Assembly: GCA_913056235.1 (NCBI GenBank)
Contig: CAJXMW010000002.1
Location: 1-64,000 of the forward strand
Source: an uncultured Fodinibius sp.
Lineage (GTDB): Bacteria; Bacteroidota; Rhodothermia; Balneolales; Balneolaceae
DNA: 64,000 nucleotides
Direction of reading: 5' to 3'
Positions 1 through 64,000 of the stretch are shown here, piece by piece (positions within the stretch are counted from its first letter, which is position 1; each line of letters opens with the position of its first letter). The notes beneath the pieces are model-generated. The model did not search any database, was not told the origin of the DNA, and saw nothing but the letters and a program-made list of their open reading frames with translations. Both the position numbers and the translations under genes were made by a program.

Positions 1-34
1 CAGCCGAGCCGTACTAATAAGGCTACCGGCTTCC
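1..34 (+). rRNA. rrl: 23S rRNA, 3' end only
   Basis: The first bases read like the conserved 3' terminus of bacterial 23S rRNA, with the segment CAGCCGAGCCGTACTAATAA typical of the last helix. Only this tail is inside the window and the exact 3' end is approximate. The 5S gene follows about 115 bases later, with no tRNA in the spacer. The order fits an ordinary rRNA operon read on the plus strand. Confidence 0.85.
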
Positions 35-77
35 GCTTATATGGCTTGCACGACCAGTCGGTCGGCTCCATATAAGC
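35..77 (+). other. Hairpin in the 23S-5S spacer (probable rRNA processing stem)
   Basis: GCTTATATGG (35-44) is perfectly complementary to CCATATAAGC (68-77), and the loop holds a smaller GACC/GGTC pairing. It begins where the 23S sequence stops. It is therefore probably a processing or stabilising structure of the precursor rRNA. That role is inferred from position; the pairing itself is seen directly. Confidence 0.5.
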
Positions 78-149
78 AGCAACGAGCAAGACAGCGTAAC
101 CGACGACAACCATCAGCTATCACTAGATCAAAGACACTATTGACATTTT

Positions 150-264
150 GAGCAGGCGGGTCATGCGCCGGGGCCCCACCCGTTCCCATCCCGAACACGG
201 CCGTTAAGCCCGGCAGCGCCGATGGTACTGCCCGCAGGGCGGAAGCGTAGGTCCCCGACTGCTC
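150..264 (+). rRNA. rrf: 5S rRNA
   Basis: A 115-base segment whose ends pair (GAGCAG at 150-155 with CTGCTC at 259-264) and which carries the conserved 5S core CCCATCCCGAACACGG. Length, terminal helix and core all match bacterial 5S rRNA. It lies behind the 23S tail and ahead of a strong terminator, so it is the last gene of the rRNA operon. End points are set by the terminal helix and could be off by a few bases. Confidence 0.93.
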
Positions 265-277
265 GCTTATTTGATTG

Positions 278-313
278 AAGAGGTGATTCCAAACAGGGAT
301 CACCTCTTTTTTT
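278..313 (+). terminator. Rho-independent terminator of the rRNA operon
   Basis: A 13-base stem (AAGAGGTGATTCC at 278-290 with GGGATCACCTCTT at 296-308, one G-T pair) with a five-base loop is followed by an uninterrupted run of T. It sits 14 bases after the 5S gene. Confidence 0.9.
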
Positions 314-455
314 ATGCACTCATGTGCGTAAAAAGATGTTCTACGTTTTTACCAAGGGATATAATTCGGTATATTAAAGCTGTTTAAAATGTGCTTTTCT
401 AAGGATTTAAAGCTTTGTTAGAAAGCTATATTATCTCTAATCTGATTTAACGGAT

Positions 456-1973
456 ATGGATTTTTCTGAATTTATAAATCGCTACAAAAATAAGCTTCAC
501 GAGCTATTCAATGTCGAAGATGACATTGATGAAATTAGCGTGAATCGTGGTTTGCCCGATGAAATCTTTAAAGAGGTTATGAGTTGCAAGCCGCTTAGCG
601 TTTTTATCCCTGAGGAATACGGGGGACGTGGAGCTGAAACGCATGAAGCATTGGCCATGCTAGAGGCAAGCTCGTACGAGTCGCTTCCACTCTCTTTGAT
701 GATGGGAATTAATGGGGCACTCTTCCTGCAACCGGTGGTTAATTACGGTTCGGAAGAAGTTAAACAACCCATTTTTGACCGCTTCTTACATGATAATAAC
801 ATGGGCGGGCTTATGATTACCGAACCGGATTTTGGTTCTGATGCCCTTCATATGGAAACTTCTTTCAGAAAAGTAAAAAGTAATGAAGGGACAGCTTATC
901 AAGTGTCGGGTACTAAACATTGGGCAGGCCTTACTGGGGCCGCTGATTTTTGGTTGATTACGGCTCGCAAGGCAAATGGAGGAGGGAATCTCGGACGCGA
1001 TATTGGGTTCTTTATCCACGACAGCCGCAGAGGTGGTATTGAAGTGGAGGAATATTACAAAAACCTGGGGCTCTACATGTTGCCTTATGGTCGCAATAAA
1101 ATTGATATTACCGTTCCTGAAGAATATAAGCTACAGCCCAAAACGATCGGAATTAAGATGATGACGGATATACTTCACCGAAGCCGATTACAATTTCCTG
1201 GTATGGGTATTGGTTTTTTGAAACGTATGATGGTGGAAGGTATTAATCACTGCAAGGAAAGATATGTGGGCGGACAAAGCCTGTTCAACTATGATCAGGT
1301 TAAAAAGCGTTTGAATAGACTGCAATCCTCGTTTACGATTTGTTCTGCGATGTGTGCGTTTACCAGCACCAATGTTCCTATTGGTAAGGATGCCTCAGAT
1401 ATGAGTATAGCAGCGAATACGATAAAGACGTATACCACTGATTTGATGCAACAGGCAGCACAATCGTTGTTGCAGCTAACTGGAGCTAAAGGATATCGGT
1501 TGGATCACATTGCAGGACGGGCTCTTGTGGATAGCCGACCGTTCCAAATTTTTGAAGGTTCCAACGATATTCTCTATCAACAGATTTCAGAAGCGGTGCT
1601 TAAAAATATGCGAAAGCTGAAGCTAAAAAATCTGCATACCTTCCTCAGTGATTTTCGACTGACAAAACGGGCAGCCGATTATTTTAGCGACCTTTTGGAT
1701 TTCAAGATCAGTAACTCATTAGCGCAGGATCGAATGGTCGAACTGGGCAGAATTCTGAGCCGCGTTATTTCTCTTGAATTCACACTTCGATTAAGCGACA
1801 AAGGGTTCAATCAAAAGCTGATTGATAATGCCATAAAGACGCTTCGGACGGATGTGAGACGTATGGTTTCGACTTTCGTTAATGACAAACAACGAGATGT
1901 TGTTGAAGATTATGAAGAGTCAAGTTCGTGGTTAGAATCTATTCTCCCGCAAACACAAACCGTGCATACCTAA
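456..1973 (+). CDS. Acyl-CoA dehydrogenase family protein
   Basis: 505 aa FAD-dependent oxidase of acyl-CoA thioesters. The middle domain shows the family pattern TEPDFGSDALHMET near residue 120 and GTKHWAG near 152. The C-terminal helical domain ends its core with IFEGSNDILY, whose Glu (about 366) is in the place of the catalytic base of short/medium-chain dehydrogenases. About 120 residues follow that motif, making it longer than the usual 380-390 aa. The substrate cannot be told. It is followed after 30 bases by the sirtuin gene on the same strand, possibly co-transcribed. The role is probably beta-oxidation or branched-chain acyl-CoA oxidation, in keeping with the rest of the window. Confidence 0.88.
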   Translation: MDFSEFINRYKNKLHELFNVEDDIDEISVNRGLPDEIFKEVMSCKPLSVFIPEEYGGRGAETHEALAMLEASSYESLPLSLMMGINGALFLQPVVNYGSEEVKQPIFDRFLHDNNMGGLMITEPDFGSDALHMETSFRKVKSNEGTAYQVSGTKHWAGLTGAADFWLITARKANGGGNLGRDIGFFIHDSRRGGIEVEEYYKNLGLYMLPYGRNKIDITVPEEYKLQPKTIGIKMMTDILHRSRLQFPGMGIGFLKRMMVEGINHCKERYVGGQSLFNYDQVKKRLNRLQSSFTICSAMCAFTSTNVPIGKDASDMSIAANTIKTYTTDLMQQAAQSLLQLTGAKGYRLDHIAGRALVDSRPFQIFEGSNDILYQQISEAVLKNMRKLKLKNLHTFLSDFRLTKRAADYFSDLLDFKISNSLAQDRMVELGRILSRVISLEFTLRLSDKGFNQKLIDNAIKTLRTDVRRMVSTFVNDKQRDVVEDYEESSSWLESILPQTQTVHT

Positions 1974-2003
1974 CAATAGTTGCCAAGCAGAACGGTCAAG
2001 ATC

Positions 2004-2690
2004 ATGAAAAAAATTGTTGTTTTGACCGGCGCCGGCATGAGTGCCGATAGTGGACTTAAGACCTTCCGTGATTCTGACGGTTTATGGGAGGGGCATGATG
2101 TTACTGAAGTGGCTACACCCCGCGCCTGGGAACGAGATAAAGAGCTTGTTCTCGAATTTTATAATGAACGCCGCCAGCAGGCACATACTGTAGATCCCAA
2201 TGAGGGACATAAAGCGCTGGCTCGTCTTGAGCAACAATATGACGTGACGATTATCACCCAGAATGTTGACTCTTTGCACGAACGAGCGGGCTCAACTGAT
2301 GTACTTCATCTGCACGGGCAGTTATCCAAAGTGCGTAGCGAAGATGATCCCTCGTTGATTTATGATATTGGGGGAGATACGATTGAGCTTGGTGATACGG
2401 CAGAAGATGGAGCCCAACTCAGGCCACATGTCGTCTGGTTTGGAGAACCGGTACCCAATATGAAAAAAGCTGCTGATATTGTTCCTGAAGCTGATATTTT
2501 GATTGTTATAGGCACATCACTGGTAGTATATCCGGCTGCTGGTTTAGTTGATTTGGCGACTGCTGGCATCTCCAAATATATTATCGATCCCTCGACACCC
2601 GAGCTTCGAAGCTTTTCGGGTTGGGAACACATTGAGCAGCGAGCAGCAAAAGGTACACCAGAGTTAGTTGATAATTTACTACAGAATTAG
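2004..2690 (+). CDS. cobB: Sir2-family NAD-dependent protein deacylase lacking zinc cysteines
   Basis: 228 aa sirtuin that removes acyl groups from protein lysines using NAD. Visible motifs are GAGMSADSG (residues 8-16), TQNVD, HLHG with catalytic His104, and GTSLVVYP. Tyr53-x-x-Arg56 (YNER) matches the pair that recognises negatively charged acyl groups in SIRT5/CobB class III enzymes, so desuccinylase or deglutarylase activity is inferred. The region after HLHG that normally carries four zinc-binding Cys has none. ATG at 2004 is chosen because MKKIVVLTGAGMS begins the Rossmann fold directly; an upstream TTG at 1980 would add eight unrelated residues. It lies close behind an acyl-CoA dehydrogenase, which suits acyl-lysine regulation, though this is only context. 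Confidence 0.9.
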   Translation: MKKIVVLTGAGMSADSGLKTFRDSDGLWEGHDVTEVATPRAWERDKELVLEFYNERRQQAHTVDPNEGHKALARLEQQYDVTIITQNVDSLHERAGSTDVLHLHGQLSKVRSEDDPSLIYDIGGDTIELGDTAEDGAQLRPHVVWFGEPVPNMKKAADIVPEADILIVIGTSLVVYPAAGLVDLATAGISKYIIDPSTPELRSFSGWEHIEQRAAKGTPELVDNLLQN

Positions 2691-2720
2691 AAGTCTGAAT
2701 TTCCGATTACAGTAAAATAT

Positions 2721-3677
2721 ATGTCTGATTACAAAGCAAGCGAAGAAGAAAAAGAAGTTTTAGAAAAGTATTTATTGCAATTTCTAAATCTTGAAAAACG
2801 ATTTCCGTTGTTGCCAGGTATCGAAAATCAGGAAGCAATGGCCGGTTTGATGGGGCTTGAGCCCGAAGAGTTACAGAAACTCCGTGATCGTTTTGCCTCT
2901 AATGCCAAAGAAGCGGCTATTGAACTTCTGGAGGATCCCGACGTTGCTGATTGGATTGAAGAATTACCTTTTGAACCCGGTGATACCATTGTGGCACTTG
3001 GTGACTCCATCACGGATGATCTGCAAGGGTGGTTCAATATTTTCCAGCATGTGCTCGAGATCGGGCTGGAAGATGGCGACTTTACGTTCGTTAATAGCGG
3101 AGTATCCTACAATACCTCAACCGATGCGCTCAAGAGATTAAACAGAGATGTGCTGGATCATGATCCCGACTGGGTGATCGTGGCACTGGGAACATTTGAT
3201 GCACAGCGCTTGCACGTGGCACCCAATCGCACACTGGTGTCGCTGGCCGATTACTGGGAGAATCTCAATACCATTGAAGAGGCGGTTGGTGAAGTAACAG
3301 ATAATCCCCTTATTTGGATGACACCACCTCCAGTGATTACCGAAATGCAACAGCAAATTCGCCTGTTCCATTTTGATCTTTTTGAAGAAGACCTCAGTCA
3401 GTACAGAGAAATACTCACCGGAAAAAAGGGATATATTGTCGATCCCCTTGGAGAAAGAATGATGGATCAGGATGACAGCGTGGAGGACCAAGAAGAGGGA
3501 CCCCCGGGTCCGGCTGCATGGAATTATCTCAGTGATGGACTGCATCCTTCACTTTCAGGACATACGAATACAGTTAAAGAGCTGATCCGATTCCTCGCTC
3601 TGGCCAAAGAGCCTGAAGAAGGAGCTAGCTTTGAAACACCTGATGATTATGAAGGCTTTGAGGACGAGGAAGACTAA
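2721..3677 (+). CDS. SGNH/GDSL-family hydrolase, cytoplasmic, acidic
   Basis: 318 aa. The esterase domain begins near residue 87 with VALGDSIT, giving nucleophile Ser96. Block V is DGLHPSLSGH, with Asp272 and His275 completing the triad. The Asn/Gly blocks are less clear; VNSGVSYN and VALGTFD are the likely blocks II and III. There is no signal peptide, so it acts inside the cell. An N-terminal helical stretch of about 85 residues and an Asp/Glu-rich tail flank the domain. The substrate is unknown: esterase, lipase or acetyl-xylan/rhamnogalacturonan esterase activities are all found in this fold. Its 3' end overlaps the convergent gene at 3674 by four bases. Confidence 0.8.
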   Translation: MSDYKASEEEKEVLEKYLLQFLNLEKRFPLLPGIENQEAMAGLMGLEPEELQKLRDRFASNAKEAAIELLEDPDVADWIEELPFEPGDTIVALGDSITDDLQGWFNIFQHVLEIGLEDGDFTFVNSGVSYNTSTDALKRLNRDVLDHDPDWVIVALGTFDAQRLHVAPNRTLVSLADYWENLNTIEEAVGEVTDNPLIWMTPPPVITEMQQQIRLFHFDLFEEDLSQYREILTGKKGYIVDPLGERMMDQDDSVEDQEEGPPGPAAWNYLSDGLHPSLSGHTNTVKELIRFLALAKEPEEGASFETPDDYEGFEDEED

Positions 3678-4348
3678 AAGTTAACTTTCAGATTAACCAC
3701 ATTAACTGAGGCGTTGTAGTTGATCTTAAGAGTGGAGTGGGTGAGCTGTTTTTGTGTAATCAGCTCGGGACTAATCATTCCCACTTTAACAGATTGCGTC
3801 GAATTGCTGTAGGTTAACAGGCCACTTACACTATTGAGGCCACCAGAAGTAACCGACTCGGAGGGGGAAGGGCCTTCTGCTAGTATAAAGGCATCAATTA
3901 ATCCAAAGCCAAACCCAGCCCAGGCACCAATACCCGATCCATACTGCAGCGCATCTACGACAGGCTCTTGGATGATCAGGGAAACCGAGGATGCAATGAG
4001 GGCACCACCGGCAGCTCCATAAAACGTATCAAGTAGTACCAGTATTGAGGTGTTGGTGCCGTCATTGAAAGTCCCGGAAATGTAAAACTGCTGACCTTTT
4101 TGGGTCTGGGTTACATCATAGACGCCCAGTCCAATACCGTAGAGTGTACCGGCACCCAAGCCAACCCTGAGTGGCTCAAATTCGTCGCTGTTCTGAAGTG
4201 CCATTGTAGCACCGCCGAGCACAACGCCATTCATTGCGCCGTTTAGGGTATTTCCTGCTAGTAATTCAACCGATTGGCCACTTGCAGAACTGTTGTATAT
4301 GCTACCTGTGAATAATATGAGGAGAAAGAGTAGTAGATATTTTTTCAC
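3674..4348 (-). CDS. Secreted/outer-envelope hypothetical protein, glycine-rich
   Basis: 224 aa with a clear Sec signal peptide (MKKYLLLFLLILFTG..., cleavage near SASGQ). The body has repeated small-residue hydrophobic stretches (GVVLGGATMAL, GLGAGTLYGIGLG, GSGIGAWAGFGFG) such as occur in membrane-embedded or glycine-zipper proteins. The C-terminus alternates polar and hydrophobic residues (VKVGMIS..., INYNASVNVVNLKVNF), which would suit a terminal beta strand. I do not recognise a family. It is transcribed towards the SGNH gene and overlaps its end. A beta-barrel or lipid-interacting envelope protein is a guess. Confidence 0.65.
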   Translation of the reverse strand: MKKYLLLFLLILFTGSIYNSSASGQSVELLAGNTLNGAMNGVVLGGATMALQNSDEFEPLRVGLGAGTLYGIGLGVYDVTQTQKGQQFYISGTFNDGTNTSILVLLDTFYGAAGGALIASSVSLIIQEPVVDALQYGSGIGAWAGFGFGLIDAFILAEGPSPSESVTSGGLNSVSGLLTYSNSTQSVKVGMISPELITQKQLTHSTLKINYNASVNVVNLKVNF

Positions 4349-4416
4349 GACTCTCGGTCTGTATTAATATTATGGCGTAATGTAGAAAATATCGGCTAAG
4401 AATCCCACCGGCTGTC

Positions 4417-5112
4417 TTATTCTGGATCTTCAAGTGCTACCGGTAATATCTTTCCATTGTAGAGTTTTGATGCATTGAGGGCAAAATCAGTTATATAAGC
4501 CCCCATCTCTTCGGCCTGTACCGGTGCTTCAATACCGGGAAAAGCTTCTTCCAGCATGTCGGTTTGAACAGCTCCCAGGCACAAAGCATTGGCAGCAATA
4601 TTACGATCACCAAGCTCAGCAGCCAGGCACTCGGTTAAAATGCTTAATGCTCCTTTGGATACGCTGTAGGCAGTAAGACCTGGAAATTTAGCGCTGCCCT
4701 GAAAACCGCCCATACTACTAATATTGACGATATGGGTCCCGTTGGTAAAACAAGGAAGCAACTGTTTGGTGATATGGACAGCACTAATCAGATTGCTTTC
4801 AATCTGTGAGCGCCAGTCGTCAAGGCTAAGCTCAGAAAATGGTTTGTTGATCAGAGCACCGGCATTGTTGATGAGGATATCAACCTGACCGAATTGATTT
4901 TTAATCTGTTCTACGAGGGCGGTAACGTCGCCTTCATTAGTAAGATCCGTTGGGATAGCGGTAATATGATCCGGATCATTATCCGCCAGCTCATTGAGTG
5001 GATCAACCGATCGCGCTACGGCAACGGCCTGATGATTTTGAGCGGCTAGGTGAGTGCAAATTTTAGCTCCGATTCCACGGCTTGCACCGGTAACAACTGC
5101 TATTTTTGGCAT
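4417..5112 (-). CDS. Short-chain dehydrogenase/reductase (SDR)
   Basis: 231 aa classical SDR. The NAD(P)-binding motif is GASRGIG (9-15), the structural motif NNAG (82-85), and the catalytic pair Tyr149-x3-Lys153 lies in YSVSK. Ser near 132-133 completes the triad. A basic residue in the TGASRG turn is compatible with NADPH use. The substrate is not evident. It stands alone, divergent from the HisC-type aminotransferase, with 172 bases of spacer. Confidence 0.85.
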   Translation of the reverse strand: MPKIAVVTGASRGIGAKICTHLAAQNHQAVAVARSVDPLNELADNDPDHITAIPTDLTNEGDVTALVEQIKNQFGQVDILINNAGALINKPFSELSLDDWRSQIESNLISAVHITKQLLPCFTNGTHIVNISSMGGFQGSAKFPGLTAYSVSKGALSILTECLAAELGDRNIAANALCLGAVQTDMLEEAFPGIEAPVQAEEMGAYITDFALNASKLYNGKILPVALEDPE

Positions 5113-5284
5113 AATCTTGTCTAATTTTTTGATGAATGTACAAAGCGAAGTTGGTCCTCACAACGTGCAATTAACGTAAAAAGTTTTAACGGCTCTGCAT
5201 TGTTAAAGTGACCTAATTTGGGCATATTTATAGCGTTCAAAACAGTACAAAACGTGAATATTCATAATAAATTCGGGAGGATTT

Positions 5285-6406
5285 ATGCCTGCTAATGGCA
5301 ATCGTTTATTGGTTCCTTATAATATTCGAGATTTGTCGCCCTATGTGGCGGGTAAGACGATTGCAGAGGTGAAAAAGGAATACCAGCCGCCTGAGGTTTC
5401 GAAGCTGGCATCCAACGAAAATAGGTTGGGGTGTAGCCCCGATGTTGAGCCGCAAGTTATTAAAGCTATGCAAGAGATCCAGGATTATCCGGATCCCGCT
5501 TCGCTACAGCTGCGCGATGTACTTGCAGATATTAATAATGTGGAGCGAGAAAATATATTAGTCGCTGCTGGATCTGAGAGTATTATCTCCATTCTATGTC
5601 GCACATTTTTTCTAAATCACGAAGAAGCCATTACTGCCGACGCAACGTTCGTCGGTTTTTTTGTTCAGGCTAACATCCGCGGCATTTCCATCAATAAAAT
5701 TCCAGTGACCGATGACTACCGCTATGATCTGGATGCGATGGCTGATGCAATTACTGAGCGGACCAAGATGATCTACATTGCCAATCCCAATAATCCAACG
5801 GGCACATATGTAACCGCTTCCGAATTCGAGCGGTTTATGCGTCGAGTCCCGGATGATGTGCTGGTGATTATGGATGAAGCTTACTTCGAGTATGCCCGTG
5901 AGGTTTCCGACTATCCCCATTCGTTGGATTATGATTACGACAACATCATCACCTTGCGCACTTTTTCCAAGGCATATGGATTGGCCGGGTTTCGAATTGG
6001 CTATTCCATTGCCTCAAAGCGTATTATTAGTGAGATGATGAAGACGAAACTCACCTTCGAACCTACAACTCCAGCTCAGGCTGCGGCACTGGCGGCCCTC
6101 GGCGATCAGAAATTTCTAAAAAAAACAGTGGATACGGTTGAGGAGGGCAAAAAGCGATTGTACCAGTTTTTTGAGAAGCATGATGTCTCGTATGTCCCGT
6201 CCATTTCGAATTCGGTGATGATGATTCTGCCAGATGAACAGCAGGCGATCGATTTTACCCAAGCCATGCTCGAAGAAGGGGTTATACTACGGCGTATTAA
6301 CGCTTTTGGTCTGCCGAACTGCGTGCGCATCACCATTGGCAGGGAAAAAGAAATGAAACACTTTGAGCGCAGCTTTGAGAAGGTTGTGAAGACACAAGAA
6401 TATTAA
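5285..6406 (+). CDS. hisC: Histidinol-phosphate/aromatic aminotransferase (class I/II PLP enzyme)
   Basis: 373 aa fold-type I PLP aminotransferase. It shows ASNENRLGCSP near the N-terminus, ANPNNPTGTYV for the PLP ring region, DEAYFEY, and TFSKAYGLAGFRIGY with Schiff-base Lys229. These are the hallmarks of HisC, which moves an amino group between histidinol phosphate and 2-oxoglutarate. HisC paralogues often act on aromatic amino acids. No other his gene is nearby and the window carries tyrosine and phenylacetate degradation, so an aromatic aminotransferase role is a fair alternative. A strong ribosome site (GGGAGG) precedes the ATG by five bases. The E1 gene follows after 24 bases. Confidence 0.85.
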   Translation: MPANGNRLLVPYNIRDLSPYVAGKTIAEVKKEYQPPEVSKLASNENRLGCSPDVEPQVIKAMQEIQDYPDPASLQLRDVLADINNVERENILVAAGSESIISILCRTFFLNHEEAITADATFVGFFVQANIRGISINKIPVTDDYRYDLDAMADAITERTKMIYIANPNNPTGTYVTASEFERFMRRVPDDVLVIMDEAYFEYAREVSDYPHSLDYDYDNIITLRTFSKAYGLAGFRIGYSIASKRIISEMMKTKLTFEPTTPAQAAALAALGDQKFLKKTVDTVEEGKKRLYQFFEKHDVSYVPSISNSVMMILPDEQQAIDFTQAMLEEGVILRRINAFGLPNCVRITIGREKEMKHFERSFEKVVKTQEY

Positions 6407-6430
6407 GCCATAAAATTGTAGCTACCATTT

Positions 6431-8533
6431 ATGCCGACGAAGAAAAAGACGCAACAGGATATACCCGAATCAGTAGCATCTGTTGATTGGCACCGGCTGG
6501 CAGAGCTTATGCTCACTTCACGCGCCATGGATGACAAGGAAGAAAATGAGTTGGTACCGAATAAGGATGTGTTGTATCAATTTTCTGCCCGGGGACATGA
6601 ACTGGGACAGATTCTGCTGGGATCACAGCTCAACCATCAGCACGATGCCGCTAGTGCGTATTATCGCTCTCGTCCCCTGATGCTCTCACTGGGATTGACC
6701 CTGGAAGATGCCATGGCGGCTCCAATGGCCAAGTCGGGGGGGTATAGCGATGGCCGTGATATTGGTGTTGTATGCAACAAACCGGGACTCAACGGGCCCA
6801 CGGTATTGCCGATGGCTGGCGATGTGGGATCGCAATACACTCCCGCTGTTGGTTGGGCGCAAGGTCTACAGTATCACTTGGAGACGTTGGAAGAAGATGA
6901 ATACGAAGGTGCTATCTCAGTGGTGCTGGGGGGCGAAGGCTCAGTCGCTACCAACGGGTTCTGGTCGGCCTTGACCATTGCCACCACACAGGATCTGCCA
7001 ATACTGTTTTATATCGAAGACAACGGCTATGGTATTTCAGTCCCGGGTGACTATCAGACACCGGGCGGCAATATTGCCAAGAATCTTTATTCATTTAAGA
7101 ATATCCGCATTTTTGACGGCGACGGCACGGATCCAGTTGAAGCAGCGGACCTGATCAGCCAGTCGGTTGATTATGTACGTGGTCGCAAGGGGCCAGCGCT
7201 TATCCATTTAACGATGCCGCGGCTAAACGGTCACTCCTACCAGGATAACCAATCCTATAAATCTGATGAGCTCATCAAAGAAGAGCAGCAAAACGATCCA
7301 CTGGATTCGGTGAAGTCATTTCTGGTACCGGAGACCATTTCTGATGATGAGTGGAGCAGTCTGGAAAACAAAGCCGAAAAGGATATCGAGGAAGCCAGCC
7401 AGGCAGCTTTGTCTCGTCCCGAACCGGATACTAATCAAACGAAACGATATGCTTTTGCCGAAAACAATAAAGACGGTAGCCTGGATACCCAATTGATCGG
7501 TGGATTGGCGCCATCGGATCATACTTTCCCGAAAAGTTCTACGAAACCAGATCCTGGCAAACAGCGCATCAATATTGTAGAAGCCGTCCGCAAGACACTC
7601 GATTACGAGCTCGAGACCAATCCCAAAGTGATGGTCTTTGGCGAAGATGTGGCGGCCAAAGGTGGTGTACATGCGGTAACGATGGGATTACAAACTAGTC
7701 ACGGCGAATCTCGTGTTTTTGATACCAGCCTATCAGAAGAGGGTATCATTGGCCGGGCCGTCGGTTTGGCCTATTCAGGATTAAAGCCGGTGGCGGAAAT
7801 CCAGTTTCGAAAGTATGCCGATCCTGCAACCGAGCAACTTAATAATTGCGGGACCATTCGCTGGCGGACGGCTAACAAATTTGCCGCTCCCATCGTGGTG
7901 CGGATGCCCGGTGGTTTTGCCAAGTGCGGTGATCCGTGGCACAGCCTCAGCAATGAAGTGTTTTTTGCGCACGCTGTGGGCTGGCAAATTGTGATGCCCA
8001 GCAATGCCCAGGATGCGGTGGGGCTGCTGCGGTCAGCTATGCGCAGCAATAATCCCACTATCTTTTTTGAACACCGGAATCTGTTGGATGCGAAATATGC
8101 GCGACGTCCATATCCTGGTGATCAATATGTGGTGCCTTTTGGCAAAGCGAACAAGCTTCAGGAAGGGAATGATTTAACGATCGTGACCTGGGGTGCCATG
8201 TGTGAGCAGGCCGAAATGGCTATTGATCAGATGGATGTTTCAGCCGATATCCTGGACCTGCGCTCGATTATGCCGTGGGATAAGGAAGCGGTATTGGAGT
8301 CGGTACAGAAGACCAACCGCTGCCTGATCGTCCATGAAGATACCCAGACCGCCGGTTTTGGTGCCGAGATTTCTTCTATCTTGTCACAAGAGGCATTCAA
8401 ATATCTGGATGCCCCGATTGAACGATTGACAATGCCGGATATTCCTGTTCCATACAATGTGGGGCTGATGGATTCGGTACTGCCCAATGCCAAAAAAATC
8501 AATGAAAAAATAAAAGAGCTTGTTGCATTTTAA
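6431..8533 (+). CDS. Branched-chain 2-oxoacid dehydrogenase E1, fused alpha and beta subunits
   Basis: 700 aa thiamine-diphosphate enzyme that decarboxylates 2-oxoacids and passes the acyl group to lipoyl-E2. The N-terminal half (about 1-340) is E1 alpha, with the ThDP-binding stretch GGEGSVATNGFW...EDNGYGIS. A variable linker (about 290-375) leads to E1 beta, starting INIVEAVRKTLDYEL and containing VFGEDVAAKGGVHAVT and HEDTQTAGFGAEI. The fused form is common in Bacteroidota-like genomes and usually called 2-oxoisovalerate dehydrogenase. No E2 or E3 gene is in the window. Its place 24 bases behind an aminotransferase suggests amino-acid catabolism (transamination, then oxidative decarboxylation), which is inference. 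Confidence 0.9.
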   Translation: MPTKKKTQQDIPESVASVDWHRLAELMLTSRAMDDKEENELVPNKDVLYQFSARGHELGQILLGSQLNHQHDAASAYYRSRPLMLSLGLTLEDAMAAPMAKSGGYSDGRDIGVVCNKPGLNGPTVLPMAGDVGSQYTPAVGWAQGLQYHLETLEEDEYEGAISVVLGGEGSVATNGFWSALTIATTQDLPILFYIEDNGYGISVPGDYQTPGGNIAKNLYSFKNIRIFDGDGTDPVEAADLISQSVDYVRGRKGPALIHLTMPRLNGHSYQDNQSYKSDELIKEEQQNDPLDSVKSFLVPETISDDEWSSLENKAEKDIEEASQAALSRPEPDTNQTKRYAFAENNKDGSLDTQLIGGLAPSDHTFPKSSTKPDPGKQRINIVEAVRKTLDYELETNPKVMVFGEDVAAKGGVHAVTMGLQTSHGESRVFDTSLSEEGIIGRAVGLAYSGLKPVAEIQFRKYADPATEQLNNCGTIRWRTANKFAAPIVVRMPGGFAKCGDPWHSLSNEVFFAHAVGWQIVMPSNAQDAVGLLRSAMRSNNPTIFFEHRNLLDAKYARRPYPGDQYVVPFGKANKLQEGNDLTIVTWGAMCEQAEMAIDQMDVSADILDLRSIMPWDKEAVLESVQKTNRCLIVHEDTQTAGFGAEISSILSQEAFKYLDAPIERLTMPDIPVPYNVGLMDSVLPNAKKINEKIKELVAF

Positions 8534-8722
8534 ATGCTTTGTGGGTGGGATGTGCCGACTGAAAGATAAATATTTAGGCCTTATGAGCGATCTGTACCTC
8601 TCTTAAAATAAATCGGGGTATTTTTTCATCTTCTCATAAAAAACTTACATAATAGGTATAAAATCTGCACAAAATGGGAATTTGCTGTCGTAATTTTAGT
8701 TGTAGCTGAATTTGGGTTCTAA

Positions 8723-10549
8723 ATGAAATTAAGTACTAAGCTCATTCTAAGCTTTTCGGTTGTAATTGTGCTTGTTGGTGGCATTGGTATAGCGTCGTCA
8801 TATGTAAATGAGGCGGTCAAAAATCAGGTTACAAACGAAAGCCGGGAAGCAATCGAAGAAATTGAGTTGGCCGGTGAAATGGGGCTTCAGCTGTACCGCA
8901 GTCTTACTCGCACGCAATATCTGCTTGAGGATAAATACCGGCAGAGTCTCTCGACTGATTTTAGCAAGGGGGGGATGTCAAACGAGCTGGTGGTAAAGAA
9001 TATCGACAAGTCACTGGAACGCTTCCGCCAAAGTATAGACGATACGCGGAAGCTGGTAGCAAAAGATGCCAGCAGTTCTCAGGACACGACAAAAGCCACT
9101 AAAGTACTTTCATTATTAAACAAGCTGGAGAAAAAGTTTGGAATCTATTCATCATTAGTTAATCAGCTCCAAAAGCTAAGTGCCAAGAGCTATGCGGATG
9201 GCAAGGAATTTTTTACGGTTACCATAGAACCCTATTTTCGTACTAACCTGCTGCCTCTTATCGAGCAGGTTCGGGATGAGATTCAGGCCAATCATGAACA
9301 GAAAATCGCCAGCCTCAACAGCTATCTGGACTGGGTGAGCAAGATTCTTGGTATTGCTACTTTTCTTGCTCTACTTGGGGCCATCTCATTGACCTTTTTC
9401 CTATACCGATCGATTGCGAATCCCATTAATAAGGTTGCAGCGGCTGCTCAAAATATTGCGCAGGGTAATTTGGATGATCGAATCGATTATGAGTCGGATG
9501 ATGAGCTGGGACAGCTTAGTCAGACGTTCAACAATATGGCTGAAAGTCTGAGCCGTACGACGGTTTCCCGGGATTATGTGGATAGCATTATTGAATCGAT
9601 GGCGGATCTCTTGGTTGTTACCGACGATAAATACCGGATTACCCGCGTTAATTCAGCAGGTCTGAATATGCTTGAAAGTGACGAGGAGAAACTACTGGGC
9701 AAACAGGTGCAAACAATTTTTAAGGATGGCCAGGACTCCAACCTGTTCAACGATGATGAAGAGAGTGAAAAGGTTACAGTACAGGACGAGAATCTGTTGG
9801 TGAGTACTGGGGAAGAAATTTCAGTGAATGTCTCAAAAGGCACACTGCACGACCGCACAAGCCATATTGATGGCTATGTTATTGTAGCCAGTGATATCAG
9901 CTCTGAGAAAGAGGCCCAGCAGAAAATAAAGCAGTCACTGAGAGAAAAAGAGGTATTGCTGGCGGAGATTCATCACCGCGTGAAAAATAATTTGGCCGTT
10001 ATCTCCGGACTCTTGCAGATGCAGATTTGGGAAGAGGATAACAGTCATGCGGCTTCGGCGCTGCAGCAGAGCCAGCTCCGGGTTCGTAGTATTGCGCTGG
10101 TACATGAAAAACTCTACCAGTCGGAAAGCCTTTCGTTTATCGAATTTGATAAATACCTCCGCGATTTACTGCAGGCTATCAGCAGTACGTATCTTAGCGA
10201 CCAGTCCGATATCAAAATAGCGACCGAGCTCGATAATATCGTACTTAATATCAATCAGGCGATACCTTGTTCGTTATTGATTAACGAACTCGTTGTGAAT
10301 GCTTTCAAGCATGCCTTTCCCCATCAGCAAGGTACGGTAACAGTATCTATGAGGAAGTCGGATAATAAAATTACCATGACGGTCAAAGACGATGGACAGG
10401 GATTTGCTGAGGATGAAGACCATTCGGATTCACTTGGATTATCACTTATTAACACGCTTAGCAAGCAATTGAAAGCTGATCTGGAAATTAGTAATGACAA
10501 CGGAGCTGAAATAGTTGTGACTTTTGAAGTAGAAGAAAGTGGCGTATGA
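8723..10549 (+). CDS. Membrane sensor histidine kinase, HAMP-PAS-HisKA_2
   Basis: 608 aa. A first transmembrane helix (about 7-27) is followed by a roughly 180-residue helical periplasmic sensor, a second helix (IATFLALLGAISLTFFLY), a HAMP domain (SIANPINKVAAAA...), and a PAS domain starting near RDYVDSIIESMADLLVV. The HisKA_2 phosphoacceptor motif is EIHHRVKNN (415-423, His417 or 418). The C-terminus is a Bergerat-type ATPase (LINELVVNAFKHAF, DDGQGF). HisKA_2 kinases belong to the HWE-like group that signals through non-classical regulators. The stop overlaps the start of the next kinase by four bases (ATGA), so the two are translationally coupled. Confidence 0.9.
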   Translation: MKLSTKLILSFSVVIVLVGGIGIASSYVNEAVKNQVTNESREAIEEIELAGEMGLQLYRSLTRTQYLLEDKYRQSLSTDFSKGGMSNELVVKNIDKSLERFRQSIDDTRKLVAKDASSSQDTTKATKVLSLLNKLEKKFGIYSSLVNQLQKLSAKSYADGKEFFTVTIEPYFRTNLLPLIEQVRDEIQANHEQKIASLNSYLDWVSKILGIATFLALLGAISLTFFLYRSIANPINKVAAAAQNIAQGNLDDRIDYESDDELGQLSQTFNNMAESLSRTTVSRDYVDSIIESMADLLVVTDDKYRITRVNSAGLNMLESDEEKLLGKQVQTIFKDGQDSNLFNDDEESEKVTVQDENLLVSTGEEISVNVSKGTLHDRTSHIDGYVIVASDISSEKEAQQKIKQSLREKEVLLAEIHHRVKNNLAVISGLLQMQIWEEDNSHAASALQQSQLRVRSIALVHEKLYQSESLSFIEFDKYLRDLLQAISSTYLSDQSDIKIATELDNIVLNINQAIPCSLLINELVVNAFKHAFPHQQGTVTVSMRKSDNKITMTVKDDGQGFAEDEDHSDSLGLSLINTLSKQLKADLEISNDNGAEIVVTFEVEESGV

Positions 10550-13500
10550 AGGCTTTTTTAACTACGGTATTTGCTCTTCTTTTTATAACAATAAACTGTT
10601 GTGCACAAAAGCTGAACTTTAAAAGTTATTCAGTTAGTGATGGTTTGCCGCAGGCCCAGGTTCACGATCTGACACAAACCGACGATGGCTACATTTGGAT
10701 GGGGACCTACGGAGGTGGATTGGCTAAATTTGATGGCAAGGCATTTACAAACTATACCACAAGAGATGGGCTACGCGACAATTCTATTGAGGAACTATTT
10801 GTGGATTCAGAAGACAATGTCTGGGTAGCTTCTGATAATGGCGGAGTTGCCCGGTTTCAAGGTGACAGCCTGGTGTATCCTTTTGATAATGATTCGCTGG
10901 CGCATTATTCGGTGGTTAGTATTACTGAGCGCAACGATGGCAATTTATGGTTTGGTACTTACGAGGGAGGCGTATTTATTCAGCAGGCCGATTCCCTGCG
11001 CCGCCTGACAAAGAATGACGGGTTGCCAAGCAACATCATTTGGGATTTCACCGAAACCCGTGACGGCAAAATATGGATGGCTACGCAAAATGGTGTATCC
11101 ATATATGAGGATGGGGACATAAAAAACTACTCGAAGCGTGATGGGATGAGTAACAAAATTGCGTATAAGGTGACTGAGCTTGATAATGGTGATAAGTGGA
11201 TTGCCACGAGTAACGGCATAACTGTATGGGATGGGCAATCATTTAGTACAATTACGCAGATTAGTGGTAAGCCGGTTAAAAGTATTTTTGATATTATTCA
11301 GGATTCGGAGGGCAGAATTTGGGTCGCTACAAGGGCAGATGGAGTATTTTACGATGATGGTGAGGGATTCCAGCACCTCACTAAAAAGAATGGTCTAAAT
11401 AGCAATTATGTTTACGAGATATTTGAGGACCAAAATCAAAATGTTTGGATTACCACCGATGAAGATGGCGTAAACCTGTATAAAGGCGATGGATTTATCT
11501 TCTATAACAAAAATACGGGTTTGCACAGCAATAAGATTTTGAGTGTTTATCAAGATCGTGACAGCACCCTTTGGTTAGGATCAACACAAGGGCTGGAATC
11601 TTTCGATGGGGAGACATCCACAGTACATTCGCTGCCCGGAGAGTATGAAAATAATTACATCTGGAATATTACAGGTCTGCCCAATGGCAGAAAGCTCATT
11701 GCTATGCCCGATGGTACGCTGATGTCATATGATGGTCATGACTATATCAACTTTTCAGAAAAATATGACCTGGAAAAGCTCTCGGTTTATCAATTGGTTG
11801 TTGATTCTGACAATCAGCTATGGATTTGTTCTGACAATGGGTTGTATAAGGTATCGCTAAACAGCAAAGAGGTCACGCATTTTTCGATGCAGGATGGATT
11901 AGCTGATGATACTGTTTATGACCTTTTTGAAGATAGTCGGGGACGGAAATGGATGGGTACTTATTATGGCCTTACTGTGCTGGAAAATAAGCAGTTCACT
12001 ACTTTGAGAATGCAAGATGGGCTTATTCACAACCAGATCAATGACATTACCGAAGATGACAGTGGCAATGTGTGGATAGGGACCCGAGGGGGAATCTCAG
12101 TAATAAAAAACGGTGACTATCAGCAGAAGGCAGACATTCGCAATTTTGGCAAATCGGATGGTATGAAGCTGATGCATGCCAACTTTCTTTGGTTCGATGA
12201 AAAAGGACATCTCTGGCAAGGTACTAACGGTGGGCTCCAAAAATTAAATGTACCAATGTACTGGCAAACTGGTAACATGTCTATTAGTCATTATGCTTTG
12301 TCCAAAGAAGGATTGGGACTGGAGTTCAATTTTAATGCTCTGGACGCCAATGATCAGCAAGCCTGGCTTGGCAGTATGGAAGGAGTTGTACGGTTAACGC
12401 CGGCTAACCTTAAGCGGGACCCTCTTTCGGAGGTACAGCTGACCCAAATTTCGGCCAATACCAAACCGGTAGAATGGGAAAAGTATACTACCAAGCTCAA
12501 TTATAAAAATGGGATGCTTGAGTTTCCCTCAATCACATTTCCGCCCAGTAAAAATATTTTTGAATTTCACTTTCGGGGGTTGTCCTATACCAATCCTGAG
12601 AATGTGGTTTATCGGTACAAATTGCAGGGTTTTGATTCGGACTGGATGCCGGTGACGGCCGATAACTCGGCGATATATACAAATCTGAGCCCTGGAGATT
12701 ATACTTTTGTGGTTGAGGCCAAATACAGTAGCGACAACTTTGCGAATAATAAAACTACCTATGATTTTTCGGTAGGGTATCCATTCTGGAGAACCTACTG
12801 GTTTTATGGATTGATCATATTAGCCGTGGTGGGAGGCATTTATGGATATATCAGGATACGAATAAACTACCTGGAGAAGAACCGCTTGAAAGAGCTGGTG
12901 GATGAACAAACTGAGCACTTGCAGGATGCTCTTGCAGAAAAAGAAGTGCTGATCAAGGAGATTCATCATCGGGTGAAAAATAATTTGGCCGTAATCTCTG
13001 GGCTGCTTGAATTACAGATGGGCCATGCTGATAACGATTTTGCAAACAAGGTACTTTCCGAAAGTCAGCGTCGGGTACAATCGATATCAATGATTCATGA
13101 GAAATTGTATCAAAGTGAGCGTTTAGCTGAGATTGATTTCGAAAAATACGTGCGCGAACTTATAGATATAGTTTCTTACTCGTTTAGTTATCCGGATAAA
13201 GAGATTAGCGTTGAGGTTGAAATCGACGATTTTAAACTGGGCGTCGATCAAGGTATTCCGTGCGGACTGATCCTGAATGAGTTGGTGAGCAATGCCTTCG
13301 AGCACGCTTTCAACGGTCGGGAAGAGGGGAACATATGGATTACTTTCGAAGAATTAGACAAAGAAGTGATTCGCCTGAGTGTACGTGATAATGGAGTTGG
13401 GCTGGCTGCCGAGGTTACAGATGACCTCCAAAATTCTAACTCACTAGGGATGGTGCTGGTCGATACACTCACTAACCAACTCGATGGTACGTTAGAGATT

Positions 13501-13584
13501 AACCGGCTGGATAACGGCACTGAGTTTCTGATTGATTTTAAAAAGAAGGAGCCTCCTTTAAAAGTTCCACTCCAAAAAAATTAA
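10546..13584 (+). CDS. Two-component-propeller sensor histidine kinase (Reg_prop, Y_Y_Y, HisKA_2)
   Basis: 1012 aa. A signal peptide (about 1-20, ending CCAQ) leads into roughly 14 Reg_prop propeller blades, seen as repeats of the type GDIWMGTYGGGLAKFDG and TxxDGLxxNxI. A Y_Y_Y domain (VYRYKLQGFDSDW...LSPGDYTFVVEA) and one transmembrane helix (FYGLIILAVVGGIYGYI) follow. The HisKA_2 core is EIHHRVKNN (805-813) and the ATPase motif is LILNELVSNAFEHAF. The periplasmic propeller architecture is that of the sensor half of hybrid systems controlling glycan use. Unlike those, it lacks a receiver and a DNA-binding domain. It overlaps the previous kinase gene by four bases. Confidence 0.92.
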   Translation: MKAFLTTVFALLFITINCCAQKLNFKSYSVSDGLPQAQVHDLTQTDDGYIWMGTYGGGLAKFDGKAFTNYTTRDGLRDNSIEELFVDSEDNVWVASDNGGVARFQGDSLVYPFDNDSLAHYSVVSITERNDGNLWFGTYEGGVFIQQADSLRRLTKNDGLPSNIIWDFTETRDGKIWMATQNGVSIYEDGDIKNYSKRDGMSNKIAYKVTELDNGDKWIATSNGITVWDGQSFSTITQISGKPVKSIFDIIQDSEGRIWVATRADGVFYDDGEGFQHLTKKNGLNSNYVYEIFEDQNQNVWITTDEDGVNLYKGDGFIFYNKNTGLHSNKILSVYQDRDSTLWLGSTQGLESFDGETSTVHSLPGEYENNYIWNITGLPNGRKLIAMPDGTLMSYDGHDYINFSEKYDLEKLSVYQLVVDSDNQLWICSDNGLYKVSLNSKEVTHFSMQDGLADDTVYDLFEDSRGRKWMGTYYGLTVLENKQFTTLRMQDGLIHNQINDITEDDSGNVWIGTRGGISVIKNGDYQQKADIRNFGKSDGMKLMHANFLWFDEKGHLWQGTNGGLQKLNVPMYWQTGNMSISHYALSKEGLGLEFNFNALDANDQQAWLGSMEGVVRLTPANLKRDPLSEVQLTQISANTKPVEWEKYTTKLNYKNGMLEFPSITFPPSKNIFEFHFRGLSYTNPENVVYRYKLQGFDSDWMPVTADNSAIYTNLSPGDYTFVVEAKYSSDNFANNKTTYDFSVGYPFWRTYWFYGLIILAVVGGIYGYIRIRINYLEKNRLKELVDEQTEHLQDALAEKEVLIKEIHHRVKNNLAVISGLLELQMGHADNDFANKVLSESQRRVQSISMIHEKLYQSERLAEIDFEKYVRELIDIVSYSFSYPDKEISVEVEIDDFKLGVDQGIPCGLILNELVSNAFEHAFNGREEGNIWITFEELDKEVIRLSVRDNGVGLAAEVTDDLQNSNSLGMVLVDTLTNQLDGTLEINRLDNGTEFLIDFKKKEPPLKVPLQKN

Positions 13585-13669
13585 TTAGAAATATTGATGT
13601 TTCTTGGATGTGATAGTATGTTTATCATTAAATTTAGGGTCGGATTTTGTGCACAGTGTTTGGGAGATT

Positions 13670-16600
13670 ATGGTGAGAAATAAATGGATTTACATTAAAG
13701 CTATAGCTGTACTTTTTTTTGTCTGGATTAGTCTGACACAAACTGGTGCTGCTCAGCAGTACGATTTTAAACACTATTCAGTTGCTGACGGGCTTCCCCA
13801 TGGTCAGGTGTCAATGGTTGTAGAAGGGGCTGATCACCAGATGTGGTTTGGCACGATGGGAGGTGGCCTTTCAAGATTTAATGGGACGGAATTCCATACA
13901 TATACACAGAAGGATGGTCTTCGGGATAGTTATGTAACAGCGTTAGCTGAAGATACGCAGCAACGTTTGTGGGTAGCAACCTATCAAGGAGGGGTGGGTA
14001 CTCTCGAAGAAGATAGTTTGCGGTATCGGTTCACCGATTCTGCTTTAGATACCGTGGTTGTGTATAATATTAGAGAGTCGCCCGAGGGAAATATTTGGTT
14101 TGCCACCTACGGAGCTGGAGCATTTGTATATAATGGCAGAAAACTTACCCAGTACACAACAAAATCGGGATTAATAAGTAATACGGTTTGGGATTTTTAC
14201 TTTAATGACTCCGGTAAAATTTGGATCAGTACACATGCCGGTGTGTCTATTTGCCATGATAGCACCATCAAGGATTTTGAGGGTAATGATAGATTAAATG
14301 GCAAGATCATATATCGTATCCACGAGGGGCCAAATGGCAATTGGTGGTTTGGTACTAACAATGGTGTGACTAAATTTGATGGCCATAACTATGAAAAAAT
14401 TTACACGGTTAATGGCGATTCAATAGGATATGTGTATGATATCATTCATGATTACTACGGCAATATCTGGATTGGTAGTGAGTCGAAGGGAGTATTCCGT
14501 CAGTTTGGAGGTAATGGCTTCCACCGGGTTGATGGAGCCAATGGTTTGAGCAGTAATTATGTCTACAACTTGTATCGAGATCACAAAGATCATATTTGGA
14601 TTGCAACGGACGAAGCCGGTGTAAACCTTTACAGGGGCGATGAATTTGTTTGGTTCACCAAAGAAAAGGCTTTAAGTGCAGAAGATATCTTGTCTGTTAA
14701 TGAAGTGCGAGAAGGTGTACTTTGGGTAGGTACCGCCAGTGATGGATTGTGGGAGATTACTACTCACGCTGCTTCCATCCGCAAGAAACAGATAGGGTTG
14801 AAAGGCAAAGAAGTATGGGCCATAGAAAAACTGCCCGATGGCAATAAATTGTTGTTAACCGGTGACAACAGAATTTGGGAATATGATGGGGCGTCGTTCA
14901 CGGACTTCAACAAAAAGATGGATGTGCCCGTTGAATACACCGTTGATCTTTTCGTTGACTCGGCAGGCGAAATCTGGATTGGAACCGATAGTGGAATTTA
15001 TCATATCCGCAATGGCACAGTTCGTCACCTAACTGAAAAAGATGGGCTGGTTGATAATTTCATCTGGGAAGTCACGGAAGACCGAGAGGGACAGATATGG
15101 ATTTCTACTAATGATGGTATCAGTACATATGATGACAATACATTCACCAATTTCACAATGGAGGATGGACTCAATCAGAATGTTATTTCAACAATTACCC
15201 AAGATGAAGAAGGAGGCTATTGGGTAGGGACGACCGCGGGGATAAGCTATATGCCGGCTTTAGACCAGAGTGATACACTATTTGTCAATTTTGGGAAGGA
15301 AGAGGGAATGGAATTTATTAATACCCAATTTCTTGCTTTCGATTCCAATGGGTATTTGTGGCAGGGCACAAGAGCTTCCTTACAGCGATTAAATGTTCCC
15401 AAGTACCAGCAAACCGGGAATATGGAGATTATCTCGTACAATTTTAGAGACCAGATTGAGGATTTTGAATTTACTCACAAGGCTGTAGAAATTGATAGTA
15501 GTGGCAATATGTGGTTTGGATCTACAAAGGGACTGCTTCGTTATGATCCAACGGTTTTTGATCGGGATACTGCTGGACCTGATGTCAAAATAACAGATGT
15601 CTTAATCGGGGCCCAAAGTTGGGAGAAAGTGATTCAAACCAACCGAGCCAGTGGGAATACCAAATTAAGTTCGTCGCCAGAGCTTGATGACTCTCAGAAT
15701 GATCTGACGTTTACTTTCTCGGCCCTGGAATATGAGTATCCAGAGAAAAGTCAGTTTAGATATCGATTACAAGGATTTGAGAAGGACTGGAATGGTCCAA
15801 CCCAAATTCAAGAGACGGTTTATAGAAATGTTGATCCCGGTGAATATAATTTTACTGTTCAGGCGCGTAATCAACAGGGCGCATGGGGACCGGTTAATTC
15901 CGTTGCATTTTCTATTGCCCCTCCCTTTTGGAATACGTATTGGTTTTATGGACTAGTTGCGTTGTCCGTAATTGGTTTGGGATATGCTTATATAAGGATG
16001 AGAGTAAATTTACTGGAAAAGAAGCGCCTTCAGGAGCTTGTTGACTACAAAACGAAAGGCTTACAAAAAGCCCTTACCGAAAAAGAGGTGTTGATTCAAG
16101 AAATTCATCACCGGGTTAAAAACAATCTGGCCGTTATCTCCGGATTGCTCGAGTTACAGATGGGATCTGCAGATGACGATTATATTATCAGAACGTTAGC
16201 AGAAAGCCAGCGAAGAGTACAATCGATAGCGATGATCCATGAAAAATTATATCAAAATGAGGATCTCGCTGAAATCGATTTTAAGAAGTATATAAAAGAG
16301 CTTCTGGATATTATCGTGTATTCGATTGATAAGGATGACAAAAATATCGAGTTGGAGTACAACATTGATCAAATTGACTTGGGAATCGATCAGGCCATTC
16401 CTTGTGGACTTATTTTAAACGAGGTGGTTAGCAATGCTTTTGAACACGCTTTTAATGGTAGTAACTCAGGTACTATATGGGTTGATTTTTTAAAAAATGG
16501 GGATAATATAATCTTTAAGATCAAAGATAACGGAACTGGGTTGCCTGAAGATTTAGAAGTGGAGGAATTGGATTCGCTGGGATTGGTATTGGTAAATTCA

Positions 16601-16708
16601 CTTGTTCAGCAACTGGAAGGGAATCTGGAATTGCAGACTTCAGAAGAGGGAACAATTTTTAACATTACTTTTGAGAAAGCGGTCGCAAAGCGAGACCTTC
16701 CTATCTGA
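13670..16708 (+). CDS. Two-component-propeller sensor histidine kinase, paralogue of the previous gene
   Basis: 1012 aa from the chosen ATG, exactly the length of its upstream neighbour, which supports the start. A TTG at 13604 would add 22 residues ahead of the signal peptide (RNKWIYIKAIAVLFFVW). The order is the same: signal peptide, Reg_prop blades, Y_Y_Y domain (RYRLQGFEKDW), one transmembrane helix (FYGLVALSVIGLGYAYI), HisKA_2 EIHHRVKNN (811-819) and ATPase. It is probably a tandem duplicate that has since diverged; codons in the shared kinase core differ at many synonymous sites. The partner regulator and ligand are unknown. Confidence 0.92.
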   Translation: MVRNKWIYIKAIAVLFFVWISLTQTGAAQQYDFKHYSVADGLPHGQVSMVVEGADHQMWFGTMGGGLSRFNGTEFHTYTQKDGLRDSYVTALAEDTQQRLWVATYQGGVGTLEEDSLRYRFTDSALDTVVVYNIRESPEGNIWFATYGAGAFVYNGRKLTQYTTKSGLISNTVWDFYFNDSGKIWISTHAGVSICHDSTIKDFEGNDRLNGKIIYRIHEGPNGNWWFGTNNGVTKFDGHNYEKIYTVNGDSIGYVYDIIHDYYGNIWIGSESKGVFRQFGGNGFHRVDGANGLSSNYVYNLYRDHKDHIWIATDEAGVNLYRGDEFVWFTKEKALSAEDILSVNEVREGVLWVGTASDGLWEITTHAASIRKKQIGLKGKEVWAIEKLPDGNKLLLTGDNRIWEYDGASFTDFNKKMDVPVEYTVDLFVDSAGEIWIGTDSGIYHIRNGTVRHLTEKDGLVDNFIWEVTEDREGQIWISTNDGISTYDDNTFTNFTMEDGLNQNVISTITQDEEGGYWVGTTAGISYMPALDQSDTLFVNFGKEEGMEFINTQFLAFDSNGYLWQGTRASLQRLNVPKYQQTGNMEIISYNFRDQIEDFEFTHKAVEIDSSGNMWFGSTKGLLRYDPTVFDRDTAGPDVKITDVLIGAQSWEKVIQTNRASGNTKLSSSPELDDSQNDLTFTFSALEYEYPEKSQFRYRLQGFEKDWNGPTQIQETVYRNVDPGEYNFTVQARNQQGAWGPVNSVAFSIAPPFWNTYWFYGLVALSVIGLGYAYIRMRVNLLEKKRLQELVDYKTKGLQKALTEKEVLIQEIHHRVKNNLAVISGLLELQMGSADDDYIIRTLAESQRRVQSIAMIHEKLYQNEDLAEIDFKKYIKELLDIIVYSIDKDDKNIELEYNIDQIDLGIDQAIPCGLILNEVVSNAFEHAFNGSNSGTIWVDFLKNGDNIIFKIKDNGTGLPEDLEVEELDSLGLVLVNSLVQQLEGNLELQTSEEGTIFNITFEKAVAKRDLPI

Positions 16709-16718
16709 CTCTTTGCCT

Positions 16719-17098
16719 TTAGGTCAAATAGTGTTGTCGTTTTGGGCGGGAAACTTTTTGATGGCATATCTGAGATTGTCCGCGGCATCGCTTGCTTGTG
16801 CTTATCCAGAAGTCCTTCTTCAATATTATAGCTAATGCTTGCCAACTTCCGCAACATCCAGCCTACTGCTTTGTGGAGCAGGTCGTGTTCATCATTAAAC
16901 AGAATTCAGTAATTTTTAGCGCGTCCTCAAACTCATCATTCTTGATGTCCACTTTCCGAATGTTGGGCACCTGAATCCCCAGAAACTGATCTCCTTCTCC
17001 ATATTCACCGAGACCTGTATTGAAAATTGCTGTGAATGTTGTGCGATCTTGGGCTCGGCTATTTCCCGGAGAGCTTGCTGGCCTTATTTGTGATTCAT
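16719..17098 (-). pseudogene. Decayed DNA alkylation repair (AlkD-type) gene
   Basis: Reading the minus strand across all three frames recovers, in order, ALREIAEPKIAQH, then NTGLGEYGEGDQFLGIQVPNIRKV, then NDEFEDALKI, then NDEHDLLHKAVGWMLRK, then MPRT/LRYAIKKF and KRQHYLT-stop. These are landmarks of the HEAT-like alkylpurine glycosylase AlkD in the right order. They are split by several frameshifts and stops. About 130 residues between IRKV and NDEFEDAL are missing, so an internal deletion has occurred near 16945. An in-frame TAA comes five codons after the ATG. The remnant sits between the last kinase (ends 16708) and the enoyl-CoA hydratase gene (ends 17109). Recognition rests on remembered family landmarks, not a search. 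Confidence 0.75.
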
Positions 17099-17108
17099 GT
17101 ACAGTATT

Positions 17109-17870
17109 TCAAGAGCTTTTAAACTCTTCGATAAAGTTTTTAGTGAAGTCGGAAAGCACCAACCGTCCACTTATTTCAGCCCGTTTTTCCAGCAGCTCAT
17201 CCCAGTTTTCGGTACCTTCCCAGAAGACTTTTTTAAGCTCTTTCATGGCATCGGGACTATAATCAGAGAGTTGTTCGGCCAGGGCGTCGACTTCTTCGTC
17301 GAGATCGTCATGCGTTTCGCAAACTTTTGAAAATAGTCCCTGCTCGCGTGCCCATTCGGCGTCATTCCAGCTGGCTGCATCGATCGTGAGCGTGCCGAAA
17401 GCCGAACTGCCCACTTTGCGTTTGACAGCAGGTCCCACCACAAACGGACCGATGCCCAGAGCCAGCTCACTCAGTTTAATAGCGGCAGATTCGTGTGCTA
17501 TGGTGTAGTCACCGGCCGAGGCTATACCAACGCCGCCACCAACTGTTTTGCCCTGCACGCGTACAATGGTCAGCTTGGGGCACTGTCGCATAGCGTTGAG
17601 TACCAGGGCAAAACCCATGAAGAAATGCTTGCCTTCTTCGTAATTGTCGATTGCAATAAGTTCATCAAAAGATGCCCCCGCGCAAAAGGCTCCATCGCCA
17701 CGGCTCTTAAGCACAATGACGTGTACATAGGATTTTTCGCCCATTTCTCGAATTGTACTTGCCAATTCGCGCAGCATTTGGCCGGGCAGCGAGTTTCCCT
17801 TTGGGTGATAAAATTCAATGGTTCCGATGTTGTTTGTAATGTCGGTAGTAATTTCGCCGTTCTGACTCAT
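17109..17870 (-). CDS. Enoyl-CoA hydratase/isomerase family protein of the paa operon (PaaF-like role)
   Basis: 253 aa crotonase fold. The oxyanion-hole segment is GDGAFCAGASFDE and the second is QGKTVGGGVGIASAGDYTIA, followed by SELALGIGPFVVGP. The Glu of SELALG matches one of the two classical hydratase acids. The other position, normally Glu in GAG-E-L, is occupied by Gly/Val here, as in some methylglutaconyl-CoA hydratase-like or isomerase members. As last gene of the paa operon it may hydrate 2,3-dehydroadipyl-CoA (the PaaF step, otherwise absent), but the missing acid leaves the exact reaction open. It ends 11 bases from the AlkD remnant. Confidence 0.8.
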   Translation of the reverse strand: MSQNGEITTDITNNIGTIEFYHPKGNSLPGQMLRELASTIREMGEKSYVHVIVLKSRGDGAFCAGASFDELIAIDNYEEGKHFFMGFALVLNAMRQCPKLTIVRVQGKTVGGGVGIASAGDYTIAHESAAIKLSELALGIGPFVVGPAVKRKVGSSAFGTLTIDAASWNDAEWAREQGLFSKVCETHDDLDEEVDALAEQLSDYSPDAMKELKKVFWEGTENWDELLEKRAEISGRLVLSDFTKNFIEEFKSS

Positions 17871-17911
17871 TAATTCAGTTTTGACATTTAAAATTTAATA
17901 ATAGTAGCTCT

Positions 17912-17968
17912 AAGCCGTCAGCTTTCAGCAAAATTATTCTGACTGCTGATCGCTGATAACTTATGGCT
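17912..17968. repeat. Imperfect intergenic hairpin, TCAGC family, between paaZ and the last hydratase
   Basis: The left arm TAAGCCGTCAGCTTTCAGC is matched on the other strand by the right arm (GCTGATCGCTGATAACTTA...). The shared pattern is TAAG-n3-TCAGC-n2-TCAGC. It fills most of the spacer upstream of the hydratase gene and stops just before the paaZ stop codon. A hairpin with the same word occurs at 29108-29191. Confidence 0.55.
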
Positions 17969-17971
17969 GCT

Positions 17972-20023
17972 TTACTCCTCCTCAAAAATATCCATATCCA
18001 GTACTTCGCGTCGTTTTATAAGCGTTAGTATCGTATATTCTGCTACCAGTTCATCGTCCTGGTTGATGACTTCCACATCCCAATCAACAATACCAAAAGG
18101 AAATTTATCCTTGGCCTTTTTCTGTCGAACCGTTTTACGTTTTACGATCAGCTTGGCTTGGATAGTATCACCGGGAGCCACTGGAGCCACAAACCGTAGA
18201 TTTTCCAATCCATAATTGAGGATTACTGGTCCTTCATCGGGATGAACAAACAGCCCCGCCGCTCGTGAAAGCACAAAGTAACCGTGTGCTACGACTTCAC
18301 CGAAGAGGGAACGCTTGGCCGCCTCAGGATCCGTGTGAGCATAAAATTCATCGCCGGACAGATCAGCAAACCGTTCAATATCTTCTTCCGTCACGGTATG
18401 TGTGTCAGTGGTCCGAGCTTCGCCGACTTCCAGATCTTCAAAATACTTTTGGAAGGGATGGGTTTCAGACTCCTCCGTTTCGGCCCCTTTAATGTATTGA
18501 TTCGTAATATTCTTCAGCGTGGTCGGTGATCCCTGCAATGCCACGCGCTGCATATTGTGGATGACGGCTCGTGCTCCGCCCAGCTCTTCACCGCCGCCGG
18601 CATGACCCGGGCCGCCGTGTACCATGTGTGGCATCGGCGAACCGTGGCCGGTGGACTCATCCGCGCAGTCACGATTCACCACCATAAAGCGTCCATGATA
18701 GGGCGCGCAGCCCAGCGTGATTTTGCGGGCAATATCGTCATCCGCCGTAAAAAGTGAGCCAACCAGCGATCCATCCGCTTTATTAGCCAGAGCAATGGCA
18801 TCTTTGTTTGATTCGTAGGGCATGACAGTGGTCATGGGCCCAAAAGCCTCTACTTTGTGAACCTCATCTACTTCCATTGGTTTGTGGCAAAGTAACACTT
18901 TGGGATTAGTGAAGGCGCCCTCATGCTGGCCATTACCATTGCTGTACACTGATTCAGTAGTTTCCAGAAGATTGGTAACCTGCTCCTCAAAACGATCGGC
19001 CTGCAACGAGCTGGCCAAGGGACCCATGCGTGTTTCTTTCTTGGCGGGATCTCCGATCGTTGTTTCCTGTAGTCGTTCTTTCAAAGCTTCCACTACATCA
19101 TCAACGCGTTCTTTAGGGACAATCGTCCGGCGAATGGCCGTACACTTTTGACCCGTTTTGACTGTCATCTCATCAGCAACTTCTTTCACAAAGAGGTCGA
19201 ACTCTTCCATATCGGGTGTGACATCCTTGCCAAGAATCGAACAGTTGAGGGAATCGGCCTCGAGATTGAAGCGCACGTTATTGGCTACAATATTGGGATG
19301 CGCTTTAAGCTTTTGTCCTGTGCTGGCAGACCCAGTAAACGCAACACTGTCTTGGCTCGTGAGATGATCGAGCAGATCGCCGGGCTTGTCGGCAGCGATA
19401 AACTGGATAGCGCCCTCGGGCAGCAGCTGCGACTCCAACATATCCTCAAAAACCTTATAAGCTAAATACGATCCGGTGGGCGATGGTTTAATGATTGCTG
19501 GCATCCCGGAAATGATACAGGGAGCTAGCTTTTCCAGCATTCCCCACACCGGAAAGTTGAAAGCATTGATGTGTACACCTACACCCTCACGCGGCACGCA
19601 GATATGCTGTCCCACAAACGTACCTTCGCGGGATAGTCGCTCGTGGCTGCCTTCCACGTGAAAGGGCAGGTCTGAAAGCTCAATACGCGACTTGCTGGAA
19701 AGCGTGAACATGCTGCCGATACCGCCTTCAATATCGATCCAGGAATCTTGGCGCGTGGCACCGGTATGAGTGGATAAGTCGTAATACTCTTCTTTCCGCT
19801 CGAGCAGGTACTGCGCCAGAAACTTGATCTTAAAAGCACGCTCGTGTATCGACATCGCCCGGAGCTTAGGCCCGCCTTCTTGGCGCGCATACTCACACAT
19901 GCCTTTGTAATCCAGATCGGCTTCGACTAATTGCGCAACCGGATCTCCGGTTACGGCACTGATGAGATCCGTTTCGTTGCCTTCTTCAACCCATTGACCT
20001 TTCGAATAGCTTTTTACTTTCAT
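17972..20023 (-). CDS. paaZ: PaaZ: oxepin-CoA hydrolase / 3-oxo-5,6-dehydrosuberyl-CoA semialdehyde dehydrogenase
   Basis: 683 aa bifunctional enzyme that opens the oxepin-CoA ring and oxidises the resulting aldehyde in phenylacetate degradation. The N-terminal aldehyde dehydrogenase domain (about 1-520) has FNLEADSLN with the Glu used in catalysis and TGQKCTAIRR with the nucleophilic Cys. The C-terminal MaoC hotdog hydratase domain (about 535-683) shows FADLSGDEFYAHTDPEAA and VVAHGYFVLS. ATG at 20023 is preferred, since MKVKSYSKGQW is the family start; an in-frame ATG at 20053 would add ten odd residues. It lies between paaY and the terminal hydratase gene on the minus strand. Confidence 0.95.
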   Translation of the reverse strand: MKVKSYSKGQWVEEGNETDLISAVTGDPVAQLVEADLDYKGMCEYARQEGGPKLRAMSIHERAFKIKFLAQYLLERKEEYYDLSTHTGATRQDSWIDIEGGIGSMFTLSSKSRIELSDLPFHVEGSHERLSREGTFVGQHICVPREGVGVHINAFNFPVWGMLEKLAPCIISGMPAIIKPSPTGSYLAYKVFEDMLESQLLPEGAIQFIAADKPGDLLDHLTSQDSVAFTGSASTGQKLKAHPNIVANNVRFNLEADSLNCSILGKDVTPDMEEFDLFVKEVADEMTVKTGQKCTAIRRTIVPKERVDDVVEALKERLQETTIGDPAKKETRMGPLASSLQADRFEEQVTNLLETTESVYSNGNGQHEGAFTNPKVLLCHKPMEVDEVHKVEAFGPMTTVMPYESNKDAIALANKADGSLVGSLFTADDDIARKITLGCAPYHGRFMVVNRDCADESTGHGSPMPHMVHGGPGHAGGGEELGGARAVIHNMQRVALQGSPTTLKNITNQYIKGAETEESETHPFQKYFEDLEVGEARTTDTHTVTEEDIERFADLSGDEFYAHTDPEAAKRSLFGEVVAHGYFVLSRAAGLFVHPDEGPVILNYGLENLRFVAPVAPGDTIQAKLIVKRKTVRQKKAKDKFPFGIVDWDVEVINQDDELVAEYTILTLIKRREVLDMDIFEEE

Positions 20024-20042
20024 AGTGAAATAATTTTTAGGC

Positions 20043-20084
20043 CACAGATCCAAACTGATCAGTAAGAATCTGTGTAAATCTGTG
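20043..20084. repeat. Imperfect intergenic hairpin, CACAGATTTACAC family, paaY-paaZ spacer
   Basis: CACAGATCCAAACTGATCAG on the left pairs loosely with the reverse of AATCTGTGTAAATCTGTG on the right. The word CACAGAT recurs on both arms. A second member lies at 22513-22571. It occupies most of the 68-base spacer. Confidence 0.55.
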
Positions 20085-20091
20085 ACTAGTT

Positions 20092-20688
20092 CTATTTCTT
20101 AGTTTTACCCCACGTTTCATATTTCTTTGATTGACTTGGCCGATCGTCCGGCTCCTCCCGCAGTGGTTCGCATTCTTTCAGCGACTCATGCAACTGGCCC
20201 GGCAACTGTTGATACAGTTCCGTGCCTTTCGTTTTCCACTCGATCATCTCGTCGCTGACATCCTTAACGATTTTAGCAGGATTTCCAACAACCAATTTCC
20301 GCTCGGGAATTTCCATACCTTCCTTGAGAAATGACATTGCACCTACAATGCATTCCGCTCCAAGCTCTACATTATCCATGACCACAGAATTCATCCCCAC
20401 AAGACAGTTGCGACCAATATGCCCACCGTGTATGATGGCGCCATGACCAATATGAGCACTTTCCTCGAGCACAACCGTTACCCCGGGAAACATGTGGATG
20501 GTACAATTTTCCTGCACGTTGCATCCATCTTTGATGACAATTTTGCCCCAATCGCCGCGAATCGCAGCTCCGGGGGCGATATAGACGTCCTTGCCGATGA
20601 CTACATTGCCCGTCACCGCTGCCTGTGGATGCACGTACGCACTTTCATTGACTACCGGTTTGTATCCTTCGAACTCATAAATTGCCAT
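20092..20688 (-). CDS. paaY: PaaY: hexapeptide-repeat (gamma carbonic anhydrase-like) thioesterase of the paa pathway
   Basis: 198 aa left-handed beta-helix protein with repeated hexapeptides (VNESAYVHPQAAVTGNVVIG, APGAAIRGDWGKIVI). Metal-binding His sit in IHMFPG and IGHGAIIHGG, as in gamma carbonic anhydrases. PaaY is known to release CoA from dead-end ring-hydrolysed intermediates. ATG at 20688 gives MAIYEFEGYKP, the usual family start; the open frame extends 54 codons further back but only through repeat DNA. The basic tail (SQSKKYETWGKTKK) is lineage-specific. Confidence 0.9.
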   Translation of the reverse strand: MAIYEFEGYKPVVNESAYVHPQAAVTGNVVIGKDVYIAPGAAIRGDWGKIVIKDGCNVQENCTIHMFPGVTVVLEESAHIGHGAIIHGGHIGRNCLVGMNSVVMDNVELGAECIVGAMSFLKEGMEIPERKLVVGNPAKIVKDVSDEMIEWKTKGTELYQQLPGQLHESLKECEPLREEPDDRPSQSKKYETWGKTKK

Positions 20689-20705
20689 ATTAAATCGATT
20701 ATTTT

Positions 20706-20795
20706 TACCACAGAGGGTGCAGAGGCAGTCTTGGAGTTTCCCGAGAAATATTCTCCCAGAGTTTTCTGCGAGACCCTCTGTGTCCTCTACGGTTA
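20706..20795. repeat. Imperfect intergenic hairpin, ACCACAGAGG family, paaJ-paaY spacer
   Basis: The left arm TACCACAGAGGGTGCAGAGG and the right arm, read on the other strand as AACCGTAGAGGACACAGAGG, share the same pattern. The element fills nearly the whole 113-base spacer, leaving room for little beyond the paaY ribosome site. Similar ACCACAGAG/CTCTGTGGT words are, from memory, widespread intergenic repeats in many phyla. Confidence 0.65.
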
Positions 20796-20801
20796 ATATC
20801 A

Positions 20802-22007
20802 TTATGCTTTTTCTAAAACAACGGCCATACCTTGTCCAACACCCACGCAAAGCGTGCAGAGGGCATACTTCTGATCTTGCTCGTGCAGCTCAATTGAGGC
20901 TGTTTGTAGCAGCCGGGCTCCAGACATTCCCAGCGGGTGACCGAGGGCAATTGCTCCGCCGTTGGGATTTACGCGTGTATCGTCATCATCAATGCCAAGC
21001 TCTCGAAGCACAGCCAGACTTTGGCCGGCAAAAGCTTCATTTAGCTCGATAATACCCATGTCATCCAGCGAGAGATCAGTACGATCTAATACTTTTTGGG
21101 TAGCGCCCACAGGGCCCATGCCCATAATGCGCGGTTCAACACCGACTACGGCCGAAGCCACAATGCGTGCCATCGGTTCCAGTTCGAAATCGCTAATGGC
21201 CGAATCGCCTGCTACCAGCATAGCGCACGAACCGTCATTAATTCCGCTGGCATTCCCCGGCGTTACAGATCCGCCATCGCGAAAGACAGCCGGCAGTTTA
21301 CTCAGTACTTCAACCGTAGTACCGGGACGAATAAACTCATCCTTTTCAAAAATTTTGGGATCGCTTTTTCGCTGTGGGATTTCCACCGGCATGATTTCTT
21401 TAGACAGTCGTCCGTTTTCGGTTGCGCGAGCCGCTTTCTGTTGTGACCAAGCTGCAAATTTATCCTGATCTTCGCGATTTACATCAAACTGTTCAACAAT
21501 ATTTTCGGCGGTTTCGCCCATGGCTTCGCTGCCGTACTGCTTATCCATCTTGGGATTTACGAAGCGCCACCCGAAAGTTGTATCATGCATCTCGGTTGTA
21601 CCGGAATATGGTGCAGAGCCTTTGCCCATCACCATTGGTCCGCGGGTCATGTGTTCCATTCCGCCGGTCACAAACAAATCACCTTCACCAACTTTAATGG
21701 ATTTATAAGCCATGACTGTACTGCTCATCCCGGATGCACAGAGCCGGTTAACCGTTTCTCCGGGCACTGAGACTGGGAGTCCGGCCAGCAAAGCGGCCAT
21801 ACGGGCAACGTTGCGATTATCTTCGCCGGCCTGGTTGGCACAGCCGAAGATCACATCCTCAATCCGTTCAGGATCGATATTCGAATTACGATTCATTAGT
21901 TCTTCTATAGTCATAGCTGCCAAATCATCGGCACGGATGGGAGAAAGGGCTCCGCGATATTTGCCAATAGGCGTTCGAATAGCATCAACAATATAAGCTT
22001 CAGACAT
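20802..22007 (-). CDS. paaJ: PaaJ: 3-oxoadipyl-CoA / 3-oxo-5,6-dehydrosuberyl-CoA thiolase
   Basis: 401 aa thiolase. The acyl-accepting Cys90 is in NRLCASGM, the catalytic His in NPNGGAIALGHPLGMSGAR, and the second Cys in CTLCVGVGQG. Opening residues MSEAYIVDAIRTPIGKYRGALS are those of the PaaJ/PcaF group. It splits 3-oxo intermediates twice in the phenylacetate pathway, yielding acetyl-CoA and finally succinyl-CoA. It lies between paaI and paaY in the operon. Confidence 0.93.
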   Translation of the reverse strand: MSEAYIVDAIRTPIGKYRGALSPIRADDLAAMTIEELMNRNSNIDPERIEDVIFGCANQAGEDNRNVARMAALLAGLPVSVPGETVNRLCASGMSSTVMAYKSIKVGEGDLFVTGGMEHMTRGPMVMGKGSAPYSGTTEMHDTTFGWRFVNPKMDKQYGSEAMGETAENIVEQFDVNREDQDKFAAWSQQKAARATENGRLSKEIMPVEIPQRKSDPKIFEKDEFIRPGTTVEVLSKLPAVFRDGGSVTPGNASGINDGSCAMLVAGDSAISDFELEPMARIVASAVVGVEPRIMGMGPVGATQKVLDRTDLSLDDMGIIELNEAFAGQSLAVLRELGIDDDDTRVNPNGGAIALGHPLGMSGARLLQTASIELHEQDQKYALCTLCVGVGQGMAVVLEKA

Positions 22008-22012
22008 ATTCT

Positions 22013-22070
22013 AGTATTGAGTTTTGGGTCGTAAGTAGTGAGCTGAAACCATTTTCTGATGACTCAATAC
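22013..22070. repeat. Imperfect intergenic hairpin, GAGTATTGAGT family, paaI-paaJ spacer
   Basis: TAGTATTGAGT on the left is opposed by GACTCAATACTCA on the right, with further GTAAGTAGTGAG words between. The arm runs into the paaI stop codon region. Relatives are at 26743-26809, and as separated arms at 38168-38196 and 38605-38647. Confidence 0.6.
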
Positions 22071-22511
22071 TCACGAATCGTTATTATTTTCGTTAAAATG
22101 CTTTTCTTGTGTTCTATAAACGGTTCCACGGAATAGCGCAACTTTCTTCTCGTCCTGGTTTACCACATTAATATTATAGACGGCAATTCGTCGGCCGAGA
22201 TTAAGTTCTTGGGTGGTGGCAATCAGGTGGTCGCCCGGGGTTACTTTTTTGGTAAACGAGATATTGTTTTCGAGGGCAAGTGCCACTCTTCCGTGACTGT
22301 TGGATGCAAAAGCGAGCGCACTGTCAGCCAGTGAAAAAGCAATTCCGCCGTGGGCCACGTTGAAACCGTTCACCATTTCCGGGCGGACGTGCATTTCCAG
22401 CTTGGCATAACCCGGTTTGATATCGGCTATCTCAATGCCCAGCCACTGACTGAAGGCATCATCAGCCATCATCTTTTCAACAACTTTTACCGCAAGTTTT
22501 TGTTTGTTCAT
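22071..22511 (-). CDS. paaI: PaaI: hydroxyphenylacetyl-CoA-type hotdog thioesterase
   Basis: 146 aa hotdog thioesterase. The helix motif NGFNVAHGGIAFSLAD carries His54 and the catalytic Asp63. It also shows the N-terminal FSQWLGIEI and SFTKKVTPGDHL strands typical of PaaI. It is thought to rescue CoA from dead-end aryl-CoA products. It is placed between paaH and paaJ. Confidence 0.92.
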   Translation of the reverse strand: MNKQKLAVKVVEKMMADDAFSQWLGIEIADIKPGYAKLEMHVRPEMVNGFNVAHGGIAFSLADSALAFASNSHGRVALALENNISFTKKVTPGDHLIATTQELNLGRRIAVYNINVVNQDEKKVALFRGTVYRTQEKHFNENNNDS

Positions 22512-22512
22512 A

Positions 22513-22571
22513 GGTCACAGATTTGCACTGATGCTCACAGATCAATCAGATATACCTGTGCTGATCAGTGG
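22513..22571. repeat. Imperfect intergenic hairpin, CACAGAT family, paaH-paaI spacer
   Basis: GTCACAGATTTGCACTGATG on the left resembles the right arm read on the other strand (GCCACTGATCAGCACAGG). The element fills the whole 60-base gap between the two genes. It shares its word with the hairpin at 20043-20084. Confidence 0.55.
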
Positions 22572-23741
22572 CTAATAGAAAGTTTCATTATTTCGCACTT
22601 TGCGTTTTAGCAGTGGATTGGGCCGGTAGCGGTCTTCGCGATATTCTGTTTGAAGCCTGGAAATCCGATCCAAAACTTCTTGCAGGCCAATATCATCTGC
22701 CCATTTGAGTAGTCCTTTGGGATAGTTGACTCCCTTGGTCATGGCCAGGTCCACATCCTTCACCGTAGCGACGTTCATAAATACGGCATCGGCCGCCTCG
22801 TTGATCAGCATTGCTACAATGCGATTTACAATTTTTTGACCAAGTTCTTCATCTTTGGTTGGCTCGGGATTTTCGGCTTCATCGCCGTACTCATAGAATC
22901 CCTTGCCTGATTTCTTGCCAAGATATCCGGCTTCGACCATCCGCTTCTGCGTGAAGGATGGTTTAAAGCGCGGATCATAGAAAAACTCCTCGAAAACGGT
23001 TTCCGTTACCTTGTAATTTACATCATGACCAATAAAATCCATTAGTTCAAAAGGTCCCATTTTGAATTCGCCAATTTCTTTCATCGCCCAGTCAATGGTG
23101 GGCACGTCGGCAACGCCTTCTTCATACTGACGAATGGCTTCGCTGTAAAAGGGACGAGCAACACGGTTGACGATAAATCCGGGCGTATCTTTTGCCAATA
23201 CCGTAGTTTTGCTCCAATCATCAACTAGATCGCGTGCAGATTCAGTTGTTTCTTCCATAGTGCCGATGCCGGGGACAATTTCTACCAGCGGCATGATGGG
23301 AGCCGGGTTGAAAAAATGGATCCCCAAGAAACGTTTGGGCTTCTTTAGTGCAGACGAAATCGACGCGATGGACAGGGAAGAGGTATTCGTGGCCAAGATG
23401 CAGTCATGGGACACAATACCTTCGACTCGTTGAAACACATCCTGTTTGGTTTCCAGATCTTCAATAACAGCTTCAATCACCAGTCCGCATTCGTCGAAAT
23501 CGGTCAGGTCATCCACAAAATGAATGCGATCCATGATACCGTCTACCTCTTCCTGGCTCATACGATCTTTCTCGACCTGACGCTGAAGGATTTTTCGAAG
23601 GGCGTGCTTAGCACTTCCAAGTTGATCAGGATAGGCATCATACAAATAGACTTGATGTCCAAAAGTAGAGGCTATTTGAGCAATGCCCTGGCCCATGGTT
23701 CCCGCTCCGACAACTCCGACAACAGTATCTTGATCCATCAA
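22572..23741 (-). CDS. paaH: PaaH: 3-hydroxyadipyl-CoA dehydrogenase
   Basis: 389 aa NAD-dependent 3-hydroxyacyl-CoA dehydrogenase. The dinucleotide motif is GAGTMGQGIAQIAS near residue 12, and the substrate domain contains GIHFFNPAPIMPLVEIV and the catalytic-region KDTPGFIVNRVARPF. A second C-terminal dehydrogenase repeat (about 290-389) ends in YREDRYRPNPLLKRKV, typical of PaaH-type enzymes. It oxidises 3-hydroxyadipyl-CoA to 3-oxoadipyl-CoA, the substrate of the thiolase encoded downstream. Confidence 0.92.
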   Translation of the reverse strand: MMDQDTVVGVVGAGTMGQGIAQIASTFGHQVYLYDAYPDQLGSAKHALRKILQRQVEKDRMSQEEVDGIMDRIHFVDDLTDFDECGLVIEAVIEDLETKQDVFQRVEGIVSHDCILATNTSSLSIASISSALKKPKRFLGIHFFNPAPIMPLVEIVPGIGTMEETTESARDLVDDWSKTTVLAKDTPGFIVNRVARPFYSEAIRQYEEGVADVPTIDWAMKEIGEFKMGPFELMDFIGHDVNYKVTETVFEEFFYDPRFKPSFTQKRMVEAGYLGKKSGKGFYEYGDEAENPEPTKDEELGQKIVNRIVAMLINEAADAVFMNVATVKDVDLAMTKGVNYPKGLLKWADDIGLQEVLDRISRLQTEYREDRYRPNPLLKRKVRNNETFY

Positions 23742-23800
23742 TTGTAAACGGTTTCATTAACTTTTATATGCAATCTGAAAATAACGAATTGCTGCCTAAA

Positions 23801-23828
23801 ACCAACTTTCGAGTTGAGTAAAAGTTGA
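23801..23828. repeat. Short inverted repeat in the paaG-paaH spacer
   Basis: CCAACTTTC and AAAGTTG lie about ten bases apart, and a further small hairpin (TCTGG-AAA-CCAGA) follows at 23839-23851. The 130-base spacer holds no reading frame of note. Confidence 0.35.
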
Positions 23829-23871
23829 GAATATGCCGTCTGGAAACCAGATCCATAGGTATGGATAAGAG

Positions 23872-24657
23872 CTATTTTCCTTCAAACTTGGGCTTTCGCT
23901 TTTCCAGGAAAGCCTGCACGCCTTCTTGGTAATCGTGTGTTTGGCCGGCTTCGGTTTGCAGATCCGCTTCCAGTTCGAGATGCTCATCCAGGTTGTTTGA
24001 GAGCGACTGATTGATAGCTCGCTTGTAGAATCCGAAGCCTTTGGTAGGCATGGAGGCCAGTTTTTGACAGATGGGTATCGCTTCTTCCATCAATCGATCT
24101 GCCTCAACAGACTTATAAATTAATCCGATTTCTTCCGCTTTTTCGGGAGAAATCTTCTCATCAAGAAGATACATGGCATTGGCTCGTTGTAGTCCTACAA
24201 GGCGTGGAAGCAAGAAGGTGCCGCCGCTGTCAGGAATCAGTCCAATTTTACTAAAGGATTGTACAAATACGGCTTCGTCCGAGGCAAGTACAATATCACA
24301 GGCAAAAGCAAGGTTTGCTCCGGCACCGGCTGCTGTTCCATTTACCGCGCAGACGACCGGTTTTTCGAGATGGCGTATGGCTTTGATGATGGGATTGTAG
24401 CTTTTACGAACAGTATCTCCCAACTCGTAATCATCGCCTTTATCGACGACTTCCGGCAGATCCTGTCCCGCCGAAAACGCCTTGCCGTTTCCAGTGATCA
24501 GCACGCATCGGACATCCTCATTGGTTTTGGCCTCTGCCAACGCCTGCTGCAACTCTTTGGCCATTGGCTCGATGAAGCTGTTGAGCTTTTTGGGTCGATT
24601 TAGGGATACGGTTAGAATAGCATCAGATAGGGAAGTTTCAACCAGTTTTTCGCTCAT
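23872..24657 (-). CDS. paaG: PaaG: ring 1,2-epoxyphenylacetyl-CoA isomerase
   Basis: 261 aa crotonase-fold enzyme turning 1,2-epoxyphenylacetyl-CoA into oxepin-CoA. It shows NRPKKLNSF, GKAFSAGQDLPEV, NGTAAGAGANLAFACD and SKIGLIPDSGGTFLLPR. The Asp in GLIPD is the residue expected for PaaG in place of the second hydratase Glu. The C-terminus YQEGVQAFLEKRKPKFEGK is the usual family end. It follows the small secreted protein and precedes paaH. Confidence 0.92.
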   Translation of the reverse strand: MSEKLVETSLSDAILTVSLNRPKKLNSFIEPMAKELQQALAEAKTNEDVRCVLITGNGKAFSAGQDLPEVVDKGDDYELGDTVRKSYNPIIKAIRHLEKPVVCAVNGTAAGAGANLAFACDIVLASDEAVFVQSFSKIGLIPDSGGTFLLPRLVGLQRANAMYLLDEKISPEKAEEIGLIYKSVEADRLMEEAIPICQKLASMPTKGFGFYKRAINQSLSNNLDEHLELEADLQTEAGQTHDYQEGVQAFLEKRKPKFEGK

Positions 24658-24668
24658 AGATACACTTA

Positions 24669-25052
24669 TTATGAATCCGAATTATAGCGTTCATATCGAT
24701 TCAAGAATAGTTCATATTCGGTCACATCTGTAGGATATTGGATAGTGGGACCAGGATATTTCCAGCCATTTTCGAGGTTGTACAACGGAATGTCACTTGT
24801 GTTTCCACGGATAAGATCTGCACCAATACCCAGAAATATTTTGGATACTTTACTAAGCTGCAGGGGCTTGCTTCTCTGCCCAGTTTTCTTGCCGGTAACC
24901 ATCAGGTTTTGGAAAGAAGGATTAGTTAGCTCCTGCAAGGTGAGGCTGGTATCGGGCTTTGGATTCACGTCTTCACGAAACTGCGCAAATAGCGGGTGTG
25001 CAGATAAAATGACGAGCAGTGATGTAATAATGAATAGTGGAAGTTGTTTCAT
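24669..25052 (-). CDS. Small secreted hypothetical protein inside the paa operon
   Basis: 127 aa from the ATG at 25052 (131 from an in-frame ATG four codons earlier that overlaps paaD). It starts with a strong Sec signal (KQLPLFIITSLLVILSAHPLFAQ), so the mature chain of about 104 residues is exported. The mature part has LTLQELTNPSFQNLMVTGKKTG and a Tyr/Pro-rich end. I recognise no domain. It lies 2 bases after paaD and 11 bases before paaG, so it is part of the operon. In many paa clusters this slot holds paaE, the oxygenase reductase, but this protein has no flavin, ferredoxin or cysteine motif and is not a reductase. Confidence 0.75.
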   Translation of the reverse strand: MKQLPLFIITSLLVILSAHPLFAQFREDVNPKPDTSLTLQELTNPSFQNLMVTGKKTGQRSKPLQLSKVSKIFLGIGADLIRGNTSDIPLYNLENGWKYPGPTIQYPTDVTEYELFLNRYERYNSDS

Positions 25053-25054
25053 AG

Positions 25055-25567
25055 CTAAATGCATTTAAAGTGTTCAAACGGCTCATCGCAATCGTGGCAA
25101 TAGTACTGCGCTTTGCAGGCGGTGGAGCCAAATTCGCTCTGAAGCTCTGTATTGGTTGAGTCACAATAAGGACAAGGAATGATCTTACTTGAACTCTTCA
25201 AAGAATTCAAGAAGTCATCATCAGTGTCTGTTTTCCCGGGTGGAGCAATGCCGTACTCTTTAAGCTTTTGCTTGGCCTTGTCGGTCATCCAGTCGGTGGT
25301 CCAGGTTTCCGAAAAATCCTTGTTCACTTCAAAATCTTGGATGCCATTAACGCGAAGCACTTTTTCGATCTCGTTTTCAATGGCATTCATAGCCGGGCAT
25401 CCAGAATAAGTAGGGGTGATTTGAACCACAACTTTGTCATTCTCAATGGTGACTTCACGAGCAATCCCCAGCTCTAGAATGGATAGTACCGGGATTTCAG
25501 GATCTTTCACCTCGGAAAGCAGGTTCCAGATCTCGTCTTTGTTGTATTTAACTGGAGTCTTTGGCAT
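25055..25567 (-). CDS. paaD: PaaD: phenylacetyl-CoA epoxidase assembly protein (MIP18/DUF59 family)
   Basis: 170 aa. The N-terminal MIP18 domain has EVKDPEIPVLSILELGI and ITPTYSGCPAM. The C-terminal tail has a zinc-ribbon pattern (CPYC ... CKAQYYCHDCDEPFEHFKC). PaaD helps mature the diiron epoxidase PaaABC. It lies between paaC and the secreted protein gene. Confidence 0.93.
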   Translation of the reverse strand: MPKTPVKYNKDEIWNLLSEVKDPEIPVLSILELGIAREVTIENDKVVVQITPTYSGCPAMNAIENEIEKVLRVNGIQDFEVNKDFSETWTTDWMTDKAKQKLKEYGIAPPGKTDTDDDFLNSLKSSSKIIPCPYCDSTNTELQSEFGSTACKAQYYCHDCDEPFEHFKCI

Positions 25568-25592
25568 AACAATAAATCAACGTTGCTAGTTT

Positions 25593-25625
25593 AGTTGTAG
25601 TACACCTGGGAGGTGTGCTACAACT
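25593..25625. repeat. Strong hairpin in the paaC-paaD spacer
   Basis: AGTTGTAGTACACCT and AGGTGTGCTACAACT pair over 15 bases with a single mismatch around a GGG loop. It lies 26 bases before paaD and ends seven bases from paaC. There is no T run, so it is unlikely to terminate transcription; it may act on message stability. Confidence 0.75.
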
Positions 25626-25631
25626 TATTAT

Positions 25632-26417
25632 TTACTCCCAGTCGGCATCGGGATACGAGCGACGCAGGTGCTGCATCTCGGCAAGTAGATGTCCCAGGTG
25701 TTCGGTGTGCAGCCCGTCACGGCTACCTTCCACCATAAACTGATCAAAGTCGGGAACTTCCAGCGTTGCTTCCTCCAGCGTATCTACGACCAGTTCCTTC
25801 CAGTCGGATTTAAAATTTTCAGAATCAGCAGCAAGCTTTTCACCCTGGAGCAATTCTTCGATTTCATCCTGATGAAATAGTTCACCGACATAAGTCCAGA
25901 TATCGTTAAAAGAATTTTGAATACGTTCATGACTCTCATCGGTGCCGTCGCCCAGGCGGAGCACCCACTCCCGGCTGTGCCTTAGGTGATACTTTACTTC
26001 TTTGAGATGCTTCTGTGCCATTCCAGCAAATTGCTCGTCTTCAACATCAGACAGTTGTTTATACAAAAAGTAGCTGAAGCCTGCGAACAGAAATTGCCGT
26101 GCAATGGTAAACCCGAAATCCCCTTTGGGCAGTTCAGTGATTTTTAGATTCTTGTATTCAACATCGTTGCGAAAATACACCAAGTTGTCGCGGTGACGTC
26201 CTTTATCTTCAACCTCCACGGCGTATTCATAGAGCGAAGCCGCATGTCCGATATAATCCAGGGAAATGTTAGCCAGTGCAATATCTTCCTCCAGGATGGG
26301 CCCGTGTCCACACCATTCAGAGAGGCGATGGCCCAAGATTAGGCGGTCATCTGCCAGTCGGACAAGGTATTCAAAAAGGGCGTCCTGTTTTGTTAATGTC
26401 GTTGTTTCTGTACTCAT
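25632..26417 (-). CDS. paaC: PaaC: structural subunit of phenylacetyl-CoA 1,2-epoxidase
   Basis: 261 aa ferritin-like helical protein. It shows LSEWCGHGPILEEDIALANISLDYIGHA near the N-terminus and YHLRHSREWVLRLGDGTDESHERIQ, both family landmarks. The C-terminal HLGHLLAEMQHLRRSYPDADW is the usual end. PaaC pairs with PaaA in the multicomponent epoxidase. The start overlaps the paaB stop by four bases, giving translational coupling. Confidence 0.95.
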   Translation of the reverse strand: MSTETTTLTKQDALFEYLVRLADDRLILGHRLSEWCGHGPILEEDIALANISLDYIGHAASLYEYAVEVEDKGRHRDNLVYFRNDVEYKNLKITELPKGDFGFTIARQFLFAGFSYFLYKQLSDVEDEQFAGMAQKHLKEVKYHLRHSREWVLRLGDGTDESHERIQNSFNDIWTYVGELFHQDEIEELLQGEKLAADSENFKSDWKELVVDTLEEATLEVPDFDQFMVEGSRDGLHTEHLGHLLAEMQHLRRSYPDADWE

Positions 26418-26728
26418 GATCGTCGTTTTGAAGCTCGCGGTACGCTGTAAAACTGTGGATGTCGGTATGGCTTGTCATCAGCCGGATCGAAAAAAGGACC
26501 AGCATCTTCGCCTTTTGAGGCAACTATCTGGTCACTGGGGACCACCCAGATATTTACAGCCTCTTTTCGTCTGGCATAAACATCGCGTGCATTTTCCAGT
26601 GCCATTTCGGCATCGGGAGCATGCAGGCTACCAGCGTGTTCATGAGGTTTGCCGTCCCTGGGTTGTGTAAAGACCTCCCAGAGCGGCCATTGTATATCTT
26701 TTGATTCCGTATCGTTCTTTTCGCTCAT
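26414..26728 (-). CDS. paaB: PaaB: phenylacetyl-CoA epoxidase subunit
   Basis: 104 aa from the ATG at 26728. The open frame runs 19 codons further upstream through repeat DNA (encoding MRYPSRSRLSTHDPN...), which is rejected as start. The core WPLWEVFTQPRDGKPHEHAGSLHAPDAEMALENARDVY is diagnostic of PaaB. It is needed for the PaaABCE complex. It overlaps paaC by four bases. Confidence 0.94.
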   Translation of the reverse strand: MSEKNDTESKDIQWPLWEVFTQPRDGKPHEHAGSLHAPDAEMALENARDVYARRKEAVNIWVVPSDQIVASKGEDAGPFFDPADDKPYRHPQFYSVPRASKRRS

Positions 26729-26742
26729 ATTCTCTTTCAGAT

Positions 26743-26809
26743 TTGGGTCATGAGTACTGAGTCTTGAGCGGGAGGGATATCTCACGACTTATGACTCACT
26801 ACTCACAAC
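26743..26809. repeat. Imperfect intergenic hairpin, GAGTACTGAGT family, paaA-paaB spacer
   Basis: TTGGGTCATGAGTACTGAGT on the left matches the right arm on the opposite strand (TTGTGAGTAGTGAGTCATAAG). It fills the 83-base spacer almost completely. It is the same family as the hairpin at 22013. Confidence 0.6.
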
Positions 26810-26811
26810 TA

Positions 26812-27756
26812 TTACGATGCTTTTTCTTTTGCTAATCGTTTTTTGCGGGCATATTCTTCGGCGGCTTCGCGTACCCACTTTCCATTTTCATGGGCCTCTC
26901 GACGGGATTTCATACGTTCTTTATTCATCGGTCCATTGCCTTTGACCACATTCCAGAATTCATCCCAGTCGATTTCGCCAAATTCCCAGTGACCGGTTTC
27001 TTCGTTGTATTCGAGGTCTTCGTCTGGGATTTCAAGGCCAACTTCGTGAGCTTCAGAGACATGGCGATCCACAAAACTTTGACGCAGCTCGTCATTCGTC
27101 TTTGATTTTACGCCCCATTTGATGAGTTCGGCACTATTGGGAGAATCATCATCATGCGGACCAAACATCATCAGCGTGGGCCACCACCAACGGTCGACGG
27201 CATCCTGAATCATCTCTTGTTGCTCGGGAGTGCCGTCCGCCATCGTAGCGACCATCTCATAGCCCTGCTTCTTGTGAAAACTTTCTTCCTTGCAGATCCG
27301 CACCATGGCGCGCGAATAGGGGCCATACGAGCTCCGTGCCAACATCGTTTGGTTGATGATGGCAGCGCCATCGACCAGCCAGCCAATCACGGCCACATCA
27401 GCCCAAGAAAGCGTAGGGTAGTTGAAAATACTTGAGTACTTGGCTTTGCCTTCCAGCAGTTGGTCAATAACTTCTTGGCGGCTGGCACCCAATGTTTCAG
27501 TAGCACTATATAGATAGAGACCGTGTCCTGCTTCGTCCTGGACTTTCGAAAGCAAAATCATTTTGCGGCGTAACGAGGGCGCGCGTGTGATCCAGTTCCC
27601 TTCCGGCAGCATGCCAACAACCTCGGAGTGAGCATGCTGTGACATCATGCGGATCAGCTGTTTACGATAGCGCTCCGGCATCCAATCTTTAGGCTCGATA
27701 GTTTCACCGTTATCGATGCGTTCCTGAAACTTTTCTTTTTTTGATTCCTCATCCAT
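26812..27756 (-). CDS. paaA: PaaA: catalytic diiron subunit of phenylacetyl-CoA 1,2-epoxidase
   Basis: 314 aa. Ferritin-like helices carry Glu45 (HAHSEVVG), the pair Glu75-x2-His78 (DEAGHG) and the pair Glu158-x2-His161 (EESFHKKQG), the expected diiron ligands. The N-terminus ([22 protein letters not shown]) is the family signature. It inserts one oxygen atom into the aromatic ring of phenylacetyl-CoA. It is the first gene of the operon. A spacer of 202 bases separates it from the divergent hppD, so the operon promoter must lie there. Confidence 0.95.
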
Positions 27757-27835
27757 GGCACAGATTTTTTAAATGTCTTTTGGAGTAACAGAACGTATAT
27801 AGAAACAGTAAATTAAACAAATACATTCATGTTAT

Positions 27836-27847
27836 GAAACCGGTTCC
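27836..27847. promoter_or_regulatory. Possible operator between paaA and hppD
   Basis: GAAACCGGTTCC is a 12-base inverted repeat with one mismatch and the core AACCGGTT. It is near the middle of the paaA/hppD divergent spacer. Position is the only support for a regulatory role. Confidence 0.25.
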
Positions 27848-27917
27848 AACGTTAATGATATAAGTATATAGGTAGCCTTGCCAAATAATTTGAGACGTAA
27901 TCCGCAGGATACTATAT

Positions 27918-27929
27918 TAACTTTACTAG
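27918..27929 (+). promoter_or_regulatory. Candidate TAnnTTT-type -7 promoter box for hppD
   Basis: TAACTTTACTAG lies 29 bases before the hppD ATG. Nearly the same word, TAACTTTAGTAG, occurs 25 bases before the susC ATG at 54832. Both fit the Bacteroidota -7 pattern TAnnTTTG loosely. A TTTG element lies about 25 bases upstream of the box. Confidence 0.4.
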
Positions 27930-27958
27930 GAACCAAAACTAAATAAGTGTGACATACA

Positions 27959-29107
27959 ATGGGAGAACACGCCAACCAAACCGCTACGCTTGATCGTCCT
28001 GTCGAAGAGAAATTTGATGACCATCTGGGTTTGCAGGATGTGGATTTTATAGAACACTATGTGAGCAATGCCAAGCAGGCCAGCCACTTTTATCAAACGG
28101 TTTTTGGATTTGAGTTAAAAGCTTTCAGTGGACTGGAAACCGGGAGTCGGGATCGCGTATCCTACCTGTTGGAGCAGGGAAATATCCGGTTTCTGCTGAC
28201 CTCATCGCTAAATAGCAGTTCTCCAATTGCTGAACATGTGGCGAAACATGGTGATGGAGTACATGATATTGCCATGCACGTTGAAAATGTGGATCGAGCG
28301 TACAAAGAAACAGTAAAACGCGGGGCCAAGAGCGTTGAGGAGCCTCACGATCTGACTGATGAAAGCGGTACCATCCGAAAGGCGGCCATCGCTACCTATG
28401 GGGATACCATTCATACCCTGATTGACCGATCAGAATACGATGGAATATTTATGCCCGGATACGAACCGGCTGAATCGCCCTTGAAAAATGTTGAGCCGGT
28501 TGGAATTCAGTACGTAGATCACTGCGTGGGTAACGTAGAAAAAGGAAAGATGAATGAGTGGGTCGATTTCTACCGCGATGTGATGGGCTTTACGCAGTAT
28601 ATCCACTTTGATGACAAAGATATTTCAACAGAATATTCGGCACTGATGTCGAAAGTGATGGCTGGCGGACGCGGGATGATTAAATTTCCGATTAATGAAC
28701 CGGCCGAGGGCAAAAAGAAATCTCAGATCGAAGAGTTTTTGGATTTCTACGAAGGACCAGGCGTGCAGCATATTGCTCTGCTGACGGGAGATATCATTAA
28801 AACGGTCGAGGAGTTAAAAGGACGTGGACTGGAATTTTTGCATGTGCCCACAACCTATTACGAAGAGCTGGAAGATCGCGTAGGCAAGATTGATGAACCC
28901 ATTGATAAGCTCGAGGATTTGGGCGTTTTAGTTGATCGCGATGACGAAGGATACCTGCTGCAGATTTTTTCCAAGCCGGTTGTGGATCGACCAACGCTGT
29001 TTTTCGAGATCATCCAACGAAAAGGAGCTCGTGGATTTGGTAAAGGAAACTTTAAAGCACTGTTCCAGGCAATTGAACGCGAGCAGGAAAAACGCGGAAA
29101 TTTATAG
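27959..29107 (+). CDS. hppD: 4-hydroxyphenylpyruvate dioxygenase
   Basis: 382 aa non-haem iron dioxygenase converting 4-hydroxyphenylpyruvate to homogentisate. There are two vicinal-oxygen-chelate domains. The C-terminal one carries the iron ligands His188 (VDHCVGNV), His271 (VQHIALLT) and Glu350 (FFEIIQRKG). The C-terminal GFGKGNFKALFQAIEREQ is the family end. It is divergent from the paa operon and followed by hmgA, so tyrosine is degraded here via homogentisate. Confidence 0.95.
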   Translation: MGEHANQTATLDRPVEEKFDDHLGLQDVDFIEHYVSNAKQASHFYQTVFGFELKAFSGLETGSRDRVSYLLEQGNIRFLLTSSLNSSSPIAEHVAKHGDGVHDIAMHVENVDRAYKETVKRGAKSVEEPHDLTDESGTIRKAAIATYGDTIHTLIDRSEYDGIFMPGYEPAESPLKNVEPVGIQYVDHCVGNVEKGKMNEWVDFYRDVMGFTQYIHFDDKDISTEYSALMSKVMAGGRGMIKFPINEPAEGKKKSQIEEFLDFYEGPGVQHIALLTGDIIKTVEELKGRGLEFLHVPTTYYEELEDRVGKIDEPIDKLEDLGVLVDRDDEGYLLQIFSKPVVDRPTLFFEIIQRKGARGFGKGNFKALFQAIEREQEKRGNL

Positions 29108-29191
29108 AAAAGGCAGCTTTCAGCGGTCAGCCTTCAGCTTTCAGAAAAGCAATATTTTTACTGATAGCTGAATGCTGAAAGCTTTGACTTT
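29108..29191. repeat. Imperfect hairpin, AGCTTTCAGC family, hppD-hmgA spacer
   Basis: The left arm GGCAGCTTTCAGCGGTCAGC and its continuation CTTCAGCTTTCAG are mirrored by CTGATAGCTGAATGCTGAAAGC on the right. It is the clearest member of the family also seen at 17912. It occupies over half of the 150-base spacer. Confidence 0.65.
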
Positions 29192-29257
29192 TCGATTGTT
29201 AGTTTCGTTAAAGATTGGCTGGCAAAATCATCCTATAAACTTAAAACAGATTCAGCC

Positions 29258-30436
29258 ATGATTTATCACCAATTAGGTAAGATCCCACACAAGCGGCACA
29301 CGCAATTTCGTCGGCCGGATGGCGAATTGTATCAAGAGCATTTGTTTGGTGCCGAGGGATTTCACGGTAGCTCATCTCTTCTGTATCACCATAATCCGCC
29401 AACGCGAACCTTCAAGGTTGAAGAGGGAGAAGAGCTAAACATCGAAAAGTGGGATGAAGGTGTACTCCGTCATCACCACTTGCGAACTGCCAATGTGGAA
29501 GAGGGCGGGGATCCCGTAATGGGACGCAAGGTGTTGCTGTATAACAACGATGTGCAGATTGGAGTCGTACGGCCCACTGAGCCCATGGATTACTTCTATA
29601 AAAATGGTGAGCATGATGAGTTGTTGTTTATCCATGAGGGCGAAGGCTACGTGCAGACCATGTTTGGCAAGCTCGATTTTGGATATGGCGATTATATCTT
29701 TATCCCGCGTGGCACGATTTACCAGATGGTGTTTGAGACTGAGAAAAATCGCATGCTGACTGTTGATTCTACGGGGCCGATCGATGTTCCGGACCGATAT
29801 CTGACTGAGAAAGGACAGTTTGCGGAAAACAGTCCCTATTGCGAGCGCGATATACGTCGTCCCGAGGGACCAATTTTCGTGAATAAGGAAGGCAAGTTTG
29901 AGGTTCGCATCAAAAAACAGGGTCGATATACTTCGTACTGGTACGAGCATCATCCTTTTGATGTGGTTGGCTGGGATGGATATCTGTACCCGTGGATTTT
30001 CAACATCAAGGATTTTGAGCCTATTACCGGTCGCGTCCATCAGCCGCCCCCCGTCCACCAGACGTTTGAGGGACCGAATTACGTGGTGTGTTCGTTCTGT
30101 CCGCGTAAGTTCGATTACCATCCGAAGTCAATTCCTGCTCCGTACGCTCACTCTAACGTGGATTCCGACGAGGTACTCTACTATGTAGAAGGCGACTTCA
30201 TGAGCCGGAAAGGGGTGGAGGAAGCCAGCATTACGCAGCATCCGGGTGGCATTCCGCACGGGCCGCATCCCGGGAAATACGAAGGTAGTATCGGCAAAGA
30301 GGCTACCGATGAATATGCGGTGATGATCGATACCTTTCATCCGCTGCATCTGACGACCGAAGCCAAGAAGCTGGATGACGAGAGTTATCCATATTCATGG
30401 ATTGAGGATCAAGAGCAAATCGAGGGCGAAGAGTAA
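29258..30436 (+). CDS. hmgA: Homogentisate 1,2-dioxygenase
   Basis: 392 aa cupin-type ring-cleaving dioxygenase. The iron site is expected around PYAHSNVDSDEVLYYVEG (His and an acidic residue) and GIPHGPHPGKYEG (second His). Other landmarks are FIPRGTIYQM, PVHQTFEGPNYVVCSFCPR and IDTFHPLHLT. It opens the homogentisate ring to maleylacetoacetate. The isomerase and fumarylacetoacetase that finish the route are not in the window. A terminator follows. Confidence 0.93.
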   Translation: MIYHQLGKIPHKRHTQFRRPDGELYQEHLFGAEGFHGSSSLLYHHNPPTRTFKVEEGEELNIEKWDEGVLRHHHLRTANVEEGGDPVMGRKVLLYNNDVQIGVVRPTEPMDYFYKNGEHDELLFIHEGEGYVQTMFGKLDFGYGDYIFIPRGTIYQMVFETEKNRMLTVDSTGPIDVPDRYLTEKGQFAENSPYCERDIRRPEGPIFVNKEGKFEVRIKKQGRYTSYWYEHHPFDVVGWDGYLYPWIFNIKDFEPITGRVHQPPPVHQTFEGPNYVVCSFCPRKFDYHPKSIPAPYAHSNVDSDEVLYYVEGDFMSRKGVEEASITQHPGGIPHGPHPGKYEGSIGKEATDEYAVMIDTFHPLHLTTEAKKLDDESYPYSWIEDQEQIEGEE

Positions 30437-30461
30437 GGATTAACAACGCTAATTGATATGA

Positions 30462-30494
30462 GCCTGTCAGGATTAATTCTTGGCAGGCCTTTTT
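30462..30494 (+). terminator. Rho-independent terminator after hmgA
   Basis: GCCTGTCA (30462-30469) pairs with TGGCAGGC (30481-30488, one G-T pair), followed by CTTTTTATTT. It is 26 bases after the hmgA stop. Confidence 0.8.
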
Positions 30495-30579
30495 ATTTGG
30501 TTCTCAGAATTGTCCATACTAAGTCCAATAAAAATAGTACCTTATATTAAATGAGAGATAAATAAGGAGGGAGTTATTA

Positions 30580-31121
30580 TGGCAGATTGTCCAAATCGAC
30601 TTCAAGCATATGGATGCTGAAGCGTTGGCTTGCTCGGATGCTTCGTTTGATGTGGCTATTAACTCGTTGGGGGCAATGTACTATCCCGATCCGGATAAGG
30701 CGTTCCGGGAAATGTATCGGATAATTAAGCCTGGGGGGAAGGGCAGTAGCATTGGTTTGGGGACGCCGATCTACCTGCGGTTGGGCCGAAATATTCCCGA
30801 TTGTGGACCGGCGTGTGGAATCGGACGTGTGTCCGTTTTTTCCAGCTTGGCACTGGTCAGACGATACAGCACGCATTCAAGGCCGCTGGATTTCATGATG
30901 TCAGCTCCGATAGATTTAACGTGTACCTGCGCTACGAATCCGATAAAGAGGCGATTGTCGGTGCGTTCCTAGGTAGCGCTGTAGCCTTGGCATACCGCAA
31001 GTTTGACGAACAGACCAAAGAGGAAGCTCATGCCGAGTACATTGAATCTATTCAACCTTACTGGAATGCCTCAGCCTACGAGATTTCCAGTAAGTTTGTG
31101 ATTGTGGCGGGGAGGAAATAA
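30580..31121 (+). pseudogene. Broken class I SAM-dependent methyltransferase gene
   Basis: A good ribosome site (AGGAGGG) and ATG at 30580 start only four plausible codons. The recognisable methyltransferase resumes out of frame as IDFKHMDAEALACSDASFD, then INSLGAMYYPDPDKAFREMYRIIKPGG. The glycine-rich SAM-binding motif that should precede it is gone, so the N-terminal third is deleted. Two more frame changes follow, one in a G run near 30735 and one in a T run near 30836. After them the C-terminus FQLGTGQTIQHAFKAAGFHDV continues to VIVAGRK-stop. Homopolymer errors could explain the two shifts but not the missing motif I. Confidence 0.8.
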
Positions 31122-31130
31122 TTATAGCTG

Positions 31131-31154
31131 AGCTTTTCCAAGCTTGGAAAAGCT
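31131..31154. repeat. Perfect 24-base palindrome
   Basis: AGCTTTTCCAAG followed directly by its own reverse complement. It is ten bases after the methyltransferase remnant and 22 bases before the end of the convergent gene. It could serve as a bidirectional transcript end, but there is no T run on either side. Confidence 0.7.
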
Positions 31155-31175
31155 ATCTCATTAAACAGTTTACGA

Positions 31176-31721
31176 TTATGAGAAGTTAAACTCGTAGAAA
31201 GGTTGCCATTGTTGGTAATCGTGTTTGAGCAAATAGATGCTATTCACTTCAAACGAATAATCAAAAGAACGATCTTTAAACTCTTTCCAGGCTCGCTGAA
31301 AGTTTTCTGAGGTTAAATCACGATAAGCTACAGTCATGTGGGGAGTGTAACTGTTGTTGCTTCTTTTATCACTGAATCCCATTTCATTTTGCAGGTAATC
31401 CTGTAGATCGGCATGTAGTGATTGCATGGGTGAGGCATCGGCTACATCGATATAAATTACATCATTCCTGAAATGGCCGAAGCCATTTAGTTGAACGGTA
31501 AAGGATTCTTGATCCTCAGCAAAAAAGATGAGTTGTGGAACAATAGTTTCTTCAATTTCTTCCGGAGCTTTAAACGGAGCTCGCAGCGTAAAGTGAGGTG
31601 GCTTGTTGTACGCCTCCTTACTGTCATACTTCTCTACAAATTCCTTTTTCACTTTTTGCACCCGTTGAGCAATATCATCGGGCGGCATAATTGCTATGAA
31701 GTAAAGCCCTTCTTTTGGCAT
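31176..31721 (-). CDS. 2'-5' RNA ligase / 2H phosphoesterase family protein
   Basis: 181 aa. Two catalytic HxT motifs are present: HFTLRAPF (near residue 43) and HMTVAYRD (near 128). These make it a 2H phosphoesterase of the LigT/ThpR/CPDase group, which act on 2',3'-cyclic phosphates or 2'-5' linkages. The N-terminus LYFIAIMPPDDIAQ is typical. The natural substrate is unknown. It is transcribed with the subtilase upstream (5 bases apart). Confidence 0.85.
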   Translation of the reverse strand: MPKEGLYFIAIMPPDDIAQRVQKVKKEFVEKYDSKEAYNKPPHFTLRAPFKAPEEIEETIVPQLIFFAEDQESFTVQLNGFGHFRNDVIYIDVADASPMQSLHADLQDYLQNEMGFSDKRSNNSYTPHMTVAYRDLTSENFQRAWKEFKDRSFDYSFEVNSIYLLKHDYQQWQPFYEFNFS

Positions 31722-31726
31722 AATTG

Positions 31727-33424
31727 TTAATTTTTATGGTTCATCTTCTCGGCAGCCTGTAGTGCTTTTTCCGCATTTACTACCCCATCCGAAACCGAGA
31801 GCTCAGGGAATAGCACCTTTTTTGATTCATTGGGGTTTCCTTCGTGTGGCACAATCACCTGCTGGTCGGGGTATTGTGCGGTATTCTCCATCAATAACTG
31901 CCGGACCTGCTTGGCCGTCAGCTCAGGATAATAGGCCATGATCAGTGCGGCGGCGCCAGTCACAACCGGTGAAGCCATGCTGGTGCCTTCCTGGAACTTA
32001 TATTTATTATCAGGCATGGTGGAGTAAATATCTACACCGGGAGCGAAAATATCCACGTTCTGATTGCCATAATTGCTAAAGTTGGCAATGAAATTTTCGT
32101 TGGGTTCCCAGGTGGTGGCTCCAACCTCGAGCCAGAGCGTGGCCGTGGAATCGCTAAACATCGATCCGTAGACATCAGTAGGGTAATTGGCCTTCTCATC
32201 GTTGTTTTGTGCCTCATTACCTGCCCCGTGCACCATCAGCACGCCATGTTCGTCGGCATATTGCACTGCCTTGTCGACCACTCCCTTATAAGGCGAATAC
32301 CCTTTGCCAAAGCTCATGTTTATGACATCGGCTCCGTTATCTACAGCGTAACGGATGGCATTGGCCACATCTTTGTCCCGCTCGTCGCCATTGGGGACCG
32401 TGCGTACTACCATAATGCGCGTGTTACTGGCTACTCCATCAATCCCCAGGCCATTATTGCGCATTGCTGCCACAATGCCTGCCACGTGCGTGCCGTGACT
32501 GGGATCCGGACCGGCGACATCGTTATTGCCGTAAATTCGCTCCGATTTGTCCTCATAATTGTCACCGACAATATCACGCGGATTGAAATCGGGATTGTAG
32601 CCGTATTTGGCAAACTCGTAAATTTGTTTTTTTTGCTCGGCGATGACCGTTGAATCAATATCGTTTTCCATCACATAGCTCATCACATTCTTGGCAAAAT
32701 TTAATTCCTGATCCGTCGGTTGCAGTTCCTGAACCTGCTCATAGCTGTAGTCGGCACTGCCAAAATGCTCGATCAGGATTTCATCGGCATTTTTCATGCT
32801 CTGCTCCAGCGACTGAATGTTGGTATACTGCTGATCCAACTGTTTTACTTCCTTCTCGTAATCCGATCGAATCTCTTTGTAATAGGCATGCTCCTCGCGT
32901 TGTTTTTGGGTCAGCGAGCTGGTGTCGGCATCTGCAAATTGTTTGCTTAGCCGTCGGTAAATACGTGTAAGCTCAAAGGTATCATGGTTAACATTTTGTC
33001 CGTTGGCACCGCCAATAAAATTCCAGCCATGGATATCATCCACATAGCCATTGCCGTCGTCATCCTTGTTGTTGTCAGGTATCTCATCTTTATTTATCCA
33101 GATAACATCTTTCAGATCCTCGTGATTGGTATCCACGCCGCCGTCAATAACAGCAACGACCACCTCTTTTTGCGGTTTTTTGTTTTTGAGAATGGTCTCA
33201 TAGGCCAGCTGACTACTAATGCCGCGAAATCGCGTTTGTTGCTCATCAAGATGATGCCAACCCTGCGGTGCTTCGAGCATGGTTTCAAAATCAACCGGCT
33301 CGGGAGATGGTTTTTCCGTGGTAGTTGATTCAGTTTGGGTATTTGAAGACGTGGTTGTTTCGGTAGTGGAACAACCATAAACCACTATGGATACCGAAAA
33401 GAAGATGAACAAATACTTTTTCAT
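31727..33424 (-). CDS. S8 family serine peptidase (subtilase), lipoprotein
   Basis: 565 aa. The signal peptide ends at VVYGC, so Cys18 is probably lipid-anchored. A Thr/Ser-rich linker (about 20-40) follows. The triad is Asp94 (AVIDGGVDTNHEDL), His in DPSHGTHVAGIVAA, and Ser in GTSMASPVVTGAAAL. Between Asp and His lies an insertion of roughly 200 residues rich in Asp/Glu/Gln, larger than in classical subtilisins. It acts in the periplasm or at the cell surface. Probable function is protein turnover or nutrient use. Confidence 0.92.
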   Translation of the reverse strand: MKKYLFIFFSVSIVVYGCSTTETTTSSNTQTESTTTEKPSPEPVDFETMLEAPQGWHHLDEQQTRFRGISSQLAYETILKNKKPQKEVVVAVIDGGVDTNHEDLKDVIWINKDEIPDNNKDDDGNGYVDDIHGWNFIGGANGQNVNHDTFELTRIYRRLSKQFADADTSSLTQKQREEHAYYKEIRSDYEKEVKQLDQQYTNIQSLEQSMKNADEILIEHFGSADYSYEQVQELQPTDQELNFAKNVMSYVMENDIDSTVIAEQKKQIYEFAKYGYNPDFNPRDIVGDNYEDKSERIYGNNDVAGPDPSHGTHVAGIVAAMRNNGLGIDGVASNTRIMVVRTVPNGDERDKDVANAIRYAVDNGADVINMSFGKGYSPYKGVVDKAVQYADEHGVLMVHGAGNEAQNNDEKANYPTDVYGSMFSDSTATLWLEVGATTWEPNENFIANFSNYGNQNVDIFAPGVDIYSTMPDNKYKFQEGTSMASPVVTGAAALIMAYYPELTAKQVRQLLMENTAQYPDQQVIVPHEGNPNESKKVLFPELSVSDGVVNAEKALQAAEKMNHKN

Positions 33425-33458
33425 AGAGCTAGTGAATCTTGAATATTAAATGATAGTT

Positions 33459-34280
33459 TTACTGGATGGTGTTCAGGGAATTCAAAAAATCCTCCGAGGC
33501 CTTTTCAAGGGCGGCATGGACAGCCTGAGAAGAGGTGCTGCTCAGCCAGTCGCCGGTATCGGTATCATAAAATGATATATACGTTTGTAGCGTCTTGTCA
33601 TTGAGGCCATGGTATTTGACGAGCAGCCGGTTGGTTAACTCACGGTCAATTTGGCCCTGTAGTTGTGAACGAAAATTTTGTACAAAGCTATTAATTTGGC
33701 TTTCGCTGAATGAACGCTGAGCGCTGAGTTCGCTCAGAGCAGAAATCATTGATCGGAAGATGATTGTGCGTGCCTCGATCTCCATTTGGGCAGCCGACAT
33801 GCTTTCGATTAGCGAGCCGATCAGGTCGGTGCGCTCCTGCGTCGGTGGATTTTGTTCCAGCTCGTGTTTATTGACCACACGTTTTCGAATGCCTTGTAAG
33901 GTATAAAACTCCTTTTCGTAGTCGAGCACTTTTTGAGTGGTTGTATCGCTCAGCCAGTCGACAGTAGCTTCGGCATGTTGGCTGTCATATTGTTCCTGGA
34001 ATGCCTGTCGGATGCTGGTACGCATCGTTTCCGGTTCAAAATGCTCAGAAAAAAGCTTCATCATCTGATCATTTTTAGAGGCGGGCAAACCAAAGGGATT
34101 TTGCGAAAACTGGCTCTCAATTTCGCTTATCGATCGATGCAGCTCTTCCTGGACACTCGTTTCCTTGATGATATAGGTAATAGTTTCGGCCTTAGCAGAA
34201 GGCAAGGAACTTTGAGAGAAAGAGATAGCAGGATATAAAATAAACAGAAACAGAGTAATTGTTCGGCTACAGCGAGGCAT
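33459..34280 (-). CDS. Secreted hypothetical protein, DUF2059-like helical repeats
   Basis: 273 aa from the ATG at 34280; an in-frame ATG 11 codons upstream is less likely as it precedes the signal peptide (RTITLFLFILYPAISFSQ). The mature protein is alpha-helical. Two related segments have the pattern ...WLSDTTTQKVLDYEKEF and ...YHGLNDKTLQTYISFYDTDTGDWLSS, recalling DUF2059-type periplasmic proteins. The function is not known. It is upstream of the subtilase on the same strand (34 bases apart), so a shared transcript is likely. Confidence 0.65.
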   Translation of the reverse strand: MPRCSRTITLFLFILYPAISFSQSSLPSAKAETITYIIKETSVQEELHRSISEIESQFSQNPFGLPASKNDQMMKLFSEHFEPETMRTSIRQAFQEQYDSQHAEATVDWLSDTTTQKVLDYEKEFYTLQGIRKRVVNKHELEQNPPTQERTDLIGSLIESMSAAQMEIEARTIIFRSMISALSELSAQRSFSESQINSFVQNFRSQLQGQIDRELTNRLLVKYHGLNDKTLQTYISFYDTDTGDWLSSTSSQAVHAALEKASEDFLNSLNTIQ

Positions 34281-34313
34281 AATAATGGATGAAATTTCGT
34301 TTGCTGAGTTCAA

Positions 34314-34684
34314 AATAAGCTAAGAATAATTTACAAAAGCCTGAAAGCAATTTTGGAAGATAAATTTGAGAGATGTAGATAAAAAAATATTTCCTAAACT
34401 TAATAGGAACAGCAACTTGGTCGATGGCCAAATGCTGATATAGTATGGAGAATGATTGTTAAGTATAGGATTATTGTGTTGTAAGATGGAGAATATTTCA
34501 AACTAAATGGAGATGCTATGAAACCAGATTTCAAGTGATGATAATGCTGTTTGCTGGATGGGTTTTAAGCATGTGTCGTGAATTGAAGGTGTAATGCATT
34601 TTAAAAGTGTACTACATCTGATTAATCTTATTAAAGATATGAATGTTATGGCTGCCGAGTATTTTGGTCAAGTGATTATGCTGA
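34314..34684. other. Gene-poor spacer of about 370 bases
   Basis: There is no convincing gene. A six-codon start (ATG at 34518, MKPDFK-stop) is followed out of frame by a hydrophobic stretch, MIMLFAGWVLSM, ending at TAA near 34592. This could be a relic of a tiny membrane protein, or chance. The spacer is AT-rich and must contain the promoter for the leftward subtilase operon. Confidence 0.4.
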
Positions 34685-35488
34685 TTACTGATTCTGGGCT
34701 TCACCGGTCATGGGTACAAATCGGACGGGGAGTTTACGTTGTCGGTGGATTTCCCCGTCTTTGGATTTGGTAATCTTGGTGAGGTACTGTGTTTCGGATG
34801 TGCGGCCTACCGGAGATACCAACGTACCCCCGGCTTTGAGCTGATCAATAAGCGGCTGGGGAATTTTGGGTGGTGCGGCCGTCAGGATGATAGCATCAAA
34901 AGGAGCGTGGTCTGGCCATCCCTTGTAGCCGTCGCCAATCGTTACCTCGATTGTTGAATAGCCGAGCTTTTCAAAGCGGGCGCGGGCCTGCTTGCCCAAG
35001 GGGGACACAATTTCTATAGTATAAACGTAGGGTGTTAGTTCTGATAGGATGGCTGCCTGGTAGCCGCTCCCAGTGCCGATCTCCAATACTTTTTCGCCGG
35101 TTTCCAGATCAAGCATCGCCGTCATATAGCCTACGATGTAGGGCTGCGAAATGGTTTGGTCGTGACCAATGGGCAACGGTCGGTTTTGATAGGCATATTG
35201 CTGATACTTGGCCGGCACAAACAGGTGGCGGGGCACATGTCGCATTGCCTGCAGCACTTTTGGATCAGTTATGCCCCGTTCTTTAATTCCTGCTTCTACC
35301 ATCTGATGTCGTTCTTGTCTGCGATCCGAAAATCGAGGCCGATTCCATTCCAGGGTATCGGTGGCTATAATGTCAACACTATTCGGCGCCGGTAACGACT
35401 CGACAGGACGTGGTTCAATCCCGCTATACCAAAACCAGATTGCTGCTCCCGCTATAAGAAATACGAGCGAGCTGTTGATTGTTTTCAT
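34685..35488 (-). CDS. pcm: Protein-L-isoaspartate O-methyltransferase, membrane-anchored
   Basis: 267 aa from the ATG at 35488; the open frame goes 12 codons further back. A hydrophobic N-terminus (SSLVFLIAGAAIWFWYSG) anchors it in the inner membrane or exports it, unlike the cytosolic Pcm of enterics. The methyltransferase shows VPRHLFVP, DQTISQPYIVGYMTAML and the SAM motif VLEIGTGSGYQAAILSEL. It repairs isoaspartyl residues in aged proteins, here probably on the periplasmic side. It stands alone and divergent from the acyl-CoA synthetase gene. Confidence 0.9.
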   Translation of the reverse strand: MKTINSSLVFLIAGAAIWFWYSGIEPRPVESLPAPNSVDIIATDTLEWNRPRFSDRRQERHQMVEAGIKERGITDPKVLQAMRHVPRHLFVPAKYQQYAYQNRPLPIGHDQTISQPYIVGYMTAMLDLETGEKVLEIGTGSGYQAAILSELTPYVYTIEIVSPLGKQARARFEKLGYSTIEVTIGDGYKGWPDHAPFDAIILTAAPPKIPQPLIDQLKAGGTLVSPVGRTSETQYLTKITKSKDGEIHRQRKLPVRFVPMTGEAQNQ

Positions 35489-35630
35489 AAGCCGGTCATT
35501 CGAAAGTATTCCCTCACCAAACATTACGACTAAAGTTTTTAGTTCAAACGACGTGGCTCACTTGCCTTTCCGCCATTCATAAACTAAAATTGGACACTGA
35601 CATAACCAGGGATTCAATAATAGTAGTATA

Positions 35631-37292
35631 ATGGATTATAAAGAGCTTCAGCAAAAAATTGATCATGCGCGAACGTTGGAAAACCCGCCCTCACCACTAA
35701 CCTACAGCGATTTTCAGGAGCTCTTGAAGGAGCGGGCTAATGATGATCGAAGTTACCTTACCTATATTGATAAGGATGACCAGCGGAGGGAACTGAGCTA
35801 CGCTGATTTTTATCAGCATGTGATAAACTGTGCCCGCTTTTTACAGAATCATGGACTAAGTCACGGTGATCGAATTGCGGCCATTTCCCATAATCACTGG
35901 CATACGGTTGTCCAGTACTTTGCGGCTTGGCTGTTGGGATTGGTTGTGGTGCCGGTTAACCTGGGCGAAGACGATGAGCGCATAGCCTATATCCTGGAAA
36001 ACGGGAATGTGGAGCTGGCTTTCGTTCGGACTGATTACCGGGAACGTTTTCGCAAAATTCTAGAGATGTATGACAATCTGAAATATATTGAATGGATTGT
36101 TTGCGAAGAAAATATTGACACCTTTACCCGTAAAGAGGGTGATGTAGTGTTCCCGGAGGATCATTTGGGCGACTCGGAAGCACTGATCGTCTTTACTTCA
36201 GGTACGACCGGTGCCCCCAAAGGCGTGGTGTTGAGTCAGCGTAACTTGTTAGAGGATGCCCGAAGCATTGCCGGCTGGCACGGTATCGATCGAGAAACAC
36301 GGATGATGTGCGTGCTGCCCATTCATCATGTAAACGGTACCGTGGTGACGTTGATTACGCCATTTTATGCCGGTGGATCTACGGTGCTCAATGAAAAGTT
36401 TCGGACTAGTCGCTATTTCCCGATTATTGCCCAGGAAGAGGTACACATCGTTAGTATGGTGCCTACGCTGTTGCAGTTTTTGAACAACTACTATGAGGAC
36501 AAAGAACGTCCCGAAACGCCTACCTTGCGTCATGTGATCTGTGGGGCCGGACCGTTGACGATTAAAGTGGCCGAAACCTTCGAAGAACGGCTCGGCGTAC
36601 CTATTATTCACGGATATGGACTTTCAGAGACGACCTGTTATTCCTGTTTTGTGCCCATTGATATTGACAAACAAGAGCACGAGAAATGGCGCAGTGATTA
36701 CGGATATCCGAGTATTGGAGTTCCCATTCCGGCCAATGAGATGGCCATTCACGACGAGGACGGCAATGAGCTGCCGGAAAATGAGCGTGGTGAAATTGTT
36801 ATCCGCGGTGTGAATGTGATGATTGAATACTACAACAATAAGGAAGCCAACGAGGATACGTTTAAAAATGGTTGGTTTCGCAGCGGTGATGAGGGATTTT
36901 ATATCAAAGATGATGATGGACGCAAGTACTTTTTTATCACTGGTCGGTTAAAAGAGTTGATAATTCGAGGTGGCGTAAACCTGGCTCCGCTCGAAATTGA
37001 TGAAGTCATCAACAAGGCGCCGGGCGTAAAGGCTGGTATTGCTGTTGGGTTTGAAAACGAGTGGTATGGTGAGGAAGTTGGTGCTTATGTGAAGATGGAA
37101 GAGGGCGCCGATGAGGATGAAGAAACTATCCTCAGCTTTTGTCGGGAACGGTTGCCATTTAGCAAATCTCCGAAAGTGGTTGTATTTGGGGATCAAATTC
37201 CGGTGACCTCCACCGGCAAATATCAGCGTCGTAAAGTGACTCATCATTTTGAGCAATGGGAAGATGTGCAGTTTAGGAAGCAGGATATATGA
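35631..37292 (+). CDS. AMP-dependent acyl-CoA synthetase/ligase (ANL superfamily)
   Basis: 553 aa. The ATP-binding motif is VFTSGTTGAPKGVVLS (about residue 190). Others are GYGLSETTCYS, SGDEGFYIKDDDGR, the hinge RLKELIIRGGVNLAP, and the C-terminal lysine region TSTGKYQRRK. It activates a carboxylic acid to acyl-AMP and then acyl-CoA. The substrate may be a fatty or aromatic acid. It lacks the features I would use to call it phenylacetate-CoA ligase PaaK, which is otherwise missing here, so that role stays open but unlikely. Confidence 0.88.
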   Translation: MDYKELQQKIDHARTLENPPSPLTYSDFQELLKERANDDRSYLTYIDKDDQRRELSYADFYQHVINCARFLQNHGLSHGDRIAAISHNHWHTVVQYFAAWLLGLVVVPVNLGEDDERIAYILENGNVELAFVRTDYRERFRKILEMYDNLKYIEWIVCEENIDTFTRKEGDVVFPEDHLGDSEALIVFTSGTTGAPKGVVLSQRNLLEDARSIAGWHGIDRETRMMCVLPIHHVNGTVVTLITPFYAGGSTVLNEKFRTSRYFPIIAQEEVHIVSMVPTLLQFLNNYYEDKERPETPTLRHVICGAGPLTIKVAETFEERLGVPIIHGYGLSETTCYSCFVPIDIDKQEHEKWRSDYGYPSIGVPIPANEMAIHDEDGNELPENERGEIVIRGVNVMIEYYNNKEANEDTFKNGWFRSGDEGFYIKDDDGRKYFFITGRLKELIIRGGVNLAPLEIDEVINKAPGVKAGIAVGFENEWYGEEVGAYVKMEEGADEDEETILSFCRERLPFSKSPKVVVFGDQIPVTSTGKYQRRKVTHHFEQWEDVQFRKQDI

Positions 37293-37371
37293 TTCAAGAT
37301 ACAGGATGCTGTAGGGGTGCAGCGTAAAACGAATCTTACATCCTGTTACTTGTATCCTGGCTGTAAAACAA
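37291..37371. repeat. Imperfect hairpin, AAGATACAGGATG family
   Basis: The left arm GATTCAAGATACAGGATGCTG and the right arm, read on the other strand as CAGGATACAAGTAACAGGATG, share the ATACAGGATG/ACAGGATG words. It directly follows the synthetase stop codon. Confidence 0.55.
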
Positions 37372-37451
37372 ACTTGCTCCTGTTACCGTTACTAAACAAG
37401 GTTTAAGAAAGGTACCCCATTATTGTTTAACCAATCTCATCGGAGGCCTAT

Positions 37452-38171
37452 ATGAGTACCTCGTCGCTCAATATTGATTTCTTTACGAATGTTGAATCCG
37501 ATTTTGAAATCTGCCAGTACAAGGTACTTGCGGGATTAAAATCCATTTCTGAGGACTTCAAAAACAATAAGATATATCCTCATTTGAGTAGTTTAATCGA
37601 GCTTCACCGATCGTTGAGCGATATCCTAGGTAGTCTGCAAACCTTGCGTAGTGAATTTCCCAAGCGTATCAAAAAGATCGATTTTGTAAACGAGCGCATT
37701 GAGCACGAAGTGATTTTTACGGCCGGGGCCGATCTTGCCAAAGTAGAGGATTTGATTGAGTGGGCGCTGCCGTTAATACAAGCTAAAATCGAAGAGGGAA
37801 AAGCCATCTTCGAGTTCGTGGATGATGAGTTGAGAGTGGAAGAAGTAGGCATTATTCCCGGCTATACCGATGAAGGATATTTTTTTGTGCCGGATAATGA
37901 AGAGTCTAAACTGCTTCTTTTCCAGTACGAAGTGACCGTTTTTGAGAGTGCCGATGACAAGTATCGAGCGCTAAAAACAGCATTTTTGAAGGCCCTTGAG
38001 CAGGGAATGGCACAATTATCGCCGAACTCCATAAAGCTTGATCTGATCAACGAAAACAAGAAGCTGCCCAATCCGGCGACTTATGCCTTTAATACGGATT
38101 TATATTTCCCATTTCGGGAGACGATTTTTCCGGTAACGAAACGAAAATTACTCCGGCAGTTAGGGACTTAG
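37452..38171 (+). CDS. Hypothetical cytoplasmic protein
   Basis: 239 aa with no signal peptide or membrane segment and no cysteine motif beyond a single CQ near residue 21. The N-terminal half is helical and polar (ELHRSLSDILGSLQTLRSEFPKR), with VEDLIEWALPLIQAKIEEG in the middle. The second half is probably alpha/beta (GIIPGYTDEGYFFVPDN, LLLFQYEVTVFE). I do not recognise a family. The ribosome site (GGAGG) is eight bases before the ATG. Composition matches its neighbours, so it is a normal resident gene. Confidence 0.7.
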   Translation: MSTSSLNIDFFTNVESDFEICQYKVLAGLKSISEDFKNNKIYPHLSSLIELHRSLSDILGSLQTLRSEFPKRIKKIDFVNERIEHEVIFTAGADLAKVEDLIEWALPLIQAKIEEGKAIFEFVDDELRVEEVGIIPGYTDEGYFFVPDNEESKLLLFQYEVTVFESADDKYRALKTAFLKALEQGMAQLSPNSIKLDLINENKKLPNPATYAFNTDLYFPFRETIFPVTKRKLLRQLGT

Positions 38172-38196
38172 TCTTGAGTAATGAGTATTGAGTAAA
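38168..38196. repeat. Left arm of a split GAGTATTGAGT-family inverted repeat
   Basis: AGTCTTGAGTAATGAGTATTGAGT follows the stop of the preceding gene in the order read. Its opposite arm lies 410 bases downstream (38605-38647), beyond a dead four-helix-bundle gene. Compact hairpins of the same family are at 22013 and 26743. Confidence 0.55.
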
Positions 38197-38256
38197 TTTG
38201 TAAAGGGTTCACAGGGAATCGGTCTTGCTATTAAACTGTTAGCTAGGCCGATTATC

Positions 38257-38604
38257 ATGCATAGACACAAAAAGCTTAATATTTGAAAACGTTCTCTAAA
38301 ACTAGCAACCAGAATCTACAAGGTTACCTCAAGCTATCCAGAAGAAGAGAAATATGGATTGGTTTCTCAGTTGCGAAGATGTGTGGTATCAATAGGGTCT
38401 AACATTGCTGAAGGGGCGGAGAGAAATACAAAGAAGGATTTTAAGCGATTTGTGAGTATTTCTTACGGGTCATCCTGTGAATTAGAAACGTAACTAATGA
38501 TAGCCAGTAATTTACAGTTGTTAAGTAAGAAAGAAGGAGACCTCCTTTTCAAAGAGATTGACGAACTGCAGAAAATGATTTTTACGTTTTCTAAAAAATT
38601 GTAA
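38257..38604 (+). pseudogene. Four-helix-bundle protein gene (23S rRNA-IVS/S23 type), two nonsense codons
   Basis: One reading frame of 115 codons runs from ATG to a TAA at 38602. It encodes a recognisable S23/IVS-type four-helix bundle: MHRHKKLNI-stop-KRSLKLATRIYK, VTSSYPEEEKYGLVSQLRR, VVSIGSNIAEGAERNTKKDF, SCELET-stop-LMIASNLQLL. The frame is intact apart from TGA at 38284 (codon 10, where the family has Trp) and TAA at 38491 (codon 79, where it has Gln). Each is one base change from the expected codon (TGG, CAA), so decay is recent. Family members are found in rRNA intervening sequences and as stand-alone genes. Arms of an inverted repeat flank it on both sides. Confidence 0.88.
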
Positions 38605-38647
38605 GTCAAGTATCTCAATACCCAATACTTACTACTTACTATTTACT
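38605..38647. repeat. Right arm of the split GAGTATTGAGT-family inverted repeat
   Basis: The segment contains CTCAATACCCAATACTTACT and TACTTACTATTTACT, which read on the other strand as AGTAAGTATTGGGTATTGAG. This matches the left arm at 38168. It starts directly at the stop codon of the dead four-helix-bundle gene and overlaps the last codons of the thioesterase gene on the minus strand. Confidence 0.55.
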
Positions 38648-39063
38648 ATCGCTAACGTACATCGCGATACACAAACCAGCTTCTCCTGCTGATTAAAAAT
38701 TTTTGTCTCCCACACTTGAATTTCACGGCCTGAGTGCACAGGGCAAGCAACACCTTGGACAGTACCACCTTTTTTGACGGCGCGCATATGATTGGCATTG
38801 ATCTCCACGCCGACTGCCGTTTTCCCGTCATCCTCGATGTTTAGCCACGCGCCAACCGAAGCCAGCGTTTCGGCCAGACTTACCGATGCTCCCCCGTGCA
38901 GCAGCCCAAAAGGCTGCACACTGTTTTCATTGACCGGCATAGTCGCTTTTACTTCATCGCGTTTGAAAGAGGTGAACTTGATTCCGAGTGCATCACCCAT
39001 ATGGTTTTCAGAGATGTCAAGAAACTGTTGAACACGATCTTTTAAATCAGGTTGGATATACAT
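38632..39063 (-). CDS. Hotdog-fold acyl-CoA thioesterase (PaaI/YdiI-like)
   Basis: 143 aa. The catalytic helix is FGLLHGGASVSLAETLAS, with Glu in the place used by YdiI/MenI-type thioesterases. The strands MGDALGIKFTSF and VGVEINANHMRAV are typical. It hydrolyses an acyl- or aryl-CoA; MenI-like action on dihydroxynaphthoyl-CoA is possible, but no men gene is near. It is divergent from the acyl-CoA ligase. Its last codons lie inside the repeat arm at 38605. Confidence 0.85.
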   Translation of the reverse strand: MYIQPDLKDRVQQFLDISENHMGDALGIKFTSFKRDEVKATMPVNENSVQPFGLLHGGASVSLAETLASVGAWLNIEDDGKTAVGVEINANHMRAVKKGGTVQGVACPVHSGREIQVWETKIFNQQEKLVCVSRCTLAIVNSK

Positions 39064-39193
39064 AATGCTTTCTCTTACAATTCATTAGTGAATGACAAGA
39101 TAATTATTCTAACCCGAGAAGAAATTAAAAATAGACTTTTAAATAATTCACAAACGTTTAAATTGTGAATACTGCGATATCATTTTTCAACTA

Positions 39194-41011
39194 ATGAGTA
39201 CAGCTATGGCATACGAACCAACTACCATCTTCTCAGAGATTGATAAAGGCTTGGAAAAGCACGATAAAAATGTGCTTATAGCGACAAAACGTAACGGAAG
39301 CTGGGTAGAGACCAACAAAGACACATTCAAGCAACAAGTGCGAAACTTGGCCTTGGGGCTATATGAGCTTGGGGTTCGCAAGGGGGATAAAGTGAGTCTG
39401 CATTCTGAGAACAGTGCAGAATGGGTGATTTGTGATCAGGCGATTTTGTCGATTGGAGCTGTAAATGTTCCCATTTATACTACTCAGCCCGGCGAACAGA
39501 TTAAGTATATCCTTGAGAACTCTGAGGCGAAGGTACATATTGTCTCCACGGATGAGCTGTATGCCGATACCCAGCCGATGATGGATAAGTTGGACAGTGT
39601 AGAGGCCGTGATCTCCATTTTTGGTTCAGAACATTCCGGACCCAGGGATTTTGAAGAAATTTTGGAGTTAGGGGCGAAGGCAAATGAAGAAAATCCTGAG
39701 CTGTTTGAACAACTTAAAAAAGAAGTACAACCGGATGATCTGGCTACGCTGATTTATACCTCCGGTACCACCGGTGATCCCAAAGGGGTGATGCTCACAC
39801 ATAACAATATTGCATCGAATCTAAAGGCGTCACTTGAGCGGGTCCCATTTGATGATACCGTGCGCGAAGGTGAGCGTATGTTGTCTTATTTGCCGCTGTC
39901 ACATGTATTTGAGCGGCTGATTACCTACATGTACCTGCGGCTGGGATACCCGGTCTATTATATTGAAGAAGTTGATCAGATCCGGGATGATTTCGAACAT
40001 GTGAAGCCGTTTTATTTTGCTACGGTCCCACGACTGATTGAAAAGATCCATACAGGTATTAAAGTGCGGGGACAAGAGTTTAGCGGCTTGAAAAAGCGAT
40101 TGTATTACTGGGCTATTAATCTGGCAGAAGATTATGATCCCGAAAATCCGCCAACCGGTCTGGGAGCGATTAAACACAAAATTGCCGACAAACTCATTTA
40201 TTCGAAAATCAGGGAACTCTTTGGCGGCAATTTGTTGGGAGTAGTGAGTGGTGGCGCAGCTCTTTCGCCAAACTTGTTTCGCTTTATGAACGCCATCGGT
40301 CTTATCTGCATGCAGGGATATGGACTCACCGAAACCTCACCGGTTCTGTCGGTGAACGACAAAGATCATTTACGGGTAGGTAGTTCCGGGTACCCACTTT
40401 CCAATGTGGATATTAAGATTGCCGAAGATGGAGAGATTCTTGCCAAAGGGCCCAACGTGATGCAAGGGTATTATAACAATCAGCAAAAAACCGACGAAGT
40501 TTTTACTGATGACGGTTGGTTCCGGACTGGTGATGTGGGCAAGCTTGAGGATGATTACCTATTCATTACGGATCGTAAGAAATCGGTCTTTAAGCTCTCG
40601 ACTGGCAAATATGTGGCTCCGCAGATTATTGAGAATCTACTTATTGAAAGCGGATACATCGATCAGGCAGTGGTTATCGGTTATCAAAAGAAATTCTGTT
40701 CGGCGCTGATTGTGCCCAGTTATGACAACGTGAAACAGCGCCTCGAGAGCAGGGGTAAATCGCTTTCAGGGGAGCCGAGCAAAGATCCGGCTGTTCGGGA
40801 GCTCATCCAGCGCGAGGTGGATAAGGTGAATCGAGAACTTTCGCCCTGGGAAACCGTCAAAAAATTTGTAATGCTTGAGGATGCTTTTACCATAGAGTCC
40901 GGGGAACTAACGCCTACACATAAGGTAAAACGTCCGGTGGTGAAGGAACGCTATGCCGATGAAATTGACTCTATGTATGAAGAGTCGGAAGAGGCTGAAG
41001 CAACCGAATAG
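39194..41011 (+). CDS. Long-chain fatty acid-CoA ligase (AMP-forming)
   Basis: 605 aa. The motifs are IYTSGTTGDPKGVMLTHNN (about residue 190), GYGLTETSPVLS, GWFRTGDVGKLEDDYLFITDRKK and FKLSTGKYVAPQIIE. Length and the FITDRKK-STGKYVAPQ block belong to the long-chain (FAA1-like) group. It activates fatty acids for the beta-oxidation genes just downstream (fadN starts 44 bases later), so these form one operon. Confidence 0.92.
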   Translation: MSTAMAYEPTTIFSEIDKGLEKHDKNVLIATKRNGSWVETNKDTFKQQVRNLALGLYELGVRKGDKVSLHSENSAEWVICDQAILSIGAVNVPIYTTQPGEQIKYILENSEAKVHIVSTDELYADTQPMMDKLDSVEAVISIFGSEHSGPRDFEEILELGAKANEENPELFEQLKKEVQPDDLATLIYTSGTTGDPKGVMLTHNNIASNLKASLERVPFDDTVREGERMLSYLPLSHVFERLITYMYLRLGYPVYYIEEVDQIRDDFEHVKPFYFATVPRLIEKIHTGIKVRGQEFSGLKKRLYYWAINLAEDYDPENPPTGLGAIKHKIADKLIYSKIRELFGGNLLGVVSGGAALSPNLFRFMNAIGLICMQGYGLTETSPVLSVNDKDHLRVGSSGYPLSNVDIKIAEDGEILAKGPNVMQGYYNNQQKTDEVFTDDGWFRTGDVGKLEDDYLFITDRKKSVFKLSTGKYVAPQIIENLLIESGYIDQAVVIGYQKKFCSALIVPSYDNVKQRLESRGKSLSGEPSKDPAVRELIQREVDKVNRELSPWETVKKFVMLEDAFTIESGELTPTHKVKRPVVKERYADEIDSMYEESEEAEATE

Positions 41012-41055
41012 TTTCCAGAGACAATTTAACTTTGAAAGATAAATCACATTTATAA

Positions 41056-43428
41056 ATGGCTACATCAAAATACGCTATTCAGAAAGTTGCGGTACTTGGA
41101 TCGGGAACAATGGGCAGTCAAATTGCGGCACATTGCGTGAACGCCGGTTTGGAAGTTTGGCTGTTGGATCTGAAAGATGAGGAAAGCGACAATCCCAACC
41201 AGACGGTGATTGATAATATTAAGAAGCTCAAGAAGATGAGTCCGTCCCCGCTGGGGCTGCCGGAATATGCCGACCGCATTAAGGTGGGAAATTTTGAGGA
41301 TGATCTTGATATACTGTCGGAAGTCGATTGGATTTGCGAGGCAATCATTGAAAAGATGGATATCAAGAAAAAGATGATGGCCGATATCGAGGAGGTACGA
41401 ACGCCCGGCACAATCGTTAGTTCCAATACCTCAGGTTTGCCGATTGGAAAGATCAGCGAAGATTGTTCAGATGAATTTAAGAGTCATTTTCTGGGGACCC
41501 ACTTTTTTAATCCGCCACGCTATATGAAGCTATTGGAAGTAATTCCTACGGATTCGACCTCCGATGAGGTGGTTGCGTATATGTCTCGGTTTTGTGAGCG
41601 TGAGCTGGGCAAGGGCGTTGTTGAGTGCAAAGATACACCCAACTTCATCGCCAACCGTATAGGCATCTTTTCGATGGCCAACGTCATGCAGTACTTCTTT
41701 GACGGCACGTTTCGAGCCGAAGAGATTGACTTCCTGCTGGGGACGCTCACCGGCTATTCCAAAGCGGCTACGTTCCGAACAGCTGATATGTCCGGCCTGG
41801 ATGTGATTCATCACGTGGCCACGAATTTGTATCCGGCGATACCGGATGATGAACGGCGCGAGGTATTTCAGCTGCCCGAATCGTTTCAGAAAATGGTCGA
41901 GGAGGGTAAACACGGTAATAAAGCCGGCGAAGGCTTTTACAAGAAAGTCCAAACGGATTCCGGGAAAGAGTATAAGGTCATTGATCCTGAAACGCACGAT
42001 TACGAATCACAGATAGATCCGGAATTCGAAAGTGCCTCCAAAGCCAAAAAGAAATTCGATTCGTCCGAGCAGCGATTAAAATTCTTGGTCAATCAGGATG
42101 ACAAGGCGGGGCAGTTTTTGTGGGACGTTCACGCTGACTTGTTGTTATATGCAGCGAATCGCATCCCTGAAATAACCGAGTCAGTAGAGTCTATTGACCG
42201 CGCTATGAAATGGGGCTTCAACTGGGAACTTGGTCCCTTTGAACGCTGGGATGCCATTGGAGTAGGAGAGTCCGTCTGGCGAATGCAGGATGAAGGTCGT
42301 GATGTACCCGAGTCCGTGTTAAAGATGCTCGAAGGTGGACGTGAGCAGTTTTATGATAAACAAGAAGGTACGGTATATAACTTGGCAACCGGACAGGCAG
42401 AGCCGCTAAGTCCACCGGCCGAAGGAGCGCTGACGGTAGCAAGCCTAAAAGCTGATGGTAAAGAGGTAATGGATAACGACAGCGCCGCCCTTTATGATAT
42501 GGGTGATGGCATTGCGCTGTTCGAGTTTCGAACACGCAAACAGACGCTCGGATTTGAGCTGGTACAGTCGCTGGCCAAAGCTTGTGAGATTGTTAAGGAG
42601 CAATTCGATGGTCTTGTCATTAGCCACGATAACGACAACTTCACCTATGGCGCCAACCTGATGGAGGCGATGCAGGCCTGGCAGCAGGGGGATAAAGAGC
42701 GCGTGCAAAAAGCAGCCAAGAATTTCCAGGATGTAGCTGTCGGGTTGCGCTACCAGCCGTTTCCCGTGGTTGCGGCACCATTTGGTCGCTCGCTGGGCGG
42801 CGGTGTAGAATTCATCCTGCATGCCGACAAGGTGGTAGCACATCACGAGCTGTATGCCGGACTTGTAGAAGTTGGGGTTGGACTACTTCCGGCGGGGGGC
42901 GGTACCAAAGAAATGCTCTATCGTACGATGCAGCAGGTGATGGAAGACGAACAGGTGGATCCGATGCCGTATCTCAAAGAAAAATTTAAAACCATAGGTA
43001 TGGCCAAAGTCTCCGATGGAGCTCCCAAAGCACGTGAGTACGGCTACCTGCGGGACTCTGATTCGATCATCATGAATCGTGATCTCTTAATTGCCAATGC
43101 CAAAGCCGAGGTACGTAGGATGGCCGATACGGGTTATCATCCACCGAAAAAATCACAAATAAAAGTGCTGGGAAAGAAGGCCCTAAGTTCGCTAAAACTG
43201 ATGTTGTATATCATGCACGAGGGTAATTTTATTACTGACTACGATAAAGTAGTGGCCGAAAAAGTGGCGTATATCATGAGCGGTGGAGATCTGAGTGAGC
43301 CACAAGAAGTGCCTGAGGATTATTTGCTTAAATTAGAACGAGAAGCCTTTTTAGAGCTTCTTGAAGACGAGCGAACACAGGCACGTATTGAACATATGCT
43401 GAAGAAAGGGAAACCGTTACGTAATTAG
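41056..43428 (+). CDS. fadN: 3-hydroxyacyl-CoA dehydrogenase / enoyl-CoA hydratase, FadN type
   Basis: 790 aa, with the dehydrogenase first and the hydratase second, the reverse of enteric FadB. The N-terminal NAD motif is GSGTMGSQIAAHCVNAG (about 14-30). Others are SNTSGLPI, THFFNPPRYMKLLEVIPT and DTPNFIANRIG. The C-terminal crotonase part has PVVAAPFGRSLGGGVEFILHADKVVAHHELYAGLVEVGVGLLPAGGG. Length matches B. subtilis FadN. It carries out the two middle steps of beta-oxidation. The thiolase partner fadA lies 2.5 kb downstream, with a lipoprotein gene between. Confidence 0.93.
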   Translation: MATSKYAIQKVAVLGSGTMGSQIAAHCVNAGLEVWLLDLKDEESDNPNQTVIDNIKKLKKMSPSPLGLPEYADRIKVGNFEDDLDILSEVDWICEAIIEKMDIKKKMMADIEEVRTPGTIVSSNTSGLPIGKISEDCSDEFKSHFLGTHFFNPPRYMKLLEVIPTDSTSDEVVAYMSRFCERELGKGVVECKDTPNFIANRIGIFSMANVMQYFFDGTFRAEEIDFLLGTLTGYSKAATFRTADMSGLDVIHHVATNLYPAIPDDERREVFQLPESFQKMVEEGKHGNKAGEGFYKKVQTDSGKEYKVIDPETHDYESQIDPEFESASKAKKKFDSSEQRLKFLVNQDDKAGQFLWDVHADLLLYAANRIPEITESVESIDRAMKWGFNWELGPFERWDAIGVGESVWRMQDEGRDVPESVLKMLEGGREQFYDKQEGTVYNLATGQAEPLSPPAEGALTVASLKADGKEVMDNDSAALYDMGDGIALFEFRTRKQTLGFELVQSLAKACEIVKEQFDGLVISHDNDNFTYGANLMEAMQAWQQGDKERVQKAAKNFQDVAVGLRYQPFPVVAAPFGRSLGGGVEFILHADKVVAHHELYAGLVEVGVGLLPAGGGTKEMLYRTMQQVMEDEQVDPMPYLKEKFKTIGMAKVSDGAPKAREYGYLRDSDSIIMNRDLLIANAKAEVRRMADTGYHPPKKSQIKVLGKKALSSLKLMLYIMHEGNFITDYDKVVAEKVAYIMSGGDLSEPQEVPEDYLLKLEREAFLELLEDERTQARIEHMLKKGKPLRN

Positions 43429-43770
43429 TGGGTAACGCCAAATTCTAGCAAAAGATAGGGTATTTAATCTCACAATTCTTTCTTAAAGGTGTTTGATTCT
43501 TCATGATGCTAATACTAATGGAGGAACTAATTTTGAATATTTTTACGCGGACGCTGAATCTTCCGTCCACCCCTAGGATTTGGGTCATATTGCCGATGAA
43601 AGTACAACTAAATCTGGAGGATTAACTCTTCCCAAGATGACTGGTATATTCGCCAGGTTTTATTTTGAAACTATACTAAGTTGACGACTACGGATAGCTA
43701 TTCTGAGCTGCAATACAATGATAGTTTGCATTAATTTATCTGCTTAATCTTCAAGAAAAGTCTTGTCAAG
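43429..43770. other. Spacer of about 340 bases between fadN and the GLUG lipoprotein
   Basis: No gene is called. One plus-strand frame from about 43487 to 43684 reads coding-like (DANTNGGTNFEYFYADAE, then a TAG at 43574, then DLGHIADESTTKSGGLTLPK) but has no start and no family I know. It may be a relic. No terminator hairpin for the fad operon is evident. Confidence 0.35.
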
Positions 43771-45831
43771 ATGAGAAGCTATAACCATTACAAAAGTCAA
43801 GTAAAATCTTTAACTGCTGTCCTTACTGTTTTCATATTGATTTTGGGAGGTTGTAGTAGTCCAACAACAAGCTCCGAAAATAATAATGGAGACGATTCGG
43901 GGGATGAAACTACCGATGAACAGACAGAAGAAACGTTCGCCGGCGGTGATGGGAGCGAGGAATCTCCATATGAGATTGAAACATTTGCTCAGCTTGATTC
44001 CGTGCGTAATTATTTGTCTAGCAATTTTGTGATTATTTCAGATATCGATGCCGGTGAAAGTGACAACTTTAATCCCATTGGTAATTTACCAACGGATTCT
44101 GACGAACTTGAAAATTTTGAGGGGACACTTGATGGGAACGGTCATACGATCTCTGATCTAACTATTACGTTTACATATGAAGATGATAAAGAGTTTGGCG
44201 TTGGAGTTTTTAATGAGCTTAGTGGTGGAAGTGTTAAAAATATTACCTTCCAAAACTTATCTGCTGAAGTAGATGTGGCACCTTCTTCAACCCCTGAGGA
44301 GTTTTTTGCCGGTGGTTTAGTCGGTCGCATTTTAGATGACACCATAGTCGAAAATGTAACAGTTAGAGGATCAATTCAGGCTTCAGACGTATCCACGGTT
44401 GGAGGATTAGCGGGTTCTAATATGGGTACGATTATCGATTCCAATGTAGAGATGGATATTACAAGTAACAGTGATAGTACAGGTGGAGTTGTTGGATTCA
44501 ATCGATCTGTTACCGAAGGTGTCGAGTCTTCAGGAAAGATTGAAAATGTTGAAGCATCGGGGACGATTGAAGGAAAATATACAGTGGGGGGAGCAATTGG
44601 ATTTAATAAACGTAGTACTACTGTACAGGGCGTTCGTTTTTCCGGTGAAGTTCAAGGAGATTCCAATATCGGTGGTTTGGCAGGTGTAAATCGTGGGGCT
44701 ATTTCAAACTCAGAGGCGGATGCCCGAGTTATGGGTAATAATGAAAACATTGGAGGCTTGGTGGGTCAAAACTTCGAAAGTATTTCAGCTTCCACTGCAA
44801 GCGGAAAAGTAACAGGGACTAATCGAATAGGCGGGCTTGTAGGCTGGTTAAAGGATGGCGAAGTGATAGATGCCGAAGCTACTGGAAATGTTAAAGGTCA
44901 AGAGGTAGTGGGTGGTCTTGTTGGATTTAATTCAAGAGCAGATATTAAAAATTCCAGTGCAAAAGGTGATGTGACTGGAACTGAAGGGGTTGGTGGTCTC
45001 GTAGGTGATACCCAATCCGAAACAACTATACGAAATTCTGAGGCTACAGGTACTGTAGAAGGGGATAGAATGGTAGGCGGTTTGGCAGGATATAGCAGCT
45101 CTCAAGAAATTCTCAATACCTCGGCAGAAGGCAACGTTGTAGCTAATGGAAAATATATAGGGGGATTAATTGGCTTTTTTGATAATGGAGGAAGTATAAT
45201 TGAATCATCCGCGCAAGGTGATATATCGGGTAACAGGCAAGTAGGTGGCTTAGTTGGTAATAATACGGGTGGGACTATTGAGGAATCATATGCAATTGGT
45301 AATATAGATGGTACCTACCAGGTTGGAGGACTTGTAGGTTTTAATCAGAATAGCGCGCAAATATCAGAGTCATTTGCCACCGGTTCGGTCACGGGAGATA
45401 CTAATATCGGTGGTCTTGTGGGTTGGCATCTCGATCAAAGTGTGATTGATAATTCCTATGCTAAAGGTGATGTAACAGGTAGTTTTAAAACTGGTGGTGT
45501 TGTGGGATATAATACCGAAAGTGCAACTGTTAAACTGACATTTGCTACTGGTGAGGTTGTAGCTAAATCCAGGGATACGCAATCGGGAGGTATAGTGGGA
45601 GAATTTGGTGAAGGAGATGTGCTCGAAAGTTATTGGGATACGAAAACTACTCAGCAAACATCTGCTGTCGGAAATACTACCGGCACTGGGACGGTGACGG
45701 ACGTTTCGGGATTGACTACCTCAGAGATGAGTGGAGCTTCGGCAGAGAACAAAATGTCGTATTTGGATTTTGAAAATACTTGGACTACGACTGCTGATAG
45801 TTTCCCAAAACTGCAATGGCAAGACGATTGA
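43771..45831 (+). CDS. GLUG-repeat surface lipoprotein
   Basis: 686 aa. The signal peptide ends in the lipobox ILGGC, then an acidic linker (about 30-55). From about residue 55 the chain is built of GLUG repeats, each around 25-40 residues with a GGLVGxN-like core; I count about 16 (GGLVGRI, GGLAGSN, GGVVGFN ... GGIVGEF). Such repeats form beta-solenoids and are common in adhesins and peptidase-linked surface proteins. A DxxY/SYWDTKTT ending is typical of the last repeat. The gene is visibly AT-richer than fadN and fadA on either side and splits that pair, which suggests a later insertion. The ligand is unknown. Confidence 0.9.
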   Translation: MRSYNHYKSQVKSLTAVLTVFILILGGCSSPTTSSENNNGDDSGDETTDEQTEETFAGGDGSEESPYEIETFAQLDSVRNYLSSNFVIISDIDAGESDNFNPIGNLPTDSDELENFEGTLDGNGHTISDLTITFTYEDDKEFGVGVFNELSGGSVKNITFQNLSAEVDVAPSSTPEEFFAGGLVGRILDDTIVENVTVRGSIQASDVSTVGGLAGSNMGTIIDSNVEMDITSNSDSTGGVVGFNRSVTEGVESSGKIENVEASGTIEGKYTVGGAIGFNKRSTTVQGVRFSGEVQGDSNIGGLAGVNRGAISNSEADARVMGNNENIGGLVGQNFESISASTASGKVTGTNRIGGLVGWLKDGEVIDAEATGNVKGQEVVGGLVGFNSRADIKNSSAKGDVTGTEGVGGLVGDTQSETTIRNSEATGTVEGDRMVGGLAGYSSSQEILNTSAEGNVVANGKYIGGLIGFFDNGGSIIESSAQGDISGNRQVGGLVGNNTGGTIEESYAIGNIDGTYQVGGLVGFNQNSAQISESFATGSVTGDTNIGGLVGWHLDQSVIDNSYAKGDVTGSFKTGGVVGYNTESATVKLTFATGEVVAKSRDTQSGGIVGEFGEGDVLESYWDTKTTQQTSAVGNTTGTGTVTDVSGLTTSEMSGASAENKMSYLDFENTWTTTADSFPKLQWQDD

Positions 45832-45919
45832 ATTAGGAAATAATAAATTAGTATTGGTTCTTTGTTGTTAGGTTGCTACCATACAACAAATTATTGTACC
45901 AACAAATAATATAACCATC

Positions 45920-47101
45920 ATGAAAGAAGCTGTAATTGTTGCTGCGGCCCGAACACCAACCGGAAAAGCGAACAAGGGATCATTGCGTTTTACGCCGCCT
46001 GATACATTGGGAGGCGAAGTGACCAAATCCTTGCTTGAAAGAGCACCTAATCTCCAACCTGAGCAGGTCGATGACGTAATCATGGGATGTGCCTTCCCGG
46101 AAGCTGCGCAGGGATTGAATGTTGCGCGACAGTGTGCAGCACTGGGAGGATTGCCTCCTTCGGTTCCCGCCGCTACGATGAACCGTTTTTGTTCATCTGG
46201 GTTGCAAACAATTGCCCAAGCCTCGGAGCGCATTATGACAGGCGCTGCTGATGTGATTATTGCCGGTGGCGTGGAATCGATGTCTCTGGTGCCGATGGGT
46301 GGACACGTGGTGGAACCAAATCCAGAGCTGGTGGATAATTATCCCGAGATTTATATCAACATGGGGCTGACGGCAGAGAACGTAGCCGAGAAATATGATA
46401 TCAGTCGCGAAGACCAGGATACTTTTGCGTACCGAAGTCACCAGCGAGCCATTAAGGCTTGGGAAGAAGGATATTTTGATGAACAAATTGCGCCTATCCA
46501 AGTGAAGGAGAAGAAAGTTACGGCCGGTGGAGAGGTTGAAGAGAAGGAATTTTTGTTTGATACCGACGAAGGTCCGCGACGCGATACATCCGAAGAAATT
46601 TTGGGAAAATTGAGTCCTGCTTTCAAGCAGGGCGGATCCGTGACGGCAGGTAACTCATCCCAAATGAATGATGCTGCTGCGGCCGTAATTGTCATGAGTC
46701 GTGAAAAGGCCGAAGAACTTGGACTGAAACCAATGGCGAAATATCACGGATTTTCGGTAGCAGGAGTTCCACCCGAAATTATGGGTATCGGTCCGATAGA
46801 AGCCGTACCGAAAGTGCTTAAGCAGACTGGCATGAATTTAAGTGATATTGAACTGATTGAGCTAAATGAAGCTTTTGCTGCACAGTCGGTAGCAGTTATC
46901 CGTGAGCTGGGACTCGACGAAGATATTGTCAACATTAACGGTGGGGCCATTGCGATGGGACATCCGCTCGGATGTACCGGCGCGAAACTCACGACACAGA
47001 TCCTGTACGACTTGAAACGCCTCGATAAGCGCTACGGGATGGTTACCATGTGCGTGGGTGGCGGTATGGGCGCTGCCGGCATTTTTGAGAATCTGAGTTA
47101 G
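45920..47101 (+). CDS. fadA: Acetyl-CoA C-acyltransferase (beta-oxidation thiolase)
   Basis: 393 aa. The nucleophile Cys is in [15 protein letters not shown] (about residue 92), the catalytic His in [18 protein letters not shown], and the second Cys in [17 protein letters not shown]. It is the final step of fatty acid oxidation, releasing acetyl-CoA. It works with fadN and the ligase upstream. The opening [20 protein letters not shown] is that of the FadA/FadI group. Confidence 0.93.
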
Positions 47102-47110
47102 CAATTTAAC

Positions 47111-47138
47111 GTAGGGACTTACTGCAGTAAGTCCCTAC
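47111..47138. repeat. Perfect 28-base palindrome, GTAGGGACTTAC type
   Basis: GTAGGGACTTACTG followed immediately by its reverse complement. It lies ten bases after the fadA stop and ends 15 bases before the next ATG. It differs from the other hairpin families of the window. Palindromes of the general form TAGGGAC...GTCCCTA are, from memory, common intergenic repeats in several phyla. Confidence 0.8.
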
Positions 47139-47153
47139 TAAATTATTACCTAT

Positions 47154-48020
47154 ATGTTTACAGATGATACCTTAAAAGGACAAACCATACTCATAACAGG
47201 TGGTGGCAGTGGATTGGGGTTGGCGATGGCGAAGAAGTTCGCATCGCTGGGTAGCCATATTGCCATTTGTGGCCGGACGGAAGAGAAGCTCCAAAAAGCC
47301 ATCAAAGAAATATCAGAAGCTGGTCACGATTCTACGGAAGTCCGGTATTATGTGGCTGATGTCCGTGACTATGACCGCATTGAGGAGATGATCGGTGAAA
47401 TTATATCTGATTTCGGGGAAATGACCGGCCTCATCAATAATGCGGCAGGTAATTTTCTTGCGGCATCCGAAGATCTGACGCCCGGGGGCTTCAAAGCCGT
47501 GGTCGATATTGTGCTTCATGGTTCCTTCAATTGCACACATGTGTTTGGCAACTACCTGATTGATCAGGAAAAAGAGGGGAATATTCTCAATATGGTAACG
47601 ACGTATTCGGAAGACACCGGATCAGCGTTTGTGCTTCCCTCGGCCTGTGGCAAGGCGGGGGTGCTGGCGATGACACGGTCGCTGGCTTACGAGTGGGCTA
47701 CGTATGGGATCAGGCTTAATGCTATTGCCCCTGGGCCTTTTCCTACCAAAGGAGCATGGGAGCGGCTGGTACCGGATGAAAAAGCCGAGCAGCAGTTTCT
47801 TTCAAAAATTCCCGCCGGACGTTATGGCGACAAAGAAGAGCTGGCGAATCTGGCTACTTTTTTGATGTCGGATATGGCGCCCTATATAACCGGAGAATGC
47901 GTGATAATAGATGGCGGTGAGCGTCTGTCAGCTGGCCAATTTAACTTTATTGATAAAATGGCCCCACGCGAGAAGCTCAAGGATTTCTTTAGCTTGATGC
48001 AGAAAAAGGGAGGCTCCTGA
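47154..48020 (+). CDS. SDR oxidoreductase, 2,4-dienoyl-CoA reductase-like
   Basis: 288 aa. The cofactor motif is TGGGSGLGLAMA (16-27), then CGRTEEKL with an Arg suited to NADPH, NNAAGNF (about 98-104), and a C-terminal RLNAIAPGPFPTKGAWERL. The usual Tyr-x3-Lys reads SACGKAG, so the Tyr is replaced by Ala. This matches the bacterial and peroxisomal 2,4-dienoyl-CoA reductase group, where the Tyr is also absent. It would prepare unsaturated fatty acids for beta-oxidation, in line with its place after fadA. Confidence 0.85.
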   Translation: MFTDDTLKGQTILITGGGSGLGLAMAKKFASLGSHIAICGRTEEKLQKAIKEISEAGHDSTEVRYYVADVRDYDRIEEMIGEIISDFGEMTGLINNAAGNFLAASEDLTPGGFKAVVDIVLHGSFNCTHVFGNYLIDQEKEGNILNMVTTYSEDTGSAFVLPSACGKAGVLAMTRSLAYEWATYGIRLNAIAPGPFPTKGAWERLVPDEKAEQQFLSKIPAGRYGDKEELANLATFLMSDMAPYITGECVIIDGGERLSAGQFNFIDKMAPREKLKDFFSLMQKKGGS

Positions 48021-48023
48021 CGG

Positions 48024-48875
48024 CTACGATCGGGCTAACCGCTTGCGAACCTTGTCGGCTGTTTTGGTGAGCTCCAGCAGGTGATGGCCGTTATAAATCG
48101 TAGGCCTGTTTAGTTGAATGGCTTTAATAAAATCCTGAACGGCCAGCTCTGCTGCTTTGGTGGCGTCAAAGCTTTGTTTGCTGAAAAAAAGATGACCACT
48201 CTCATTTTCTTCGCCCACCCGAACGTTTTGATCCAGTACATTACAATCAAGAAGAAAATGGTTATTAGAGGCCAGTCGATGGTGATCCGCTTTTGCTGAA
48301 GCGACATTAACGTAAATATTAGCTGTGGATCCGCTTTCGAATCGCAGCAGCATATGCAGCCCATAGATGTTATTATGATTAAGCTCTATGGTTTTGAGAT
48401 CCATGTGATGAACAGAGCCATTGATCCATCGCAGGCAAAATGCCAGCTCATCCATCCAGTAATATTCAAAATCATGACCGGACTCACGATACTTTGCGTG
48501 ACTTACCTTGCGGCTTATTTGAACAAAAGAGGGTTTAGATATTTTTTGCGCCATCCATTTTGAGGCAGGTGCCAAGGTAGGCCAGTGCGAAAACTGCAGC
48601 AGCACATTGGCTTCCTGGGCGGTGTAATAAATCTTTTCTACTTTGCTGATATCGGTGGGTAGCGGGCTAATCAGAAAGGTGTGGTAGCCGGTCTTAACAG
48701 CTTCGAGAAGTAGATCGAGCTGCTGGCCATCCTCGGTTAGCAGTAGGCAGGCATCTACGTCACCTACTTCCGAGAGCCTGGGCGTAATAGTTACTTCTGA
48801 GACGGACCCATGAGGTCGCAAGTGCTTTTCCCAAGCTACGGCCCGGTCGGCCGATCCGATAATCCCAATTTTCAT
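48024..48875 (-). CDS. Gfo/Idh/MocA-like protein, probably without standard catalysis
   Basis: 283 aa from the ATG at 48875 (five more codons are possible upstream). It starts KIGIIGSADRAVAWEKHL, a Rossmann entry whose third Gly is not in the canonical GxGxxG place. The EKP motif of active oxidoreductases is replaced by ISPLPTD (about residue 93). The C-terminal part looks like the dimerisation domain (LLRFESGSTANIYVNVAS, LELTKTADKVRKRLA). It may be a binding or regulatory homologue. It converges on the SDR gene, 3 bases apart. Confidence 0.65.
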   Translation of the reverse strand: MKIGIIGSADRAVAWEKHLRPHGSVSEVTITPRLSEVGDVDACLLLTEDGQQLDLLLEAVKTGYHTFLISPLPTDISKVEKIYYTAQEANVLLQFSHWPTLAPASKWMAQKISKPSFVQISRKVSHAKYRESGHDFEYYWMDELAFCLRWINGSVHHMDLKTIELNHNNIYGLHMLLRFESGSTANIYVNVASAKADHHRLASNNHFLLDCNVLDQNVRVGEENESGHLFFSKQSFDATKAAELAVQDFIKAIQLNRPTIYNGHHLLELTKTADKVRKRLARS

Positions 48876-48960
48876 AACATCATAATTCAATCGTTAGGTG
48901 GTGAATCAATAGTTATGAAATAGGGCACAACTTTCAAAACCTTTGTGATGGAAGGTACTA

Positions 48961-49143
48961 CTAATCAGGCATCACGAGAGCTAGAATAAAATAGAGCAAA
49001 ACGGGACTACCCCATCCGAGGAAAGTGGTAATCACGAAAATAATTCTGACGATAGTTGGATCCCAGCCGAGATATTCGGCGATGCCACCGCATACACCTG
49101 AGATCATTCGGTCAGTATGTGATTTTTTTAAACGAGCTCCCAT
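48961..49143 (-). CDS. PspC domain membrane protein
   Basis: 60 aa. It has the full PspC pattern: KKSHTDRMISGVCGGIAEYLGWDPTIVRIIFVI, then a hydrophobic helix LLYFILALVMPD. Short stand-alone PspC proteins sit in the inner membrane and are linked to envelope stress. It lies 50 bases from the phosphatidyltransferase gene and may share its transcript. Confidence 0.9.
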   Translation of the reverse strand: MGARLKKSHTDRMISGVCGGIAEYLGWDPTIVRIIFVITTFLGWGSPVLLYFILALVMPD

Positions 49144-49193
49144 AGGTTATATCAATTTTGTTAAGTAGATGCTTGTCCGATACTACGGAAATA

Positions 49194-49877
49194 TCAAGGG
49201 GATGTTTCGATTGTTTTTAAATTTACATAGAAGGAGAGTCCAAAGTAGTAAAAGGGAAAGATGAAGGAGCTGTACGTCAGCCAAGCGGGCGATTCATCAA
49301 AATAATACATGAGTGCAACGAGTTGCAAAATAAAGGCCACAGCCAAGACCAGGGTTACGGGCCGGAGGTATTTTGTGCGTGTGGGATATACAAATTTAAC
49401 CGGCAGAAAGATTGTTACCGCAAACATCACCAGGATTGCAGATGCAAATACAGAGGGTAAATCAAGAAGAAAAATATAGAACACTACGATATTCCAGTAG
49501 GAAGGGAAGCCCAGAAAAAAGTTATCATCAGTTTTAGCGCGAATATTAGAGAAACCGAACGCACTGGCAATAGCGCAAAGTCCCAATACCCATACCGGAA
49601 GTTCCATAGTGGCGTAAATCCAGAGCAGGGGGGCAATGGTCCAGGTGATGAAATCAACGATATTGTCCATCAGGGCACCGTCGATTTTGGGGGCGTGTTC
49701 TTTTGTTTCGGTAATACGAGCCAGTGCGCCATCAATGGAATCAATGATGGCAGCGATGGCCAAAATCCATACCGCCTCCTGATAGAAACCGTCATAGGTT
49801 AGGACAATGGCCCATAATCCCAAGCCAGCACCTAAAGCCGTTAAAATATGCACCCCGTACGCTGCTGTTGCTTTCAC
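49194..49877 (-). CDS. pcs: CDP-alcohol phosphatidyltransferase, phosphatidylcholine-synthase-like
   Basis: 227 aa integral membrane protein with about eight hydrophobic segments. The CDP-alcohol motif reads DSIDGALAR-n12-DGALMDNIVD (about residues 46-77). It has the longer gap and the DGALMDNIVDF wording of phosphatidylcholine synthases rather than PgsA or PssA. Pcs joins CDP-diacylglycerol and choline to give phosphatidylcholine. Choline use is inferred from the motif alone; phosphatidylserine or other head groups cannot be excluded. Confidence 0.75.
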   Translation of the reverse strand: MKATAAYGVHILTALGAGLGLWAIVLTYDGFYQEAVWILAIAAIIDSIDGALARITETKEHAPKIDGALMDNIVDFITWTIAPLLWIYATMELPVWVLGLCAIASAFGFSNIRAKTDDNFFLGFPSYWNIVVFYIFLLDLPSVFASAILVMFAVTIFLPVKFVYPTRTKYLRPVTLVLAVAFILQLVALMYYFDESPAWLTYSSFIFPFYYFGLSFYVNLKTIETSP

Positions 49878-49933
49878 AAACAGGTAATGTCTAAGTTTGT
49901 TTACTCCTTCCTATAATTAAATCGTAATAAAAT

Positions 49934-49963
49934 AAAAAAAGCGGGACTTGTATAGTCCCGCTT
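49934..49963 (-). terminator. Terminator of the BlaI/M56 operon
   Basis: AAGCGGGACT and AGTCCCGCTT form a ten-base stem with a TGTAT loop. On the minus strand it is followed by a run of seven T. It lies about 70 bases after the M56 gene ends. Confidence 0.88.
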
Positions 49964-50033
49964 CCAAAATGAGGGTATAAATGGAAGGTTTTTACAATTC
50001 TTTAGCACATAGAGTTTACTTATAAATAATTGG

Positions 50034-51758
50034 TTACTTCTCTCCTTTATCTTTGGCCAGTTGAAAACGGATCGGAAGAGAGTATTGCACGCGCACGGGA
50101 TTTCCATCCTTGTCTTTACCAGGTTTAAAGTTGGCCTGTTTTACAACGCGCAGGGCTTCTGCGTCCAAACCGCCGCCAACTTCTTTTAAGACCTCGGGAT
50201 TTTCTACATTGCCTTCTTTGTCTACTATGAACTGAATTGAAACCGTGCCTTCAATGCCAGCTTTGCGTGCTTCTTCGGGATAAGTGATCTTTTTTTGCAA
50301 GCTGGCAAGACCACCCACAAGTTCCGGCATATTTTTAGTGGTCATATGAACCGGAGTAGGTGGAGCGCTTTTGTTGGATGATTTTGAGGCTGTTTGACCG
50401 TCAGCAACTTCTATTGGCTCAGGGGGTAGTGGAGGTACTTTATTGGAACCAGGATCTTCTTTCAGATCTGCAAATGCCGTTTCTTTGTCAACTCCATCAA
50501 CAAGTTGTAATTCTATGATTCCGTTCTTGCCAGCCTCACCATATTTATCAATGGCTTTTTGATTTTTTAAAATACTTATTGACTTGATATACTTTGGCTT
50601 TATTCTGGCTAGTTTATAATTGTTCTCAGTATTACCTGTCATAAGTTCCCCGTTTAAAACATACATTGGGGCGTTTTCTTGTTTTTCAGACAGTTTGGAT
50701 TGCGCCTGTTCGAATTCGGTTTTTGTGATTCCGTCTTCGCTCATATCGCTGCAGCCCATCGCTACTACAATGAGGCTTGCAGACAAAAAGGCGACTAGAA
50801 AACTACTGCGAAAGGATGTGGAAGTAAGGGTTTGATCAGACATAATTTGGATACGTTTTTTTAAGGATGAAAGATCGACGGCCATACTCATGGCCAGGTT
50901 CGTTTGTGGACGTTTTTGAGCAAGGTTAAACAGTAATGAAGCATATTTTTTCTTCGAAAAATGATTGCTGGACAGCACCTTGGCATCACAGATGATCTCG
51001 CGATATTCTTTGCTGGAATTATGCAGGTAGTGAGCCAAGGGATGAATCCAGAACAGCGATTTAGTAGCCAGCAAGATACCATTCAACAAGTAGTCGCGGT
51101 GTTTGATGTGCATCAGTTCGTGCTGCACCGCCATGGCCAGGGCTTCAGGGTCATCCCGCAAATAGGCCGGAATGACAATTTTGGTGCGCTGCCATCCATA
51201 GGTGAATGGAATTTGGCTCTCGCTTGAAAAGGCCAGCATTGTTTTTTGAAAGTTTTCTTCCGTTGAAGCGGGCAGCTGCTTCAATAAATCATCGTGTTCG
51301 CTGAGCGGGGTAAAATTCAGGTCGGTTTCCATTCTGCGAAGTTGAATAAAGCTCGATCCCATCTTCAGTAATAAATAAGCAGCGCCGAGCATAAGCAGCA
51401 TACCCGCCAGCCCCATCCACAGCATCGGATCGTTGAGTTTAGCCAACAGGGATGGTTCCGTTGCCGCTGCCTTCGTTACCGATATGGGCGACTGAATTAC
51501 GAAGAACTTTGTCGGTAATACCGTTGACGCAGTGCTGCTACCCAGCAGTTCCCAAAAATAGGATAGAATTACACCAACGGGTAGAGCCAGAAGCAGGGCT
51601 ACTCGTCCATGGTATTGGAATACGGGCGGAATAGAATCCGAATGGTGTAAAATTGCGGCGATGGGTACGGCAATTATACTCCATACTAACAGGGGGAACC
51701 AGATTTGTTCCAGTGTCGCATTTCCAAATGTTTGTAAAAAGTCGGTAAAAAGAGTCAT
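50034..51758 (-). CDS. M56 (BlaR1-like) membrane metallopeptidase fused to a TonB C-terminal domain
   Basis: 574 aa. Three N-terminal membrane helices (about 18-37, 52-70, 112-132) precede the zinc site HELMH (213-217). A fourth helix (SSFLVAFLSASLIVVAMG, about 334) follows. The periplasmic part is not a penicillin sensor. It holds a segment resembling the plug of TonB receptors (VLNGELMTGNTENN...SISILKNQKAIDKYG) and then a TonB C-terminal domain (GTVSIQFIVDKEGNVENPEVLKEVGGGLDAEALRVV). It presumably senses an envelope signal and cleaves the BlaI-type repressor encoded just upstream. The start overlaps the repressor stop by four bases. Confidence 0.9.
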   Translation of the reverse strand: MTLFTDFLQTFGNATLEQIWFPLLVWSIIAVPIAAILHHSDSIPPVFQYHGRVALLLALPVGVILSYFWELLGSSTASTVLPTKFFVIQSPISVTKAAATEPSLLAKLNDPMLWMGLAGMLLMLGAAYLLLKMGSSFIQLRRMETDLNFTPLSEHDDLLKQLPASTEENFQKTMLAFSSESQIPFTYGWQRTKIVIPAYLRDDPEALAMAVQHELMHIKHRDYLLNGILLATKSLFWIHPLAHYLHNSSKEYREIICDAKVLSSNHFSKKKYASLLFNLAQKRPQTNLAMSMAVDLSSLKKRIQIMSDQTLTSTSFRSSFLVAFLSASLIVVAMGCSDMSEDGITKTEFEQAQSKLSEKQENAPMYVLNGELMTGNTENNYKLARIKPKYIKSISILKNQKAIDKYGEAGKNGIIELQLVDGVDKETAFADLKEDPGSNKVPPLPPEPIEVADGQTASKSSNKSAPPTPVHMTTKNMPELVGGLASLQKKITYPEEARKAGIEGTVSIQFIVDKEGNVENPEVLKEVGGGLDAEALRVVKQANFKPGKDKDGNPVRVQYSLPIRFQLAKDKGEK

Positions 51759-52138
51759 TGACTGTCCTCCATTTGATCTATCATTTTCTTGATCTCTGAG
51801 AGGTCTTTCTCATTCAGGTCTTCGCTCTCAACCAAGGTTTGTACCAGCTCCTTGGGAGATCCCTTGAATACTTTTTTGATAAGCTCTTTGACTAGGTTTG
51901 ATCGCACCGAATCGGGCTCTTGGGCAGGGCTGTAAACGTATGTAACCCCATCTTTTCGATATTTGAGGTAGCCTTTTTCGGAAAGGTTCTTCATGACGGT
52001 CATTATAGTGGTATAGGCCACCTCGCGGCTTTTTAGGATACGTTTTCGAACCTGCTTAACGGTGGCTTCGCCCATATCCCATACGTGATGGAGCACTTCC
52101 ATTTCAGTTTCGCCCAAGGGGGTTAGTGATTTTTTCAT
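51755..52138 (-). CDS. BlaI/MecI/CopY family repressor
   Basis: 127 aa winged-helix protein: LGETEMEVLHHVWDMGEATVKQVRKRI, then SREVAYTTIMTVMKNLSEKGYLKYRKDG (recognition helix and wing). A C-terminal dimerisation helix region follows (LVKELIKKVFKGSPKELVQTLVES). It represses its own operon until the M56 peptidase inactivates it. A matching palindrome lies 40 bases upstream of its start. Confidence 0.93.
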   Translation of the reverse strand: MKKSLTPLGETEMEVLHHVWDMGEATVKQVRKRILKSREVAYTTIMTVMKNLSEKGYLKYRKDGVTYVYSPAQEPDSVRSNLVKELIKKVFKGSPKELVQTLVESEDLNEKDLSEIKKMIDQMEDSQ

Positions 52139-52177
52139 AAGGTAATCCAGTTAGTTGTTAAACAAAGTCCTAATTCG

Positions 52178-52201
52178 TTAGTACTAATATAATAGTATTA
52201 A
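52178..52201. promoter_or_regulatory. Candidate BlaI-type operator
   Basis: TTAGTACTA and TAGTATTAA, separated by ATATAA, form an inverted repeat with one mismatch and carry the TACTA/TAGTA half-sites typical of BlaI/MecI operators. It lies 40 bases before the repressor start and 26 bases from the end of the LOG-like gene. It probably overlaps the operon promoter, which would give autoregulation. Confidence 0.6.
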
Positions 52202-52226
52202 TCGGGAAGTCAAGCGGTTTCTTTGT

Positions 52227-52712
52227 TCAAACTAACTTTTTGATAAGATCAAAGGCTTGCTCGGGCGATTGGGCTACTTTGGGTTCGGGATAGGAGAGTT
52301 CTTGAAGAAATGCCAGTAATTTTCGAGAAGTGTTAAGCAAGATAAGTGGCTTGTCTGCCTTGAGAGCCAGCATGATTTCGGAGGTCGTGCCAGCACCGTT
52401 TCCGCAGACTACGACAACATTCGAAGTGAGTACATTAATATTATTGCGCGCGCTGCCCATCCCAGTACAGATGGGGATGTCCACATGATCAGACATTCCG
52501 GTTTTGTCTTGGGTGGGAAGGGTCCCAATCGTAAGTCCCCCGGCTTTTTTCGCACCCTTGGAAGCAGCTTCCATAACGCCGATGTTACGTCCGCCGGTCA
52601 AAAGTACCCATTGTTCCCGGGCGATTCGTTTGCCCAGCTCTTCAGCATTCTTAATATCTGTGTTGGTGGCTCCTTCGCCGGGCCCCATAACGCCGATGAT
52701 CGTTTTTGACAT
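52227..52712 (-). CDS. LOG-like Rossmann protein (TIGR00725-type)
   Basis: 161 aa. It has GVMGPGEGAT at the N-terminus, LLTGGRNIGVMEAASKGAKKAG, then GNGAGTTSEIMLALKADKPLIL, a variant of the PGGxGTxxE motif of the lysine-decarboxylase-like (LOG/cytokinin phosphoribohydrolase) fold. Members bind nucleotides or molybdenum cofactor. The catalytic Arg/Glu set of true LOG enzymes is only partly kept, so no reaction is proposed. Confidence 0.78.
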   Translation of the reverse strand: MSKTIIGVMGPGEGATNTDIKNAEELGKRIAREQWVLLTGGRNIGVMEAASKGAKKAGGLTIGTLPTQDKTGMSDHVDIPICTGMGSARNNINVLTSNVVVVCGNGAGTTSEIMLALKADKPLILLNTSRKLLAFLQELSYPEPKVAQSPEQAFDLIKKLV

Positions 52713-52793
52713 GACTATTGGATTTTAAGGTGGAACGGGGATTGGTGTAAATAAATTAATGTAGATCACTCAAATTATAAGAAATCCTTAGCA

Positions 52794-54374
52794 ATGTCGT
52801 CCCGTAAATTTCTAAACCAGGTTGATCAGCAGATTTCCAGGGCAGAGGTCAATAACTACGACCGAGCAGTTTTTGTATTGCATGACCAGCTGAACTTGCA
52901 GCAATGGCCCGAATGGGTACGGCGCAAAAAGCCGCTACTTATTTTCATGGAATCTGTGGCGAAGGGAAGGTCTCTTCCATATCACAAAAAGAAGCTGACG
53001 TACGTGTTGAGTTCAATGCGGCACTTTGCCATCGAGTGTCACCAAGCGGGATATTCGGTTTATTATCACGCTACGAGCAAACACTATGGTCAGGGACTGA
53101 CTGAGCTGCTGGATCAAAATAGTGAGCTTGATGTAACGTATATGATGCCTTCAGAGTGGGACAGCCGGGAGCGACTTCGAAAAGTCAAGGGAAAATATCC
53201 CGATAGGATAACGGAAATTGAGAATTCCTTTTTCTATGCAGAGACCGACCGTTGGAAGGACAAGATTGAGCCGGGTTACAGGATGGAGTACTTTTATCGC
53301 GATATGCGACGGCAAACGGGTTACCTGATGAATGATGATGAGCCGGAGGGCGGGGAGTGGAATTACGATGAGGACAATCGTGAGTCGTTGCCTGATGACT
53401 ATCCGGTTCCGGAGATTACAACATTTGCACCTGATGATGTCACAAGCGAAGTGATGGCGCTAGTGGAAAATCACTTCGGAGACCACTTTGGACAGATTGA
53501 TAACTTTGGGTATGCCGTTAGACGTGAGCAAGCTCTGCAGCTTTTGGATGAGTTTATCAATGAACGGCTGGCTGATTTTGGTCCCTACGAAGATGCGATG
53601 GCTACGGGAGAGCCCACGTTGTTTCATTCGGCGCTTTCGATATATCTTAATAATGGCTTACTGTTGCCGTGGGAGGTTTGTGAGCGTGCTATTGAAGCCT
53701 ATAAGGACGGAAAAGCGCCAATAAATTCGGTTGAGGGACTCGTGCGGCAAATTTTAGGCTGGAGAGAATTCATTCGGATTTACTACGAGGCGATGATGCC
53801 CGAAATTCGTGAGACCAATTTTATGAATTTTTCGGAACCGCTGCCCGAATTGTTTTGGTCGGGCGAAACCAAGATGCATTGCCTGAAACAAAGCCTTAAA
53901 CCGATTTTTAAACAGGGATATTCGCATCACATCCAGCGGCTGATGGTGCTGAGTAACTTCAGTAATCTTACTAAAACAGATCCTCGTCAGCTCAACCGAT
54001 GGTTCTGGTTTGCCTATGTAGATGCTTATGAGTGGGTGGTGTTGCCCAACGTGTTGGGAATGTCGACCTTTGCCGATGGGGGAGTGCTGGCCTCAAAACC
54101 ATATGTAAGCAGTGGTAATTACATCAATAAGATGAGCAATTACTGCAGCTCATGTGAGTATAGCATCACCAAAAAGACCGGCGAAAATGCCTGTCCGTTT
54201 AACTATTTGTATTGGAATTTTGTGGATGAACAGCGGGAGGCTTTTGAGGTTAGCGGACGCAATAGTTTTATGGTGAATATGTACGACAAGAAATCAGAAG
54301 AAGACAAGAAAGAAATCAAAAAATCGACCGAAAATTTTCTCCAAACGCTCGGGCGTGATCAGCAGAAAAAATAG
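52794..54374 (+). CDS. FeS-type bacterial cryptochrome/photolyase (PhrB-like)
   Basis: 526 aa. The N-terminal alpha/beta domain starts AVFVLHDQLNLQQWPEWV (about 25-42). The C-terminal FAD domain has GLVRQILGWREFIRIYYE and NRWFWFAYVDAYEWVVLPNVLGMSTFADGG. Four Cys are placed as in the iron-sulfur family: one in KMHCLKQ and three in SNYCSSCEYSITKKTGENACPF. The family repairs (6-4) photoproducts with light. It is a single gene, divergent from the LOG-like gene. Confidence 0.9.
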   Translation: MSSRKFLNQVDQQISRAEVNNYDRAVFVLHDQLNLQQWPEWVRRKKPLLIFMESVAKGRSLPYHKKKLTYVLSSMRHFAIECHQAGYSVYYHATSKHYGQGLTELLDQNSELDVTYMMPSEWDSRERLRKVKGKYPDRITEIENSFFYAETDRWKDKIEPGYRMEYFYRDMRRQTGYLMNDDEPEGGEWNYDEDNRESLPDDYPVPEITTFAPDDVTSEVMALVENHFGDHFGQIDNFGYAVRREQALQLLDEFINERLADFGPYEDAMATGEPTLFHSALSIYLNNGLLLPWEVCERAIEAYKDGKAPINSVEGLVRQILGWREFIRIYYEAMMPEIRETNFMNFSEPLPELFWSGETKMHCLKQSLKPIFKQGYSHHIQRLMVLSNFSNLTKTDPRQLNRWFWFAYVDAYEWVVLPNVLGMSTFADGGVLASKPYVSSGNYINKMSNYCSSCEYSITKKTGENACPFNYLYWNFVDEQREAFEVSGRNSFMVNMYDKKSEEDKKEIKKSTENFLQTLGRDQQKK

Positions 54375-54640
54375 CCAGAATGAGCCAAGTTTTTTGGGCA
54401 TCTTTTCACCGATGAGTTCGGGATATCTGAAGACTTTTCAGGAAGAAGAGCCTTTCGTTAAGCACAAAAAATGGTAGAAAAGTAAGTTTCTGCTCCAATT
54501 TTTTTCATGAGGATTTCTTTTTCTGAAATTTTCTTTGTTGCTGTTTAAAATTTTTTAATTGGCATATCATTTCTCAAAAGTGTGTCTGCAGTACGCAGAG
54601 ACCTCTGAAATATAGATTTTCACTTTTTTACATTTTTGAG

Positions 54641-54655
54641 GTTAACAGCGTTAAC
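54641..54655. promoter_or_regulatory. Palindrome GTTAAC-AGC-GTTAAC upstream of susC
   Basis: Two GTTAAC half-sites with a three-base centre form a 15-base palindrome. It lies about 140 bases ahead of the candidate promoter box. The form suits a dimeric regulator such as a LacI- or GntR-type protein, but no such gene is in the window. Confidence 0.4.
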
Positions 54656-54736
54656 TAATAAAAAAATGGCAGAAATCCTTTCAGCTTAAATTGTTTGCAT
54701 CTATTTATGAGAATGGTTAAAAATAAGCAACGCAAT

Positions 54737-54757
54737 TAAGTGTAAAATATACACTTA
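54737..54757. promoter_or_regulatory. Palindrome TAAGTGTA-n5-TACACTTA upstream of susC
   Basis: A perfect eight-base inverted repeat with an AAATA centre ends 37 bases before the candidate -7 box of susC. It is well placed for an activator or repressor contacting polymerase. The regulator is unknown. Confidence 0.5.
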
Positions 54758-54794
54758 GTAAAAATCGGTTGTCAGTATTCGATTTTTTCAGCAA

Positions 54795-54806
54795 TAACTT
54801 TAGTAG
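54795..54806 (+). promoter_or_regulatory. Candidate -7 promoter box of the SusC/SusD operon
   Basis: TAACTTTAGTAG stands 25 bases before the susC ATG, and a TTG element lies 23 bases upstream of it. It is nearly identical to the box ahead of hppD (27918). Confidence 0.4.
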
Positions 54807-54831
54807 TCATCTTAATTCAAATTAGGGATTT

Positions 54832-57800
54832 ATGAGATTACATCTACAAATTAAAAGTTTGTTGTGCATGGCGTTGTTAGCCTGCTTTACCTCGATCAAT
54901 GCCTATGGGCAACAGACTGTATCGGGAACGGTGATCGACGCGAGCACTTCGCAACCACTACCGGGTGTTAATATCTTGGTTAAAGGTACAACTCGGGGTG
55001 CCAGTACAGATGGTGATGGAGCATACCAACTTACAGTTCCTTCATCTGCAGATACGCTGGTTTTTTCATACGTGGGATATCAAAAACAGGAGGTGCCTGT
55101 TAATGGTCGTTCACAGATAGATATTTCTTTGCAGCCACGGACATTGCTTGGCGAAGATGTGGTAGTTGTCGGTTACGGCACGCAGCAAAGAGAAGATGTA
55201 ACCGGTTCCATTGCGCAGATATCGGCCGGTGAAATGAAGAAGTTTTCAAGTAGCGATCCTTCTGATCTATTGCAAGGACGTGTTTCTGGCGTTCAGGTAC
55301 GGAGCGATGGTGAGCCGGGAGCCGTACCTTCGGTGCAAATCCGGGGTATTGGTACATTCGGTGACAGCCAACCGCTATACATTATTGATGGCGTTCCGGT
55401 AGGTACAAGTATTCGCGACTTTAGCCCCAACGACATTGAGTCTGTCCAGGTGCTTAAGGATGCTTCTGCAGCTGCTATTTACGGTTCACGCGCTGCAAAT
55501 GGTGTAGTTATTATTACTACCAAAAAAGGTCGTGAGGACACGCCGCTACAGGTAGAATACAGTGGCTATTTTGGCATCGATCAGGTTTGGCAACGCATTC
55601 CTGTAACAGAACGGGAGAACTATCAGATGCTGAATAACGAAGGGCAGCGCAACGCGGGTCTCACCCTTGCGCCGGGCAACGATCCATCTTCTAATGCTTA
55701 TATCGACGATATAAATACCGATTGGCAGGAGGAGGGATTAAAGACGGGGCAACGAATGAACCATAACCTCAACTTTTCCGGCGGTGGTGAATATACGACG
55801 TATAATATTTCGCTGGATTATCTGAATAATAAGGGAACCCTGGTAGGACACGGACCCGATTACGAGCGATATTCCGGTCGTATTAATACCGTTTCTAAGA
55901 AGGGGATTTTTGAATTTGGTCAAACGCTATACTATACACATACCGATGAAAATTCTCTGAATTATGAAACGAATGTACTGACGGGAGGACGTCCGCCGAT
56001 GATTGTAGACCTGGTGACGGCGATCCCTACATTGGGTGTTAAAGATGAGTCCAACGTTGGCGGTTGCGCCGGTACGCAATCCGATGTTCACCGGGCTATT
56101 ATCCTTAATGTACCCTGCATTAATCAGTTGCTTGAGGGAGAAACGAATGTTGATCGTACGTTTGGTACTGCTTACATGACGGCAGATATACTGGACCAAG
56201 ACAGTCACCAGTTGAAGTACAAGGTTAATGTTAGTTACGATCGAACCAATGTGCGCAACACCTATTGGGTTCCTGAATTTGAAATGGGCTTCTTCTTCAA
56301 CAATACGAAAGCTCGTTTGGATGATGGTCAAGATATTTATACGACTGCTGTTATTGAGAATACGCTTACCTATAAAGGTGACTTTGGCGACCGCCATGAT
56401 TTGAAAGTTCTGCTGGGACAGACCTTTCAAAAAGGGTCTACAGTTAATAGAAATGGGTATTCAGAACAGTTCACCCAGCCTTATTTCCCTGTCCTGGATA
56501 ACGGCACCAATCAAACGGCAAGCGGTAGTGAGTTCGAAAATGCCCTCGAATCGTATTTTGGTCGTGTGAACTATAATTTTGACGATCGATATTTGTTGAC
56601 GGCCACAGTACGCCGGGATGGTTCTTCGCGATTTGCACCTAGCAATCGGTATGGTAACTTCCCTTCCGCTTCTGTTGGATGGAATCTTCACAATGAGGAG
56701 TTTATTCCATTGCCAGACTTTGTCTCGGAGTTTAAGATTCGAGCAAGTTACGGACAGCTGGGTAACCAGAATATTGGCGATTACCTGTACACGAATACCA
56801 TCAACCCGGGAGTTGTTTACAACTTTGACGGTTCCAAAGTAATTGGTGGAATTCAGACACAGATTTCTGCCAACGATATCAAGTGGGAAACCAAGACCAC
56901 TAAAAATATTGGGGTGGATGCCTCCTTCCTGAATAATAAGTTCGATTTGTCTGCTGAGTACTATCAGAGCGTGACAGACGATATTCTTGTCGGAGTTCCC
57001 ATTCCGCTTTCAGTAGGAGCTACCAACTCACCAACTGTGAATGGAGGTAAACTACAGAACTCTGGTCTCGAAGTTTCGCTCACCTACAGCAAGCTTAAGG
57101 GCGATTTCACCTTCGACCTGACTGCAAATTTCAGCACGCTTAGCAACGAGGTATTGTCGCTGGGCGGTGACGACGAGCCTATTTACGGTACTGGTACCAA
57201 AACAGAAGTTGGCGGTGAAGTTGGACGTCACTTCGGTTATGTAACGGAGGGTATCTTTCAGTCGCAGCAGGAGATCAGTGACCATGCATTCCAGAACGCC
57301 GGTACTGCTCCCGGAGACTTAATGTTTAAGGATCTCAACGATGACGGTGTAATCAACGCAGATGATCGTACTTATCTGGGAAGCGGTATTCCCAGCTACA
57401 ATTTTGGGCTTAACTTTTCCGGGAACTACAAAAACTTTGATTTCACGGTCTTTGCTTCCGGTATGGCGGGATATAAAGTGCACAGCCGCATGTACCGCAT
57501 GTTAATGCTGACGAGCGATTATCTTAATTACCATACCGACATGCTGGATCGATGGACTCCGGAGAATACCAATACTGATATTCCGCGGCGTGTTTCCGGC
57601 GATCCCAACAACAATGGTCGAAACTCGGATCGAGCCGGGTGGCTGCAGGATGGGGCACACTTAAGAATCAATACGGTATCTATTGGCTATAGCTTGCCTA
57701 AGAAGATGACAAACTATCTTGGCGTGAGTTCTACCCGGATTTATGTGAAGGCTCAGAACTTGTACACCTTCCAGTCTTACAAAGGTTTCAATCCAGACTT

Positions 57801-57888
57801 TACGTCCGGAGTCTTTGAACCGGGTTATAACAACGGGTCATATCCCAAGCCACGAAGCATGATGGTAGGGCTCGATATTGCCTTCTAA
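54832..57888 (+). CDS. susC: SusC/RagA-family TonB-linked outer membrane transporter
   Basis: 1018 aa. The signal peptide is about 1-26 (ending AYGQ). A carboxypeptidase-regulatory-like domain (GTVIDASTSQPLPGVNILVKG, about 31-115) follows, then a plug (VVVVGYGTQQREDVTGSI, NPSD-like DPSDLLQGRVSGVQV, ASAAAIYGSRAANGVVIITTKKG). The beta-barrel ends SYPKPRSMMVGLDIAF. It imports oligosaccharides with the SusD-type lid encoded next. Given the three arabinosidases downstream, arabinan or arabino-oligosaccharide is the inferred cargo. Confidence 0.95.
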   Translation: MRLHLQIKSLLCMALLACFTSINAYGQQTVSGTVIDASTSQPLPGVNILVKGTTRGASTDGDGAYQLTVPSSADTLVFSYVGYQKQEVPVNGRSQIDISLQPRTLLGEDVVVVGYGTQQREDVTGSIAQISAGEMKKFSSSDPSDLLQGRVSGVQVRSDGEPGAVPSVQIRGIGTFGDSQPLYIIDGVPVGTSIRDFSPNDIESVQVLKDASAAAIYGSRAANGVVIITTKKGREDTPLQVEYSGYFGIDQVWQRIPVTERENYQMLNNEGQRNAGLTLAPGNDPSSNAYIDDINTDWQEEGLKTGQRMNHNLNFSGGGEYTTYNISLDYLNNKGTLVGHGPDYERYSGRINTVSKKGIFEFGQTLYYTHTDENSLNYETNVLTGGRPPMIVDLVTAIPTLGVKDESNVGGCAGTQSDVHRAIILNVPCINQLLEGETNVDRTFGTAYMTADILDQDSHQLKYKVNVSYDRTNVRNTYWVPEFEMGFFFNNTKARLDDGQDIYTTAVIENTLTYKGDFGDRHDLKVLLGQTFQKGSTVNRNGYSEQFTQPYFPVLDNGTNQTASGSEFENALESYFGRVNYNFDDRYLLTATVRRDGSSRFAPSNRYGNFPSASVGWNLHNEEFIPLPDFVSEFKIRASYGQLGNQNIGDYLYTNTINPGVVYNFDGSKVIGGIQTQISANDIKWETKTTKNIGVDASFLNNKFDLSAEYYQSVTDDILVGVPIPLSVGATNSPTVNGGKLQNSGLEVSLTYSKLKGDFTFDLTANFSTLSNEVLSLGGDDEPIYGTGTKTEVGGEVGRHFGYVTEGIFQSQQEISDHAFQNAGTAPGDLMFKDLNDDGVINADDRTYLGSGIPSYNFGLNFSGNYKNFDFTVFASGMAGYKVHSRMYRMLMLTSDYLNYHTDMLDRWTPENTNTDIPRRVSGDPNNNGRNSDRAGWLQDGAHLRINTVSIGYSLPKKMTNYLGVSSTRIYVKAQNLYTFQSYKGFNPDFTSGVFEPGYNNGSYPKPRSMMVGLDIAF

Positions 57889-57943
57889 TCCCAAATTTAA
57901 GAGCGATCTTATTAGGCTAATACAAAAATAATTTTCTAAGACC

Positions 57944-59503
57944 ATGAAGAAACTAACCTTTATACTTACAATTTTGATGTTCGTTGGTTGTAGTGATCAA
58001 CTGGATTTGACAAATCCAAATGAGCCAACGACCGCGACATACTGGAAAACTGAGGCCGATGCCATGCGGGCCAGTTCGGCCATGTACAATAGCTTGATCC
58101 AGGACGGGGCGTATATGCGGATGATTCCAGCCCTATCTGACGGACGCAGCGACGGGTTCCGAGCTGATACACCCTGGCCAGACTTGTGGCAGACGGCCGC
58201 CTTTAACGTACCTTCAACATCAGGGCCGGTAGAGTGGGTGTGGCGAGAACATTATCGTCTCATATATCGCACTAACCAAGTGCTAACCTTTGTTCCTGAT
58301 ATGGACATTGATCAGGCATTGAAAGATCGTATTCTGGGACAGGCGCACTTTTTAAGAGGGCTGGGGTACTTTAACCTGGCAAATAACTTTAAACGCGTGC
58401 CGGTTACCGACGCGTTGCCGGATCAGGATGAATACAATACACCGACTGCCAGCGAAGAAGATTTATGGCAGCAAATATTTGACGACTTCTCGGCGGCTAA
58501 GGACTTGTGCCCAGTGTCATATGCTAATGTCAGCGGTCCCGACCAGGGACAGGTTGGACGAGCTACATCTGGTGCTGCGACCGGTATGTTAGGGAAAGCA
58601 TATTTATACCGCCAGCAGTGGCAGGATGCCGCTGATGAACTCGAGCTGCTTATCGACGGCAATAGCCCGATGGCCGTGTACAGCCTGGTTGATGATTACC
58701 GGCATAATTTTGATATCGACCACGAGAACAACTCAGAATCGTTGTTTGAGGTACAGTTTGCGACGCCGGAGCAGGTAGGCGGATCCGTCATGAACTATTG
58801 CTGCGAACCAAATGCTAACTGGATGCAGGTATCCTCACAGGCATATACTTACGCCGCTCAGGGATACGGTTATTCCGATTTTCTGCCTTCACAATGGCTC
58901 TATGATGAGTTCAACAAAGAGCAGACGGCCAGTGGTAATAAAGATCCGCGGCTTATAGATACAATTGTTTCCTACGAGCCGAGTGAAAACTCAACTACGG
59001 TTTATGGAGATCCATGGCCGTACCAATCCCAGGATGCAATCTATCCACGCAAATATACCAACGAAGGGTTACCGTATCCTGAGCTGCGCGAACAGTCGGG
59101 CATCAACTACCGCGTACTCCGCTTCGCCGATGTGTTGATGATGTATGCCGAAGCGCAGAATGAGTTAAATAATCAGCCGGTAGCTGCACAGTATATTCAG
59201 CGCGTACGTGATCGGGCTAATTTACCTGACAGAACAGCTGAGTTTTCTGGTTACACAAAGCAAGAAATGCGGGATCAAATAGCTCATGAACGAGCGCTCG
59301 AATTTGCCATCGAAGCCCAGCGTATCCACGACATGATACGATGGGGATGGTTTGATGAGAGCAGTCCGCGATACAAGGTTCCGGAATTGCGTCAACGCGA
59401 TTCGGAATTTGACTCGTGGGCGCCGGGCGATGAGTATCTCCCCATTCCGCAGCGTGAGTTGGACGTGAATCCGAATCTTGAGCCAAATCCTGCAAATAAC
59501 TAA
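57944..59503 (+). CDS. susD: SusD/RagB-family glycan-binding lipoprotein
   Basis: 519 aa. The lipobox is LMFVGC with Cys16, followed by SDQLDLTNPNEPTTATYWKTEADA, the usual SusD opening. TPR-like helices and a C-terminal RYADVL-like NYRVLRFADVLMMYAEAQNEL and ALEFAIEAQRIHDMIRWG are family landmarks. It forms the lid of the SusC channel at the cell surface. It starts 55 bases after susC and ends before a terminator. Confidence 0.95.
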   Translation: MKKLTFILTILMFVGCSDQLDLTNPNEPTTATYWKTEADAMRASSAMYNSLIQDGAYMRMIPALSDGRSDGFRADTPWPDLWQTAAFNVPSTSGPVEWVWREHYRLIYRTNQVLTFVPDMDIDQALKDRILGQAHFLRGLGYFNLANNFKRVPVTDALPDQDEYNTPTASEEDLWQQIFDDFSAAKDLCPVSYANVSGPDQGQVGRATSGAATGMLGKAYLYRQQWQDAADELELLIDGNSPMAVYSLVDDYRHNFDIDHENNSESLFEVQFATPEQVGGSVMNYCCEPNANWMQVSSQAYTYAAQGYGYSDFLPSQWLYDEFNKEQTASGNKDPRLIDTIVSYEPSENSTTVYGDPWPYQSQDAIYPRKYTNEGLPYPELREQSGINYRVLRFADVLMMYAEAQNELNNQPVAAQYIQRVRDRANLPDRTAEFSGYTKQEMRDQIAHERALEFAIEAQRIHDMIRWGWFDESSPRYKVPELRQRDSEFDSWAPGDEYLPIPQRELDVNPNLEPNPANN

Positions 59504-59519
59504 AATGTAATGTTTGGAG

Positions 59520-59551
59520 CCTGCCGGAATTTGCCCGGCAGGTTTCTTTTT
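59520..59551 (+). terminator. Terminator after susD
   Basis: CCTGCCGG (59520-59527) pairs with CCGGCAGG (59535-59542), followed by TTTCTTTTT. It may reduce transcription into the glycoside hydrolase genes, so that transport exceeds enzyme expression. Confidence 0.85.
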
Positions 59552-59699
59552 AACTAACAAGCGGAAATAGCATTCTGTGATCTTAGAAATATTTACGTTC
59601 CTTTTGATCGATTAAGGTTTTAGAGATTAGTAAACTGACGATTAAGCACCTACGAATTTGATGCGCAAAAAGTAGGTTTGAACACCGAGATACAACAAG

Positions 59700-61655
59700 A
59701 TGAATGTGAGGAATTACATAATTAATTATTGCAAGGGTCGCGGTTTTAGATTGTGTTTTGCTCTTTTGGTGCTTGCACTCGTTGCACAACCAATGCAAGC
59801 GCAGCCTAATAGCGACGGAGACCGAGTTAAGCTCGAGCTTTTTGCGCTTAGTGCTGTGCAACTACTGGACAGCCCGTTTAAAAAGGCAATGGAGCTGGAT
59901 GGAGAATATTTGATGAAACTGAATCCTGACCGGCTGGTTGCCCCTTATTTAAAGGAAGCGGGACTGGATCCCAAAGCCGAAAATTACGGCGGATGGGAAG
60001 ACAATGGCGTAATGGGTGAGGGGCTCGATGGCCACTCGCTGGGACATTACCTGTCTGCTCTCTCTATGATTTATGCCTCAACCGGAAAGCAGAAATTTGC
60101 CGATCGACTAAACTATATTATCGATGAGCTTCAACGTGCCCAGGAGGCCAATGAAACAGGTTATGTAGGAGGCGTGCCCAACGGCCAAAAAATTTTGAAT
60201 GATGTCAAATCTGGAAAGATCAATGCCGAGCCGTTTAGCCTCAACGGGAGCTGGGTACCGTGGTACAACCTGCACAAAACGTTTGCCGGGCTTAGGGATG
60301 CCTATCGCCATGCCGGCAGTAAGCAGGCCCTCGATATTCTGATTAAACTTTCGGATTGGGTGGTGGACTTTTCCAGCAATTTAACAGACCAGCAGTTCCA
60401 GAAAATGCTGCAAACCGAGCAGGGCGGCATGAAGGAGGTAATGGCAGATGTATATTCCATTACTGGTGACAAGAAGTATTTACAGCTCACGAAACGGTTC
60501 ACTCACCATGCGGTGATGGATCCGCTGGCGAATAGCAGTGATGAGCTTGAAGGCCTGCACGCAAATACGCAGATTCCTAAAATTATTGGCGCGGCGCGGC
60601 ACTACGAAGTTTCCGGCGATAAGGATATGAAGAATATCGCTTCATACTTCTGGCAGACGGTTGTCGATAACCGGACGTTTGTGAATGGTGGAAACAGCAA
60701 CCATGAGTTTTTTGGTAAGCAGGACGATTTTGCGCAGGAATTGAGCCGCTCCACCTCCGAGTCGTGCAACACTTACAACATGCTTAAGCTTACACGTCAC
60801 CTGACCCAGTGGGAGGCGAATCCCGCCTATGCCGATTACTATGAGCGTGCGCTCTACAATCATATTTTAGCCTCACAGGACCCACAGACAGGCATGTTTG
60901 CCTATTACATGTCAATGGAGCCCGGCACCTATAAAACATTCAGCAAGCCGTTTGATTCGTTCTGGTGTTGTGTGGGGACGGGCATGGAGAATCATACCAA
61001 GTATGGCCGATACATCTACATGCATAGTGGCAATGAACTGTATGTAAACCTGTTTATTTCCTCCGAGCTGAAGTGGAAAGACAAAAATATTACCGTCCGG
61101 CAGCAGACTAATTTTCCCAAATCAGAAAAGAGTACATTTGTGGTTGAGATGGCGAATCCCCAGGAATTTACGATGAAGATGCGCCGTCCCTACTGGGCAG
61201 GCAATGGTTTTGCCATCAAGGTAAATGGGAAGCGGATGAAAATTACGGAGCAGCCCAGCAGTTACATCGCTATTGATCGTCGCTGGAAGGATGGCGACAA
61301 GGTTACGGTTTCGCTGCCGATGCGAACGCGTATTGAGACGACGTCCAATGACGAGAATAAGCTTGCTTTTATGCACGGACCGCTACTGTTGGCTGGTATT
61401 GTGGGGCAGGAACTTCCTATCCCCGGACAGTATGCTTCTGATCAGACGGAGTTTTTTGATCTACCCTCGGTACACGTTCCGGCACTGAATCCCCAAACCG
61501 ATTCTGCTGAGAAGTGGATCAAACCGAAGAAAGGAGAAAAGTTGCGGTTTGAATTAACGCAAGTCGGCGAAGCGGACGGCATCACGCTGGCTCCATACTA
61601 TAAAGTAAATCACCAGTATTACACCATCTACTGGGATCTGAAAACGAATAATTAA
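59700..61655 (+). CDS. GH127 beta-L-arabinofuranosidase, secreted
   Basis: 651 aa with a signal peptide ending MQAQ (about residue 36). The family's (alpha/alpha)6 barrel shows GGWEDNGVMGEGLDGHSLGHYLSALS, LNGSWVPWYNLHKTFAGL and SCNTYNMLKLTRHL. The zinc and catalytic set Glu354, Cys356, Cys423, Cys424 corresponds to Glu338/Cys340/Cys417/Cys418 of HypBA1, with Cys423 the expected nucleophile. It removes beta-L-arabinofuranose. It is followed by GH51 after 18 bases. Confidence 0.92.
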   Translation: MNVRNYIINYCKGRGFRLCFALLVLALVAQPMQAQPNSDGDRVKLELFALSAVQLLDSPFKKAMELDGEYLMKLNPDRLVAPYLKEAGLDPKAENYGGWEDNGVMGEGLDGHSLGHYLSALSMIYASTGKQKFADRLNYIIDELQRAQEANETGYVGGVPNGQKILNDVKSGKINAEPFSLNGSWVPWYNLHKTFAGLRDAYRHAGSKQALDILIKLSDWVVDFSSNLTDQQFQKMLQTEQGGMKEVMADVYSITGDKKYLQLTKRFTHHAVMDPLANSSDELEGLHANTQIPKIIGAARHYEVSGDKDMKNIASYFWQTVVDNRTFVNGGNSNHEFFGKQDDFAQELSRSTSESCNTYNMLKLTRHLTQWEANPAYADYYERALYNHILASQDPQTGMFAYYMSMEPGTYKTFSKPFDSFWCCVGTGMENHTKYGRYIYMHSGNELYVNLFISSELKWKDKNITVRQQTNFPKSEKSTFVVEMANPQEFTMKMRRPYWAGNGFAIKVNGKRMKITEQPSSYIAIDRRWKDGDKVTVSLPMRTRIETTSNDENKLAFMHGPLLLAGIVGQELPIPGQYASDQTEFFDLPSVHVPALNPQTDSAEKWIKPKKGEKLRFELTQVGEADGITLAPYYKVNHQYYTIYWDLKTNN

Positions 61656-61673
61656 CCTGAATCACACAACATT

Positions 61674-63284
61674 ATGACAAATTTTAAAAAGAATTTCGTC
61701 GCTGTCTTTGTGCTGTTCTTATGTGGCGTGTTGACATTTCCGGCTGTTGCCCAGGATGATCATGCGCACATTAAAATAGATGTTGAGCGTACCATCGGAG
61801 AAGTCGATTCCCTGATATATGGCAACTTCCTGGAGCATCTCGGACGTGCCGTGTATGGCGGCGCATACGATCCGGATTCGCCTAAGGCCAATGATAAAGG
61901 ATTTCGCAAGGATGTAATTAAGGCCTCAAAAGAGCTCAACGTTACACAGTTGCGCTATCCCGGCGGTAACTTTTCATCCAACTATCACTGGAAGGATGGG
62001 GTTGGGCCGGAGGATGAACGCCCCAATCGCATGGAACTGGCATGGAGTCGACTGGAATCCAATCACTTTGGAACCAACGAGTTTATGGAGTTTACCCGGG
62101 CGGTTGATGCCAAGCCATACTTTACTGTTAATATGGGCACCGGCAGCATGACCGAAGCACAGCAATGGGTAGAATATACCAATGTGGAATCTGGTCCCTA
62201 CTATGCCGAGCTTCGCAAGAAGCATGGTTACGAAGAGCCCTGGAATATCAAATATTGGAGCTTGGGCAATGAGATGGATGGTTTCTGGCAGATCGGGCAT
62301 CTTAACGCTACGGACTACGCTAAAAAAGCGCGCGAAACGGCCAAAGTGATGCGTTTGACTGATCCCAGTATTGAGTTAATCGCGGCAGGTGCCTCCAACT
62401 TTCGTCCCGATGCCAACCCTATGCACTGGAATCGCGTGGTGCTCGAAGAGCTGAAAAATGTGGTCGATTACCTGGCCTTGCATATTTATGTGGGCAATCC
62501 TGATGACAATTATTACAACTTTATGTCCACGCCGCTGGTGCTCGAGGAGCGCACTAAAATTGTGGAAGGCATGATTCGTGATGTGATGAGCCGTGCCGAC
62601 CGTGGTGATCGTCCGCCTGTTAAAATTGCCTGGGACGAATGGAATGTATGGTATCGAGCTCGTGCTGGCGATTCCATGACCGGTGACCGGGCGCTGGAAG
62701 AAAAGTATAACCTGGAAGATGCGCTGGTTGTGGCTGGATTTTTGAACGCTTTTGTCCGCAATGCGGATGTCGTGAAGATGGCCAATATGGCGCAGCTGGT
62801 AAATGTGATTGCGCCTATTTTTACTAACGGAGACGATATGTATAAGCAGACGACCTATTATCCGCTTCAGCTGTTCTCTGAGTACACCTACGGCACAGCG
62901 CTGGATGTGTATGTGGATTCGGAAACCTATGATACTGACCAGTTTTTTATTGGACTGGGCGAATCACAGACCCAGCAGGATAACGTGCCGTATCTTGATG
63001 TTTCGGCATCCTACAAGGATAATGGCGAAGTAATTATCAACGTGGTGAACCGGCATAAGGACCAAGCGATTACTACCGATATTATATCGCAGAAAGGAGA
63101 ATTTAGTGGTGAGTTCGAGGTATATGAAGTAAACGGACCGGATGTAAAAGCCAACAACAATTTTAAGGAAACGAAGGTGAAAACTGAGAAGAAATCCTCC
63201 ATTCAGGCTGATGGTTCTGAAATTACATATTCCTTCCCAGCTCACTCGTACACGTTGATTAAAGGAAAAATTAAAACAGAGTAA
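61674..63284 (+). CDS. GH51 alpha-L-arabinofuranosidase, secreted
   Basis: 536 aa with a signal peptide ending AVAQ (about residue 27). The acid/base is Glu200 in WSLGNEMDG and the nucleophile Glu322 in AWDEWNVWYR. Further landmarks are YGNFLEHLGRAVYGG and LRYPGGNFSSNYHWKDGVGP. The C-terminal beta domain ends SYTLIKGKI. It releases alpha-linked arabinose from arabinan or arabinoxylan side chains, complementing GH127. Confidence 0.94.
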   Translation: MTNFKKNFVAVFVLFLCGVLTFPAVAQDDHAHIKIDVERTIGEVDSLIYGNFLEHLGRAVYGGAYDPDSPKANDKGFRKDVIKASKELNVTQLRYPGGNFSSNYHWKDGVGPEDERPNRMELAWSRLESNHFGTNEFMEFTRAVDAKPYFTVNMGTGSMTEAQQWVEYTNVESGPYYAELRKKHGYEEPWNIKYWSLGNEMDGFWQIGHLNATDYAKKARETAKVMRLTDPSIELIAAGASNFRPDANPMHWNRVVLEELKNVVDYLALHIYVGNPDDNYYNFMSTPLVLEERTKIVEGMIRDVMSRADRGDRPPVKIAWDEWNVWYRARAGDSMTGDRALEEKYNLEDALVVAGFLNAFVRNADVVKMANMAQLVNVIAPIFTNGDDMYKQTTYYPLQLFSEYTYGTALDVYVDSETYDTDQFFIGLGESQTQQDNVPYLDVSASYKDNGEVIINVVNRHKDQAITTDIISQKGEFSGEFEVYEVNGPDVKANNNFKETKVKTEKKSSIQADGSEITYSFPAHSYTLIKGKIKTE

Positions 63285-63386
63285 CTTCCCTCATATGACG
63301 GTGGACACGTCTACATTGGTCTTGGCTTTGAGCCGGGATCAGTGTAGGCGCTACTACTCAACTGGAGTTACGATAATGTAATAGAC

Positions 63387-64000
63387 ATGAAATTTCTCAA
63401 GCTGACATGTATTGGGATTTTTGCTCTGGCCGTTCTTGGCAGTTGTGGCGGCTCTACGGCCGTTGATGATGACGGTGAGGAGGAAGAACAGCAGGAAGAA
63501 GTTGAAAACTTTGACGGTCCCACTTATGACGATGATTACACCGATATTTCGGCCTGGGAGGATCGTTCGGAATGGAATATGGCCAATGTACACGATCCCA
63601 CCGTCGTAAAAGACGGGGAATACTATTATATGTATCAGACCAATGCCTCGTATGGAAACGTACATGTCGGACATGGCTTTTATCCGTATCGCCGATCCAA
63701 AGATTTGGTTAACTGGGATTTTCAGGGCGCAGCTTTTTCGCAAGTGCCGTCTTGGGTCAAAGATTCGCTAAATAGCAAGCGGGCTTCCATGGATCCGCCG
63801 TTGGATCCCATAGAAGATCCCGATTATGGCTTTTGGGCCCCTCATATTACAAAGGTAAATGGGACCTACAGGTTGTATTACAGCGTTGTAGTTCAGAATC
63901 CCATTAAGGGGTCTGATCCCAATGAATACTGGACTGAACGGGCCTTTATTGGGTTAGCTGAAACCGACGATCTTTCGTCAAATGACTGGGAAGACAAGGG
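63387..64000 (+). CDS. GH43-family arabinanase/glycosidase lipoprotein, 5' part
   Basis: The open frame runs off the window; 204 codons are visible. A lipobox (AVLGSC, Cys20) anchors the protein, then an Asp/Glu-rich linker (about 27-60). The five-bladed propeller begins with ANVHDPTVVKDGEYYYMYQTN, where Asp70 is the expected catalytic base, and continues with DYGFWAPHITKVNGTYRLYYS. This fits arabinan endo-1,5-alpha-L-arabinosidases or related GH43 enzymes. It completes an arabinan-directed set with GH51 and GH127. Confidence 0.88.
   Translation, partial: MKFLKLTCIGIFALAVLGSCGGSTAVDDDGEEEEQQEEVENFDGPTYDDDYTDISAWEDRSEWNMANVHDPTVVKDGEYYYMYQTNASYGNVHVGHGFYPYRRSKDLVNWDFQGAAFSQVPSWVKDSLNSKRASMDPPLDPIEDPDYGFWAPHITKVNGTYRLYYSVVVQNPIKGSDPNEYWTERAFIGLAETDDLSSNDWEDK

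Follow-up and report, generated by a model that had tools for sequence, protein, structure and literature searches.

The window analyzed here, a 64,000-nt stretch of a contig from an uncultured Fodinibius sp. (CAJXMW010000002.1, positions 1 to 64,000), contains a broken gene of the S23/IVS four-helix-bundle type that sits between two protein genes. This locus raises the question of what carries such free S23 genes. The initial annotation had suggested that the locus is a small mobile element: complete copies would be built as arm-gene-arm, and the gene-less hairpins found elsewhere in the window would be its deletion or MITE-like derivatives.

A broken S23 gene enclosed by heptad arms

The window copy (38168–38651) consists of degenerate arms of TGAGTNN heptads that enclose the broken gene. 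Its parts, and the gene-less hairpins of the window, are as follows.

17880–17957, no strand assigned: gene-less hairpin, partly decayed, with a TCAGCNN-like arm (period-7 array scan)
22010–22076 (ends approximate), no strand assigned: gene-less hairpin with TGAGTNN arms, between paaI-like and thiolase genes; genome G014 has an S23 cassette at the same junction
26743–26811 (ends approximate), no strand assigned: gene-less hairpin with TGAGTNN arms, between paaA- and paaB-like genes; at this junction hairpins of other words are found in other species
29114–29184, no strand assigned: gene-less hairpin with TCAGCNN arms, the word being like that of S23 locus L001 in the same genome
38170–38196, forward strand: 5′ arm of TGAGTNN heptads (AGTCTTGAGTAATGAGTATTGAGTAAA), a period-7 array
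38199–38228, forward strand: degenerate 30-bp promoter-like motif TGTAAGG-N17-TCTTAC, here TGTAAAGG...TCTTGC with the length unchanged (by eye)
38257–38604, forward strand: S23/IVS-type four-helix-bundle gene, broken (PF05635, 123.4 bits, over the cut-off), with one TGA and one TAA in frame
38616–38651, reverse strand: 3′ arm of oppositely oriented heptads (CTCAATACCCAATACTTACTACTTACTATTTACT), a period-7 array overlapping the convergent thioesterase gene at its end

The gene is dead as read because the TGA and the TAA fall within its frame, in agreement with the initial description of a broken four-helix-bundle gene. The compact hairpins without a gene that had been placed near 22013 and 26743 are likewise real. 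Both lie at gene junctions of what we take, from its proteins, to be a phenylacetate degradation (paa)-type gene cluster (20802–27756).

The opposed arms claimed for the window gene are present as period-7 arrays in opposite orientation, but as a pair they align with a score of 22 (14 of 16 bases), which mismatched flanks also reach, and are weak on their own. A repeat finder using 9-base seeds returned 0 inverted pairs at 37900–38900. The 12-base word TGAGTANTGAGT, with at most one mismatch, occurs 6 times in the window, where 0.93 would be expected, and none of 100 shuffles reaches this count; genome-wide it shows no excess, with 120 occurrences against 117 of the reversed pattern, which is itself a related word. 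The significance of the window arms thus comes from the family-wide result and not from the single copy.

Inverted arms are common at S23 loci

To score the arms, the 300-nt 5′ flank was aligned to the reverse-complemented 300-nt 3′ flank, and scores of at least 24 and at least 30 were counted. The genome of the window (G000) and 27 relatives gave 130 PF05635 matches, from which 100 loci were used, with two fragments of one gene merged and 29 weaker matches left out. A phylum-wide Bacteroidota sample contributed 28 loci and a set from named genomes 80 loci, the latter being the best 80 of 586 relatives and over-sampling one subfamily. Full 300-nt flanks were lacking at 2 of the 100, 1 of the 28 and 7 of the 80 loci, respectively.

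Among the 98 Balneolota loci, the same-locus inverted score was at least 24 in 74% and at least 30 in 58%, while mismatched flank pairs (1470 random and 596 same-genome pairs) reached these values in 8–9% and 2%. In the direct orientation the fraction was 16% compared to 74% inverted, and for a control of 657 non-S23 genes of the own genome it was 5.2% at the lower and 0.5% at the higher threshold. The phylum-wide sample gave, among the fetched matches, 21 of 27 loci at 24 or more (mismatched, 7%); at least 45 of its 61 genomes have S23/four-helix-bundle matches, among the matches listed. For the named set, 59 of 73 loci scored at least 24 and 46 at least 30 (mismatched, 13% and 4.7%). Inverted arms at other copies of the family, above the similarity expected by chance, were the point on which the initial annotation had staked its proposal, and such arms were found in all three sets (74% of 98, 21 of 27 and 59 of 73 loci; mismatched pairs, 7–13%). 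In 19–26% of loci across the three sets no arms were apparent, which counts against the mobile-element reading.

Named loci with arms include members of the Candidate Phyla Radiation (Berkelbacteria, Microgenomates and Paceibacterota) as well as Ignavibacteria, Poribacteria, Elusimicrobia and Thiohalocapsa. One locus, L200, is the same place as L047; it was kept in the named-set count and left out of the mismatch and lag counts and of the comparison with cyanobacteria. Ten loci from cyanobacterial plasmids, out of 30 plasmid records with S23, were scored in the same way, seven of them at 29 or more and three at 16–22; at one (L425) the best mismatched score, 62, exceeded its own score of 57.

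The arms of 126 loci show a seven-nucleotide period, with an identity of 0.592 at lag 7 (0.307 when shuffled) and 0.572 at lag 14, and values near background at the other lags from 3 to 15. The 5′ arm of these 126 loci is C-poor (8.9% C).

Arm words follow the protein lineage

The arm words vary among loci within one genome, yet they track protein similarity (Mantel r 0.46; the highest value in 2000 permutations was 0.10). At non-homologous sites, arms were common to 5 of 5 pairs with a protein similarity of at least 0.80, to 62% of 16 pairs at 0.65–0.80, to 13% of 30 pairs at 0.55–0.65, and to 1–3% of the 1997 pairs below 0.55. Between cyanobacteria and the other sets, the word TCAGAAN was shared by 3 of 3 pairs at 0.70 or more, which derive from two Balneolota and two cyanobacterial loci and so are not independent, and 31% of 16 pairs at 0.60–0.70 shared arms; for this comparison the arms of L428 were read manually off its sequence. 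At loci that occupy the same site in different species (e.g., L002 and L086), the arms diverge between species and the left and right arms stay alike. The arms are thus inverted, heptad-periodic and matched within each locus, and their word follows the lineage of the protein. The single hairpin family of the initial annotation is in fact many families with words that differ by locus, although its pairing of arm-gene-arm units with gene-less forms stands.

The same sites in sister genomes

The window site was compared by eye in 14 of the 28 genomes. Relative to the thioesterase gene, S23 is encoded on the opposite strand in G000 and G004, and in G003 and G008 both genes share a strand. In G002 the gene is absent and an arm, the promoter-like motif and an arm remain, and G005 has remnants of arms. 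No clear element was seen by eye at this site in G006, G007, G009, G010, G001 and G013; G014 has a hairpin with another word there, and the neighborhood in G011 is different.

Thirteen genomes were compared at each of two junctions of the paa-type cluster. At the paaA-paaB junction the word is TGAGTNN in G000, GTTANTN-like in G008, G010 and G007, GTTGCGG in G004, AAAGTAN in G013 and TCAGAAN in G014; G009 holds something unclassed and G012 nothing. A different short near-perfect palindrome, of the GTAAGGTCGTATTGCAATACGACCTTAC type, is found downstream of paaA in G002, G003, G005 and G006 (L308, L309, L311 and L312). At the paaI junction, G014 contains an S23 cassette, and TGAGTNN-type hairpins are found in G000, G002, G003, G005 (degenerate), G008 and G009; G013 has another word, G004, G006, G007 and G010 have half an arm pair, and G012 has no clear element. 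Numerous S23 sites are common to different species; movement is therefore slow, a point against the mobile reading.

Full and empty sites in Nostoc plasmids

The initial annotation had proposed a search for empty sites in strains, and such sites were found in Nostoc plasmids, where flanks with ~78–96% similarity enclose either the entire arm-gene-arm unit or nothing of it. In a first gap, an S23 cassette with TCAGAAG/TCAGGAG arms is present in L428, L438 and L439 and is missing together with both arms in L434–L437 and L429, and in L442 an unrelated sequence has inserted. The same backbone has a second gap a few hundred bases from the first; here L429 carries a different cassette, with GGGAAAA-type arms, and the six others printed are empty. 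At the traM site, among the fetched matches, L424 and L430 have a cassette, L433 (pNsp_c) has a gene-less arm pair, and L431, L432 and L441 have nothing. At the nrd site, L420 has a cassette and L440 has none (84.9% identity). Since both arms are missing from empty sites, the arms arrive with the unit. S23 genes are also found between nrdB and nrdA or between cas genes on cyanobacterial plasmids (L420, L421, L425 and L426).

In L439 a 182-bp element that lacks a gene and has TCAGAAN/TCAGGAG arms (585–766) interrupts the S23 gene itself; the other two copies are unsplit. Relatives of this element, itself included, occupy 100 places in 43 plasmid records (as found with a query offset by 4 bases relative to it), and eight copies can be aligned over their full length and have unlike flanks. 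This family, found in Nostocales, ends in TTTGATAA. In Calothrix brevissima (L445), a copy is found between two pieces annotated as parts of a rarA-like gene. Possible target duplications at the cassettes (TTCTA, ATG/TAATG) are 3–5 bp at best and ambiguous; the 182-bp element ends in GATAA, which its target also has.

At related sites, arms and gene are thus present or absent together and are also found flipped and reduced, and insertion is seen for a gene-less element of the same word. The proposal of a small mobile element with arm-gene-arm as its full form gains support from the full and empty sites, the gene-less form in G002 and the insertion of the 182-bp element into an S23 gene.

Gene-less hairpins in the window and in related genomes

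A scan of 864 kb of the own genome revealed 33 period-7 arrays in intergenic DNA; one shuffle gave 3. Many of these look by eye like hairpins with the words of S23 loci (TCAGCNN, as in L001; ACAGTNN, as in L006; and GTTGAAG, as in L082/L083 of G003). Across the 28 genomes, TGAGT triplet arrays gave 10–24 matches in G000, G003, G008, G014 and G027, 1–3 in four genomes and 0 in 19; reversing the pattern gives no valid control for TGAGTNN, since it is identical when read backwards. Some of the matches in G000, G003, G008 and G027 adjoin an S23 locus that has this word; in G014 a related word is found at an S23 gene. TCAGRAN arrays number 18 in G014 (two S23 loci of that word) and 7 in G004 (one such locus). 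G008 and G027 also have 7 each; six of those in G008 form one tandem array, and the three fetched S23 loci of five in G027 include none of that word. In G009 the only match is its own arm. GTTANTN arrays occur in 15 of the 28 genomes, among them G003, G004, G008 and G010, which have S23 loci of that kind. The genome richest in GTTANTN arrays is G016 (67 matches), and such arms are absent from all four S23 loci fetched from its six matches. With G016 and G027, the array counts agree only partly with the resident proteins.

The gene-less hairpin families are real, and their tie to a resident S23 gene is suggestive only. A test of own against foreign cognates in the own genome, with 5 own and 43 genus loci, was negative (p 0.53) and is a weak test. 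The idea that the empty hairpins are deleted or derived copies is borne out to the extent that gene-less forms with the same word exist; they need not all be deletions.

The S23 protein and a shared 30-bp motif

S23 proteins from five relatives match TIGR02436 with 93–128 bits (cut-off 24). The PDB homologues 2gsc and 2rld have five chains per entry, which fits the pentameric state of this family. The protein is under purifying selection, with pN/pS values of 0.05–0.31 in the 30 closest pairs and a median of 0.21 over 62 pairs, and cores are intact in 78 of 100 loci. The own genome has 12 PF05635 loci from 13 matches, L010 and L012 being two pieces of one gene; of the 11 loci besides L013, six are broken or partial. 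L013 itself (1495–1833 and 1767–3191; G000:C5 ~255046–256742) is a diversity-generating retroelement comprising a variable protein, an Avd-type four-helix bundle and a YMDD reverse transcriptase. Two of the five S23 proteins show weak profile similarity, below the cut-off, to the accessory protein Avd (NF033474) of these retroelements; the Avd copy L013 differs from the cassettes in having no heptad arms (score 18) and is not one of them. A single S23 query run against 50,697 phage records returned no match, and carriage by phages was set aside on this result.

The motif TGTAAGG-N17-TCTTAC precedes 11 of 69 S23 loci of the genus Fodinibius, compared to 6 of 20,000 random windows. There are 13–22 copies per genome in nine Fodinibius genomes (reversed control, 0–1) and 0 in four order-level relatives. 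The own genome has 15 sites (e.g., C2:292814, C3:259174, C1:357644 and C6:225), two before S23 genes (L006 and L007) and one before a RAYT-like gene (L351); the remaining 12 comprise six before named genes, five before unnamed frames and one before none. The genes that follow the motif include radC and an integron integrase (467 bits), both over the cut-off, comEA-like and comF-like genes below the cut-off, and recN, which was matched on a 224-residue piece with its start 258 nt away. The sixth of the named genes is taken to be ssb, and in G002 one of the eight sites read presumably precedes recA. The motif also occurs in 4 of the 20 Y1 loci read. We considered whether the GTAAG...CTTAC hairpin might be a conserved leader RNA and rejected this; because its length is almost fixed at 30 bp and it also occurs before radC, recN, ssb and other genes, it is read as a promoter/operator. 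Rfam gave no relevant match and no rRNA in 13 Balneolota loci, including the window copy. From this distribution, the motif likely marks a recombination/competence-type regulon in Fodinibius.

Relation to known elements

In the available part of PMC4990558, the IVS of Coxiella burnetii is described as encoding S23p, with terminal inverted repeats (a 28-bp stem) and ORF decay, and is suggested to be mobile; two or three tandem GACAGAT heptamers, depending on the strain, and a degenerate one lie upstream of the S23p ATG. The same text states that C. burnetii S23p is thought not to be made, which counts against a protein-driven reading. The elements described here share with this 23S rRNA IVS the protein family, complementary ends (family-wide, and weak in the window copy) and heptamers. 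They differ in being intergenic, in having several copies per genome with differing words and in the gene-less hairpins alongside. Rfam, at the gathering score, gave 0 matches in the 19 of 80 named loci checked. The available part of PMC5041132 concerns 16S insertions. We class the elements as an intergenic form of IVS because they have the same protein, inverted ends and tandem heptamers, even though they fail the defining feature of an IVS because they lie outside 23S rRNA.

REPIN/RAYT systems consist of one gene between inverted short repeats, with gene-less hairpins of the same repeat scattered through the genome. The combination of a gene with inverted repeats and dispersed gene-less hairpins is alike in these TnpA-REP systems, which are the subject of PMC3116915 and PMC8266576; in contrast, the protein here is an S23 four-helix bundle rather than a Y1/HuH nuclease, and its arms consist of heptad arrays, not compact palindromes. 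The genomes examined contain, side by side with S23 cassettes, RAYT-like loci that do have compact palindromes. The RAYT-like and IS200-like Y1 genes of Fodinibius and relatives (L350–L369) are associated with palindromes of several kinds per genome. MITEs are gene-less inverted-repeat units that insert, and the 182-bp Nostoc element is like them, with no parent transposase identified.

The STRR sequences of cyanobacteria are seven-base tandem words in intergenic DNA. Heptamer direct repeats have been reported from Beggiatoaceae, cyanobacteria and Bacteroidetes as possible translational signals (MacGregor 2015, PMC4679880, in the available part). Like the arms, these are seven-base tandem intergenic words, and one of them, TAACTGA, is the reverse complement of the arm word TCAGTTA; the same part of PMC4679880 remarks on close relatives with shorter, repeat-free gaps. 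They are described there as direct repeats without a link to S23, and the terms "S23" and "four helix" have 0 occurrences in that part. In the open-licence literature we found no description that links free S23 genes to heptad arms; such work may exist.

Discussion

We conclude that these elements, which look widespread, are small, mobile and IVS-like but located outside rRNA; their mode of movement is inferred. The window copy is a dead member of this mobile-element family. On balance, free S23 genes are probably the cargo of small intergenic mobile elements, with the S23 protein binding the arm word and mobilizing copies together with another recombinase. Each element, of ~0.4–0.8 kb, would comprise a heptad-repeat arm, sometimes a promoter, the S23 gene and the matching arm inverted. 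S23, a small helical bundle with no recognizable nuclease, would bind its cognate arm word, probably as an oligomer and on single-stranded or cruciform arms. It may then recruit a nuclease that it does not itself encode and so help the host or another recombinase to move the unit, by analogy with RAYT proteins and REPIN hairpins, and one S23 protein could mobilize in trans the gene-less copies that bear its word. Movement would probably take place at a single-stranded DNA stage, as suggested by the co-regulation of some copies with recombination, competence-type and RAYT genes.

That the heptad hairpins are instead REP-like, moved by RAYT/IS200-type Y1 transposases with S23 genes as passengers between two arms, we regard as unlikely. 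Y1 proteins are found in 13 of the 28 genomes, including the array-richest (G000, G003, G004, G008, G014, G016 and G027), the 30-bp motif of S23 genes recurs at the Y1 loci noted above, and the 182-bp element family could be moved by another transposase. Yet in the 20 Y1 loci read, out of 47 matches, an inverted repeat scoring at least 24 is present at 13, by eye a compact palindrome in every case, and none of the 20 has heptad arms by eye, so that a RAYT origin of the hairpins was set aside; G002, G007 and G009 have S23 loci and arrays with no Y1 match, and the match of word to S23 lineage is left unexplained. These points weaken the transposase explanation. A quite improbable order of events is that the hairpins came first and S23 genes then entered their loops, as IVSs do in the loops of 23S rRNA helices. 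The position of IVSs within these helices (PMC4990558, available part) would agree with it, as would the paaI junction, where several species have an empty hairpin and G014 an S23 cassette, and the gene-less arm pair at the traM site of pNsp_c. It is opposed by the arm-free empty sites of Nostoc at the two plasmid gaps, the traM site and the nrd site, and the different words found by species at one junction fit arrival with the element better.

We give very little credence to the possibility that selection keeps the arms as stems in the S23 transcript that serve RNA processing or autoregulation (as RNase III sites or S23 binding sites), around an ordinary, non-mobile regulator gene. RNase III cuts IVS stems (PMC4990558, available part), several copies lie within operon-like groups (nrdB/nrdA, cas6/cas4 and tra), and the purifying selection on the protein would be expected of such a gene. 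However, arm mismatches on the sense strand comprise 210 of the G·U type against 265 of the A·C type, with no excess of G·U, and the presence or absence of whole units, the flips and the gene-less copies also speak against it. Sense-RNA pairing was discarded as the selected feature, the departure being in the opposite direction (p 0.013). The lack of G·U bias would suit a neutral origin, in which within-locus arm matching is a by-product of quasi-palindrome template-switch correction and heptad slippage, without protein recognition, and so would the same-site loci (L002 and L086) where arms diverge between species with left and right staying alike. This origin nonetheless leaves the correlation of word and protein at unrelated sites and the gain and loss of whole units unexplained, and we consider it extremely improbable; template-switch correction may help to keep the arms matched.

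Returning to S23-assisted movement, a broader version is possible and is offered only tentatively. The elements may represent a new class of mobile DNA in which a four-helix bundle that is not a nuclease reads a code of seven-base words in inverted arms and mobilizes both its own gene and many gene-less hairpins. The heptad repeats of Bacteroidota, cyanobacteria and others would then be its products and the rRNA IVSs copies that landed in 23S, with some expression tied to a recombination/competence-type regulon in Fodinibius.

The role of S23 has been open since IVSs were described, and mobile cassettes now give it a context. Intergenic heptamer repeats, which had been reported separately and without a cause, become linked to S23 genes. 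The possible protein-to-word code can be tested in vitro, and if S23 recognizes its arm word, the aligned pairs of protein and word would be a training set for a tiny helical protein that reads repeated DNA or RNA.
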